Shown here piece after piece: positions 1 to 64,000 of a DNA stretch of 64,000 nucleotides. Position 1 is the first letter of the stretch. Each line of letters starts with the position of its first letter. The DNA is from Bolinopsis microptera (Eukaryota > Ctenophora > Tentaculata > Lobata > Bolinopsidae). The notes under the pieces are model-generated. The model saw only the letters and a list, made by a program, of their open reading frames with translations, searched no databases and was not told where the DNA came from. The stretch lies in the NCBI RefSeq assembly GCF_026151205.1, contig NC_087080.1:5993096-6057095 (forward strand), given 5' to 3'. Position numbers and translations under genes: made by a program.

Positions 1-205
1 GTTTCCTCTTCTACCTCCGTTTCCTCTTCTACCTCCGTTTCCTCTTCCACATACATTTCCTCCTCTACATTCGTTTCCTCTTCTACCTCCGTTTCCTCTT
101 CTACCTCCGTTTCCTCTTGATCTTCTACATACGTTTCCTCTTCTACAATCGTTTCCTCTTCTACCTCCGTGTCCTCTTCTACCTCCATTTCCTCTTCTAC
201 CTCCG
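1..205 (-). repeat. 18-bp coding minisatellite (acidic tail)
   Basis: An 18-bp unit (plus strand gtttcctcttctacctcc) repeats about eleven times with small changes. It stays in frame with the ShKT exon and gives a Glu/Val/Thr-rich tail. One unit has an in-frame insertion near 118-135. Confidence 0.75.
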
Positions 206-3200
206 TCTCATCTTCATCTTTCTCCACTTCACAAAATCCACAAGATTTTGCGCAATTAACTGTCATAGACTCATAGTGTTCGCTACCTGTGGATTATTTG
301 GACATTAGGATTTGAGCAAGACTTTGGATGTAAATTGCAGGAAAGAAAATCCTTTTTATCGCACTCAAATAAGCTCTTTCATTCAAATTTCTGATTGTTT
401 CTGAATAGACGCAGTGGAGACAGATTCTAATGGAAATAAATAGCTGAATAACGTATCGACATTTCTACGTCATACTCATATTCTGAAATAGTATTAATTC
501 AATTATAACGATCAATATGTACATGATTAAAAATTTGACGACGAAATTTATTTCAAACAAAATATATAACTGTAAAATAGTTATCCACTGTAAAACAGTG
601 GATTTTACAGTGGATAACTATTTTACAGTCATATATTTTGTTTGAAATAAATTTCGTCGTCAAATTTTTAATGTACATATTGATCGCTATAATTGAATTA
701 ATACTATTTCAGAATATGTATTCGACGTAGAAATGTCGATACGTTATTCAGCTATTTATTTCCATTAGAATCTGTCTTCACTGAGTCTATTCGGAAACAA
801 TCAGAAATTTGAATGAAAGAACTATCAAATCATGAGACTCAATAACACTACACGAATCCACCAGATTACTCAAATAAGCAATGTTTGTTACATATTGTAC
901 CTGAATCGCAGTATCCATTAGACATCCAACTCGCGCAGTTTCCAGCATGTTCAGAATTGTCTGCACAACCTGTGGATGTTTGAAAGGTCTTTTGATATCT
1001 AAAAACCACAAGCGTCACGACGAAAATATTTTCCGTTTATTTATAAGAAAGGCATCATGTAGCCGGTGGGCCCGACATGATACGACATATCTCGACACGT
1101 CGGGGTTTGTCGGGGTTTGTCGGGATTCGTTAATAATGGATGAAAAGTGATAAGAAGTTGCTTAAAGAAGATTGATCAATGGCAGTCACGGGCTGTTGAT
1201 TTTTTTTTTAAATTTTTATTTACGTATTTATTTATTTATTTATTTAAAACTTTTAAAAATAAATAATAATAAACAGAGGCCTCATGTAGCCGGTGGGCCC
1301 GACATGATACGACATATCTCGACACGTCGGGGTTTGTCGGGGTTTGTCGAGCCTGGAGGCTACATGTTGCCTTAAGAAGCGATTGCAAAAACAAATAATT
1401 TCTGCCATATTGTTCAAAGTTTAGTCTTGAAGTCTTAGTAATCTTACCATCTCCAACCTCCTTCACTTGACAAAAGCCACAAGTCTTAGCGCAATTAAAA
1501 AGCATTCCTCCATAGTGTTCACTACCTGTAGATTGTAGTTACGTTTATTGACAATGTTTTTAATGCAATATTAAGGGGGCCGGGGGGGGGTCTTCATCAA
1601 AATTCTCTCGAAATCGACTTTATAGTTGTTTCTGATAGAGGGGAGTGATATCTATCAGCTGCTTTTGGTCCCATGGAAAAATATTGTTCCTAGCCGAAAT
1701 TATCGCTGGTCAAAGGTCAGCGCTTATGTGTAATTGTATTGTGCGAGCGATTTTCAATCGCGCGTTCTGAAAATCGAGTCTAAAAATCTATCTTCTCCTA
1801 CATTTTTTGAGCAATCACCCTCAAACTTTTAGGATATGTTCTTTGGATCAGTAAGAAGAGAACTCTAGAGCCAGAATTTTGAGATAGGCCTTTAAAGATT
1901 TTTAATCCGATTTTGAAATTCTTGGACCTCTAAAAATTAAGGTCCAAGAATTTCAAAATCGAATTAAAAATCTTTAAAGGCCTATCTCAAAATTCTGGCT
2001 CTAGAGTTCTCTTCTTACTGATCCTAAGAACATATCCTGAAAGTTTGAGGGTGATTGCTCAAAAAATGTAGGAGAAGATAGATTTTTAGACTCGATTTTC
2101 AGAACCCGCGATTGAAAATCGCTCGCGCAATACAATTACACATAAGCGCTGACCTTTGACCAGCGATAATTTCGGCTAGGAACAATATTTTTCCATGGGA
2201 CCAAAAGCAACTGATAGATATCACTCCCCTCTATCAGAAACAACTATAAAGTCGATTTCGAGAGAATTTTGATGAAGACCCCCCCCCCCCCCGGCCCCCT
2301 TAACGGATAGAATAATTAACTTGGAATTAAAACGACCTATTTTCAATATTTGGGATATATTAGCTAGTATAGAATTTGGTAATGTAGTTAAAATCACCTG
2401 AATCACAGTATCCAGCAGCCATCCAACCTGCACAACTTGCGGCATGTTCAGATTTGTCTGCACAATCTGTGGATGTTTTAAAGAGTATTCTGATGAATAA
2501 ATACCTCCAGCTTCATTATTATTAAAATTTTAAACATTAAGTTAATCAGAATCCATTCAAAAATTAGATAATTTCTACGATTTTGTAAGTGCAAGGAATT
2601 TTTGAACCAAATTGTGAATTTGTAATTTATTACCTTCTTCTTCCTCCACTTCACAAAGGCCGCACGTCATCGGGCAATTAGCGATCATAAACTCATAGTG
2701 TTCACTTCCTGTGGATCATTTGGGTTTTCAGATCGCAGCAAAACTTTTGATATAAAATGCGATAAAAGAAAATCATTAATCATTCAACCCTATTGCCCTT
2801 TTACTCCTCAGCTTTCGGTCAAATGGGCATGTGCATCAATGGGCATATATGCATCTTTAAGCCTTAAGAACAGCTGAAACTTGAGTTATTATGAAAATCG
2901 TGTTCTCCGTGGCCGTCCTCTAATAAGCAAGTACAGCTATATTTCAGTTCAATAGAGTATAATATCAGAAATTATTATTTTTGGCCAAAATTTTACCAAA
3001 AAATGATGAAAATGATGCCCATTTTGGCTATTTCTTTTGTACCTTGATCACAAAATCCAGTAGACAGCCAACCTGCGCAGCTTTCAGCATGTTCGGATTT
3101 GTCTTCACAACCTGCTGTAATATAAGGGTAGTTTAATTGACAATATTAATTTAAAAAATGGCTGTTCAGTGTGACGCAAGCAACCAAGCAATTATGCTTT

Positions 3201-5570
3201 CTAGATAAAGATACAAATAATGTTGATACGATAAGAAATGAAAGATTGCACAAACTTAAACCTACGGTATTGTAAGTGCAAGGAATTTTTGAACCTAATT
3301 CTTAATTTGTAATTTATTACCTTCTTCTTCCTCCACTTCACAAAGGCCACACGTCATCGGGCAATTAGCGATCATAAACTCATAGTGTTCACTTCCTGCG
3401 GATCATTTGGGTTTTCAGATCGCAGCAAAACTTTTGATATGAAATGCGATAAAAGAAAATTATTACCAAGTACCAACCCTATTGCCATTTTACTCCTCAT
3501 ATTTCGGTCAAATGGGCATGTGCATCAATGGGCATGTGCATCTTTAAGCATTAAGAACAGCTGAAACTTGAGTTGAAAATCGTGTTCTCCGTCCTCTAAT
3601 AAGCAAGTAGAGCTCTATATTTCAGTCCAATAGAGTATAATATCAGAAATCATATTTTGACGATTTTTACCTAAATTTGACCAAAAATTGGTGAAAATGA
3701 TGCCCAATTTGGCTATTTCTTTTATACCTTGATCACAAAATCCAGTAGACATCCAACTCGCGCAGTTTCCAGCATGTTCAGAATTGTCTGCACAACCTGT
3801 GGATGTTTGAAAGGTCTTTTGATATCTAAAAACCACAAGCGTCACGACGAAAACATTTTCCGTTTATTTATAAGAAGCGATTGCAAAAAAAAATTCTGCC
3901 ATATTGTTCAAAGTTTAGTCTTGAAGTCTTAGTAATCTTACCATCTCCAACCTCCTTCACGTGACAAAAGCCACAAGTCTTAGCGCAATTAAAAAGCATT
4001 CCTCCATAGTGTTCACTGCCTGTAGATTGTAGTTACGTTTTATTGACAATGTTTTTAATGCAATATTAATGGATAGAATAATTAACTTGGAATTAAAACG
4101 ACCGATTTTCAATATTTGGGATATTAGCTACTTGCTAGTACAGAATTTGGTAATGTAGTTAAAATCACCTGAATCACAGTATCCAGCAGCCATCCAACCT
4201 GCACAACTTGCGGCATGTTCAGATTTGTCTGCACAATCTGTGGATGTTTTAAAGAGTATTCTGATGAATAAATAACCTCCAGTTTCATTATTATTAAAAT
4301 TTAAAACATTAAGTCAATCAGAATCCATTCAAAAATAAAATAATTTCTACGATTTTGTAAGTGCAAGGAATTTTTGAACCAAATTGTTAATTTATAATTT
4401 ATTACCTTCTTCTTCCTCCACTTCACAAAGGCCACACGTCATCGGGCAATTAGCGATCATAAACTCATAGTGTTCACTTCCTGTGGATCATTTGGGTTTT
4501 CAGATCGCAGCAAAACTTTTGATATAAAATGCGATAAAAGAAAATCATTAATCATTCAACCCTATTGCCCTTTTACTCCTCAGCTTTCGGTCAAATGGGC
4601 ATGTGCATCAATGGGCATATATGCATCTTTAAGCCTTAAGAACAGCTGAAACTTGAGTTATTATGAAAATCGTGTTCTCCGTGGCCGTCCTCTAATAAGC
4701 AAGTAGAGCTCTATATTTCAGTTCAATAGAGTATAATATCAGAAATTATTATTTTTGGCCAAAATTTTACCAAAAAATGATGAAAATGATGCCCATTTTG
4801 GCTATTTCTTTTGTACCTTGATCACAAAATCCAGTAGACAGCCAACCTGCGCAGCTTTCAGCATGTTCGGATTTGTCTTCACAACCTGCTGTAATATAAG
4901 GGTAGTTTAATTGACAATATTAATTTAAAAAATGGCTGTTCAGTGTGACGCAAGCAACCAAGCAATTATGCTTTCTAGATAAAGATACAAATAATGTTGA
5001 TACGATAAGAAATGAAAGATTGCACAAACTTAAACCTACGGTATTGTAAGTGCAAGGAATTTTTGAACCAAATTCTTAATTTGTAATTGCTTACCTTCTT
5101 CTTCCTCCACTTCACAAAGGCCGCACGTCATCGGGCAATTAGCGATCATAAACTCATAGTGTTCACTTCCTGCGGATCATTTGGGTTTTCAGATCGCAGC
5201 AAAACTTTTGATATGAAATGCGATAAAAGAAAATTATTACCAAGTACCAACCCTATTGCCCTTTTACTCCTCATATTTCGGTCAAATGGGCATGTGCATC
5301 AATGGGCATGTGCATCTTTAAGCATTAAGAACAGCTGAAACTTGAGTTGAAAATCGTGTTCTCCGTCCTCTAATAAGCAAGTAGAGCTCTATATTTCAGT
5401 CCAATAGAGTATAATATCAGAAATCATATTTTGACGATTTTTACCTAAATTTGACCAAAAATTGGTGAAAATGATGCCCAATTTGGCTATTTCTTTTGTA
5501 CCTTGATCACAAAATCCAGTAGACAGCCAACCTGCGCAGCTTTCAGCATGTTCGGATTTGTCTGCACAAC
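1..5570 (-). CDS. Multi-ShKT-domain protein, partial (3' end beyond window start)
   Basis: Two exon types alternate on the minus strand. Exons of 69 nt carry the first half of a ShKT domain (C-x-D-x(5)-C-x2-W-x4-G-x-C) at 5502-5570, 4817-4885, 4169-4237, 3728-3796, 3043-3111, 2398-2466 and 901-969. Exons of 75 or 78 nt carry the second half (M-x2-N-C-x2-T-C-G-x-C) at 5095-5169, 4406-4480, 3942-4019, 3321-3395, 2634-2708, 1448-1525 and 286 to below 1. All are flanked by phase 1 introns, so each pair makes one roughly 48-residue domain; seven are present. The last exon runs into an acidic six-residue repeat (E-V-E-E-E-T) that leaves the window. ShKT modules are disulphide-rich and usually extracellular; some occur in channel-blocking peptides, others in enzymes or structural proteins. 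No signal peptide or first exon is visible, so secretion and role are inferred only. Confidence 0.8.
376..819. repeat. Foldback element, about 220-bp inverted arms
   Basis: Bases 376 to about 597 are nearly the reverse complement of about 598 to 819, with almost no spacer. The centre is itself a small palindrome around gtggattttacagtgg. It lies in the last visible ShKT intron. The corresponding intron at 3396-3727 lacks it, so it is an insertion. Confidence 0.8.
1049..1372. mobile_element. MITE, TIR ggcatcatgtagcc, composite copy 1
   Basis: It begins ggcatcatgtagcc and ends ggctacatgttgcc, an inverted pair. Inside are tandem gtcggggttt decamers and a second start of the same element at about 1277, so two copies are nested or concatenated around an AT-rich middle. 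The homologous ShKT intron near 3860 runs ttataagaagcgattgc without it. Confidence 0.7.
1571..2303. mobile_element. Long-TIR MITE with TTAA target duplication
   Basis: Bases 1575-2299 form a giant inverted repeat with arms of about 355 bp. The ends are gggggccggggg and cccccggccccc, each bordered by TTAA (1571-1574, 2300-2303). The homologous intron at about 4066-4080 has one uninterrupted TTAA at that point. TTAA targeting is typical of piggyBac-type transposition. There is no transposase ORF, so the copy is non-autonomous. Confidence 0.8.
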
Positions 5571-5646
5571 CTGCTGTAAGGGTACTTTAAATGACAATAT
5601 TAATAAGATTGACCCGTCAGTGTGACGCAAGCAAACAAGAAATTAT

Positions 5647-5951
5647 GAGGCATCATGTAGCCGGTGGGCCCGACATGATACGACATATCTCGACACGTCG
5701 GGGTTTGTCGGGGTTTGTCAGGGTTTGTCGGGGTTTGTCGGGGTTTCCGGTTTGTCGAGCCTGGAGGCTTCTTTTTTTTTTCTTCCAACAAAAAGCCGAG
5801 ACGGAGTCATCAAGCTTTACGTGGAAAAACACTATACAAGAAGGCCTCATGTAGTCGGTTGGCCCGAGGCAAAACCCCTCGACAAACCCCGTTTGTCGGG
5901 GTTTGTCGGGATATGTCGGGGTTTGTCGAGCCTGGAGGCTACATGATGCCT
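5647..5951. mobile_element. MITE, TIR ggcatcatgtagcc, composite copy 2
   Basis: Same family as 1049-1372. It starts ggcatcatgtagcc and ends ggctacatgatgcc, with two partial copies joined through a T-rich stretch at 5768-5785 and variable numbers of the gtcggggttt decamer. ATTATG occurs on both sides and is a likely target duplication; the homologous ShKT introns have a single attatg there. Confidence 0.7.
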
Positions 5952-6625
5952 ATTATGTTTTAAATTAAGATACAATTAAATTTACATGGTATTGATATGA
6001 AAGGAAATAAAAAATTGCAAAAATGTAAACCTCGAGAATGTGTTGGTAGACAAAGGAATGCTAGTAGTAAGCTGCAAAATTTAATCTTCTTCATTATTTC
6101 GTTTGATACCCGAAATTCGTAGTTCTTAGCTTTTTATAAAATACGACACAAATGAAAGAGGTTCGTTTGATAAACTGCAATAATGGCAATAAATCGTTTT
6201 CTTTGGAATTGGCTTAGATTTAATTACAATCACCATACAACATGGTCAAGTCACCCTCAAAAAAGACAATAACCCTCAACTCTGATATAGCTGTGAAAGT
6301 ACAGGACTTGACTGGAATTCAATTTGTCACGTGACCAACTAGACCGCGACCAGTCAGTAAACAATACTCCTCTTTATTTGAAAACTGTTCGATTTAGTTA
6401 GGACAATTCATTTCATAACGAAAATTGTAGAACAATAGATCTAAATTTCATCACAAAAAGATCTTGAGTGCAAGGCATCGCATCTAGATTGTAGAATATC
6501 TTCTAATGGTATAATTCAAGTTTTAAAGTAAAACATAAGAAATTAAACGTACAGTGTTCCAAATATAAAATAATATTTTATATTGTATACGTAAACGTAT
6601 ATAAGTATATTACACTTATAATATA
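5952..6625. other. No gene seen; decayed ShKT-intron homology
   Basis: Bases 5955-6060 still resemble the ShKT introns at 3190-3290 and 4970-5060, but no further ShKT exon can be read upstream. The rest is AT-rich with no supported coding sequence. Confidence 0.5.
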
Positions 6626-7392
6626 CAGGGTGGGCCAAAAGTCAGTGTGCAAACGTTGGGTCTTATACCTCCGCCGTGTTTTGTATTTGAGAGCTGTTGC
6701 TTTGCAGATGGCATACTGTACTTACTGGTTCGAGGATTCCGTCGTCAAAATTTGAAAATTCGAATATTTTAGACCACGCCCATTCAATATTAAAACACCT
6801 ATATTGTTTTCTCTGAACATGCTGAACGCCTAATTTTTTCAGAGACGGTAGATTATCAAATTTTGCATATGATCTGAAAACATGAGGCAAAACGGATTAG
6901 AAATGAAGAAGTTATCAAGCATTTTGTGTATCTCGTTAACAAAATTGACTGGGTGATTATGTGACACCGTGACACGACACCTTAATTGGGCACCCTTAAC
7001 AATTCCCATAATGTTTAACGGGGTAGTTAACGGGGTCACCTTATCACGTGATTAGGTAAACCAATCACCTGATCACACGTAATGAATAAACTCGTTATGC
7101 TTCATATCTCGGTCATCTGAGAAGCTACAGTTCTAATTCTTTCAGGACAAACGTAATTCGAATGGCCAAACACAATTCAATAACATTTAGCTTGATCCGA
7201 CTATCCAAACTATCAAATAAATGTGAAAATGAACCTCCATTTGAAAAAAATGAACGCGAATATTTTTCGAGTTTACAAATTCCTCGAACCAGTGGTGGTA
7301 CTAAGTCATACCAGAAGGAAGTATTTCAATTGGGCACTCAGTGACTGAGCTATTAAGGCCAACGTTTGCACACTGACTTTTGGCCCACCCTG
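6626..7392. mobile_element. Mariner/Tc1-type MITE
   Basis: The 767-bp segment starts CAGGGTGGGCCAAAAGT and ends with its reverse complement. The inverted ends are about 33 bp and continue through gtcagtgtgcaaacgttgg. The end sequence resembles termini seen in mariner-like elements. Inside are only short ORFs and no D,D-x catalytic motif, so it is non-autonomous. Confidence 0.8.
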
Positions 7393-8208
7393 CACTGTAT
7401 AATATACTTTCAGCATATTATAATTTATAACTTTATAATAAGTCATAATCAATGAAAATTTAAAGACACCAAAATCTTCACAATTTGCCTATTATATAAT
7501 CGTAACGGGAGTCAAGTTGTTATACAACAGAAGCTGGGAATTCTAACAATAACTTCCAGGTGCCAACATCCAGAAAGTTTAAAATTTCCTTTCTCCTAAA
7601 AATTCATAAGCAGACATTTGATCATTTAATACAATAACAGCCATTATAAAATGCCCTAAAAAATGTCAGGTCTTCGCAGATTATCTGCCGATCTGCCTTC
7701 TTTCTGGATGTGGGGCCAGCTGCCTATTTGTTAATAATGACAGATCATTGAAGGTATTGTTATTATCAAATGCATACAATATTATAATAACAGTAATTGT
7801 TGTAGTCGCTATAAAATGATTTATTGAAAATCCCTCGTGGGGGGTGTGTCTCTAATGGACTCATTTATTACATACATACACATTATAGTACATCAAAGTC
7901 ATTTTAAAAATAAAGACCCCTATTGGCACCGTACCCCTGATCAAATTTGGTACCTTGATCGTCTCCGGTGAAGATTTGCTCTACAATCTACAATTCTACA
8001 TGTTGCTATTTGACAAGAACTTCAGACTCCACTGTAAAAGGGTTTCCCACTCCCGTCAAGGGTCTCGTCCCTAATCGGAATTTTTAACTGACTTAAAATT
8101 ACAATCAATCAATGCTGTTATTTCTGATAACAATCCCTAGACCTAACTTGACGTGTAACCATGTGACACGTGTGATCACCTGATCAATTAACATTTAACA
8201 CGTGACCG
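7393..8208. other. Intergenic, no gene seen
   Basis: AT-rich sequence upstream of the PAN2-like exons. I looked for exons encoding the PAN2 WD40 part and found none. Confidence 0.5.
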
Positions 8209-8239
8209 GTGACAGTAACTGACACCAAGCTCTCTTCAG

Positions 8240-9517
8240 GAATGTCAACGAATGACAGCGAGTTCTGGGCTAACCAAGTGAGCATCCACAAAGAAGAGAA
8301 CCACAAAAGCTGTCCTTCGGGGAAAAACTGCAACAACTCCGAATGTAAGCTTAGTCACGGTGTGGGACAGAGCAGTTGGTTACCCCTCAATGTGAGTATA
8401 TAGCACGTGACATGGCGTCCTACCACGTGACATGACGTCATACCCATCCGACATGACGTCCTACCACGTGACATGATGTCATACCACGTGACATGCCATT
8501 TCTTCGCGTGAAACGACGGTACACATCAGATGACCTCACGACCATTTCTCCCCTCAGTTCCATATCAAAGCTCCCAATGAGCACGGAGCATTGCAGTTCG
8601 CTAGAGGTCTACATGACGACAAGGAGAACTCTAAGGACTCTAATATACACGTGTTTGAGTATGAGTTGTGCTCTGTGATCGCAATGATTGACGCTCCTAG
8701 TAAGTTATACATTATAATACATATTGCATTGTTAAAATATTTGATATGTACTCAATATCATTATTCATAATTATAGAATATAGACTATAGAGTATAGGCT
8801 TGACATAAGCAAGCTGGAATTATATTTATTATTAGAATAAGAAACGCAGAAAAGATTAAAATTAGAAATTGAGATAGATAACTTGGTGTGGCATCTCCCG
8901 AATCGAACGGGTAATCATTTGGTTAATAGGCTTGACTACTTGAGTGTTGGTTATCTCAACACCACGTGACGTGACTTCACACCATGACCACGTGACATGA
9001 CGTCACGCTCTATTTATTACAGCGTCACAAGGTCTAATGTTACACTCGCTTGTGGGGAGGAACTACCATCAGAGACAAGGTATAGACGACTGTGCCTGGT
9101 ATCTGTTCAACGGCTGCTCTGCTATCAGCACTCATAACAAGGTAGGTTAATTGGGGCTACAATTATCATAACATCAGTTCACCATGCTTAAACCATTTTT
9201 GAATTGAACTGATTTGTACTCTTTCCAAACCACATTAGTATTGATCTTTAAAATAAATATTCTTCCCAAATTATGAGAAGATGATGGGTCCAGCACTAAA
9301 AAGAGAACACTAACACTAGAAAGAGAACAACCTCGTTATCACTTTTCAGGAAGCTACCAGTTTCGGACAGCCCTGGAAGACTCCGTGTACAATAGTATAC
9401 AAACAAGTGAAACTTCCCAAGGAGCTCTTCAACCATTCCACTCCAAACCCCCACGAACTTTTTACCCCTTTCAACATTATACCGGTTAGTTAGTTAGTCG
9501 ATTAATTAGTTAGTTGA

Positions 9518-9599
<82 letters not shown>

Positions 9600-11322
9600 G
9601 ACACAATACCGGTTAGTTTTTAGTTTAAAATTATATGTCACAATGGTGTGACTTCATTATATTTCTTTACATGTATTATGTTTAGGATGCAACCTAATGT
9701 CATGATATTTTTGAACTTATTAGCAATTAGACTGTTAGCTCGCTTCATAAGCATGTCATCTTCGTTCCAAAACTTTTTATGTCCTATGCATACACTCCTT
9801 GATAGTTATCTTGATCTAGTATCTTTGTTTCACACAATAGAGCATAAGTTGTGTGGTTTATCCACTGGGCTTAGATTTTGTGTTTAAGCTACCAAATTTT
9901 ATTATTTTTTATTATTATTATTATGTTCTTTCGATTAGTTATCTGAAGCTAAGTGATCTGACAGAGTACTACAATACATTTAGTAGCACATCCTCAAATG
10001 CAGAATTTAAAACCTGTAATTCACATAAGTCTTAAAACACATTATTTAGTTTCAAACATAACGACTCATAAAGTCATAATTTCCTTTGATGTTCGACTAT
10101 AAGATCTCCAACAAGAAACAAATCCTTGTGTTTAACCATGTCCACTAACCTGGGTGTCCCTCAGGGTCCTAACCTGATACCATTAGCATCTACAGAGAAC
10201 ATCACAAAAGGAGAGCTGGTAGGAATAGGGCTGTGTGTAGAGCCTGCTCCTAACTGCCTGTTAAGAGTGGTTTTAGTCAGAGGTCAGGGTGACCAGGAGG
10301 GTGTTCCTTTCAGTCACGATGTCTGCCCGACTAACTACGCTCCTGTGAGTTGTTCAGCTGACATGTTGTTTAAAGATATTGTGTGTTGAATAATTCATAA
10401 ACATATTCTAATTATACATTATTTTTGAATATTGTGCAAGACTGTTTTGTACTTTGCATATTAAAGCGTCTCAATCTTCTCGTACAATTTACATGTAAAA
10501 TGTAAAGACGTAAAGTGTCAACAGATGAGTGTCAAATACTGCATATAATATTTTCTGGAGTTTAGAATAATATTATTTTGTAGGCTGTAAAGTCATGTTA
10601 CTGTCTCAATGACGAATGCCTTATGCCAGACATTTGTGGATTTGGTTTTGCGCTGCTGTATAATGTATACACAGTATACTTTACTTCGCTACTTTCTCAC
10701 CAGTGTATCAGTTTTGATAAAAGTATGAATTATCTGATAATTGATCATCCACAGGAGGGTCACCAAAACGTGAAGTTACTTTACTTTAAGATAAAGTGTT
10801 TGGTGGACAGAGGGTTGATTTTAGTAGGACACAGCATTACCAAGCAGCTCAAATACCTGAACATTCACATACCCGCTCAACAGTACATTGACACTGCAGA
10901 GCTCTACCGACCTCAGCACTCTGGTGAGTCGATATTTTCAATAATTGCTCAAATATCTCATAATATCTTATCTATATTTACTCAAATATCTCATATCTTA
11001 TCTACATTTGCTCAAATATCTCATAATATTTTATCTATATTTACTCAAATATCTCATATCTTATCTACATTTGCTCAAATATCCCATAAGTTTATTCCAA
11101 ATTGTGGTACAATAACAAATAACACAATATAACAAATAACACACCTACGTCACAGGAGCAATACCACCACTACAGTTCCTTTGTCCGAGAATACTAAAAG
11201 TAGAGAACGTGCCTGGGGCCCACAACGACGCTGTCTTCTCCCTTCAGCTCTACGAGAAGTTCTTAGACCTCAAACGTGCTGGGCAGTTCGAGAAAACTCT
11301 AAAAGCTATACACTCGGAGTAG
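8240..11322 (+). CDS. PAN2-like protein, C-terminal half, nuclease motifs lost
   Basis: Eight exons join in phase: 8240-8391, 8558-8699, 9023-9141, 9350-9484, 10165-10344, 10584-10664, 10755-10923 and 11156-11322 (stop TAG). From ATG 8242 they give about 380 residues. Exons 1-4 match the end of the PAN2 UCH-like domain, including Y-H-Q-R, W-Y-L-F-N and a small C-x5-C-x4-C-x3-H cluster. Exons 5-8 match the PAN2 exonuclease region through V-R-G-Q-G-x2-E-G-x-P-F, D-x-G-x3-V-G-H and L-Q-L-Y. PAN2 normally shortens mRNA poly(A) tails with PAN3. Here the first catalytic block (L-D-A-E in PAN2) reads I-G-L-C, the Asp after VGH is Gln, and the His/Asp spacing of the last block is shortened. The WD40 half is absent. 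It may be a non-catalytic paralog or a decaying gene. Exon 6 boundaries are least certain. Confidence 0.75.
8402..8492. repeat. 20-bp repeat with E-box and CRE cores
   Basis: About four and a half copies of taccacgtgacatgacgtca lie in the first visible intron of the PAN2-like gene. Each joins CACGTG to a TGACGTCA-like core. Related stretches recur at 8960-9010, 11323-11404 and 11745-11815. Confidence 0.7.
8885..8968 (-). repeat. Possible tRNA-derived repeat
   Basis: The minus strand contains a B-box-like GTTCGATTC inside a 4-bp stem (CCCG/CGGG), and ggtgt/acacc could pair as an acceptor end. The A box is poor. A related sequence beginning ggtattgagata lies at about 16025-16080. A tRNA-derived SINE fragment is more likely than a working tRNA. 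Confidence 0.25.
9485..9600. repeat. GTTA tetranucleotide microsatellite
   Basis: A long run of gttagttag with a few interruptions starts exactly at the 5' splice site of the fourth PAN2-like intron, so the donor is part of the array. Confidence 0.85.
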
Positions 11323-11404
11323 TCATGTCACGTGACGTCATGTCATGTGTGATGACGTCATGTCATGTGTGATGACGTCATGTCACGTGACATGTGACGT
11401 CACC
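11323..11404. repeat. CRE/E-box-rich tandem repeat after the PAN2-like stop
   Basis: Repeats of gatgacgtcatgtcatgtgt with TGACGTCA and CACGTGAC cores begin directly after the stop codon and would fall in the 3' UTR. Confidence 0.65.
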
Positions 11405-12755
11405 CTGAGGTGTTGTTGGCTATGTTTTTATGTTTGTGTCAGACTCTTTTAATCTGCTGTAAATTTCAACACGAGAGAGCTGATCAGTGAGCAGTGGGAA
11501 TGTGCACACTAAAGCTGAGCGTACACCAAAACCCAGCTAGCTTTTGTTGTGGGGAGTCTCAGGGGCCGGTTCAAACCATCCTTACACCTGATTGACGTCC
11601 ACAACAATATTACAATGACATGATGATTCTGGTAACAATAAGACTCTTAACGCTCTGTAGTACAGTTAAATGGTGTACACTTCCTGCTGGAATCCTCATC
11701 ATCAGATGTAGAGTTGCTGTTAGTAACAGCTACAGTTTTAAATTATGACGTGCTATGACACGTCACGTGTTATAACGTCACGTGATAAGATGTCACGAGT
11801 TATGACGTTATGTGGTTGCTGTTTTAAATGCAGTTTTCAACATTACGATGATTTCCATATTTTTTGATCTGACTTAGTTGCATGCGCGGTTGGGGTATTC
11901 ATCTGAGGTTAACAATATTTATGTTTCATATTCTAATATCTGTGCTGACGTTCACCGTTATGGCTGTTGTCCTAAAAATTCTAACATCAATTTTAGTAAC
12001 TCCTAATCCTAAAATCTACCTAATATAATCTACCTATAATCTACCTTCAATGTGGACATTTAATGTGCATTTTGCAGATCTGAAGTGATCGTTTATTAGA
12101 CCGAGAAATGGGAATTCAAATAAGAACTGACTGATTAAGACCTGATCTTCGCAAACACTTGACGAATCATGATGTCTCACCACTGTTGAAATACTGTGTC
12201 TCTAGAACTGTTGAGTGACATAACGGGATAGTTTCTTCTAATGATAGAGGGAATGACCTCGTTATCTGCGAGTTAATTATCAGATTCTGAACTTCTGACC
12301 CTGAAATTATTTTAAACTTTGCTCAGCTTTGTAAACGGAAGTTACTCAAATAGTTTTATACTGAGTTGGTCTCTTTAACATGGGAATAACTCTAAATCAC
12401 TGATATGAAACTGATTTTTGATATATGCTGCGCAAGGTTAAATGTGGATTAACATTGTTTTGATTTTTAATGAAAACCAATTATTTTCTACTAATAAATA
12501 ACTGCAGTTTTATTGTTTTGAACTGATAATCAAATTGAAACTTCAAAACTCAGTCAGAAATTTCGTAAATATGGAATATAAATATATTACGCCAAAACAT
12601 TTTTGAAACTCAACATATTTTGTTATATTCGATAAATTTAAACTCTCTTAGAATGCGTCATGTAAACATCTTTCCTCCGCACTGAACAATTAAGAGCAGT
12701 CTTATAAACAGCTATTTTGATAAAGAACAGCGTGGTAAAAAGTTGTGATAAGAAG
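11405..12755. other. Intergenic, no gene seen
   Basis: AT-rich spacer between the PAN2-like and SLC35A-like genes, with further CACGTGA/TGACGT motifs at 11745-11815. No ORF has coding character. Confidence 0.5.
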
Positions 12756-15700
12756 ATGTCTATAAAATACGTGTGTTTATTCGTCTTAGTTCTACAGGTA
12801 ACTACAGAAAATTTCTTTACTATTGTTTTAGAGCAATGGAGGGGGGGTGTCACGTCCGTCTATGTCCGCTTGTCTCATAGAATCCAAAAAGGACAGGACA
12901 TAGGCGGACATAGGCGGACATAGGCGGACATAGGCGGACATAGACGGACATAGGCGGACATAGACGGACATAAACGGACATAAACGGACATTAATGGACA
13001 CCTAAATTGCTAAATAAAATGTTCAATTTTTGCTGTTATATGGGGGATCATGTTTTTTGTCCGGTACCCTATAAGTATATTTTCAAAACGGACAAAAAAT
13101 AGAGCGGACAAAAACGGACAAAAATGGAAATAAAATTTAGATGCTTCCTCCTCCTACTCTTCCTCCTCTCCTCCTCCTCGTCCTCAGTCCTCCTCATCAG
13201 TCCTCAACAGTCCTCCTCCTCCCCAGTCCTCCTCCTCCTGAGTCCTCCTCCTGGGTCCTCCTCCTCCTCTTCATCCTCCTCCTCAGTCCTCCTCATTAGT
13301 CCTCAATAGTCCTCCTCCTCCCCAGTCCTCCTCCCCCCTCCTCCTCCTATTCAGTCCTCCTCCTCCTCAGTCCTCCAGACCTGTCCTCCTCCTTCTCAGT
13401 CTTCCTCAGTCCTTCTCAGTCCTCCTCCTCCTCCTCCTCTTCCCTCTCAGTCATCCTCCTCAGCCATCCTCCTCAGTCCTCCTCAGTCCTCCTCCTCCTG
13501 GGTCCTCCTCCTCCTCTTCATCCTCCTCCTCTTCCTCCTCCTCCTCAGTCCTCCTCCTCAGTCCTCCTTCTCATCAGTCCTCCTCCTCCTCAGTCCTCTC
13601 CCAGTCCCCCTCCTTCTCCTCCTCCTATTCATTCCTCCTCCTCCTCCTCCTCCTCCTCAGTTCTCCTCAGTCCTCCTTCTCATTTCTCCTAAGTCCCCCT
13701 CGTAAGTCCTCCTCCTCCTCTTCCTCCTGAGTCCTCCTCCTGAGTCCTCCTCCTCCTCCCTCTCAGTCATCCTCCTCAGTCATCCTCCTCAGCCATCCTC
13801 CTCAGCCATCCTCCTCAGCCATCCTCCTCAGTACTCCTCAGTCCTCCTGCTTCTCAGTCATCGTCTGATCGTCAGTCCTCCTCCTCAGTCCTCCTCAGTC
13901 CTCCTCAGTCCTCCTCCTCCTCCTGGGTCCTCCTCCTCCTCCCCCTCCTGGGTCCTCCTGATCCTCCTGGGTCTTCCTGATCCTCCCCAGTCCTCTTCCT
14001 CCTCCCCTCCTCAGTCCTCCTCCTACTCCTCCTCCTCGTCCTTAGTTCTCCTCATCAGTCCTCAACAGTCCTCCTCCTCCCCAGTCCTCCTCCTCCTCCT
14101 GGGGCCTTTTCCTGGGTCCTCTTCCTGGGTCCTCCTCCTCCTGGGTCCTCCTCCTCCTGGGTCCTCCTCCTCCTGGGTCCTCCTCCTCCTGGGTCCTCCT
14201 CCTCCTGGGTCTTCCTTCTCCTCCTCAGTCCTTCTCCTCCTCCTCTTCCTCCTCCTCCTCCCTCTCAGTCATCCTCCTCAGCCATCCTCCTCAGCCATCC
14301 TCCTCAGTCCTCCTCCTTCTCAGTCCTCCTCCTGAGTCCTCCTCCTGAGTCATCCTCCTGAGTTCTCCTCCTACTCCTCCTCCTCGTCCTCAGTTCTCCT
14401 CATCAGTCCTCAACAGTCCTCCTCCTCCCCAGTCCTCCTCCTCCTCCTGGGTCCTCCTCCTGGGTCCTCCTCCTCCTGGGTCCTCCTCCTCCTGTGTCCT
14501 CCTCCTCCTGGGTCCTCCTTCTCCTTCTCAGCCCTTCTCCTCCTCCTCTTCCTCCTCCTCCTCCCTCTCAGTCATCCTCCTCAGCCATCCTCCTCAGCCA
14601 TCCTCCTCAGTCCTCCTCCTTCTCAGTCCTCCTCAGTCCTCCTCCTGAGTCATCCTCCTCAGTTCTCCTCCTCCTCCTCCTAGGTCCTCCTTCTGGGTCC
14701 TCCTCCTCCTCCTCCTGGGTCTTCCTGATCCTCCTCCTCCCTCTCAGTCATCCTCCTCAGTCATCCTCCTCAGTCATCCTCCTCAGCCATCCTCCTCAGC
14801 CATCCTCCTCAGCCATCCTCCTCAGTACTCTTCAGTACTCTTCAGTCTTCCTCCTTCTCAGTCCTCCTCAGTCCTCCTCCTGAGTCCTCCTCCTCCTGGG
14901 TCTTCCTGACCCTCCCCAGTCCTCTTCCTCCTCCCCTCCTCAGTCCTCCTCCTACTCCTCCTCCTCGTCCTCAGTCCTCCTCATCAGTCCTCAACAGTCC
15001 TCCTCCTCCCCAGTCCTCCTCCTCCTCCTCCTCCTGGGGCCTTTTCCTGGGTATATTTGATATAATAAGTTAAAGCTATTAATAGCTTTAGTGTGATTAA
15101 TAAGTCGTTTGTTTTGTACAAAATTATAATACATAGAAGTTGCGAAAAATTCTCAAAATGTTTGTCCGCTAATGTCCACCAATGTCCGCTAATGTCCACC
15201 AATGTCCGTCCGAGTCCGCCAATGTCCGTCCGGGTCCGCAAATGTCCGTCCGAGTCCGCCAATGTCAGTCCGAGTCCGCCAATGTCCGTCCGTGTCCGCC
15301 AATGTCCGTCCGAGTCCGCCAATGTCCGTCTGTGTCCGCCAATGTCCCAAAAAACACGTCCGTTGTCTCATAGAATCCAAAAAGGACAGGACATAGGCGG
15401 ACATAGACGGACGTGACACCCCCCCCCCCCCCCCCCCCCCAATGGAGTTCATTTTAAAAAGGTCTGCATTGTTTATGAAGGAGTAGACTAAAAAATCCCC
15501 TATAAATCTCAATTCCAGTATTAATGCTTTTGCAATAATGTTATATAACCTTGAAATTATACGATAATCTGAGTTAAATTATTGAGTGGTTCCTGTCTCA
15601 GCTTCTCAAAAGTTGACCGCATAATGTTCTTGCTTGCTACTTTTGTGTCTGTGGCTTTGTTAGAGGTAGGAACATGATGTTATGAATACGATTACAAACA

Positions 15701-18392
15701 TACGCTTTTTTTTAGTTCAGAGCTTCAACTAGCACAGGGTAGTGTCAGAATGATCATCAGTTATCTGAAATTTTGTAAATTTAATCATTAACCGTAGTTA
15801 TATGGCATGGGTAGTGAAAACTGGTGTGTCTTGGGTGATAACGCTTTTCTTATAAGATGTAATAGCAATCGATAGATAAGAGTGCTGTAGTCTGTGGATT
15901 TAATTCGGATATCTATCACGTGACCAAACAAATTTTTGCATGCTTCCCACCAGTTTTCAAGTTAATGAAATTTATCAATTAGTTGATTGTATTAATGAAA
16001 AATGATCAACAATAATCTCCTGACAGACGGTATCGAATGTGTTGCTGGTACGGCGTGCTAGACACCTGAGTATCTCAATACCAGTTCTTGTTCTTTGCCA
16101 GGAATTCCTGAAACTATTCACCTGCATCATTATCGTCCTTTACAAGTAGGATATCTTTAAATATTTTCAGTTTGATTTTATAATTTAATAACGCCTTCAG
16201 TGTTACATCTCCTTATCACGTCTTCACGTCAATAGTAGGATCGATTAACAGTTCGCTCACTTTAAACCTCTACCCATGCAAACAAAATAAGATCAAAACA
16301 TACTTGGGGATACTTGCTCAAATAAAAATTTTAAATTCAAGTAAAATAAAAATTCCCATGTTAAATCATTGTCAGTGAGGGATTGGAACAGTTGAAACGT
16401 CACGTGATAAAAGACTGGTTTACTACACTAAAGGTGGGGGTCCCTGCACTGTTGTACGTGATACAGAATCAGCTGCTCTTCACATCACTCGCTAATCTGG
16501 ACCCTGCTACTTACCAGGTTATTACTGATTTATCAGTTACTTTATCTTACTTTATGTTAATAACATATTAAATGGTTAATGGTTATGTCAGATAAATGGT
16601 GTTTCCACTTTGCACTGCACATTTTGGCTATGCATCTATTTTTAGAAACGATTGCTTGCCCAGTCAAGAGCTTTAATTCGTTAACAGAATAGTATCAATG
16701 AATTGATTGCTGTCTAATTAAGTATCCCTACAGATAACATACCAACTAAAGATACTAACAACAGCAGTATTTTCAATAGTTTTACTTAACAGAAGTATCA
16801 GTAAAACTCAGTGGTTTTCTCTACTCGTCCTAACATGTGGAGTTATTCTTGTACAGGTACGAAAAATATCGCGGAAATATATGAAATTATAACTGTAAAA
16901 TGTGACGATATTACTGATTACATAAATGATTGTGAGAAACCTTAGTTGCGTGGAAAAACTCACAAGATAACTTTATACAGCCTAGTCAACTCATGATTTT
17001 ACTCAAACATAACATGCTACATTTTGTTCAACCCAAATATAATCGAATGTTTACTGTATACATCTAAAGTAACCTGCATATCATATTCATATATTTATAT
17101 ATTTATATAATAGTAAATCTTTATAAAGTTATCCCCAGTTTTATAAAGTAACCTGCCTATAATATGAGTAATACGTTAATCCCCAGTGGAAAGACAGCAC
17201 CCCACGTGACACAGACAGTCTCTCAGACTCTAACAGGGTAACCGGACTTTTGTGTATCTTGTTCGCGTGTCTTACCTCTGGCTTTGCGGGGGTCTTCTTC
17301 GAGATGATGTTGAAGAACACCGGGGGTCAAAGTATCTGGATCAGGAACACTCAACTCGGTTTGTTACTTTTTCAGATTTACTTTTTATTGTACCTGAATG
17401 AGCTTCAATAATTACAGTGTTTTTCTTCTAATTTATAGTTCTACGTCTCGTGATGCATTTGGAAACATCCAAGTTTTAAAGTTTTCGTTGGGCGTTGACT
17501 CCTCCGCTCGATGATTATAATTGTAAGTATTAAAATGTGTTTAATTACGGACTGTAAATGTTAATCTAGCACTGTATACATCTTATAACCGACTACTTTC
17601 AGCTCTGTGCAGTTGTGTAGTTGCTTTTACTAACTTGTTGCTAACTGAACAGACGTTCATTGCTACTAACGGGCTTTTCCACGACTTTCAACCTGTTGTG
17701 TATGCGATTATATTATCTCAGGTATGTTGGAGCTGTTTTAAATTTAATATGTTTTTGTTGTTGTTTAAGTATTGAAATTTCAAGTTAACCGCTGATACAA
17801 GGAATTATAATACGCATAAAAGGAAGAAAGAGTAGAAACTAGATAATTGAATAAGTTCCGAGGTAATAAAAGAGTTTCCTTCAGTGAAACGTTGCCAACA
17901 TCACTCATAAATTAGAAAATTTATTGTTTTTCAAATGTTTGATCATACAACTGTTCAGGCATACGGAGGATTATTGATTGGGATGGTCGTGAAGTATGCA
18001 GACAACATCCTGAAAGTGTTTGCAACCAGCATTTCTATCATTCTTTCATCTCTCATCGGGATTTTCTACTTCAAGGAGTTAACGTTCACTGCGTAAGCTT
18101 AAAAATACATTTTTAAAGTACCACCAGATATATTTATTTATATATTTATAAATTAAAATCAGATGAACTAAGTCATCTTGACAAAATTCTTCAAGTATTA
18201 AGTGTCATGATTTCTTCTCAATGTCTACCGTACCCATTATTGGATAGTGATTCAATAAGTGTATGTACTTTTTTAACAATCTTAAATCAAATTTAATGTT
18301 GAAATTTCAGGAGTTTTGGACTTGGTTTGGCATTAGTGGTTACTTCTACAGTCCTCTACTCTACGTCTCCAGCGAAAAAGAAGGCTGAATAA
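12756..18392 (+). CDS. SLC35A-type nucleotide-sugar transporter
   Basis: Multi-exon gene for a Golgi nucleotide-sugar transporter of the SLC35A2/A3 kind. Exon 1 (12756-12797) reads [14 protein letters not shown], like the SLC35A3 start. Later exons are about 15600-15665, 16102-16145, 16376-16517, 16734-16856, 17187-17358, 17603-17721, 17959-18092 and 18311-18392 (stop TAA). From 16102 onward all phases agree (272 codons). Family motifs are clear: Q-N-x-L-x(4)-L-x-N-L-D, [20 protein letters not shown], and V-K-Y-A-D-N-I-L-K near the C-terminus. The join between exons 1 and 2 is not resolved; exon 1 may read further, up to the transposon at 12842. Substrate cannot be told from sequence alone. 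Confidence 0.85.
12842..15439. mobile_element. 2.6-kb TIR element with polypyrimidine core
   Basis: The ends are inverted: ggggggtgtcacgtccgtct on the left and its complement before a C-run on the right. The flanks repeat CAATGGAG (12834-12841, 15440-15447), an 8-bp target duplication as made by hAT-type transposons. Both subterminal regions hold ggacataggc-type or tgtccgtccgagtccgccaa repeats in inverted orientation. The core (about 13138-15045) is a tcctcctc/agtcctcctcc array with no transposase. It sits just after exon 1 of the SLC35A-like gene. Confidence 0.75.
13138..15045. repeat. TCC-rich polypyrimidine array
   Basis: About 1.9 kb of degenerate tandem tcctcctcagtcctcctcc and cctcctcctgggt units, almost pure pyrimidine on the plus strand. 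Higher-order blocks of several hundred bases recur, for example around 14030-14330 and 14370-14640. The Ser/Pro-rich ORFs inside are a by-product of the repeat. Confidence 0.85.
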
Positions 18393-18921
18393 ACTTAAAC
18401 ATCGATTAACGACTTTTAATACGGGCTTATGGAAAATGTTGCACCGTATTTACCTAAAACTTGCTATGATGTGTATGCTTGTCGTAGAATCAATTCGATA
18501 AATTCTGTGGGTTATTGTTTGTAATTATTTGGGCAGGAAAAAGTATTTAAGAATTGTTACGATTCGTCTGTATTTAATTTCGTTTTTTGTGGTTTATCAA
18601 ACGATTTAGGATAAATATGACTATTCATGGATTTGTACTATGTAATGATGTATTTATTTTATGACGATTTCTTGATTTCTTTTATCAATTTTATGGCAAT
18701 TGGCGGAGAGACGTATCATTCTTGTTTCGACATCATTTTAAAATTCATTTGATAAAACGTTTTGAACTATATTATAGATAAGGTCAATGATAATTGAAGA
18801 TTTAAGATTCGCCCTTCAACTTTTATTATTACTTAAAATATTTGTCAAGTAACTCAGCTCTGTTAACGAAACATCCCGTTTTAGGTTACCATGACCTGAA
18901 CTGGTCAAATAGCACCAGACA
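18393..18921. other. Intergenic, no gene seen
   Basis: Short AT-rich spacer between the SLC35A-like stop and the ATG of the Lys/Ser-rich gene on the same strand. It would hold the 3' UTR of one gene and the promoter of the next. Confidence 0.5.
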
Positions 18922-21900
18922 ATGGATGTAAGTTTTAATTTCATAGTGCTTTATAATTTATAACAACAACAAAAAGTTGAATTGATTTCTGGGTTTAGGC
19001 TTTCCTGGTTTCACTGATCTTCAGGACTAAGGATGGAAGCATGAACCCAAACTTTGTGGACCTCGCGCGGCGTAAACTAGTACTCAAATAGTTTGCTTTG
19101 TAAGATTTAACCTTCAAAACTATGAAAAGTACTAACGCGCAGCATAGTGGTCGCACGTACCATCTATATTATAATTAGTGGCACATAGATTATATATTCG
19201 ATATTATTGTGTAACTCTATCTGTAGAAACTGTCACCTTGTAGCCACTATTATTGGATTAGCATGTAGGGAACCGGTTATTCATGAAGCAAGTACATAGT
19301 CTGGACTGATATTTCTTTGTCTCCTCAAACTCTCGTCTATGCAATCCTAGGATTTGATGAACGAGTATCGGTGGACGCTTCACAATTCACAAAACGTTTA
19401 ATTAATGTTTATTCAGGAACTGGAGCGTCTCAGGGAAGCTGCCCTAGTCTCAATGGAAGAGAAACAGCAACAGCAAGAGGTTTGTAGTCCACAGTGGTTA
19501 TGTTGAGACTTGTGACAACGTTTATTCTTAATAGAAGTCAATAACAATGAATATAACCATGTAGCTAATCCTATTTTTTGCTCGACTCACTGCACATATC
19601 TCAGGGTACGTACTATATACTCGTACTCACAGTCTTCATTTTTCTCAGGTAGATGAGTTAGCTGCACTACGCGAAGCAGCTTTAGACTCTGCACGAGAGA
19701 GGAAACTCTCTTCTGATATCCTTGGGAAAAGGCGCCAGGGATCGGTGGAGGGACTGGGGAAGAGGAGATTAGAATCGCCCCCGTCCCATCATTATGACAT
19801 CATGAGGGGTCCAGGTACGTGTCTCGTTTTTTCATGCTTATTGTATGATTTTTATTTTATCAAGCACTTCTTAATTACTCTATCCGGTCTGTTATCAGCA
19901 GTTACTTTCAGGGGGTTACGAGTCCTACTCTGACTCTGACAATTCCGGGAACATGACTCCAAAAATGTCTGCTAACGACTCCATTAAACACACGCCACCT
20001 CGATGTGATCCTGTATTTACTGTCAAGGTTCAGTTAGAAACTAATTGATTTACTGTCTGCTTACCATCAGAACTTTCGATTTTATCTCAATTCATTTTTA
20101 ACCCAAACTATAACTGTATATTTCTGGACAACTCCTTTTGTTACTGCTCTTACTTGAGCAAATACAATGTCTTGATAATACTGTCTTCAAGAAACATTTC
20201 ATTCTTTCAACTGATCATCATTCTCAACCCAGGTAACTGACAATATGTTACTGAAAAGAAACAACAGTCACCGTAGTAACAGTTCCCACAGTGACATTGA
20301 TGACAAATCCTCCCCTCCCCGACAGTAAGATTTCTATGTTTAATTGATGTTTTACCACTGTACTCGGTTTATTTTAACGCGTACGGAAAAGTCATACATA
20401 CTTGATCCTAACATCACTTCTTATGGAGTGAGAGAAAGGGACCTTCCTCCTGAATTGATATGAACATCTGATAAAATTGCTGGTTAGATGTAAGTAAATG
20501 TGTTAGTTTTTACAAGTTGCACCCCAGGGACGATAAAATCACTGTACAACTAAGAACAAATCCGACTAGTAGGAGTGAGAGTGAGGGAGAAACTAGTGAT
20601 AACCCAACACCAGAACCCAAGAGAGATGAACCGAACCATCTCAAGTCTCCTGTGGCTTTAAATATTCTCTCTTTAAAAGTAACCTTCTGTTCACTTTTAG
20701 AATTAGTTAATTAGATGTAGTTTTTAATAACTTTAATGTCTTTAGTATTCTACTCAGTACTCATATTATTGCATCTTCTATTGTTTTCAATTGTTCACCC
20801 CGCTGACGAGGGACTTTCTCAGGTGCCAGCATTAGCAAACGTCTCCCCGGCCCTCAGTAAAGTTTCCTCCGTAGAGGATTTGACCGCACCCCCACTAACC
20901 AAGAAGCAGAGGAAGAAACACAAAAAGAAGAAATCAGGCTCCAAAACGAAGAAACTGAAGCAGAAAATAGAGCTTGAAGAATCCAGTTTACTGGACGAAA
21001 AATTAACCAAAAAGACGATATCGGACAACCATAAGGTCGAGAAAAAAGAAAATGGGACATCAGTGAGACGGGAGAAACTTAAAGCTGCTGAAGCCCGATT
21101 AGAGAAACTTCAAACTGAGTTTAAGCAGCAGGTTATCAGCGATAACATCATTAGCAAAATAGACAAAAATATTGAGCTTCTTCAAAACGCCAAGAAGACT
21201 AAACATGACAGCAAAAGTTTGCATCCCATTCCAAAAAAGATAATATCAGAGGAAATATCTTCAAGCGAGGAGGAAGAACTCCTCAAACCTGACAAGAGAA
21301 AATCCACGTCATCCCCCAGAAGCAGTAAGAGAGACAGATCAAAAAAGACCAAGAACTCTAGCTCTCGACGACGTTCCAAATCACCATCCTCTCCAGTTGA
21401 CGTGTCTGTTTCCTTAAAATCCAAGAGAGAGTTCGAGCAAATGAAAGCTGAACTTAACAAGAGTGGAACTAAATCGGACAAGAAAGAAAGTTCTAAGTCG
21501 TCCCCAAGAAAAGAGAGCAAATCCAAGAGTTCCAGAGAATCTGCTCACCACCCTCCAAAGCGTGATGAAAAGTCCTCCTCAAAACGAGAGTCATCCTCAA
21601 AGAGTGATGAGAAAGTTTCCTCAAAAAGTGAGGATTCCGCAGTTGAGCAGAGGGTTCGACACGGGAATGGAACAAAAGGTGGTGAAATGGATATTTCAGA
21701 GGTTAGATACCACATTATCAATTACTTGGGGCTTTAGCTTTTAACTAGGCTATTTGGTATTGACAGTTATGAATATGTAATTTTCAAATTTTCTTGCTTC
21801 GTGATATTTCAGCACTTTTGATAAGTCAGTTTGTTTTACTGATAAGGTTGGTCGCATTATTCTTTACAATCTTCCTTATTCAGAAAGAAGAACTTGAGTT

Positions 21901-22784
21901 ACTAGGTGAACTGCCCCACAAAGCCCCAGCTCCCTTGAAATCTTCTGCTACCAAAGATCCAGATGATTTTGTTAATGTGATGAAAGAGGACAGCTTTTCT
22001 GACTCTGATCAGGTTGCGTGCCGTTTTTTTGTTCACTGCGTTAGTGGTGAAGAATTTGGGGGTCTTTCCGGTTAACTTCGGCTATTGATGGTGATAAATA
22101 TTAAATATCCGTCAAATCTGTCTCGTTGAGATGAAATTATTATCAATAGCGGCAAAGTTAAAAATACGTTAGACAATCTACATAGCTCCGTGTTTTACGC
22201 AATACTCAATTTCAGGAGAGCGACAAAGTTAACATCACATCTGACAAGAAAGCGAGTGCAGAAGCAAAGCGGAAGAAATCAAAGAAAAGTAGGAAGAAGA
22301 AAGTCAGAGAGGAGAAGACAAAGAAGAAGAAGAAACGAAAGAAACACTCTGAAAGTTCTGAAAGTGACGACAGTGATGCTCAAGACAAGAAGAAGAAAGT
22401 TAAAATAGATAAATCGGAATTAAATAAGATAGTACAGTTTCTCAAACAAAGGGACGAAGCCCAAAAATCGCAGGACCCTAAAATTCCGTTTAATCCCAAG
22501 ATTATCAGTAAAGAGACAAAACCCATTGAAATTAAGTTAAAATCTAAACCGAAGAGGTGATTAGACTTTGGTTTTTTGAGCAGTTTTATGATATTAAGAG
22601 ATACAATCGCCTTTATTTTATAGTTTTTGTATTGCATAGTCCACTGAGTCCTGTCGACATTTTGACACTTTCCATGCGTACGATTTCCCTGAAGCCACCC
22701 TTGTGGTTCAGCGAATTGAGACATACAGTGATTGGTCCAATTCTAAATATCTTACTAGTTACTGTACTCCACCCTAACCCATGA
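18922..22784 (+). CDS. Lys/Ser-rich, probably nuclear protein
   Basis: Eleven exons join in phase: 18922-18927, 18999-19079, 19417-19479, 19649-19814, 19912-20027, 20233-20324, 20528-20678, 20823-21701, 21884-22012, 22216-22556 and 22640-22784. Together they give 723 codons including the stop. Residues about 30-75 hold two copies of an L-R-E-A-A-L-x-S helix. Serine/acid patches follow, then a large exon rich in Lys, Ser and Arg (K-K-H-K-K-K-K and R-R-R-S-K-S-P-S stretches), and a second basic block near the C-terminus. This composition fits a nuclear RNA- or chromatin-associated protein, but I do not recognise a family. The first exon encodes only Met-Asp, and the last exon is the least certain. 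Confidence 0.6.
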
Positions 22785-24546
22785 ATATTCAAGATGACGT
22801 GGACTTTTTGGAGGTTTTCTTCATAGAAAAAGTTTGAAGAAAATGTTTTCTTCAGAATTTCTATGATTAAATCCTGTTTGTATATTTATTACATGATATA
22901 TTGTGATCAGAAGTTTACATTTAAGCTTTGAGTTTTATTGGAAAACTGAGCGATTTAATTATTTTTTAATGATATTTGATGGCTTTGGGAAAAATGAAGA
23001 TTGATTTTGAATTGATAGTGGCCAAAATATTTACAATTTGGTTGCCATTTTTGTCAGATTGGTGTATTCGAAAATATTTTGCTTCATTTGGGTATTTATA
23101 TCGCTGCTCATATGTTTAAAGGGTACTAGTCAAGATAGTGAATAAATTTTGGTAACTTTCTCGACCTGTTCTAATAAGCGTAGAGTTAGAGTAACGGTTA
23201 GAGTTAAGGTGTAACGCAATCTCAAGATCGTTGTTAGTTAACATGGTAGTTCTTGGTTAATTAATTAAAGATACTTTTCCCCCCGATCTCTAGCATTTCT
23301 TCTGCTTTTAGGCTGCTTCCCGCTTATTACCAGTCCATAGTGTTTCCTCACTACTGTGGCCAATTCTTAATTCTATACCATGACTTCACCACGGCAGAAC
23401 GATTGGTTCACATTTATCCCCAAAACATTATTATATAGTTTGTGATTTTATACTATAACATGTTATAATGTTGTATTTGACCAAGTTTTGAATCGGTAAT
23501 TGAGAAAGAGACAGCTTTCTCAATGTTGTGGAATTGTGAAAAATCTCCAACTGCACATCTAATTTATGAACAAATAAATGTGTTTTATTTTTCCTGTACG
23601 ATCATGAAAATCACTTCCGACCGAAAAAAATAAATAAATAATCACAGGTCCAATTTTGTTGTCGCGTGAATTTATAATGGTGTCATCTATATATCGCAAC
23701 TATTTTTGATTCAAAATATTTAGATATAAATACTCCTGTCAGTTTAAGTTTAATCCATGCTTGTACAGTAATTATTAAAACGCACGCTTATGGCTCAATC
23801 GATGACATTTATTACCAAAGCTCGCCACTGGTAGTGCCAGGTACTGGTAGTATCTTGAGTTGAGGTGAACTACTTATCAGAGACCCTCCATCAGTCACTA
23901 AATCGTGGTATGTAACCGTGACTTCAATCGAGTGACTTCATTCGAGAGCCCCTTTAGATCCACGAGTCTGAAGTGGCACAACCACAGGCTATCTCCTGTA
24001 GGCCTAGGGTAACCGGGTCTACATAATCTTGTTAGAAAATTATATATTCCTGGAGTGGTACTTCTATAAATTCTATATCTTACAGTCTTCTTATCTAGTT
24101 CTTGACATTTGCATTAGGCACATTTATTTCAAATATCTTTAGTATTTGTAAGTTTGTACTACATTTGAATACTTTGCAAAACCTGCTCATCCGATGAAAC
24201 ATTCTGAAGAGGAACCCCATCGTTACAAGGAGGATTCATGACTCCTGCAGCAGAGTTATTAGGGCCCTATGTCACATTAAAATCTGTTTATGTGTTTTGT
24301 GGATTCACTTGTAACTATTCAATTCAGAATCAGAGCCAAACATACCAGTACCACTGCACTCGAGCATGACTCCTCGTATTTATACTTTGAATTCTGATCT
24401 CGTCTTTATTAAGATTTGTGTACCCCTGCTGATTCGCTGAATGCCACCACTTATTTCAGACCAAGCCAATAGTCATTTTTAATTGACGTTGAGTTTTTCA
24501 TGAATCTTCTAACTTATACATTTTAGTCTTAGGTCTATAAACGCAG
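22785..24546. other. Intergenic, no gene seen
   Basis: About 1.8 kb of AT-rich spacer between two plus-strand genes. No exon, RNA gene or repeat family could be supported. Confidence 0.5.
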
Positions 24547-27500
24547 ATGTTCCAATTCAAGTCGCTTATCCTGCTAATAGTATTTCTCAACCTTTGGTCC
24601 AATGTGAACTGTCAGATTAAAGTACCGAACTATGGAGACTCTAAAATCAAAGCGTTTTTGTTCAAACTTGATCGAAACTTTGTGACTACGCCGTTTGTAG
24701 AATTTTTCAACAAGTTTGCTACTGGGAATAATCTTAGAGACACAGCTTGTCCGTTGAAAATTGCATCTTTGGGGGCTAATCTTCGATCAAACCAAACTGA
24801 TCTGCAACAAGAAAGCATCGCTTGTACGTTCAATGATTAATTTATTAAACAATATGTTTGCAAATAACTCAACGTGAATTGATAATTGAAAATGATAAAT
24901 TATCATGCACAAACAAAATTAAACCCATATAATTGTTTTTGGCTTTAGGCCAAAATAGCTACCAGTAAAAAATTAAAATTGGTACCGGAACTGGTAAATA
25001 AAAATATAGTGTAAAAATCTGACCTGAAAAATGAATTTCAGTTTTAGACGCATTTGGAAAGCCTGGTACTGGAGTTACTCAGGGAAACTTGGTAATGGTC
25101 GGTAACTACGACATGTGTCCCTCGATAACAGATACGAACAAGAACCAATACAAACACTGTTACATCGGGGCACCAACACGGGTGTGTGGTAACTTTATGA
25201 TTTATGAATATATGTTTATCAGCTGAGCTCCAATGTCTGCTGTAAGATAAGAATAAGCCTTAGTTGGATTTTACTTCTAGTTTGGATATGTAACTGTTCC
25301 TCGATCACTGCTTGATGTACGATTAAAACACACTGCTTGATGTACGATTAAAACACACTGCTTGTTGTACGATTAAAACACACTGCTTGATGTACGATTA
25401 AAACACACTGCTTGTTGTACGATTAAAACACACTGCTTGATGTACGTCTAAAACACACAATAACACCACTTTACAGATATCCCCACTCCTACGAGTAGAT
25501 TGGAGTGGGTGTTTGCCCGTAGAGTGTGTTCCCGACCATGACGAGCTAGATACGTGGATTAAAAACATCCTCCCAGAATCTGCCGTCAATATTCTTAACT
25601 CCTCCCTGAAGTTGGAGAATGAACATATTTATTGTACGAAGGAGATTGTGTATGATACTGGAGCTTACATAGGGACTGTTTACCTGGCAATTATAGCACT
25701 CTTAGTTCTGTCAGGTGAGCATTGGAACTTTGTGTCTTGCGAGTTTGGAAATTTGTAATTTTGGTATATAATTCATAACTATATTTTGCCTAATAGACAG
25801 TGTTTAAAGATAATATCATGACTTAATCATTGTTCAGGAACACTACTGTTCTCCTTACAACCAGCAGTGGACAGTTTAAGCAAGTCACCAACCCAGGAGA
25901 CCACACTGAACAAGATACTGAAATGTTTTGCTCTCCAAATCTCATTCAAGGCTCTTACAAAAACCACTACTAAACCTGGCCAAATCCTCTGTCTGAACGG
26001 TATCCGAGTCCTCAGTATCAACTGGGTGGTCTTGGGGCACTGCTATTTGGTGTTTGTTACTCTAGCCTCTGACAAGAGTTACATTGTTAACACGCTCCTA
26101 CTGAGACGAAACAATCCACTGATTTTCAACGCATACCCTTCAGTGGACACCTTTTTTACGCTTAGTGGTTTCTTGGTGGCGTATTTGTTGCTGAAACAGT
26201 TGGCTAAAGGTGGCACTTCTGTGATGCATTGGTTTGCGTACTACTTTCATCGTTATGTAAGGTTGACACCTCCGTATCTTCTGGTGATACTGGTCGAGGT
26301 TTGTTGAAAGACTATTTTATTTTTACTTTTAAGGTGCTTAGAAAGAGAGGTTGTGATACCTTTACATTTTATTCCTGATTCCACTATGAATTATAGTGTT
26401 ATATCTTATACAGCCATCAAGAGAAAAATATTTATCCTCACAAAAAGTTGATTATTCTCGGTATAAACTATTTTGGGTTTTCAAATAAAAAAGCAACCAC
26501 CAGGGTGTTAAGACAGTGGGTTAAAGGACCCTTCAGTTTTGGAATGGACACATTCCACGAACCTTGTAAAGAATACTGGTGGGCCAACTTGCTGTATATC
26601 AATAACCTGGTGCCGTGGAAGGGAGATAAGATCTGCAACAGTGAATCTTGGTATCTTTCTAACGATATGCAGTTCTATATTGTGGCTCCTATTTTTATCT
26701 TCCTGCTCTTTTGGAGACCTTTACTTGGTAATGTAAAATTTTATCGAACAACCTTGCCAACTTTCAGCTTCATGAATTGGAAGAAAAGGACTAAGATATG
26801 TGATTTTTACTTTCATTTCGAAGCAGCTAAGCCAGTTTAAATTGTACATTGTACAGTGTACACTATACATTATCTAACGTTTCTTTTGCAGGTTTATTTT
26901 GGAGTCTCTTAGCAATGAGTGTGAGTGTGGTTATAGCTGGTGTGATTACTTACAACTATAAACTTGGACCTGCTGGATATGCTAGGTAAACTTTGAATTA
27001 GGGATGTTCATATTTGGTTTAGGATCAAAAATGGATTATTAGTTGTCTTGAACTATTTGGCTATATTTATTGGAATTATTTATTTATTTAACACAACGTC
27101 ATTGCTTTAACATTTAACTGTTAACACCATGTGATCCAGCTTAAACCGTGAAGACTGGTGGCTGCTCTACATCAAACCTTGGATCAGAATCACGCCCTAT
27201 ATTATCGGTATTCTTGGAGGATGGATCTACTGGAAGTATGGCAAAGCGCTGAAACAACGCGTTCAACTTATGCCCGAGGTTAATTTAGAATCTAGCCAAC
27301 TTTTGTTTTTGGGAAATTTTCTTATCTCATTATGTCCTGATGTTCTTATAATATGATTACTATTATAACTGTTCAACACAATCTTTTATCTTTTTCTCCA
27401 TTTCAACTGGAATTTTCACAATCTATTTTTAGTGGAAAAAGATTTCAGTTGCTGTTCCCTGTTGGACAATTACAGGTGTTACTCAATGGGCAGTTGTGTT

Positions 27501-28304
27501 TGGACTCTACAATGATATAAAGATGGTCAATTTAGGTAAGAGTTGAAGCAAGTGAAATAAAGTACGATACCCGCAAACCCTGGACTAGTATCTAAAACTA
27601 GAAGAGCGTATCCAGCGAGATATTTGTATTTGACACTATCAATATCATCCACGTGTAAATCTTGGCTAGATTGTATCTTCATCTCATAATCACGCCATCA
27701 ATTCTGATCAATTTGTTTTTCAGAGCAAAAGGCGCCAAGTATGGTTGGCAGCGTGTCCTACCAAACATTCGCCCGAATTGCCTGGGCCTTGGCTATGATG
27801 GTGCAAATATATTTATGTCAGAGTGGTTTGGGAGGATTTATAAACTCCCTCCTAAGCTGGAAAGGCTGGCTGGTTTTCTCAAGACTTACTTACGGGGTTT
27901 ACTTACTTCATATTGGTTTGATGTCAATAATGCTGGCTCAGAGTAGGCACTCATTTTACATACACCCTGACTACGAGATGGTAAAATTGGATTCCAATTT
28001 CCTAAAAAGATTTGAAAATTGTTCGCTAAATGGCAAGTCAACCAAATTAAAATGATTAAAGTTTTAAAATTAACGCTATTTCAGCGATCTAGACAAAAAC
28101 TTATCAATATTCCAGGGTGTCCGTTACCTGGGGGTACTAGTGGTGTCCTACTTAGCAGCTGCTGTGGTGTACGTGTGTTTGGAGCAGCCGTTAGCCTCGT
28201 TAGAAGCACTCACCTACAGGAAACCTCAAACTACCACCACCAGATCTGACGTAGACTTAGAGGCAGACAAGGCACTTACTTTCATTAATAAGCACACAGA
28301 TTAG
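24547..28304 (+). CDS. NRF-6-like membrane acyltransferase
   Basis: Ten exons join in phase: 24547-24823, 25042-25181, 25477-25714, 25838-26298, 26517-26727, 26892-26985, 27140-27278, 27433-27535, 27724-27980 and 28116-28304. They give 703 codons including the stop. The product starts with a signal peptide (Leu/Ile-rich, ending near N-V-N-C). A cysteine-containing extracellular NRF domain follows (A-F-G-K-P-x-T-G-V, Y-D-x-C), then a multi-pass acyltransferase-3 domain. Typical landmarks are L-N-G-I-R-V-L-S, V-L-G-H, S-V-D-T-F-F-T-L-S-G-F-L-V-A-Y, W-Y-L-S-N-D-M-Q-F-Y and L-T-Y-G-V-Y-L-L-H. In C. elegans, NRF-6 relatives act in lipid transport and fluoxetine response; the substrate here is unknown. 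The start of exon 5 was chosen by phase (acceptor at 26516). Confidence 0.9.
25306..25458. repeat. 25-bp tandem repeat in NRF-6-like intron 2
   Basis: Six copies of cactgcttgatgtac-gattaaaaca, alternating between gatgt and gttgt variants. The array ends about 18 bases before the exon 3 acceptor. Confidence 0.85.
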
Positions 28305-29051
28305 GGAAGGCATCAGCGGGAGCAGAAATAATTTATAGCAGACAATTGGAATAGAGCACCGATTGAGACATTTGTTGTAAGCGAAAAATTAGTCACTATA
28401 AGTATAATAGTGCACCGATTTAGAATCGGCATTTCCCGATATCTGGATTCTGGAGCAATATCTCCAATTAATGGGAATCCCACAAACAGTTATATGGCTA
28501 TGAAAATTTTTCTAGTCAAATCCTAGGGCCGGGGGTGGCAGTTAAATCACATTGCTTTTGCTTCACTATTGCTAAATAATGTTGAATAGTGCTGTCGCGG
28601 ACGAAAACGCTGATACAAGTTCCGCATGAACATGTTATTTTAAATATTGACAGTTGTAATGTTATACGCCAATTTAATATGTGTATTTGGTTTAATGCTA
28701 TGTATATTAATATAGTGCATATCAAATCTCCCGTAGATTAAAACAAGTTTTTTCGAATCTGAACTCGTTTGTATTACCATCAAAATACTTATCCACAAAA
28801 CTTTTTCAATTGATCCCGCAAATCTCCTTTCAAATTCAATGAGTAATGATCGTTTAACAAAACATCAAAGTTTAACTTTAACTATCACATAACTTCATAA
28901 AGTACAATGTGTTTTAAAAGTCTTGTAACAATTTACATTTGCTTTTATAACCTAGTTATGAGTAGTTTTATTTCCTTCAAGAAACCCTTCTAAATATTTG
29001 TTTGTTTATAAAGAACAATTTCAAATACTAATACTAATAGAGCCGTCATAA
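28305..29051. other. Convergent intergenic region
   Basis: Lies between the stops of the plus-strand acyltransferase gene and the minus-strand DEG/ENaC gene 1. AT-rich, with no coding signal; it should hold both 3' UTRs. Confidence 0.5.
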
Positions 29052-32000
29052 TCATAAAGATCGTCCACAACGGAACACCCCAACAAGCGCATTCCAAGCA
29101 AGAGTTGCTATGAAAAACACGAACTCTATCAGAGTGAAAGCGCTCGCACCCAGAAACAATCCCAGCACACCACCCACATCTCCTGTAAGGGGTCAAACGA
29201 ATTAATACATTCAGAGTATTTGGTTCATTGTTAATTGTTAATTGTTAATAACGTTTATGTGTCTTCTGCATCGGTTGATTGTAAATTAAAACCTGGTCAA
29301 AAAGCATTTAAATGTCGATTATAAATACGGTTGAACTATAAGTATAAGATATGTATCATGATGATCAATACAAGTTGCAGACTTGCTGATGATCTTCCTG
29401 CGACATCCGGCCTTGACCACGGGCTTTCTAGTTTATTGTACTAAACTTATAAAAATACTTCTTATCCGAGTATCTTTATCTTAAATTTTAAAATCGTGAA
29501 TACTCTTCTCACACATAATTAATCTTCACTTCAAGTTTTGAAGACCCTTTAATAGAATTAGAACAAAATGGCGGTTCGAGCGGATACCGCTGCCGGTAGG
29601 GCACCGCGGAAGGGCGAATAATTACGGAATACCTAATTACATTACTCGCGATAACATTAAAAAAAGACAGATTACATGGATAAAGTGGTTATCTGAATAG
29701 AATAATACAATGCGAAGGTGGAAGGAAGAAATAGTACCTAATATAGAAAGTGGAAGGAAGGAGGTGGAAGGGAAAAGGTGCGAAGCTGTAAAAGCGCTGA
29801 CGCGCGTGCAGCCGAGTTCGTGTATTTGTAATTGTGGTTTGGCAGAGTGCAGAGTTCTTCACTTTTTCCGTTTTACATTATTACTACTACTACTACTACT
29901 ACTATGTCGGAGCTAAGTCCGATCTACGCCAGAAAACCCCCTCCATATATCCCTGTCCCGCATCAGGGTTCGCAGTTCCTCTTTAGAGTTTGTCCCAACT
30001 TCCTTCAGTAACATAGACAAGTAGCTTTGTCTTGGTCGGCCTTGCTGTGCTCTACCGTGCGTAGGTTCCCATAAGACTAAATCACTGGCAAGTAGCTCAG
30101 GATGTCGGATGCAGTGTCCCGCCATTTTTAATCTCCTGCTTCGTAACTTGTTTGACAGCCTTGGGAGGCTACCATACAAAGTTATATTGCTGACCTTGTC
30201 CTTCCATGAGATACCCAGCACCATACGCAACATCTTTGTGTATGTCCCGTCCAAACTTTTCTCTTGAGCCTTTGTCAGTGTCCAGGTTTCTGATCCGTAG
30301 AGCAGTACTGATTCACAAGCCGCTATGAACAATCTAATTTTTAGGCTCTTTGAGAGTTTGGATTTCCAGATATCCTTCAGTCTATGTAGGGCACCCCACG
30401 CTTTTCCCTTTCTAACCCTTATCTCCCTATCTGTGCTCTCAATCCAGGAGCCTAAGTAGATGAAATCATCTACATTTTCTATGGCTTCCCCGGATCGACT
30501 TTGTAGGTCGCTAGATCGATCCTCCATATTCAGTGTCATGACCTTGGTCTTGCCTTCGTTTATGTGTAGTCCCACGCTTGCTGCCGCCGATTCTACTCTG
30601 AGCAGGAACTCGTTAGCCTTGTCCATGTCCTCAGATATAAGTGCTATATCATCTGCAAAGTCCACATCGGTGATGATCTTGGGCCCCACTCTTCTGCTTT
30701 TTCTACGTTCGAGGGTGAGTCCAAGTCGCTCCGCATCATCGCCTATGGCTTGCCTCATACAGTAGTCGATGACTATTGCAAAGAGGTAAGGTGCTAAGGT
30801 ATCACCCTGTAACACACCTGCAAGTATCTCGAACAATTCAGTTTCTCCGTCTGGAGTTAGGACTTTGGCCATTGTCTTCTCGTACATGAGCCGTATAAGC
30901 TGCACGATTTTGACTGGAATGCCGTAAGCTTCTAGAATCTTTAGCATTTTCCCACGATGTACACTGTCGAAAGCCTTCTTAAAGTCTATAAATGTCAGAA
31001 CAGCTGGCAGTTTCCGACTCTTGACACCCTCTATAAGACGTCTCAGTACCAATATCTGTTGAGTTGTTGACCTTCCTGGTCTGAATCCATTCTGGTTTCT
31101 ACGCAGAATTGTCTCGATTTCTGGCTTCAACCGGTTTAGAACCATCTTGTTTAGAGACTTGGCAACTAGGGATGACAAGCTTATTCCCCGATAGTTCATT
31201 GGTTCGCTAAGGTCGCCCTTCTTTGGAATTGGTATGATGTTGGCAGTTGACCATTGGTCTGGTTTCTCACCTTTCAATAGAGCATTGTTACAGAAGTCTA
31301 AGACAATTTGATCAAGGTCGCATCGTTTTAAGACTTCTGGGGCTATGTTGTCGTCACCCCATGCTTTCCCTTCCTTTATGCTGGACTTTGCTTTCCTGTA
31401 CTCATCCAACGTAAACGGTTCTGTTCCGATATTCAGAGGTGGGTGGACTGGATCAATATCCTCTTCCGCGTTCTCTACCGTCGGTGGTGAGCCGAGAAGA
31501 GTAGCAAAATAGTCCTTCCATTTCTGAACCCTTTCCGTTGGTGAGTTTCCCTTGATTTTGCCAGTATATGATGGAGCTTTACCTGTGATCTTGTTGATCA
31601 TGGTCCAGCTTTTAGCATGTCTGCCCTGCCAACTTGCTTCCTCCAGTTCCCGGACCTGCCCCTCCAGCAGGTGCTCTTTGGCTGCTTGATAAGCATCGCC
31701 TAGCTTCTGTTTGCCCTCTTGAACAGCTATTCGGTTGTCTTCTGTAGCATCTGAGTGGTATTTTATGCTACATTCCCTCAGCTTCAGCCTGGCAATCTCA
31801 ACACTTGGAGTCGCTGAGATTTTACATCTTTTCTTTTTCTCCTTTTCAGGTAGTAAAAGTCGAGAAGTTGTCCTATTCGCATCAATAAAGCATTGGTACC
31901 TTTCTGTTGCCGTCTGATCATCCTTTTCAAGTATGGAAAAGCGGTTTTTAACTTCCACTGTGTACCTCTCTTGTAGAGCGATATCAGTTACATTATTCTA

Positions 32001-35000
32001 TTATTTTACTCGAAAATTTCACTTTTTCCCGTGCATATTGATTTATCCGACATTTAATTATCATATCGTCACAATTCTGCATCTCTAAAATTCAACCTTG
32101 ACTTTTGAACGCCATTATTAACTGCGATTGATTTCTTAAATTGATTTCTTAAATGTTTTAATGATATTGGTTACTATTGGGGGAGGTGATCCACATTTGT
32201 ATTTACGATTCCATTGCAATTAGATCCGTATCTATTTTTTCAGGCTACTTATCAGATTTTTAAGATTTTATTTTATCATGTTCTATCTTTGATTTGAATG
32301 AAGTTATATATGAATATGATAAATAAACGTAGGTTTACTTTTAAAGTTATCACCATAGTGGAGGGGAGAATCCACGCGGAGAATCATTATCCACGATTGA
32401 CCGAATATGGTATTATTCGATATATGTCAACTAACCCTTCACTCAACTGATGAAGACACATTGTATGGTTACAATTACATATAATTATATATTGTATATA
32501 CATTATACGTAAACTTTTATTAACAGTAGGTTAACGGATGATACCTGTTACTAATTCATTAGAACATGGCGTTGCTTAAGCGTTCTTTTACTTTTAGCCG
32601 ACTTTTCAATAAATTTTTAATCGACCGATCATGAAAACACAGTACACACATATAAAATACCACTGATTCCACCTGAAGTTTCATGGAAGTCTTGTTACCA
32701 TGTTACTGTTAGCAGCGAATTGTGGAACATTATGATAAAGCGTAAAATGTTAAACTGTAATAGCACGAATTGCACGGTATAAGCTGAACAACTTTAACCT
32801 AAACGGCTCTGAAATTCCGTTCTTACCGAGAAAGTTCCCCCATCCGTAACTGACTAGCTCTGTGATCTCCGTCTCTTGTGTAGTGGAAAAGAGAATGTCA
32901 ATAACTACCAGGTTATCTGCCACATCTTCTACCGTCCCGTACCCTGAATAATTACTATTCATTTTCAGTTGCATGGGAGCATCTGACATTGAAGGAAAAT
33001 GGACGCTTTTCTAAACTATTTGATATCATGATCATTATAAAAACGAATTATGTTTTAAACCAGCTTGGAACAAAGATACATTATTTTGTAGCATTATAAC
33101 GAAATATCTACCCTTTTATGAAAGGTATCTGTTCAGACACAATCATGAACGACCTTATTATGAGCACTAGCATGATCTTCAAAACCTGGTCCAGTATCCC
33201 AATACACCTGTCCATTAAATTATATCGTGGTGCTACTGCTATAGTTTAGAATAGCCCTATACTACAAACCTTGAGGAAGGATTTCGACGTGGTTTTTAGC
33301 GTAGAACTTGGAGAGGATGGAACTGCTGAGAGATGCCTTGTAGAACACCTCCTTACAGGCTGGGTAGCAGTGACAGATCTGATCTTCTCGCTTGTGATCC
33401 ACGTACTTACTGTCTGCAGATAGTTTTACTCTTAGGTATTGAGATAGTTTTTACAGAACATGAAGACTTTGTTTTAACTTGTATAAAAAGCATTAATACA
33501 GCATATTGTGATGTTGCCAGAATGACTGATAGGCCGCTACTCATTTATCTATTGAGTAATGGCTACGTTACAGGAGTCAAGTTATACATAATTAGATAAT
33601 GTATGGTCACAAACACGATACTCAGAATTAGAAGTCACAAATAAATCCGGACAAAGAGGTCACAGTTGGTCGCTGTGAAATTTTACACTAGTGACCTAAC
33701 AGTAATTTCACAGTGCAGAATCTTCTAGCATAACATTCGATATTGAGTAGGTCCCCTCCGCTTTGCCGTAAAATTCATCAGAATGGGGCATGTAGCCATC
33801 TGTTGGCGATGTAACTATTCTACTCACATTCTAAGGAACCTGATTAATGGGCGAAGCTATATGGTCATGTCACGTGATCGAAACAGTTTTTCGCCGATAA
33901 CTCGCCAAACCCTGTCATGTGGGGTGATTCGGAATCAGCGTTTAAAAATAGATCGATTCTAGAAGTAGAACTTTGTAGGTTTCTTGAGGTGCGTTGAATT
34001 TGAGACGCGGTTTTAGAAAAATCTCGAAGCTCGAGTGTAACTGTAAAGTGATTTACGGTGACACCATATGTTCGCCATATGCTCATGAATTACCACTATT
34101 AGTATTAGCTCTTCCGAACATTCTGGGTGTCGTGAGAGTTGAGGTGCGTTGAGACGTTGAAGTTGATACGTGGTTTTCTAATGCAGGTTCGAGTTTCGAC
34201 TAGACATTTCGTTTAACTTTCGTGTTGTGGAAATCTCGTTTACTCCACCTTTTTAGTTGAAGATATCAATCATTTTGTTCGCTCTCCACTAGATTGAGTT
34301 TTAAAGTTTTAAAAACGTTCCCAACGCCATAGAAATTAAAGAATAGATTTGTTACTTTTCTTTGTTCTAATTCTAGACTTCTATAGTTCAGTCTTATTCT
34401 TAATAATGATAACAAATAAATACAAATAAAAACGCATCTCTTCTCAAACAGACGGATCTGTTCGATGTTTTGAAACATATATGAGTTAATTAGGACAGAT
34501 CTAAGCCGTGGATCGAAGCTAATTATATACTGTTTATGCGAATGCTTACCGTATGCTTGTTTTTTTCTGAGCAGGACATCTTAGGTTTTTAGAAAACGTG
34601 TCATGGCAGTGCTTTTTGTCGTACAGCTTCTAGTTATACCGCTTTAATGTCGCGCATCATCGCTTGTTATAGAAGTTAAAACTTGTTTCCCAAATTCGGC
34701 TAGAAGAATACAGAGTATACTAGCTTAATCAAAGCTAATAATTTAAGTTTTATGTAACCGTTTGTTACTGTTAGATACTTATTTAAACCAACGTGATTTC
34801 TTCATTTCTTGTAGCCTTCCGTACGAACAGTGAACAAGACTTTCTGGCATGTAAAAGAAATTGTAGCTTCGATTAATAAGTTCCACGAGTCAAAGTTATT
34901 TAATCATAAACTCGAGACAAATCGTAGAAGAACGAAGTTTCTAGAAATAGCTTTTTAGAAATAGCCTTCTATAAACAGCTCCGATAAGGTAAAGGAGTAT

Positions 35001-38000
35001 ATTGATTATTTGATACACGTTGTACTTGTATACCTCTTTTCGCGAAGATAAGAGGTATACATTATACAACGTGTATCAAGGATTATAGCTATTAAAAACT
35101 GTTTTTCAACTATTTTGAATTATTCTTCTCGGATGCTAAGGAACATGATATGGGCGAAGCTTCGAGAAGCGAAAGTGTAATAACCACATTGCACATCGCG
35201 CTTGGTGCCACTATATTTTCGCCATATTATGCTCATGAATATTTACTATTAGCTCTTGAGAACTTTCTAGATTTCTTGAGGTGCGTTGAAGTTGAGACGT
35301 GGTTTTCTAATGCAGGTTTGACTAGAAAATTCGTTTAACATTCGTGTAACAAATTTATTGTGATTCTCCTGTGAACTGGAAAAAAATCTTTTTACTGAAA
35401 CTGCTAACTGACAAGTTGTAGGCAGAAAAACTTTCTCTCAGATCACGTGACAATTTCGTGTTTATGCCAAAATTTTTGCAGAAGTTATTGGGTTAGGGAT
35501 TTCGCTGTATAGAGACGTAATTTAAATAGTGGTAGAACAGCTTACAGTGTAAGTTCCTCACTACAGCTTTGTGTAAAGTGGTAAGGAGCTGGTATAAAAC
35601 GACAGAATTCTGGCTTATGTTATACTATTACTTATACGACATACGTAATCGATCCATTAGTAACCTACCTTGCCGAACTTTATTTGAACAGACATGTATT
35701 TACCTGGGGACCTCAGGTTATCATGTTCATAAACATAGAGATTAGGCGGAATGACAGGCTGAGCGCGGCCCAGTAAACATGTATTAGACGCTGGAAGCCC
35801 TAGCGTTAATTCAAGTCCGTTCAAATAAAATTTGTCCGTTTTCCAAGTTGCAAAGTTCATTGAAATTTTCCCAAAGTATTCCACTACGACTCGGACTACG
35901 AGCTTATATTATTATTGTCCAGGATATGACTACTTTTTAAGTAATATTTCCAGGACTACTACCTCTCTGTCAATGACATATTCGACAACCAACACATCAT
36001 CACAATTGTCAATTTCGCAAACCGCACCAAACGCTTAATTGTGCCGGAAGAGCTGGATCAGACCGGGGTGACTTAAAGTATTATCTCATATGCTGTCTCG
36101 TCTCGTTTTACTTTTCCAAACCCAGCTGGCATTTAAGCGTATCATTTTGACTCATATAACATCTTACACCATCCTCCACCAATCACTCTGATTTCACCGG
36201 CAACCTTCCCCAAGGTTGCCACACCCCAGAGGTAGGCAGAGCATCTCAATGCTATCCTCTCGTGGGCTATCTTGGCCCAGCCTCTCTAAAAAAAAAATTT
36301 TAAAAAAAATGACTACTTTTTAATTTCGGTCAATTCCAATTTCTATCATCGGACTATAAGTTATATCAACATATTTAATTTTTTACTGCTGAGCGATTGC
36401 TTTTCTTAATCACTATATTAAAAATCGATTAAAAATTATCTGCTAAGATTGAGAAACTATGTATAAATGATTTTTTAATGGTTTTGAATGCTTTCGAGCG
36501 TTCATTTTAATGTCCGTTCAAAATTGTGTCCGACCATAATTCAGGCAATGTCCAGTCAAATAACGTTCGATAAGTTATATACAAATATACAAGGTTTACA
36601 AATACAAGGTTTACAAGTATAAAATCTTTACTACATCAATGTAATGAAATTATCAGATTGTAAAATAAAAAAGATACAAAGAGTCATTAAAAAAATAAAA
36701 GAAAGGTCGTGTGGAAAAATTCGACCAAATCAATGCAATTAGTGTGTGAGACATGCAGATTGCAGGGTGACTGGTGAGGTGTGATGATGATGGTCATGGT
36801 GTGAACTGTGCAGGGCCGGTGAAAACAATAAAAGTGAGATCATTTTTTCATTCTTTAAGGTCTTGTTCTTTGAGGTTTTGTTCTTTGAGGTCTTATTCTT
36901 TGAGGTCTTGTTATTTGAGGTCTTGTTATTTGAGGTCTTGTTCTTTGAGGTCTTGTTCTTTGCAGATCTTATGTTGGCCAGATCTTAGTCGTGCAGAAAG
37001 TTAACTATACACTGTTTAACCGAATGCTTACCGTATGCTTGTTATTTCTGAGCAGGATATTTTAGGTTTCTAGCAAACGTGTCGTGGCAGTGCTTTTTTA
37101 TATCGTGCAACTTCTAGTTCTAACGCTTTAATGTCGCGCATCATCACTTATTATAGAAGTTAAAACCGATTGGATTGTAGTTTAAAACACTACATGTGAG
37201 CATGCAGATTGAATAATTATAAAATCAATCTCATTAATATTATTGTTAAATTTTATTTGTACCACCTGATGGTGTTAAGTTGGTTTTCATTTACCGTTAT
37301 GTCCATTGTATTCATATCTTTTAACCAGGCACACAATTCTCTCCGCGCGCATGCATTTCTCATCTATCTGAGCAACCCCTAATTGTAATCATTGTAAACA
37401 TTGTAGTCATTGTAATTATTGTAATTATTGTAATTATTGTAATCATTGTAATCATTGTAATCATTGTAATCGTTGTAGTCATTGTAGACATTGTAATCAT
37501 TGTAATCATTGTAATCATTGTAACTTTATGATTTATGAATACAAGCAGGAACCCGTATAACCCTAAAGTGGTGTCAAGACTCGAGAGAATAAAATAATTA
37601 TTACCTATTTAATTCGCGTTTTTGACACCACTTGGGAGTCCAAATTTTGGGCACTAAAATTCTTATTCCTTGGCCAATTTTTAATTTTTTCATGCTGATT
37701 TGAAGGCCATTAAAGCATTTGACCCAGTCAAAAAAGTTTCAGTTGTATATCTGGTTCTTTTGCGATAGTCAAAACGCGACAATTAGCGCTGGATGGCGAC
37801 AACTAGCGCTATCCAGCGCTAGTTGTCGCCATCCAGCGCTAGTTGTCGCTATCCAGCGCTAGTTATCGAACTGTTTTCTGCGATGGCCAGTTGCGCTGGC
37901 CATCGCAAACTATCGCGTGCGACAGTGTCGCATAGCCAGCGACAACTAGCGCTGGATAGCGACAATTATCGAACATATATATTTTGCGCTGGCCAGCGTT

Positions 38001-41000
38001 ATCCAGCGCTGGATAGCGACAACTAGCGCTGGATGGCGACAACTAGCGCTGGATAGCGCTAGTTGTCGCCATCCAGCGCTAGTTGTCGCGTTTTGACTAT
38101 CGCAAAAGAACCGTATATCTTTTACGGTTTTTGCGGAAAGTCGCGTTAAAGTTGATGCCCTGGTTTCAGTAAAATGGCACGGATATATATATATATATAT
38201 CGTCTCGCTTTATATATAGTAAGATTGTAATCATTGTAGTCATTGTAGTAATTGTAATCATTGTAATAATTTTAATTATTGTAATCATTGTAGCCATTGT
38301 AATCATTGTAGTCATTGTAAGCATTGTAATCATTGTAATTATTGTAGCCATTGTAATCATTGTAGCCATTGTAATCATTGTAATCAATGTAATGATTGTA
38401 ATCGTTGTAGTCATTGTAGTCACTATAATCATTGTAGTCACTATAATCATTTTAATCATTGTCATTACTGTAATCATTGTAGCCATTGTAATCATTGTAG
38501 TCATTGTAATTATTGTAGCTATTGTAATCATTGTAATTATTGTAGCCATTGAAATAATTGTAGTCATTGTAATTATTGTAGCCATTGTAATCATTGTAAT
38601 TATTGTAGCCATTGTAATCATTGTAATCATTGTGGTCATTGTAATTATTGTAAACATTGTAACCATTGTAATCTTTGACTGTAATCATTGTAACCATTGT
38701 AATCATTATAATCATTATAATCATTATAATCATTGTAATCTTGAATCCATGCATTCCTCTAGTCGTATTGAAGTGCAAGGATCATAATGTAGGAACTAAA
38801 TCGCAAAAGTCCCTTTTAATTACATTATGGAAATTGAAAAAGGCCTAGATGTTAGAGACAAGGCATATTCAGTTCATAACCATCGCATTGGGATGCGTGA
38901 TTATCTAAGAAAGAAAATATATTCAACTATTAACGTATCGGAAGATCAATGTTTTTAAAATATTGATATAACTAATTTTAGCTAAGTCATGTGATTATGG
39001 TAAGTGACATTAAGTTAACTTTATAACCAGCTACCGTAGGTGAAGTACAGGTGAAGATGTCGGCTAAAGAACTTAAAATAGCCATGCAAGGCAGTGTGGT
39101 TCTTTTAAGTAAGCTTGACTTTCGTTTTTGACTTTTCCTTCAAGTTCACGATAGCAATATTCTGTGTTCTATATTCTGGCTCATCTGTTTCAGAATTATA
39201 TATATTAATGGTCACACATCAGTTCGTCGACAACTGCAGTACTACGACAGAACAGCGTTGACAGAACAGCGACAATACTGAGACAAAACTGTGAAATTAT
39301 TTATTTCACATTTTTTATAGTTTTAAGTTTTAAAACATAAAGCTCCCTGGATGATACCCTTAACTTTATGAAGACCACCGCTGAAAAGTACGCCAAGTTT
39401 CAGAAATATGTAGACAGTAATATTATAATGATAAAAAATTGTAATATTTCTCCATTTTCCAGCGATGCTGGGAGGAGCGGGATGGTACTGTGGTCCATTT
39501 ATTAAAAGGATGATGAGCACCAACCCCGTTCATTACATGAACCAGGAGCAGGTAGCTAGGCTCCGTGAGAACGTTGTCTACACTGATATCCCGATACCCA
39601 TAGATCCGGAGGAGGAGTTTGATGATGAAATTTTAATTGAGTGGTACAAAGAACAAAAAAGTCAGGGTCTACAGTAGAGTGGTGATTTGCGAAACTTATT
39701 ATTATACTATTGTATATTACTTATATATTACTACCAACAACAATTGTTCCTTTTTTGTGACTTTTCATAGCATATCATCTGCATGTCTTAAGACATTAAC
39801 TAAGTCACGAACGATTTAATCTAAAATTGTTTCAAGCTTTTTAGTCACATTAGGTACTTCAGTGATATATCACTACAATACATATTCTCCAATAAAGAGT
39901 TTGGTGCACGTAAAGCTTTCCACTGTTGGATAAAAATAGACATTCATGGTGATTTTCAACGCAAGTTATTAATTTTGCTCTCATATTTTGATCATTTGAT
40001 TTTGTAGATATTTGAACTATAATTTGTTCCAATGAAAGGCCCAATGTTTGTTAACAAGTTGTCGTATTTCTAAGTTGAAATTCAGTATTATCTTTCACTA
40101 AATTCGCAAGGTATACAGGGTTTACAAATTTAAAACTCTTTACTACGTCAATGTAATGTCAGATAAGAAAAGAAAATAAATGAAAGGAAAGGTCACATAT
40201 GAAACTCGACCAAGTCAGCACATGAAACATTTGTTGATTAGATTGACGAGGCACGATGATGGTTGTGTGATGAAGGTACATATCAGATCATAATCTTTGG
40301 GAAGTGTTCATACCAATTCTTTTCAATCTGGAGGGCAAACTGTTTTAAATAGTGCCCTTCAAAAAGTCACATATGGCATCATCAGTGCAAAACCCACATC
40401 GATTTTTCAAGGTGGTGGCGTTTTATTTTTATCTGGGTCTTTGACAATTGAGCAGCGTTCCGATTCGCAGTTCAACCGATAGCTACTGGATAGAACATTT
40501 AATCTGTTCTCCAAAGAAAAACCAAATCACAGATTAGAGAACAAGATCTCAGGATATATCTGCAGTACTATACACCGGATTGACCATTCGATTGTCCGAA
40601 ACCAAACATTGGGGTATGAACATTGAATGATTAGAAGAATAAAGAAGATTTACCTTATTATTCCTACTTTAATAAGGTAACTATTTCTCGCTCAATTAGC
40701 TATGATAATTTTGCTGCGAGTTTATTATGCATGTAAGTCAAGGAGTCATTGTGTCGAGGCTAAAATTTTACTTTGTCTAACAATATGCAGGTGAAGAATA
40801 TTCTGGACGCATATATGCGTCCAGAATATTCTACACCTGCGGTGCTTTTTTTCAAAATTATAATGAAGTTTCTACTTCTTCCTCCTTCATTTCATGTATC
40901 AGTGTAAAAATTAAAACTTAAATTTCAAATTCGAGTAAATAGTGATCATGAAGACATGAAGCATCGTATCTCGAGGTGACCCGCTTGTGACTCGACTAGT

Positions 41001-44000
41001 TTCAGCTTTTCAGTTTTAACGGCCACCCATGGGAGAGCATCACCTAGCGACTGGAGTACTGGCTTGTCTATTTTTAACTCAACATCAGTGAAAGCTCATT
41101 ATAACGTTAATTCTTGTAAAAGTACAAGTTAACTTCTTCAATAGCACAGCTGTTGGTTAATTACTGTTCTCTGCAACTATAGCTATATCTGACCTCAGAC
41201 GTATAAATTTCTAGTAGCCCTTAAAGTGCACATATCTTATAAATTAGTGCCACAAAGCTGAGTAAGGTGCCATTATGGTGAGCTGTCGATAACATGATTG
41301 TTCTCGAATGTTCTTTTGAATGTTCTTGAAAGTTCGATTGGCTATCATAATTCGCACTTAATGGTTAATTTTATGGTCTTTGTATTCGTGTCATTTTATT
41401 TGCATTCGTTAACATTTCAAGTTCCATTTACAAGTTGTACATTATAATTAATTGCTATGAAACCCTTAGCTCTGTTAAGCTCTGTAAATATCTTTTAAAA
41501 GATATTGACGATGACTGCTCAAAAAGGTTAATCGACACATAAATCACAAGACTTATAGTTTATGTAAATGTAATGATCGCCAAGATTTGGCACAGAATTG
41601 TTCTCTCCGATTTTGATAAATTTGGTACACTGACTATTAGCTAAACGTAATTAAGAGTTTAAATTTCCCAATTGGTCAGACTGAGCAGGTTGAGCTGTAG
41701 TAATACACGACGGATTGAAATGAGACAACTAAAAATTTAATGCTTTTCATACAAAGTTACAACAAAGTCTTCATGTTATGTATCCTGGGTTTGGACAGTC
41801 GATATTACCCGCATAAAATATTTCCATCGCGTTACATAATTCTCAATAAATGTAATAGAATTGTAATGTTGTAATTAGTTTACAATTATATTATTAATCT
41901 TCCAGTGCGTTAATACATAGTTAAATAGTTATAATACTGTTAAATATCCCTCGCATTTGTACGTCGGAGATTAGAAATTTGCAAATTAGTTCTTAAAAGT
42001 TGAAACTTTCTAGTTCGTTCAGAAATGCAAATGATTCATGATTCAATGCCCATCAGTTTATAATTATATTCAGCTGTGTTCAGGTGTTCAAATATGTCTG
42101 CTCGGGAACTCAGAATAGCGCTGAAAGGCACTGCGGTTATATTAAGTAAGCTTGTTGACTTTTGTTTTTGACTTTTGTTTTTGACTTTTCCTTCACAGTA
42201 TCATATGCATATGCTTCTGAATATCAATAATTAATATTAATATTCTAATAAAAAAGCATTGTAATATTTCTCTATTTTCCAGCGATGCTGGGAGGAGCGG
42301 GATGGTACTGTGGTCCGTTTATTAAAAGGATGATGAGCACCAACCCCGTTCATTACATGAACCAGGAGCAGGTAGCTAGGCTCCGTGAGAACGTTGTCTA
42401 CACTGATATCCCGATACCCATAGATCCGGAGGAGGAGTTTGATGATGAAATATTAATTGAGTGGTACAAAGAACAAAAAAGTCAGGGTCTGGTCGAGTGA
42501 TCATTTCCGAAACTTAAATAATTAATTATAATAATTAATTATATAATATGAGCTCATTTTAAATTAAAATAATAGGAGCCTATTTTGCTAATGTGCAAAC
42601 TACAAATGATAATTATTGGTTTCTATGACACTATGGTATTTTTAAAAGTAACGATCAATTTTATGAATAATTATTTAAATTTTTTTCAATAAAAATATTT
42701 GGAAAAACATTTTTACTGTTGAACAGTAATAAAAATAATTGTTGATTTTTAACTCATATTATTAATTTTTTCCATTCTTTTGCATGTTTGATCATTTAAT
42801 TCTTTTTGGACTACAAAGAAAGGATCATAAAAACCCACATGCCTGTTCTTTCAAAGATACGCGCATAATTAATCTTGTTCCATTATTTTACATGCCATGT
42901 TTGATTATTTAACTGTTATCCATCGATATTTGAACTATAATTTGGACAACATTAGCAATTGTATTTTAACATTCTGAAAAGTTGTTGCGGTTGCGGTTGC
43001 TTAAAACTTTAAAATTTCAAGACAGCCCTACATTTTCGATGTTGGTTATAGTGCCTTCCAAACAATTAAATGGCCCCAAGTGATTTGGGGATTGAAAACT
43101 GTTACGTGAATGTATGTTCTTGCACACTTCGTGCACCGGGCTCGAACTGGGCAGTTTCAGTTTTCCTGTGTAGCTGAGGAAATAGCCCTAATGTGTCATA
43201 ACCTGTCAAAATATTTGCTTTATAGTTCCGGGTTATACAGGATATGTGTAGGAAATCTTGGAATAAGTGGTCAACCAGCTTTAGTTCTGACAGCTGCGCT
43301 AACTTGATTATGATACAGTATATATATATAAGTCACACCTGCCAAAGCTAGAGAACCATGGTAGGGTCACGTCAGCAAGCAAGGCTCGGACCAAAACAAA
43401 CTGAGCCGACAGTATAGTAGCATGCTTGAATTGGAGCTGCTGGGTTAACCCTAATTAGTCTGGGTATAACCCTTTAAAAATATCCGTGGTCATTGCATAG
43501 CGAGTTTGTGTTATTCGCTAGGTCAAAGTGCTTACTACTTACTGTGCTTACTACTTACTGCCAACTGTTGCAACCTCCCTAAAATCCAATAAAATTTTTT
43601 TTAAACAAGTCTCAAAGTAAAACTTACACCAGTTTCTGTAAGTGGGTAGACCACAAGAAGCCCACTCCGAGAGGGTGCAAGGTCTGTAGTTAACAGATGG
43701 GTTATTCTGAGGTTGGGGCGGTGGTACCGGCACACAGCCACATTTTGCGATTAGGGCATCGTCCCTGCACTGGGTAGCGGAAAGTTCGATTATCACAGAA
43801 ATTGGCGAGTACAAACAGGAAGGTAGGTAGTGATGAGGTTTATACATAAAAGAAGACGATAGAACTAGAAGGATAGATGTTAGGGGTGTGGAATACTAGA
43901 AAATTTGAAGGACAGAGTTTATTTTGACAAACTTTACCTGGGAAAGGCAGCTGTTTTCCTCGTGCCTTCCGTAAGTGTTGTAGAGAATGGTATCATTGCA

Positions 44001-47000
44001 CGTGCCCGCAGGAGGTCCTAACCTATACTCCTGGGGGTTGGAGGTCAGGGCATCTTCCTTTGGTACACTGCTATTGAACGAAATATATTTTGGGGAGAGG
44101 ATTTCAGGTTTTCCCTTTATTTCAAGCTTCAAGCTTTCAAGGATACAGATCTATGGTTTGAACCTCCAGTTAAGAGGACGCATATATCAGAAATTTTAGG
44201 ATAGATGTCTCCTTGAATGTATAAGAAAGTTACTAACTCTGAGCAAGCTGAGGTCGACCTTGTAGATGAGACCGGGGCTCATCCAGAAGGAGGAAGGGAG
44301 AGCAGAGGAGAACTGCTCGTGATCGTGGAACTGTACCGCATACCCTACTTGAGGTAGCTTCTTCCCGCTGACACTGCGGTGAAGAGGTGACACAAGGTTA
44401 ATATACTATTCATAATTTATATACTTTGCATAACCACGATAGTGTTGCTGGTAAATATTGTGCTTATGTAATAAGATGCCTGTTTATTTGGGTTAGAAAC
44501 GACATCTGGGTCCCTACCCTCGCACAAGATTATTCTCAATTTTCTTGTTGTGTTCCACAACTATACTTCTGTATACTTCAGTGATTGGGCTGATGACTCC
44601 AGTGAAAGGGCTGGTGACTCTAGTGAAAGTGCTGGTGACGATGAGAAAGACCATAAACCAGGGATTCCTTCGGGAGCATGTAAGATTATATCCAAAGTTT
44701 GTTCGCCAATGGGGTGTGTCTGGGTGTCAAAGATCTTCAAGGTGGGTGCTACTTGTGATGAACTCTAGAAGGATGGGGTGGTAATACTCGGTCTGGCCGT
44801 CTGGAAGCCCATAGAATTCCAGTTCAGAAACCGAGTAAGGAGGTGCGGCTACTGATGAGAAGCCTCCTTAAAGTTTATTTGGGTTAGAAACGACATCTGG
44901 GTCCCTACCCTCGCACAAGATTATTCTCAATTTTCTTGTTGTGTTCCACAACTATACTTCTGTATACTTCAGTGATTGGGCTGATGACTCCAGTGAAAGG
45001 GCTGGTGACTCTAGTGAAAGTGCTGGTGACGATGAGAAAGACCATAAACCAGGGATTCCTTCGGGAGCATGTAAGATTATATCCAAAGTTTGTTCGCCAA
45101 TGGGGTGTGTCTGGGTGTCAAAGATCTTCAAGGTGGGTGCTACTTGTGATGAACTCTAGAAGGATGGGGTGGTAATACTCGGTCTGGCCGTCTGGAAGCC
45201 CATAGAATTCCAGTTCAGAAACCGAGTAAGGAGGTGCGGCTACTGATGAGAAGCCTCCTTAAAGTTTATTTGGGTTAGAAACGACATCTGGGTCCCTACC
45301 CTCGCACAAGATTATTCTCAATTTTCTTGTTGTGTTCCACAACTATACTTCTGTATACTTCAGTGATTGGGCTGATGACTCCAGTGAAAGGGCTGGTGAC
45401 TCTAGTGAAAGTGCTGGTGACGATGAGAAAGACCATAAACCAGGGATTCCTTCGGGAGCATGTAAGATTATATCCAAAGTTTGTTCGCCAATGGGGTGTG
45501 TCTGGGTGTCAAAGATCTTCAAGGTGGGTGCTACTTGTGATGAACTCTAGAAGGATGGGGTGGTAATACTCGGTCTGGCCGTCTGGAAGCCCATAGAATT
45601 CCAGTTCAGAAACCGAGTAAGGAGGTGCGGCTACTGATGAGAAGCCTCCTTAAAGTTTATTTGGGTTAGAAACGACATCTGGGTCCCTACCCTCGCACAA
45701 GATTATTCTCAATTTTCTTGTTGTGTTCCACAACTATACTTCTGTATACTTCAGTGATTGGGCTGATGACTCCAGTGAAAGGGCTGGTGACTCTAGTGAA
45801 AGTGCTGGTGACGATGAGAAAGACCATAAACCAGGGATTCCTTCGGGAGCATGTAAGATTATATCCAAAGTTTGTTCGCCAATGGGGTGTGTCTGGGTGT
45901 CAAAGATCTTCAAGGTGGGTGCTACTTGTGATGAACTCTAGAAGGATGGGGTGGTAATACTCGGTCTGGCCGTCTGGAAGCCCATAGAATTCCAGTTCAG
46001 AAACCGAGTAAGGAGGTGCGGCTACTGATGAGAAGCCTCCTTAAAGTTTATTTGGGTTAGAAACGACATCTGGGTCCCTACCCTCGCACAAGATTATTCT
46101 CAATTTTCTTGTTGTGTTCCACAACTATAAGATGCCTGTATAAGTTTACGCTATACTAACGCACTGAAACCAATCTGGTTAGGTTAACAAGAAAATATCA
46201 AACCTGTACTCATTAAGATCCGCAAAGAATTTGAGGGTTAGTTTACCGTAATCTCCTCCTTTACCTCTTAGCTTGCCGTTTGGGTTAATACGGAAGCAGT
46301 TGCCTGATGTAGTTAGCTCCTGGAGAAGGGACAAACTACATTTGTATAACATAACTACCAGAATATTGGGAATTGTAGAATTCTTTAAGTTTATTCGTCA
46401 GAATAAGTGAAGACTATTGCGATTTCTAAGTATGAAGAAGGAGAAAATGATAAGAAATTATAAGAAAATAGCAGACATACCATAACAACATAGTTGTCCC
46501 CGAAAACATCGTGATCACCACAATAGTCAATGAAGTGTTCGCATTGAAGGAAGGTCGCTGGCTGGGGACCTCCCTCCAGCAATAAGTTAGCATAGGTCAT
46601 GTTAGCGTACCTGCAAGATGGTGCTTATCACTCCCTTCAAAAGTTTTGCAAAACGCGGTCTAAAATAAAATTAATTTCACAAAACATGGAAGTTATTTTA
46701 AACTCACCTAACTACCCACTCATCAACCCACCTAACAAATCAACCTAACGACCCACCAAACAACCCACCAAACAACCCACCAAACAACCCACCTAACAAC
46801 CCACCTAACACCCCACCTAACAACCCACCTAACAACCCACCTAACAACCCACCCATCAACCCACCAGGCAACCCACTTAACAACTCACCTAACAACCCAC
46901 TCATCAACCCACCTAACAACCCACCCATCAACCCACTAAACAACCTACCTAAAAACCCGCCTAACAACCTACCTAGCAACCCACCCATCAACCCACTTAA

Positions 47001-48537
47001 CAACCCGCCTAACAACCCACCTAACAACCCATCTTACAACCCACCTTACAACCCACCTTACAACCCACCTAACAACCCACCAAACAACCCACCTAACAAC
47101 CCACCTAATAACCCACCTTACAACCCACCTAACAACCCACCTATCAACCCGCCTAACAACCTGCCTAGCAACCTACCTAGCGACCTACCGAGCAACTTAC
47201 CTGGCATAAGAAGGATCAGAGAAGTTGATGCTCCTAACTTGGTCTACATCCCAATTATCTAAGATGTTCCACAGTTGCTCAAGTCCAGGCTTGCTGTCTA
47301 GATATGATTTAGAAACCATGTTGTGGCTGCAGACTGATATCGTGGGGAAGCTAACCGAGGGTGGTCCCTCAACGTCTGCTATCTGAATTTTACTTGCTGG
47401 CTTCGGGTTAATTATTATCCTTCAAATCAAATATACATACTTAAAAGTTTAAAACTTATGTTTTTACTTAATATAACATCATATCTTTTACTTGATAAGC
47501 TCGTTCAACGAATGTGTCATTTTGTGGGCTACGAACATTTAACAATTGTTCCATGTTATAAGTTGTGATTGTCAAGAGTTTAAATTCCCAAAGTTGTGAT
47601 TGTGTTAAAATATCATTTGATAACCGATTTGCTTAACATGTTACAGATCACGCGTCAAATTGATTATCTGTGATCTTACTGGTGGGATATGATCTGTAAG
47701 AGTGGATACTTTCCGTCAACTGCCAGGCAAGTTTCCCAACAAATCCTACCATGAACAGTAGAAAGAGTATCTTGGTAACCTGGCCCGATAAGTATGAGTC
47801 AGGTATTTGAAGAATTTCTACTTTCCTTTTAATAACGTTGAATATCTTCCTTGGAATCTTTAATGGAAATGTTTGATCTAAAGCGATTTTTAAATTCTTT
47901 TCAAATTAAACACGAAAATTTTGGCTGTCTGAATGAATTCACCTTATTCCCATGGAAGATATATTTGACCCCGTGCATACTTGTGTCTCCACTCCATTCA
48001 ACCCATTGTTCGTAAAATGTTGCCCTCTGAAAAATGTAGTTTTTGTTCGACAAAACATTATTCATTGTTATTGGTTCGGCAAAGGCTCACCATCAGTTTT
48101 TTAACTCCGACCTCTTTGAACTAACCTCATTCCCCTCCTTGCTTTCCTTGTCAACCTGGTCTGGCAAAGATCTGACCTCCTTTTGCCTGGTAACACTTTC
48201 CTCTTCGGATTCTCGTCTACATTTACAAGTGCAGCAGCAGTTTCTATGTCTCAGCTCTTGTTTCTCCTGAAATGGGTTACTATGACATCATTAAATCTTC
48301 CCATGATAATGTTCATTGACATTGGCGGAGAATATGTTTAATATGTTCGGGACGCAGATTCTACCGAGAGAAAAAAACAAAATATTTCGCACACCAGCAA
48401 CCGAGCAGACCTATAGGCTATAGAGCACTCACATCTGGATCAGGGAAGAGCTCAAGAGTGTTACTGTAGGAAACTGGAACCGGTCTGAACCATGAGCTCC
48501 TGGAATCCGTCGTACCGTACTTTACTGAGCTGCTCAT
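29052..48537 (-). CDS. DEG/ENaC sodium channel 1
   Basis: Thirteen minus-strand exons: 48433-48537, 48126-48266, 47943-48026, 47680-47857, 47201-47396, 46481-46610, 46204-46319, 44238-44373, 43938-44114, 43630-43769, 33270-33409, 32827-32982 and 29052-29182. Every junction is phase-compatible and the total is exactly 610 codons with one terminal TGA. Family marks in order are the cytoplasmic H-G gating motif (T-S-M-H-G), TM1 (exon 4), F-P-T-I-S-V-C after TM1, C-F-R-I-N-P-N-G, a cysteine-rich domain ending C-H-C-Y-P-A-C, and TM2 with the G-L-F-L-G-A-S selectivity filter. The N-terminus has a C-C-C-T-C-K-C cluster. Such channels are trimeric, amiloride-type cation channels. The 10.2-kb intron 10 holds two antisense genes, and the last intron holds a LINE. 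If intron 10 is not spliced, this would be two partial genes. Confidence 0.85.
29873..31997 (-). mobile_element. 5'-truncated non-LTR retrotransposon
   Basis: Bases 29883-31987 are bounded by the direct repeat TTACATTATT (29873-29882, 31988-31997). On the minus strand the 3' end is a (TAG)n microsatellite tail at 29883-29904, a kind of end seen in RTE- and CR1-like LINEs. The element lies in the last intron of DEG/ENaC gene 1, in the same orientation. Confidence 0.8.
29913..31958 (-). CDS. LINE reverse transcriptase (endonuclease missing)
   Basis: Intact 681-codon ORF. RT blocks are visible: I-P-I-P-K-K-G-D then N-Y-R-G-I-S-L, Q-N-G-F-R-P-G-R-S-T, F-I-D-F-K-K-A-F-D-S-V, G-V-L-Q-G-D-T-L-A-P-Y-L-F, and the catalytic F-A-D-D near residue 433. 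A C-terminal part follows with Y-G-S-E-T-W-T and a Trp/His-rich end. The apurinic endonuclease domain that should come first is absent, so this copy is 5'-truncated and starts inside the polyprotein. The ORF has no internal stop, so insertion is recent. RTE-like or CR1/jockey-like is my best placement, not certain. Confidence 0.85.
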   Translation of the reverse strand: MEVKNRFSILEKDDQTATERYQCFIDANRTTSRLLLPEKEKKKRCKISATPSVEIARLKLRECSIKYHSDATEDNRIAVQEGKQKLGDAYQAAKEHLLEGQVRELEEASWQGRHAKSWTMINKITGKAPSYTGKIKGNSPTERVQKWKDYFATLLGSPPTVENAEEDIDPVHPPLNIGTEPFTLDEYRKAKSSIKEGKAWGDDNIAPEVLKRCDLDQIVLDFCNNALLKGEKPDQWSTANIIPIPKKGDLSEPMNYRGISLSSLVAKSLNKMVLNRLKPEIETILRRNQNGFRPGRSTTQQILVLRRLIEGVKSRKLPAVLTFIDFKKAFDSVHRGKMLKILEAYGIPVKIVQLIRLMYEKTMAKVLTPDGETELFEILAGVLQGDTLAPYLFAIVIDYCMRQAIGDDAERLGLTLERRKSRRVGPKIITDVDFADDIALISEDMDKANEFLLRVESAAASVGLHINEGKTKVMTLNMEDRSSDLQSRSGEAIENVDDFIYLGSWIESTDREIRVRKGKAWGALHRLKDIWKSKLSKSLKIRLFIAACESVLLYGSETWTLTKAQEKSLDGTYTKMLRMVLGISWKDKVSNITLYGSLPRLSNKLRSRRLKMAGHCIRHPELLASDLVLWEPTHGRAQQGRPRQSYLSMLLKEVGTNSKEELRTLMRDRDIWRGFSGVDRT
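33826..35345. repeat. Cluster of diverged dispersed repeats
   Basis: Blocks sharing aggtgcgttga-agttgagacg, gctcatgaat-tac-actattag and gctaaggaac-atgat recur at about 33826-34215 and 35127-35345. A second unit (accgtatgcttgtt ... atgtcgcgcatcatcgctt) occurs at 34520-34682 and again at 37018-37160. These look like old copies of one dispersed family in intron 10 of DEG/ENaC gene 1. Confidence 0.55.
35015..35083. repeat. Hairpin-forming inverted repeat
   Basis: ttgatacacgttgta and agaggtatac on one arm are matched by gtatacctct and tacaacgtgtatcaa on the other, with a short centre around cgcgaag. The arms are about 30 bp with one small gap. Confidence 0.75.
35668..35880 (-). pseudogene. Orphan DEG/ENaC extracellular exon
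   Basis: Minus-strand ORF whose end (about 35668-35835) reads like the middle of a DEG/ENaC ectodomain: N-G-L-E-L-T-L-G-L-P, then Y-V-Y-E-H-D, then S-V-Q-I-K-F-G-K before a GTAGG donor at 35667. It matches what exons 46204-46319 and 44238-44373 encode together in DEG/ENaC gene 1. It ends in phase 0 and cannot join the next exon at 33409 in frame. No N-terminal or cysteine-rich partners lie nearby. Most likely a relic of another channel gene; an alternative exon is less likely. Confidence 0.55.
35926..36323 (+). mobile_element. Retroposed fragment with poly(A) and 15-bp target duplication
   Basis: ATGACTACTTTTTAA occurs at 35926-35940 and 36309-36323. Between them, the first bases give an open frame (F-Q-D-Y-Y-L-S-V-N-D ... 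ending T-G-V-T, stop at about 36073). About 200 bases of apparent 3' UTR and an A-rich tail (36291-36308) follow. This is the structure of a 5'-truncated retrocopy, either of a LINE 3' end or of a cellular mRNA. I do not recognise the coding piece. Confidence 0.7.
36590..36810. repeat. Dispersed repeat, copy 1 (copy 2 at 40110-40280)
   Basis: Both copies share tttacaa-tataaaa-tctttactac, tcaatgtaatg, gaaaggtc, gaccaa-tca and gatgatgg-t in order, with many differences between. Old copies of one element. Confidence 0.5.
36856..36967. repeat. 15-bp tandem repeat
   Basis: About seven copies of tctttgaggtcttgt with single-base variants. Confidence 0.85.
37380..37535. repeat. attgtaatc 9-bp array, part 1
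   Basis: Tandem nonamers attgtaatc with variants such as attgtagtc and attgtaatt. The same array resumes at 38219. Confidence 0.85.
37745..38120. mobile_element. Palindromic MITE with 8-bp target duplication
   Basis: Element 37753-38112 is flanked by GTATATCT on both sides. Its inverted ends are ggttcttttgcgatagtcaa and its complement, about 40 bp long. The inside is built from modules of gcgacaactagcgctgg in both orientations, so the whole element can fold on itself many ways. It is GC-rich against an AT-rich background. An 8-bp duplication fits hAT-type insertion. No ORF. Confidence 0.85.
38219..38742. repeat. attgtaatc 9-bp array, part 2
   Basis: More than 50 nonamers of the same family as 37380-37535, with attgtagcc and attgtagtc variants. 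Long ORFs on both strands here are repeat artefacts. Confidence 0.85.
39057..39677 (+). CDS. Small SMIM20-like membrane protein, copy 1
   Basis: Two exons (39057-39108, 39463-39677) give an 88-residue protein. It starts M-S-A-K-E-L-K-I-A-M, followed by one hydrophobic segment through G-G-A-G-W-Y-C-G-P-F. A polar tail follows with R-M-M-S-T-N-P and an acidic P-E-E-E-F-D-D-E end. Length, single N-terminal membrane segment and the following P-x-x-x-R/K-M-M region recall SMIM20 (MITRAC7), a mitochondrial inner-membrane factor for cytochrome oxidase assembly. The match is short, so the family call is tentative. It lies antisense inside intron 10 of DEG/ENaC gene 1. A near copy is at 42094. Confidence 0.7.
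39678..42093. other. Spacer between the two SMIM20-like genes
   Basis: AT-rich; holds one dispersed repeat (40110-40280) and a near-perfect palindrome (40788-40839). No further coding exon seen. Confidence 0.5.
40788..40839. repeat. 52-bp near-perfect palindrome
   Basis: Bases 40795-40832 are a perfect 38-bp palindrome centred on gcatatatgc. They are bounded by CAGGTG and CACCTG with one unpaired A on each side. Each arm contains AGAATATTCT, the inverted GAA/TTC arrangement of a heat-shock element core. Confidence 0.85.
42094..42500 (+). CDS. Small SMIM20-like membrane protein, copy 2
   Basis: Exons 42094-42145 and 42283-42500 encode an 89-residue paralog of the gene at 39057. Exon 1 reads M-S-A-R-E-L-R-I-A-L and differs from copy 1 at about 13 of 52 bases. 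Exon 2 differs at only two bases over the first 200, both synonymous, until the last codons (L-V-E instead of L-Q). The acceptor region just before exon 2 is also almost identical. Role as for copy 1: probably a mitochondrial inner-membrane assembly factor, tentative. Antisense to DEG/ENaC gene 1. Confidence 0.7.
42501..43629. other. No gene on the plus strand; part of DEG/ENaC 1 intron 10
   Basis: AT-rich sequence after SMIM20-like copy 2, up to exon 10 of DEG/ENaC gene 1. Short ORFs lack splice support or family motifs. Confidence 0.45.
44471..46139. repeat. 391-bp satellite, 4.2 copies, with flanking 13-bp duplication
   Basis: Four essentially identical 391-bp monomers start at 44484, with a 79-bp fifth copy ending at 46126. 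The array is bordered by ATAAGATGCCTGT on both sides (44471-44483, 46127-46139). Each monomer carries the same overlapping 72- and 79-codon ORFs, probably fortuitous, and an AAGGAGG/CCTCCTT hairpin. It lies in a DEG/ENaC gene 1 intron. Confidence 0.9.
46728..47190. repeat. caacccaccta tandem array
   Basis: Short tandem units of aacaacccacct fill the intron between exons 5 and 6 of DEG/ENaC gene 1, ending about ten bases before the exon 5 donor. The Gly/Leu-rich minus-strand ORF is a repeat artefact. Confidence 0.85.
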
Positions 48538-48888
48538 TACAGTACTCAAATCTGAGGAGGGATGTAATTTACAGTGAGCCAATGACGGCTTTTAAAATTG
48601 AATTCCGTAAGCAGCTTCACGCATAATTATTGTGTTGTAACACGTTTTTTTAAACCGCCTCCCCACTAAGCTGGCTTACATAATGTGTAAAAGATCCCTT
48701 AAATTCTTTAAGAAGAAGGAGAGTGAGAAACCATAGCATCAGTATAGTCTAGTATATCCGGAGAAAACTTTGAAAACTCCTACCGGTACGACTTATGCGA
48801 CCCAAATTTCACTGTTTTGACTGAATTTTTCTTGATTGAACATCTTACCGGGTTACTGAGGATGGCACAAGACACTATTGAGGTGCTC

Positions 48889-49210
48889 AAACTTCTATTC
48901 CCAAAGAAAGCTTTGATAAACGGAAAATCATCAGAATATAAAAAGATATTTTTGAAGATTTTTGAAGAGAAGCTTTTCTGCCGTCCCCTTGACCGAAATT
49001 TCGCGGTTTTGACTGAAATTTTGACCAGTGACCAATCACATAGAAGTTTGAGGTACTCAAACTTCTATTCCCAAAGAAAGCTTTGATAAACGGAAAATCA
49101 TCAGAATATAAAAAGATATTTTTGAAGATTTTTGAAGAGAAGCTTTTCTGCCGTCCCCTTGACCGAAATTTCGCGGTTTTGACTGAAATTTTGACCAGTG
49201 ACCAATCAGT
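48889..49210. repeat. 169-bp tandem duplication
   Basis: About 165 bp beginning ctcaaacttctattcccaaa occurs twice with almost no differences (48889 and 49057). A more diverged part of the same unit lies just upstream at 48770-48880. Confidence 0.75.
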
Positions 49211-50068
49211 GAGGTCGGTGAGAGTGACACAAGTCGCCATCAAGGTACTGGAAGCAGTATATTGGGAGAAAATTTTGAATATGTCCTACCGGAATTTTAG
49301 CTTTCCACGACCCAATTTGCTGGCTGCAGACCTACGAATACTAATTATTACTGTGCCTTCTTAACCTGGATATGTTTTAAACGAAGAATGTAAAAATAGC
49401 AGATACCCTGTTTAATACTAGCCAGTCTTGTTTGGACAAAGATCTGGAAATATCCGCTTACTGTACGCCAACCTTCATCTCCGAATATTTCAACCTCTCA
49501 GGTACGTGCGCGGGAACTTAAAGTTTCAAGAGCTTCCTAATCCTGAGGCTCGATTTATCACGACTAGGACTTGCGTAGAATTGTTAAAATACCACATGAT
49601 AACTATAATCTCCCGTACCACAGCGTTCTACTTATAACTTCACAAATCATTCGTACTAAGCAGCCCGGATCTGACCCGAGACAAGTGCTGATGTAAGACT
49701 GAGATGAGCCTCTAAGTACTCCATTAAATTGATCTTATGGATTAACCGACTGGATCAGACGAAGAAACCGGGCAAGAAAGTCTCAGCACTTCCGGGACCT
49801 GACGGTGAAATTGGAAGAGCCTCTGAGCTAGTAAAACTGAGATAGTCATGGAACCTTGTGTTTAAATTTGGTTAATTATACTCTGGGTTGTCTGCTTGTA
49901 TTTCTGATCTGTCTGAGCCTCCGCAAGTCTTTCTGTGTTTTGTATGGCTTACGTTGGGCTAAGTGGGATGGGCAGTTGAAGGAGACTGGTACCTACCGAA
50001 AACTAAATTGTGTCTGGATTACAACCCACTGCCACATGTATTAGCTAAACAGTAAACTCTGATGCAAC
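49211..50068. other. Intergenic, no gene seen
   Basis: Between the divergent DEG/ENaC gene 1 and the first EF-hand gene. A 62-codon hydrophobic ORF at 49856-50044 has no supporting signal. Confidence 0.45.
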
Positions 50069-51292
50069 ATGTTTTCGTCAAGAGAGAGTAAAGATCCCCC
50101 AAGATTTTGTAAATCTAAGAAAGCAATGTGTACGTATCCCGGTTTGGCAAGCTTCATTTCCATCCGGACTCTTGGAATGAAACGTTGCACTTCTGAGTGA
50201 ATTTTTTATTCACCAGATTTTGTTTGTGATTTTTTTCAAAAATAACTTTTTGGCGTTCTGTTTCACATAAAAAGGTGAGTGGTGAGCCTGATATCGTGCT
50301 CGAACTAGCTGGTGCTATAATATTATAACTGTATTGACTCTATTAGTAGACTGTTCTGACTATGACTATTAATTAGTCTATTTGGGAATTAGATGAGATC
50401 AGCACAATGTCTAAATTCCATTTGAACGGGACAACAGCTGCGCTATCTATTAGATAAATGCTTACATTAATTATTATCAACAAATAACAAACAAGTCTTC
50501 CGAAATCTCCTTAGAAATCATGTTATACGCATAATAATCGCATCATTTGGAGTACGTCCAATGCATGGAAATTACAGTAACTAATAAACTCGGAAGCTCC
50601 TAAACTATTTGTAAACTAGGCTACATACTTATGGTTATTAAGCAGTTCTGTCTGGTTTCTTTTGCACAATCGTTCGTTTTCTGACCATTGAAATTTCAGT
50701 CACTCTGGATACCTTAAAGGTCCCGACACAGATAAACATCCGAGATCAGCCTCAGTTTCAGGAAGCAGTAGAGGCCAAAAAGAAGCCAAAAGAGAAAAAT
50801 CTCATAAACGACCTACCCATCCCGGTCAGCCTGAATTGGCATGAAATCCAGGGGTACGAACAGGCCTTTAAAGATTTCGACCAGAATGGAGACGGTATCA
50901 TAACGGTGGACGAACTACCAGAAGTTCTGGAAAGTATTGGCTTGAAGCCAAGTCCTGAGGAGGTATCAGAAATGGTCGCCAAAGTCGACATCAATAACGA
51001 CGGTATCATTGATATCTGTGAGTTTATCAGGATGATGAGCCTCCAACAGAACCCCATGATCACGCCAGAGAGTCAGCTAGAAGACATATTCGAGATATTT
51101 GACCAGGATAACATCGGGTTCATGACAATGGATGTGTTAAGACAAGTGATGTTGAGTTTAGCACACCCCGTGTCAGAGGATGGTCTGGATGATCTGATGA
51201 AGAGGGGAGATAGAAGGGGTGAAGGACGGCTTACTAAGAAAGATTTTATCAGGATGATGATGAACAAATGTAAACAAAATGAAGATAAATAA
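50069..51292 (+). CDS. Calmodulin-like EF-hand protein, copy 1
   Basis: A likely first exon (50069-50129, starting M-F-S-S-R-E-S-K) joins in phase 1 to a long exon at 50700-51292, giving about 217 residues. The first 80 residues are an extension with a Lys-rich stretch (E-A-K-K-K-P-K) and N-W-H-E-I-Q-G-Y-E-Q. Four EF-hands follow. Loops 1 (D-Q-N-G-D-G-I-I-T-V-D-E) and 2 (D-I-N-N-D-G-I-I-D-I-C-E) are canonical. Loop 3 is degenerate (Ile at position 5, Val at position 12). Loop 4 (D-R-R-G-E-G-R-L-T-K-K-D) is unusual, with Asp last. A cytosolic calcium sensor of the calmodulin/troponin C type is likely. A tandem paralog follows. Confidence 0.8.
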
Positions 51293-52266
51293 CCCATCTT
51301 TATCATCATCATCATCATCATGTTCATGACAGTGTCTCCTCTTAATCTTTAAAGTGACCTGAATCAAACAAACTCTCGTACGACGTAACAACTGTCTTCA
51401 TTTCACTGCGTATTCTAGCACTGCATCTCAGCTGACGTTATCAACACCTGTAACGTTTGCAGCATCCTTGAGTACACACCAGCCTTTTCATGGTCTCCGA
51501 TGAAAGTTTTTATAGATTTAACATCAACACACCCTTCGCTATACCGGTCACTTATCAGAAGAAAATGAAGGACAATCTGAATACATCATGAACAAAAAAG
51601 ATGGAATAAAAGATTTACGGGACTTAAAGGCTTCCTGGCTTCCTCCGGCCAACCGACGCAAGGCTAAGAGACTTTACCTAATAGACTGATTGTGCACTGA
51701 ACGAAGTTTATCAACATACTGTATTACTGGGTATTACTTATGAAGGACTAAGTTTTCCTTTACGAAGTTTTGCCAACAAGATTTAATTTATTTACCCTTG
51801 TTGTACGAGAGCTCATCAAATGTTATGTAAAACTGGTATAAATGTAACTTTTTGAAATTTTTAAGTTTTTAAAGCTGTTACCAAATTATCTGTAGTTTGT
51901 ACTGACTGTTTTTAGTAGAGTCAATGCAGTTAAAATATTATAGCCAGTGGTCATAGGGCCTGTCATGATATCGTGGATTAAATAAGTTCCACCGGGATCT
52001 GGTAGTGCGCATTATTGACCATGATCCCGGTTGACCACTAAGTGGATCATGGTCATTCCGAAATCTATTTAAAAATCTTGCTTAACAATTAACAATGTAA
52101 CCAATTGGGGTAAGTTCATAATGCATGAAAATTATAGCAACAAATAGTTCATTTATATTGTACTAGTACTTACTGTAGCTCTGTTAAGCTATGTACAAAC
52201 TACTTATGGTTGATAAGTAGTTTGGGTACTACCATACAATTCGTTTAATGAAACCACAAATTTCAG
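51293..52266. other. Spacer between the two EF-hand genes
   Basis: Contains a tcatcatca microsatellite at 51300-51320. A first exon for copy 2 was looked for and not found with confidence. Confidence 0.45.
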
Positions 52267-52856
52267 TTAATCTAAAGGGCATCAAAGGTGCGATATCAAA
52301 CCTTCGAGACCAGCCAGAGTTCCAAGAAGCAGTAGAAGCTAAGAAGAAGCCAAAAGACAAGGACTTTTTAAAAGAACTTCCCATCCCTGTAAGTCTAAGT
52401 TGGCATGAAATCCAGGGATACGAGCAGGCCTTTAAAGACTTCGACCAGAATGGAGACGGTATCATAACGGTGGACGAACTGCCAGAAGTTCTGGAATGTA
52501 TTGGCTTGAAGCCAAGTGCTGAGGAGGTCGCGCAAATGGTTTCCGTAGTCGACATCAATAACGACGGTATCATTGATATCTGTGAGTTTATAAGGATGAT
52601 GAGTCTCCAACAGAACCCCCAGATCACGCCAGAGCGTCAGCTTGAGGATTTATTCGAGATCTTTGACAAGGACGCCTGTGGTTTCATGACGAAGGATGTG
52701 TTAAGACAAGTGATGTTGAGTTTAGCACACCCGGTGTCAGAGGATGGTCTGGATGATCTGATGAAGCGAGGTGATAGAAGGGGAGAAGGGCGACTAAGTA
52801 AGAATGATTTTATCAGAATGATGATGAACAAATGTAAACAAAATGAAGACAAATAG
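52248..52856 (+). CDS. Calmodulin-like EF-hand protein, copy 2
   Basis: Open frame from ATG 52248 gives 202 residues. A consensus acceptor at 52266 matches the one used by copy 1 in position and phase, so an upstream exon may replace the first six residues. Sequence is about 80-85% like copy 1. EF-hands 1 and 2 are canonical and identical in the loops, loop 3 is degenerate (D-K-D-A-C-G-F-M-T-K-D-V), and loop 4 has Asp last. The pair arose by tandem duplication about 1.5 kb apart. The shared loss of loop 3 predates the duplication. Confidence 0.8.
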   Translation: MKPQISVNLKGIKGAISNLRDQPEFQEAVEAKKKPKDKDFLKELPIPVSLSWHEIQGYEQAFKDFDQNGDGIITVDELPEVLECIGLKPSAEEVAQMVSVVDINNDGIIDICEFIRMMSLQQNPQITPERQLEDLFEIFDKDACGFMTKDVLRQVMLSLAHPVSEDGLDDLMKRGDRRGEGRLSKNDFIRMMMNKCKQNEDK

Positions 52857-54809
52857 TCGTTTGTTAAACCGGTTACTAATATCAACAGTTGGCTGAGCTC
52901 AATGAAATGATCAAAAACATTAAAACTGGTGTAAACGCAACTTTTTTTGTAGTTTTTGTAAAGAAGAAGTTTGGAAAATTGTTTTCGTTACCAAATGATT
53001 TGTAATTTCAAATTTGTACTGACCTGTAGAAATTCGTTTCGTATTATCCTCGTCGCTAGAATACATAACCCTCGTGCTTACTGTTCCACGGGTCACAATA
53101 TCTTAGTTTTTGTGGCCCTCTGAGAATTTATTCTGAAAGCTCTGCGGACGAGATAAAATGGGTTTAAAGTAAAGCAACAAAGAAGCAAAATATGTCAGCG
53201 TTTAACTAACTGTGACTTGAATTTGGAAAAGCTCAGTCATTTGAAGACATACAAAGTCCCGTATACAGGCATTATTTGGTGGATGTACCGTGGTTGCATT
53301 CAGTTGGCTTCTCAAGCATATTAAGCAAAACCATACTGCTTGTGCTGCATTTTAGCAGAGATAATGTTCGTTCAAATGAGAGCGTGGTATCAGAAATAAT
53401 GAAAACATTACCAAAAAAGGACAACCGATGTCATACAAGTGCCGTCCGTTCTCACCCAAACTCTCCTTATAACAGTCCATGAGCTTTTTACCATTGTTCA
53501 GGATCCTCCTGCTCATTTGAAAAATATAATTCATGCTCTGGCCAGTCGAATAAAATGACCTTGTGTAATTTTTCGGTATAACTTATTTGTTCTTGGTAGC
53601 AAACCTAACACTACAAAAGGTAATTTTCAAATCCGGGACTCTAGGGCGTATTAGACTCTAAGGCGTGAGACGGATGTAATTAAAAAAGAGTATTACATTA
53701 GAATTTTCGAATTACAACCGTCTGATCACGTCCTAGAGTCTTACGCCCAAGGCGAGATCTCTTTAACCAAACCCGGCAAAATTCAGATTCAGAACATCCT
53801 AACAAACCTTATTTGAAAACCCATACATGTAGTGCCATGGGCATGAGCCCATGATTGAGAAGAAAATAATGGTATAGATGAACTCGCGATGGAATTAATT
53901 ATGTTGGTATCGGAGAGTAACCAAATAATTTTTTATTTGAAGGTGAGTGCCAGGGGAACACTACAGGGGAACAATACACAATCTCATCAAATGTCTAAAA
54001 GTATTTTTACTTTTGATTGGATCTCATTAATATGTACCGTGATATACAATTATCTTTTTCATTCATTTTCAAATGAACGAGCATTATGGCGACAAATTAA
54101 AAAATCTTCTAATCATTTGACAATAATCTCATATTTATGTACACCTTAAATCATTATGTTCTGATTGAATCAGGAATCAATAATTCAGCAAGCCAATCAT
54201 TTAAAATATGCGGTGTAAGCCCCACAAGCTAAAACGAAAAAACTGTGATTTTCACAAACGAGAACAAAATTACAGCTCCCGAACAACAAAATGTTGAAAA
54301 AACAAATTTGGTTACAGGAATATCTTCACAATAAAAAGGAATCGGGGTCTCAGGAGACTAGGAAATGATTGAAACACCGTATATCTGAAGATGAAAGAGA
54401 ACATGACCAGATCTCCATATCGCATGACCACATGTTAACTTATTAACATGACAGAGGGAACGCTGTTAGTGTCATGGGTTCCTCTTGAAGTAGCATGTCA
54501 TATAAGTCATAGCACTCCAGTGTCTCCAGTCTTCTCTTGTTTGTATTGGGATGATTTTACTATCAGTATTAAACGTTAAACATCATTTTCATTTTGAAAT
54601 CATAATTTCCTCATCAACATACGAACATAATTTATCGCAATTAACCACCATATACTCTTAATTAATGCCTCTTATTGAATTAGTTGTTACAAAATTAACT
54701 GTTTGTCGGTTCGTACGTTGTTTCAAAGTATCACTCGTCAGGGTTGATCACATTATAATTCTGTTAATAAAACAGTAACAAATATCCCCTCCCTAGACCG
54801 GAAAACAAC
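52857..54809. other. Intergenic; one weak inverted repeat
   Basis: AT-rich spacer. At about 53640-53760 ctctagggcg ... gacggatgtaatt is mirrored by aattacaaccgtc ... cgtcctagag, suggesting a small decayed MITE. No gene seen. Confidence 0.5.
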
Positions 54810-55895
54810 ATGACAATAGAACGACAAACATCAGCAGCAGATAACAGCTCCTCAGTCACAAGTACATCAGAGTGGTCAGCTGAAGACTCCTCCCCCACCT
54901 TTAAACTATCCCCTCATGTATCTCCGGGATACACCTCTACCCCTCTCAGAGGTATTAGAGTTCCTCTCAACTCTCCAGAACCATGCTCACCCACCCCATC
55001 TCCTAAATACTTCCCCGGTTGTTTTGCTCTAGCTAAACTCAAGATGAAGTCTCCGGAGCCTGATCCAGAGAAAAAGGATCCGTTGGCTCTGAGGAACCGG
55101 TTTGATTCCGAAGAGCAGAAAGACAGGAGAGATGAAATGTTGGAAGTGTCACTGAAAAGTAGAGAACCAGCACAAAGAAGAGATTTAGATCACATTATCG
55201 GAGTGATAGCCAGGGAGATGAAGAAGATAAAGGAGGACTCAGGAGCCATGCCCCGGTTTCGTTGCTCTGGCACTAGGTTTACCGGCCGAAACATCCAATT
55301 CAAATTCCAAGAAAACACTTCGTTACAGTTCTACAAGAGGACAATTCAGAACGACAGAGGACCAACAGAAGATCACAGTGGGTTCTACGTGAGAGGAGCT
55401 GGGGACCCCCCTCCCTTTAGGAAGTACAGGGCCTGGTTCCCCGGAGAGATTATGGACTGTCTGGACAGTGTCCCGGACTTCCTGGCCATAGAGTCTAACG
55501 ATAAGATCAACGAGAACACTATCAAGATGATCGGATCCAGCCCTTCAACTTCTGACGGGTTCATGGTCTACTTCGAGGTGACTTCCGAGGCAGAGACCTA
55601 CATCTCCTGCTACCCAGCTGGTGTGATGTGTGGAGCTCACAAAGTGAAGTTCTGTCTGGTGAACGACAGGGCCCAGAGGTCTACCTCCCCTCGTTCAGCT
55701 CCACCCACGCCCTCCCCCAGCAGTTACTCGGACAACTGGCGCTGCAGCTCTCCAGCATTAGAACCTGGGGTGTGTAATGAGGTGTTCGACAAACAGAATA
55801 AGGAGTCTTCCCTGAGGAGGGTAGAGGAGAAGGGTCACAGTCGTGGGGGCTCCGAGGATAGGAGGAATTCTGCTCCCGACTCGTTACAGCTTTGA
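54810..55895 (+). CDS. Unrecognised intronless protein, 361 residues
   Basis: Single open frame with a real ATG (aacaacatgaca). The first 75 residues are Ser/Pro/Thr-rich and look disordered. Residues about 115-145 form a charged helix (D-L-D-H-I-I-G-V-I-A-R-E-M-K-K-I-K). Residues about 150-285 look like a folded domain, with F-R-C-S-G-T-R-F, F-Y-K-R-T-I-Q, Y-R-A-W-F-P-G-E-I-M-D-C and V-Y-F-E-V-T-S-E-A-E-T-Y. The last 75 are Ser/Pro/Arg-rich. There is no signal peptide or membrane segment, so it is probably cytoplasmic or nuclear. GC content is higher than the flanks, which supports coding. I do not recognise the family. Confidence 0.75.
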   Translation: MTIERQTSAADNSSSVTSTSEWSAEDSSPTFKLSPHVSPGYTSTPLRGIRVPLNSPEPCSPTPSPKYFPGCFALAKLKMKSPEPDPEKKDPLALRNRFDSEEQKDRRDEMLEVSLKSREPAQRRDLDHIIGVIAREMKKIKEDSGAMPRFRCSGTRFTGRNIQFKFQENTSLQFYKRTIQNDRGPTEDHSGFYVRGAGDPPPFRKYRAWFPGEIMDCLDSVPDFLAIESNDKINENTIKMIGSSPSTSDGFMVYFEVTSEAETYISCYPAGVMCGAHKVKFCLVNDRAQRSTSPRSAPPTPSPSSYSDNWRCSSPALEPGVCNEVFDKQNKESSLRRVEEKGHSRGGSEDRRNSAPDSLQL

Positions 55896-56384
55896 GGAAA
55901 ACGCGATATCTATATTTCCTACGTGACGTCATTTCATCCCACGTGATTTGAGATCATGACTACATTCACACAAGTAAAGGAGATATCTCCTGATCAGCGG
56001 TGTTGCAATGGTAGGAAGAGTTCTGTTTGGGGGTCTCGACACGTCTCTTCCTGTAACTGAAACAGTATCATGTACTAGTCTTGTTAATTTTATCCGACTA
56101 TCTCTCTTTTCTCAGAAAAGTCTAAAAACAAGATTAAAGTTATTTAGATTTCCGAAGAGTTTTTATTTTTCGTTATTTCGTTTAGAAGGTCTTTTTGTGC
56201 AGGGAAACTAGTCCTGAGTGTATGAATTTGTAGAACGAAAACTTTATGGAGTTGATAACGATTTGGTTATTTTTCAATCTTTATTTGGATTTGGAAAACA
56301 AATTTGCACTCGGTTTAATTGATAATTACTAAATCACAAAATACTCAATGAAGTACAAGTTTGTTCAATGTCTCAAACACACAC

Positions 56385-56419
<35 letters not shown>

Positions 56420-56949
56420 CTCAAAAAGCTGAAAAAAACACACGATATTAGATTAACAACTCACACTCATTTACTGAAACTGCAAAAACTCTTATCACAA
56501 CTCATTTTCGATATTGCTGGCTTTAATTCTGAGGAAACACACACCATAAGAGTTGTCAAAATTTCTCAAAGTTAAAAATTTCGATTCAAACCAGAAATCT
56601 CACAATTCCCAATATCATTTTCTTCGCCGTCTGAACATTCCAACAGGGGGAGAGGGGCGCAACAAAATTCCTGATAATTTTTAATTTTGTCTCTACAATA
56701 TTTCATCTTGCAATGTTTTACATTACTAAGTTAACCAATAAATTTAGCAACAATCATTGACCAACACTAATTGGCGATTATTGTTTCTTCGTCAGAATAA
56801 GTCTTTGCATTGTTCCCCCCTCCGAACAATTGCAATTCTGTCGACATCACACTCATTATTGCTTTATTTGAGACAAAATACTTTCTCTCATACCTAATTT
56901 TCACACACAAAGTCAAATCAGTCTTTTTGAAGCTTGGAAATTTCTGTGA
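55896..56949. other. Convergent intergenic region
   Basis: Holds a CACGTGA/TGACGTCA motif pair at 55921-55947 just after the stop, a (CA)n microsatellite at 56379-56418, and otherwise AT-rich sequence. No gene seen. Confidence 0.5.
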
Positions 56950-59900
56950 TTAAGGCTGGTTGGGTTGTTGATGGTGGTTATTGTGGTTTCGTTTGAGAGT
57001 TTTAGAAAAATACTTGACTATGAGGTTGTACCAAAGTAGTCGGAGATAGAAGTCGACGAACTCAAATATGGTTACGATATTTGCACCGAGGAACAATCCT
57101 AACTGTCCTCCAACATCACCTGAAATTAAGCAGATCAATTAGATAATAGATCAGATTATGGTAAATTATAATTAATTGGTTTTTCAATAAATAGATGAAT
57201 AATCGAATTACGCAATCCAAACTAAACTTGTCTAAAATCAAATAAAAGTATATTTTATCTAGAAGGCAATTCTGAATTCGGTAATCTGGCGAGTGTCGGT
57301 GGACACTTAAAGCACGGTTAAAGTACGGGATGGACCGTGCCTTGAGTGCCCACCGACAGATTAACCGACAGATTTACGATTCACCATCTAAAATAATAAA
57401 CTATTGAAGATTCTCACCCATAAGATTAGACCACTTATAAGATCCCACTTTCTCCACCTCTTTTATGGATAGAATCTCAAAGTATATGTGTACTTTTAAA
57501 AAGTTCTCCCTGAAATTAAAATATGATTCTTTATTTAAATCTGAGATGTTACGACGAACTTAATCGCAATAGGTGGGTTTGCAGGTAAACACCTACAAAG
57601 AAACTCGAACACAAAGAGCGATGCAAGGTAGTTTCAAGGGGAAAAAGCAATTTCTGTCTTGTATGTGCTCCTGTTAACCTGTTAATTGTATCCTTCGCTT
57701 TAAAGGTCGCATAAGTATATTATGTGAACTGGCAGAAGGTCCTGGGTCTGAAGACTGGACCGGATGTAAAGTTTTAACCACTAACCTATAGAAGGTAACG
57801 TCTCGAGGTTCATCACCGGAACCTGGTTTCTCGTTGTTGTACTTCTCCAGGGCTTCACCGTGGTTCTTTGCAGGGTATTCAGCTGTGGACATAGTCGCTC
57901 TGGGAGATACACAGTTTAATAAACCTTGAATGGGTTAATCGTTATCGTATCATACGTGTCATCAGTGCTTATCCCGAATGTGTGCTCAACAAGGGGACTG
58001 TTGGACGAGAACATAAATCTCTGAATCATTACAGAAGATGTAAAGAAAGTGAATTTAAAGAAATGAATCATGAAGGAACACTTAGAACTGTAGTAAGGAC
58101 AAAAACGGGCCACTCACAGGTAACTCTCAGAGATACAAGGGTCAGGACATTTGCACACTGGCAAACCAGCAAACTCTCCCGCATGGTAACGTTTTATCAG
58201 TTTAGCTACACAGTTCTTCTCCTGATGCAGGTTACACTCCACGTCCGCTCTCCCAGGTACAGCTGGGGACAGACCGGGTTATTTGAACTAGAGGAGGTGT
58301 GGGACACATGTTTGCGCACAACATGTAATTCGTGTTTAGTTTGCGGTTTTAATTCAATCTATAGCTTATCAAAAACATGTCAAACTATACAGCGTACAAA
58401 GCAAACTAAAGTGAAACGAGCGAAATTTAAGTTTTAACTGATCAAAAACTTATAAAATAATTGAAGGGCCGTGTACCGGGTGTTAAACTATACCTTTAAG
58501 ATAGTAACTCCTGCACTGACACTCCCTGACCATGACCTCTGTAAAACACTCCCTCTCACACCCAGAGATACTATAGTTCTTGAAGGTTCGCAACGCGTCG
58601 TCGCGGCAGTTTCCGTACGGTTCTTTTAAACTGCGGACCTGCCGGATGTGGGGTTTAGCGTTTATGGACCCTCAAAAAGGTTACCTTAGCATAATGGGGT
58701 TGTAGGGCCATCAATGAGCTCTGTAGTTGACATTGAGCTAAGCGGCCATCAATGAATAAGCTCTTCATAAATATTGATTGAAAAGAACACTGAACCACCT
58801 ATAATATGATATCTGAGGTAAGTGCGATCGGATGTTTGTACTTTTGTTCCTCAGCCAGAATGTATGACATAAGAAAATTAATTTCCAACTTAGTATGTGT
58901 ACACAGTAACTGGTGAAATTCCGTAAGCGAATCATTACAAATTCTCCCATAATGATAATTACACTTCTGAGCTCTCTTCTCACACGATCGTTTATTGACT
59001 AGTCTTGCTAGCAGTCTCCCCACCATGTCCCAAATGAAGGATATCCTAGCAAAGTTCGACCTGCTCAACCAGCACCATCTCTCTACCATCCTACTCTTCA
59101 GCTACCTCACCATCCCTCTCCACCTTGCACAACGTCTCTGTTTCACCTCCTCCCTCCACCTCGGCTACGAGGTCTGGACTGTCTCCATTCTCTTGGGAGG
59201 TGTGTTGAGCATGTCCTACTCTGGAATACTGGACCAAATCTGCAGGAAGTCTCTGAGCCTAACTCTGCTGGCTTTCCTGGGGTCCCTGGTGACCAGCTCC
59301 CTGTTTGTCAGGATGTTTACAGGAGTGTTTGTGTTGGGAGCTCTGCTAACTGTTCTGCTGGTGTGGACTGAAGCTGCGCTGTTAGCTTGGGTTTCAGAGA
59401 TAACCGTGTACAGGAACATCTTCATCGCTCTCAGATTCATCCACATCATGGCTATTGACCAATTACTCCAGATCTTTTCCTTAGATTACGAAACCGACGG
59501 ACCCTTCTTGGGACTACTAGTTATCATTGGTATCGGAGTAGGATTTGCACTCGTCTTCATTCCTCCATCTCCTGCCTACTTTTTGGAGCGGGGCGAGATC
59601 TTACAAGCCAAAAGGGAACTGGGTAAGTTGTGCGTTCTTCACGATCAGGACTACGGCATAGCTATGGGACTGAAAAAAGAGGATAAATCTCAGAGAAACG
59701 ATTTAAGACGGTTGGATAAGATCCTGATAGTTCTGATGATCTGTGGTTCTTTGTTTTGTCACTCCTCCTCCTTTAGCAGCAGACTCCTTTACCCGATCTC
59801 CAGGTTAAAAACAGCTGTCTCCTCAGCGGACTTGAAGATATTAGCTGTAATACAGATAATAGGTATTGTGGTACAGTGTGTGGTGCTAGGGCTAGTTACA

Positions 59901-62900
59901 AGTAAACAAGTGCTCAAGGTGTTGTTAACTGTTCACTTTACTGTCATTATCAACATGATGATACTCCAGCTTCGGCCGGACGAGGATGTCAACACGGAGG
60001 TGTTCCTGAAGATAACCCTCGTCATGCAGAGCCTGGGGACCCTGACCAAGACCCTGATAACACAGACCATCCTCTACATTACCCTCCGCAAAACACCCGT
60101 ATCTTGCAAACACCGGGTGTTATCTCTAGTTCTGGGACTGATCACCTTTGGTGATAACGTGCATGAGATACTGGGGGGTGATTCCTTGTTTGTGCTGATG
60201 AACAGTGCGCTGTTGTGTGTCGTGGTACTACCCAAACTGTGTGGTATCTCACAGTTAGATACTAAGAGATATTTGTACCGTTATATTGATTGACTGGGAA
60301 CTTGCTATTCGTGTTGCTACGTTCCAGAACACTTGGAGCTTTTCCTCTCAAAAGCATATAAAATCACGGTATTTTAAAAAGCTTTTACAAAGCGTACCCT
60401 CTCGTAACTAAGACTAATAAAGTTCTCTGTGCCCGGTGTTAGAGCCATTCCATACTCGTCAATCCTGGCAGGCTCGTAGTAGTTGTGGAACATCACCTGA
60501 AGTCATAATTAAGTAATATAGAGCAGGGATGGAATAATCGTCAACATTACAGTCATTGATCTTTAGAGGTTCTCGGATAAAACTGTTAAACGGTCTAAAT
60601 TGTTACTAATATTGCTCTCATTACTTGATGGTTTCATTATTATTCGTATGATTATTAACCCTGTTCGCTATTTCTTATTAAATTAGAATTTTACCAAAAT
60701 CCTTTAAAATCTTGGAAATGACAGTACAAGTAAGTATCTTGCCATCGAAAACTGGAAGTCTCAACTGGAACTATCCAACCGGTTTTGAAATTATCTGGTG
60801 AACAAAAATCTAAGATAACTTTTTAGGGGGAAATTTTGGTGTCATATCATATCATTTTATCTCGATTTAAACGTTTAGCCAAAATTTTATTAAATTATAC
60901 ATCACTATGTCTGAGGTCCGTTTTATGATATTAAAATAAAATGTACCTTGATACCCGCTGTAGTAACGAAGTTGGGATAGATACTCTGGTTGATATTTAA
61001 ACCAAATGATAGCCCGAAATCCATCCCTAAAATATCAAAATGAAGAAAATTGAATCGAATATTTGTTTATCAAAGTTATTCGTCGAATTCAAAATATGCT
61101 TGAAGACTTAATCGTCAGTATCATATCAGTTGATTGTTGAAATGATAAATCTTGTTAATTGACCTTTGTTGAAATTTGTTAACTAATTATAATTTCGATA
61201 GATTTATCAAGTATTCGAAGTAGACCAAAAAACTGACCGGTGCGGTTAACTTTTCTACTGCCATCGACGTTAAAAGTCCAACACCGACCGTGTGTAGTGA
61301 ACTGCTCTTTGAAGGCTTTTGGGGTGTCCACCTCCTCCTCAAAGAACACTACGTCCTCTGAGAGTTAAATAGAGTAGAATAGGGGACTGTAGATTACAGA
61401 GAATCAGAAGACAATCCAAGCTAAATATTGAGAAATCCTGCTTACCTTAGCAGTGTTAGACTGAATTAATAACTGGTTTAACTATAATAAACATGGTCAA
61501 TTTCTTACATTCAGAACTAATTTTCGACTATTTCAATAAATTCTGGGCCAAGCCGGATAAAGGCTGAGTATTTTTGCAGATTGCACAGTTTTGATCTGTG
61601 CTACCAGTTCCGACTATTCTAGTATCTCTTACCTATAAAGTCGTTCAGTTCCTGCCCAGATTGGCGATAGTATCTCTTAACGTTAAAATTTTCGTATTCT
61701 TTAGAGGTAACATTGAGCGGTTTAGTGGGCCATGGAACACGCTTATCGTTCGCTAAATATTCCCTGAAGAATTGTAATTTTCATAATTCAAGTAAAATAA
61801 TCAATTTGCAATATTGAAACCTAAACAATTTGTTGGCGGATTTCAATCATGTAATTAATTCTTTGTCACACTTTGAATAATAAAGATCAATCTATTTGAT
61901 CACAATAATTGAATAAATCAATCAATCTGTAGATTTGATTAACTAAATAAACAATGAAAATAAACTCACTGCATGGCTTTATTCTCGTCCCTAGCCAGGT
62001 ATATATTGTTGTGTGGGTTCATGTTACAAATAGTAATTGAAGGGAATCTGAGTAGCCTATTCGGCTCAAAGTACATGTTGTATTTAGTGGACGTTGGCAT
62101 GGAAAAATAGAGACCGAAACTTCTCCAGCAGCAGAGGAGACTGAAGAAAAATTTAGCAAATAATAGCATATTTGGTGGTTAAAAAAGGGTAGATTTCCGT
62201 GATAAAAGTGGATTTCACTGAATTCCTTACATTAAAAAGTAAATAAATCATAGGTATATTCTGTGCTACAGTGAGAACAAAGAGGAAAGAGTGCAATTTG
62301 AACAGGATTTGCCACAAACAATGGTTTATGGTAGCTATTTTTACTATTTAACTAATTAATATGGTTCAGGATTATCTGCATTACCTACAAAATTAGAAAT
62401 CCGTACTAATTACCCCTCTTACCTATAAATGAAAAAACCTAGGAACAATATAGCCCACAGAAGTTTTCTAATCAACTCAGGACTATTCCAGATGAACGAG
62501 AGATAGTTCATAGAAACATCAGTTGTGAACTCTGCGAACGATTCCGCGTGATTCTTATCCCTGCTCTGAGTTTGTGATAATATTGAATCATTAGTACCGC
62601 TAACTTATAATCTAAGTATTGTGAAAAAGTGCAAAACCCAAATCCAAAGCCAAAACAGAAACAGATACCGAATTGAAAACCAAACCAAAAAATAAAACAT
62701 ACCTGTTGGCTCTCCGCATCCCCGGGATACGCTATGTGTTTCTTATCAACTCCCAACAGTGGATCATGCCACATATTGCTGTTGCCATGGTTACTGTTGT
62801 TGTTAGATACGGGACACTTGACTTTGCTGAGACGGCGACTAGCACTCTCTAGGGTCCTATCTTGAGATGTTAAGGTCTGGTCTCGCGTCGAGAGGAGAGG

Positions 62901-63807
62901 GTACTGGGAAATGGGGATTAGAAACTTAAATAAAAATATTGACAAAAGCAGGTCGGAAACACGGGAAAAAGCGGTTCTTACAAGGGACAGGAAGACAACT
63001 AAAACATATTCATTAACAGTGGTTGATACGATTCAGGAAACAGAAACAGATAAACAATAATCTAAGAAAAACAAAAAAAACGTGTGGTCAGCATTAAAAT
63101 GCAAACTTTGAGAATGAGATTTTTGGGATCTAAAACACAAACTTTAGGAGTGATAACTTTGGGAGTGAGGATGGTGTTGTTCTTGGACCAGGGTGACATG
63201 ATGGTTCTACTGGAGCTAGAGTCGGAGTGAGACCGTCTGTGTTTGGCTCCCTTCTTGTGAGCCGCAGCTTGCTCCGCTGGTGTCAGGTACTCGTTCTCAG
63301 TGGTCTCACTGAGTGAGTGGTGTAAATACTGAGCAACTCAAGTAAACTAACCGACTTAATGAAAGCTAAAACGACATTGAAAATGAAACTGGCTCAGAAA
63401 ATAAAGCTTTGTTAATCATGTTTTTATTATGATTGAAACTAAATAAATTTAATCTCCAGAATACCTTCCCCCTTTAATTATAAACCCTTGATTCACACAA
63501 ATAGTGTAAAAAAGCAGAACTTGTATAACTTGTAGAACTTTCCTACCTCAGATAAGGGCAGGAAAGCTCGGGAGGTTCAAGAGGAGCGAATCTAGCAGGA
63601 TAAGGTCTGAATTCCTGAGCAGGATCCTTCGTACTATTGTGATCCGAGTCTCTAACAAACTCTTTCCTGTTGAAATCTTGTTTACCATTATCCCGACTTC
63701 TAGGATCTCGGCCAGGTATAAGGAGAGCTCCGTTGTGACGACTTGATTTGTTGGCCGAGCGTCGTGGGAGATTGTCGTAGTCAGAGTCCTCGTGGCTGTC
63801 TAGCGGC
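56950..63807 (-). CDS. DEG/ENaC sodium channel 2 (N-terminus beyond window)
   Basis: Fourteen minus-strand exons: 63547-63807, 63158-63308, 62703-62903, 62423-62565, 61970-62140, 61633-61763, 61238-61357, 60947-61026, 60398-60496, 58494-58638, 58118-58262, 57786-57899, 57418-57509 and 56950-57119. All junctions agree in phase; about 674 codons are visible. The first exon starts mid-codon, so at least one exon lies upstream. The long cytoplasmic N-terminus is Ser/Arg-rich. Channel marks include TM1 across exons 4-5, F-P-S-I-T-I-C, G-R-C-W-T-F-N, L-K-E-P-Y-G-N-C, C-K-C-P-D-P-C and TM2. Two key sites differ from the family: the cytoplasmic H-G is N-Y (S-M-N-Y), and the filter reads G-L-F-L-G-A-N instead of G-x-S. 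The 1.76-kb intron at 58639-60397 contains an antisense transporter gene. Confidence 0.9.
57286..57352. repeat. Inverted repeat in DEG/ENaC 2 intron
   Basis: tgtcggtggacactta...gcacgg is mirrored by ccgtgcc...gagtgcccaccgaca with a loop of about 20 bases. It could form a stem of about 22 bp. Confidence 0.7.
59025..60293 (+). CDS. Intronless MFS transporter (SLC22/SV2-like)
   Basis: Single-exon frame of 422 residues from ATG 59025, chosen for its context (ccaccATGt). The protein is hydrophobic with about 10-12 membrane segments. After roughly the sixth it has P-P-S-P-A-Y-F-L-E-R-G-E-x2-Q-A-K-R-E-L, the P-E-S-P-R-W-L-type signature of SLC22 and related MFS carriers. A charged central loop follows, then a second hydrophobic half. 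The usual large extracellular loop between the first two helices is missing and the protein is shorter than most SLC22 members. It lies antisense inside an intron of DEG/ENaC gene 2. GC content is above its surroundings. Substrate unknown. Retrocopy origin is plausible but not shown. Confidence 0.8.
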   Translation: MSQMKDILAKFDLLNQHHLSTILLFSYLTIPLHLAQRLCFTSSLHLGYEVWTVSILLGGVLSMSYSGILDQICRKSLSLTLLAFLGSLVTSSLFVRMFTGVFVLGALLTVLLVWTEAALLAWVSEITVYRNIFIALRFIHIMAIDQLLQIFSLDYETDGPFLGLLVIIGIGVGFALVFIPPSPAYFLERGEILQAKRELGKLCVLHDQDYGIAMGLKKEDKSQRNDLRRLDKILIVLMICGSLFCHSSSFSSRLLYPISRLKTAVSSADLKILAVIQIIGIVVQCVVLGLVTSKQVLKVLLTVHFTVIINMMILQLRPDEDVNTEVFLKITLVMQSLGTLTKTLITQTILYITLRKTPVSCKHRVLSLVLGLITFGDNVHEILGGDSLFVLMNSALLCVVVLPKLCGISQLDTKRYLYRYID

Positions 63808-64000
63808 CTGGAATTTTAGAAGGCGGATGTTAACTTTGTTCTTAAACTGCTGATTAGAAATTTAGAAACCCAGTCGATCTTTGAAAACGCACTTCACGAT
63901 GGAAACAAAGCAGTAAGCATTGACAAAAATCAATTATGCTTAATCTTTAACCGTCTCAAACATGGAAGGTAGCGTGAACTTGAAAGTATTTTTTCGACAA
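63808..64000. other. Intron or upstream part of DEG/ENaC gene 2
   Basis: No exon with the required phase was found here. The gene should continue beyond the window end. Confidence 0.4.

What the first reader, a model, noticed from the sequence alone, without database searches (positions are those of the whole stretch)
8240..11322. PAN2-like protein that keeps the fold but has lost the deadenylase active site
Eight exons stay open with canonical splice sites, and family motifs around the active site are conserved. Yet motif I (L-D-A-E) reads I-G-L-C, the motif II Asp after V-G-H is Gln, and the last block has His two residues before Asp instead of five. The WD40 half is missing. Conserved frames with lost catalysis suggest a regulatory pseudo-nuclease, for example one that still binds RNA or PAN3, rather than a fresh pseudogene.
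Basis: partly seen in the sequence, partly recalled or inferred. Interest (0 to 1): 0.75.

Follow-up and report, generated by a model that had tools for sequence, protein, structure and literature searches.

The report
Comb-jelly PAN2 with dead nuclease
The only copy found in this animal genome of PAN2, an enzyme that trims mRNA tails in other species, is an unbroken gene whose cutting site has been destroyed, so the protein probably still holds mRNA tails with its partner PAN3 but no longer trims them.

Summary
Window 8240-11322 holds the last seven exons (not eight) of a PAN2 gene. The "missing" WD40 half lies upstream of the window edge, across a 10.3-kb intron: 20 exons, 1011 codons, one open frame, GT-AG at every intron; human PAN2 matches at E=3.6e-123.

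The exonuclease domain is catalytically dead on sequence. Motif I Asp and Glu are gone. The motif II Asp (yeast D1020) is Gln. Three residues are deleted between the motif III His and Asp. E912A or D1020A alone already inactivate yeast Pan2.

No second PAN2 exonuclease was found in the genome. PAN3 is intact and a CAF1 motif I exon is present. The nuclease domain diverged faster than the WD40 part. An old pseudogene is very unlikely.

Best reading: a non-catalytic PAN2 kept as a PAN3-bound scaffold on poly(A)-PABP, with CCR4-NOT trimming tails. Selection on the exonuclease exons could not be tested. An exon-14 CCCH motif resembles Nab2 fingers but lacks their adenosine-binding residues.

The parts
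1..8239 (+). 3' part of intron 13 (10,265 bp in all) of the PAN2 gene; exons 1-13 (WD40, PAN3-interacting segment, first part of the UCH-like domain) lie upstream of the window at C9:5986057-5991069
   Evidence: model; PAN2_N and UCH_1 matches upstream; exon 13 ends in phase 1, exon 14 begins with the two missing bases; UCH_1 profile ends at 222 upstream and resumes at 227 in the window
8240..8391 (+). exon 14: UCH-like domain, including a C-x5-C-x4-C-x3-H motif
8311..8358 (+). CCCH zinc-finger-like motif CPSGKNCNNSECKLSH inside the UCH-like domain; Nab2-like spacing but no adenosine-stacking residues
   Evidence: residues compared with PMC3874189
8558..8699 (+). exon 15: UCH-like domain
9023..9141 (+). 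exon 16: UCH-like domain (WYLFN motif)
9350..9484 (+). exon 17: end of UCH-like domain
10165..10344 (+). exon 18: start of exonuclease domain; degenerate motif I; VRGQG block kept
10225..10236 (+). degenerate motif I (IGLC in place of LDAE)
10755..10923 (+). exon 19: exonuclease domain, VGH block
10845..10847 (+). Gln codon in place of the motif II Asp (yeast D1020)
   Evidence: residue number from the chain numbering
11156..11322 (+). exon 20: end of exonuclease domain, C-terminal helix, stop codon
11221..11229 (+). shortened motif III (H-N-D in place of H-D-S-I-E-D)

Best explanation
This is the orthologue of PAN2, and the only PAN2 found in this genome: an unbroken gene whose DEDDh exonuclease domain has lost its metal-binding site. 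SHOWN: open frame over 20 exons, domain order, loss of three of the four catalytic acids, no other PAN2 exonuclease found, intact PAN3, conserved PAN3-binding segment. INFERRED: the protein is made, binds PAN3 and sits on poly(A)-PABP as other PAN2-PAN3 complexes do, but cannot remove AMP. It then works as a scaffold or tail reader (or a competitor that shields tails), and CCR4-NOT/CAF1 does the trimming. With PAN3 a pseudokinase and the UCH-like part of PAN2 an inactive hydrolase, the complex would consist of inactive enzymes only.
For: Gene model: 20 exons, GT-AG at each intron, 1011 aa. PAN2_N 4.9e-50 and UCH_1 1.6e-45; RNase_T not reported for the whole protein at E<=0.1. On the isolated domain RNase_T scores 15.5 bits, below the cut-off of 24, while an incomplete Chaetomium PAN2 exonuclease control scores 44.1. 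Catalytic positions changed. E912A and D1020A are published inactive mutants, and both were used in binding studies with poly(A) RNA or poly(A) RNPs (passages of PMC4158885 and PMC6547884). One PAN2_N locus plus its haplotig. Exonuclease searches with the window protein and with Chaetomium PAN2 find this locus, other DEDDh families and weak unexamined hits. PAN3: one open frame, 534 aa from the Met I chose, Pan3_PK 1.2e-51 (kinase and CCCH finger just under their cut-offs), E=1.7e-107 to human PAN3. PAN3-interacting segment 28 of 52 identical to human. Domain-specific divergence: exonuclease identity to human 36/103 here against 50/103 for yeast, whereas WD40 is 116/334 here against 89/323 for yeast (interaction z=2.7, p=0.007). 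Haplotig comparison over exons 1-13: 1 difference in 1920 coding bases (synonymous) against 16 in 3031 intron bases, p=0.0045. CAF1 exon with DTEF and a further exon with HSPYDF (taken by me as motif II, recalled) present.
Against: No transcript, no orthologue and no dN/dS for exons 14-20; the haplotig ends inside exon 13. 21 of 44 positions invariant in human, Chaetomium and yeast have changed, so the domain may be drifting rather than serving a role. Binding to PAN3, PABP or RNA by this protein is inferred only. Exon-by-exon searches can miss genes: the PABP MLLE search found only a UBR5-like frame (name recalled), and the Chaetomium query itself saw only exon 19 of this gene, at E=0.03. The species is inferred.
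Confidence: 0.7

Rival explanations
1. The WD40-PAN3-UCH part is useful and kept, while the exonuclease domain is only a decaying passenger without function, on its way to being lost.
For: Fast, domain-specific divergence; 21 of 44 invariant positions lost, a 3-residue deletion in motif III and a shortened motif I-VRGQG stretch.
Against: The frame is open to the very end, with a C-terminal helix like yeast's (FEKTLKAIHSE / FEKVLNSVYEE); 23 of 44 invariant positions kept. In simulated neutral decay 0 of 4000 copies stayed open at 0.2 substitutions per site with 0.1 indels per substitution, and 172 of 4000 with substitutions only; at 0.05 per site without indels 1508 of 4000 stayed open, so recent decay is not excluded. 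Exon 18-20 codons score as coding, 0.30 bits per codon against a maximum of -0.08 in 1000 intron windows.
Confidence: 0.22
2. The whole locus is a pseudogene and a working PAN2 sits in an assembly gap or was missed.
For: Active site lost; searches are exon by exon and gaps or withheld stretches read N.
Against: 1011 codons and 19 introns without a lesion; few coding differences between haplotypes in exons 1-13. PAN2_N matches only here and on the haplotig. Of the eight UCH_1 matches two are this gene, one the haplotig and five lie elsewhere; the three of those five that were held as loci fit ordinary ubiquitin hydrolases (Pfam UCH) better than UCH_1, the other two (C2, C5) were not examined. 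No other PAN2 exonuclease exons found.
Confidence: 0.03
3. The protein is still a nuclease: missed alternative exons or other residues supply the acids.
For: General aligners disagree on the motif I region; GDQEG in exon 18 contains acids; about 25 residues seem to be missing at the exon 18/19 junction (this length is judged from recalled human PAN2, not from a call).
Against: A scan of the window for [ILVF]D[ATVCLSG]E[FM] in six frames gives two hits: 721, in intron 13 ahead of the UCH-like exons and so out of order, and 24482, 13 kb past the gene. Introns 17-19, read by eye in three forward frames, show no motif. GDQEG aligns with the family's GPNEG. Three separate motifs would need replacement. 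The Chaetomium exonuclease query finds no alternative exon.
Confidence: 0.05

Closest known systems
PAN2 (PAN2-PAN3 deadenylase catalytic subunit; human 9qtu, yeast 6r5k/4q8h, Chaetomium 4czw; species names of the chains recalled)
   Same: WD40/PAN2_N, PAN3-interacting segment, UCH-like domain and a homologous exonuclease-type C-terminal domain in the same order; PAN3 in the genome
   Different: Motif I Asp and Glu, motif II Asp and motif III spacing lost; exonuclease domain shortened; CCCH motif in the UCH-like domain, not seen in the human alignment
Laboratory inactive mutants of yeast Pan2 (E912A; D1020A)
   Same: The corresponding positions are changed here by nature (E912 as the motif I Glu is my reading; D1020 by numbering); mutant complexes were used in RNA and poly(A)-RNP binding assays
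   Different: Here more active-site positions are gone, and it is the natural gene
Other DEDDh exonucleases of this genome (REXO4-like C10, REXO1-like C5, ERI1-like C1 and C11, REXO2-like C11; names given by me from recalled motifs)
   Same: Same superfamily; matched by the PAN2 exonuclease query or by RNase_T
   Different: They keep D-x-E motifs in the frames seen; those frames were not scanned for PAN2 domains, but PAN2_N matches none of these places
Nab2/ZC3H14-type CCCH zinc fingers
   Same: C-x5-C-x4-C-x3-H spacing; the only PDB matches of exon 14 at E<=10 are two Nab2 chains (whole-sequence E=8e-4); Pfam Nab2-zf4 E=0.0011 on the exon, just below its cut-off
   Different: Single finger; each single Nab2 finger matches only at i-E 9.7 or worse and Nab2-zf4 is not reported for the whole protein at E<=0.1; no basic or aromatic residue after Cys1 and no aromatic at the second place after Cys3, which Nab2 uses to stack adenines

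Membership tests
PAN2 (orthologue by architecture) | PAN2_N / WD40 domain | tested here: met
   PF20770 4.9e-50, residues 19-301
PAN2 (orthologue by architecture) | PAN3-interacting linker | tested here: met
   28 of 52 residues identical to human
PAN2 (orthologue by architecture) | UCH-like domain after the linker | tested here: met
   PF13423 1.6e-45, residues 456-785
PAN2 (orthologue by architecture) | C-terminal domain homologous to the PAN2 exonuclease | tested here: met
   Matches to human, Chaetomium and yeast PAN2 C-termini, motif II-III block i-E 1.7e-8 (human) to 1.2e-7 (Chaetomium); Pfam RNase_T below cut-off
Active PAN2 deadenylase (DEDDh) | Motif I D-x-E | tested here: not met
   G-L-C, or a gap on the alternative alignment
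Active PAN2 deadenylase (DEDDh) | Motif II Asp (yeast D1020) | tested here: not met
   Gln
Active PAN2 deadenylase (DEDDh) | Motif III H-x4-D | tested here: not met
   H-N-D, three residues deleted; Asp itself kept
Active PAN2 deadenylase (DEDDh) | Deadenylase activity | not testable with these tools
   needs protein
PAN2-PAN3 complex | Intact PAN3 in the same genome | tested here: met
   C12, 534 aa from the Met chosen, E=1.7e-107
PAN2-PAN3 complex | Physical binding of this PAN2 to PAN3 and poly(A)-PABP | not testable with these tools
   inferred from conserved segments
Pseudogene | Frame lesions or lost splice sites | tested here: not met
Pseudogene | Neutral evolution of exons 14-20 between relatives | not testable with these tools
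   no orthologue; haplotig ends in exon 13
Nab2-type poly(A)-binding zinc finger | C-x5-C-x4-6-C-x3-H spacing | tested here: met
   one match; 73 of 20000 shuffled proteins have one
Nab2-type poly(A)-binding zinc finger | Basic/aromatic residues after Cys1 and aromatic after Cys3 | tested here: not met
   C-P-S and C-K-L, compared with PMC3874189 section 14

The most novel reading that the evidence does not exclude
In ctenophores the PAN2-PAN3 machine has turned from a tail cutter into an all-pseudoenzyme reader or guard of the poly(A)-PABP array: a pseudokinase (PAN3) bound to a protein with a pseudo-hydrolase and a pseudo-nuclease domain, the latter kept for binding, with a zinc-finger-like insert in the UCH-like domain that lines the RNA entrance. 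The change may go with the loss of microRNA silencing reported for ctenophores.
Probability: 0.3. Interest if true: 0.78.

Novelty: new variant of a known kind. Interest (0 to 1): 0.62.

Why it matters
PAN2-PAN3 is treated as a conserved deadenylase that takes the first step of tail shortening. An animal whose only PAN2 found cannot cut, yet is kept whole with its partner, would separate the tail-binding role of the complex from its nuclease by natural experiment, and would predict that CCR4-NOT alone sets tail length there. It gives a direct comparative test: if the dead state is shared and constrained across ctenophores, PAN2-PAN3 has a non-catalytic function worth selecting.

Tried and rejected
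Alternative exons carrying the lost motifs: introns 17-19 read in three forward frames and the window scanned in six frames for a motif I pattern; two hits, neither in place. Second PAN2 in the genome: none found; the better-scoring exonuclease hits are other DEDDh families. The weak hits on C1, C3, C17 and C8 (E 0.04-0.27) and the UCH_1 hits on C2 and C5 were not examined; the UCH_1 hits on C7, C3 and C1 are ordinary ubiquitin hydrolases. Selection on the exonuclease exons from the haplotig C100: impossible, the contig ends inside exon 13; the ratio 4.79 printed is an artefact of counting 17 absent codons as changes and is not used. The haplotype alignment shows 490 gap columns in introns and 5 labelled as exon; the per-exon alignment shows no gap in exons 1-12. 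Nab2-like finger as a new poly(A) binder: spacing and matches fit in part but the adenosine-binding residues are absent. A fold of exon 14 alone was poor (mean pLDDT 61, pTM 0.26) and gave no meaningful match (two, best E 9.2). PABP by its MLLE domain: only a UBR5-like HECT frame was found. The Piwi search only shows that such genes exist; GW182 was not searched in the genome. Literature: the listings (15 of 359 shown) show no paper on a naturally inactive PAN2; the one paper with PAN2 and Mnemiopsis is on bivalve microRNAs and was not opened. Most subscription papers are not held.

Full report
WHAT IS THERE. The window is C9:5993096-6057095 of a 264.65-Mb genome in 232 contigs. Window 8240-11322 holds seven in-phase exons ending in TAG. 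They are exons 14-20 of a 20-exon gene at C9:5986057-6004417. Exons 1-13 lie upstream of the window's first base; intron 13 (10,265 bp) crosses it. Exon 13 ends after the first base of a codon and exon 14 supplies the other two. The UCH_1 profile is left at position 222 upstream and picked up at 227 in the window. The joined frame has 1011 codons, GT-AG at each intron, and matches human PAN2 at E=3.6e-123. The start codon is my choice (an ATG in exon 1). The human alignment begins at human residue 76 and residue 20 of the model, so an upstream exon may be missing. 'The WD40 half is missing' is thus an effect of the window edge.

THE ACTIVE SITE. Against human, Chaetomium and yeast PAN2: motif II VGHGLxxDF (LGHGL in Chaetomium) reads VGHSITKQL, so the Asp is Gln. 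By the chain numbering this is yeast D1020. Motif III HDSIEDA reads H---NDA: three residues are gone between His and the kept Asp. Motif I LDAE reads IGLC in an ungapped 22-residue block (score 25; 3 of 20000 shuffles reach it). HMMER and a global alignment prefer to gap motif I away. Neither reading restores the acids. A motif I pattern scan of the window gives two hits, neither in place (721, in intron 13 ahead of the UCH-like exons; 24482). RNase_T scores 15.5 bits on this domain (cut-off 24), against 44.1 for an incomplete Chaetomium control. In the literature E912A and D1020A each give an inactive complex (passages of PMC4158885, and PMC6547884). Here both sites and more are lost (that E912 is the motif I Glu is my reading).

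ONE PAN2, WITH ITS PARTNER. PAN2_N is found at this locus and on contig C100 only. C100 is a 27.6-kb haplotig of the same region that ends inside exon 13. Of eight UCH_1 matches, two are this gene, one the haplotig, three ordinary ubiquitin hydrolases, and two (C2, C5) were not examined. The window protein finds its own seven exons and then five weak hits (best E 0.03) among 12 matches. A Chaetomium PAN2 exonuclease query gives 3 matches: a REXO4-like gene on C10, a REXO1-like gene on C5 (names from recalled motifs, frames), and exon 19 of this gene at E=0.03. A second copy as diverged as this one might escape that query, but one with an intact, conserved domain should not (inference). PAN3 is a single open frame: Pan3_PK 1.2e-51, with kinase and CCCH-finger matches just under their cut-offs, and E=1.7e-107 to human PAN3. 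The PAN3-interacting segment of PAN2 is 28/52 identical to human. CAF1 is present on C7, with its DTEF exon.

DECAY OR USE. The exonuclease motif II-III block is less like human (36/103) than yeast's is (50/103) or Chaetomium's (63/106), although the WD40 part is more like human (116/334) than yeast's is (89/323) (interaction z=2.7, p=0.007; Chaetomium WD40 was not compared). So the nuclease domain sped up relative to the WD40 part. Of 44 positions invariant in the three references 23 are kept; the losses include D1020, the F after it, SIE of motif III and A of LA. Exons 18-20 look coding: 0.30 bits per codon with a table trained on exons 1-13 (exons 14-17: 0.17). Off-frame readings score 0.15 and -0.04, and 1000 intron windows reach at most -0.08; part of this is base composition. 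In simulated neutral decay the 171 codons stayed open in 172 of 4000 runs at 0.2 substitutions per site without indels, and in 0 of 4000 with 0.1 indels per substitution; at 0.05 without indels 1508 of 4000 stayed open. These are arguments against an old pseudogene, not proof of function of the domain. The direct test, dN/dS of exons 14-20, could not be made. For exons 1-13 the two haplotypes differ at 1 of 1920 coding bases (synonymous) and 16 of 3031 intron bases (p=0.0045), which supports constraint on that half only.

HOW IT MAY WORK. Published work has PAN3 bind the PAN2 linker and poly(A) (passages of PMC4158885). [quoted passage not shown] The linker and a similar C-terminal sequence are kept here. 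My inference: a tail-bound, non-cutting PAN2-PAN3, with CCR4-NOT trimming tails. Recruitment of PAN2-PAN3 by GW182 is recalled knowledge. The ctenophore Mnemiopsis is reported to lack recognizable microRNAs (abstract of PMC3563456; passage of PMC11811051), which might have relaxed the need for this nuclease; this link is a guess.

A SIDE FEATURE. Exon 14 carries CPSGKNCNNSECKLSH inside the UCH-like domain. The only PDB matches of this exon at E<=10 are two Nab2 chains (whole-sequence E=8e-4; each single finger i-E 9.7 or worse). Pfam Nab2-zf4 comes just under its cut-off on the exon, at E=0.019 on the window protein, and is not reported at E<=0.1 for the whole protein. 73 of 20000 shuffled proteins contain such spacing. 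But the residues with which Nab2 fingers stack adenines (basic and aromatic after Cys1, aromatic at the second place after Cys3; PMC3874189 section 14) are P-S and K-L here. So it may bind zinc; poly(A) binding is not supported. Human PAN2 has no such motif in the displayed alignment; other invertebrates were not available.

WHOSE GENOME. Size and long contigs (six seen, 17-26 Mb) fit Bolinopsis microptera: 265 Mb, 13 chromosomes, but 346 scaffolds against 232 contigs here (table passage of PMC11797021; legend of PMC10232365). This is an inference; nothing here names the species.

VERDICT. Single, unbroken PAN2 with a dead nuclease site: strong. Kept for a non-catalytic role of the complex: likely. 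Kept role of the nuclease fold itself: open. No paper on a naturally inactive PAN2 was seen in the listings (15 of 359 shown).

Noticed in passing
window 8404-9005 and 11333-11389: Eight copies (up to 2 mismatches) of CACGTGACATGACGTCA, the only ones in the window: five in introns 14 and 15 and, on the other strand, three after the stop codon; 0 expected in shuffles.
   Followed up: partly
window 8311-8358: Nab2-like CCCH spacing in the PAN2 UCH-like domain without the adenosine-binding residues.
   Followed up: yes
window 1-220, 9485-9599, 10941-11089, 12896-12991, 13146-15035, 15174-15347: Tandem arrays in and after the gene: 18-bp, GTTA, 63-bp, GGACATAGGC, TCC-rich and 20-bp units; the first continues upstream of the window (repetitive frames at C9:5992265-5993400).
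   Followed up: no
G000:C8:8551136-8552261 (L025, L026): A CAF1-domain gene with a transmembrane-like C-terminus (PNLDC1-like, name recalled) whose two halves lie in overlapping different frames: intron, frameshift or assembly slip.
   Followed up: no
G000:C100: 27.6-kb haplotig of the PAN2 5' region, blocks of 96-99% identity to C9, ending inside exon 13.
   Followed up: partly
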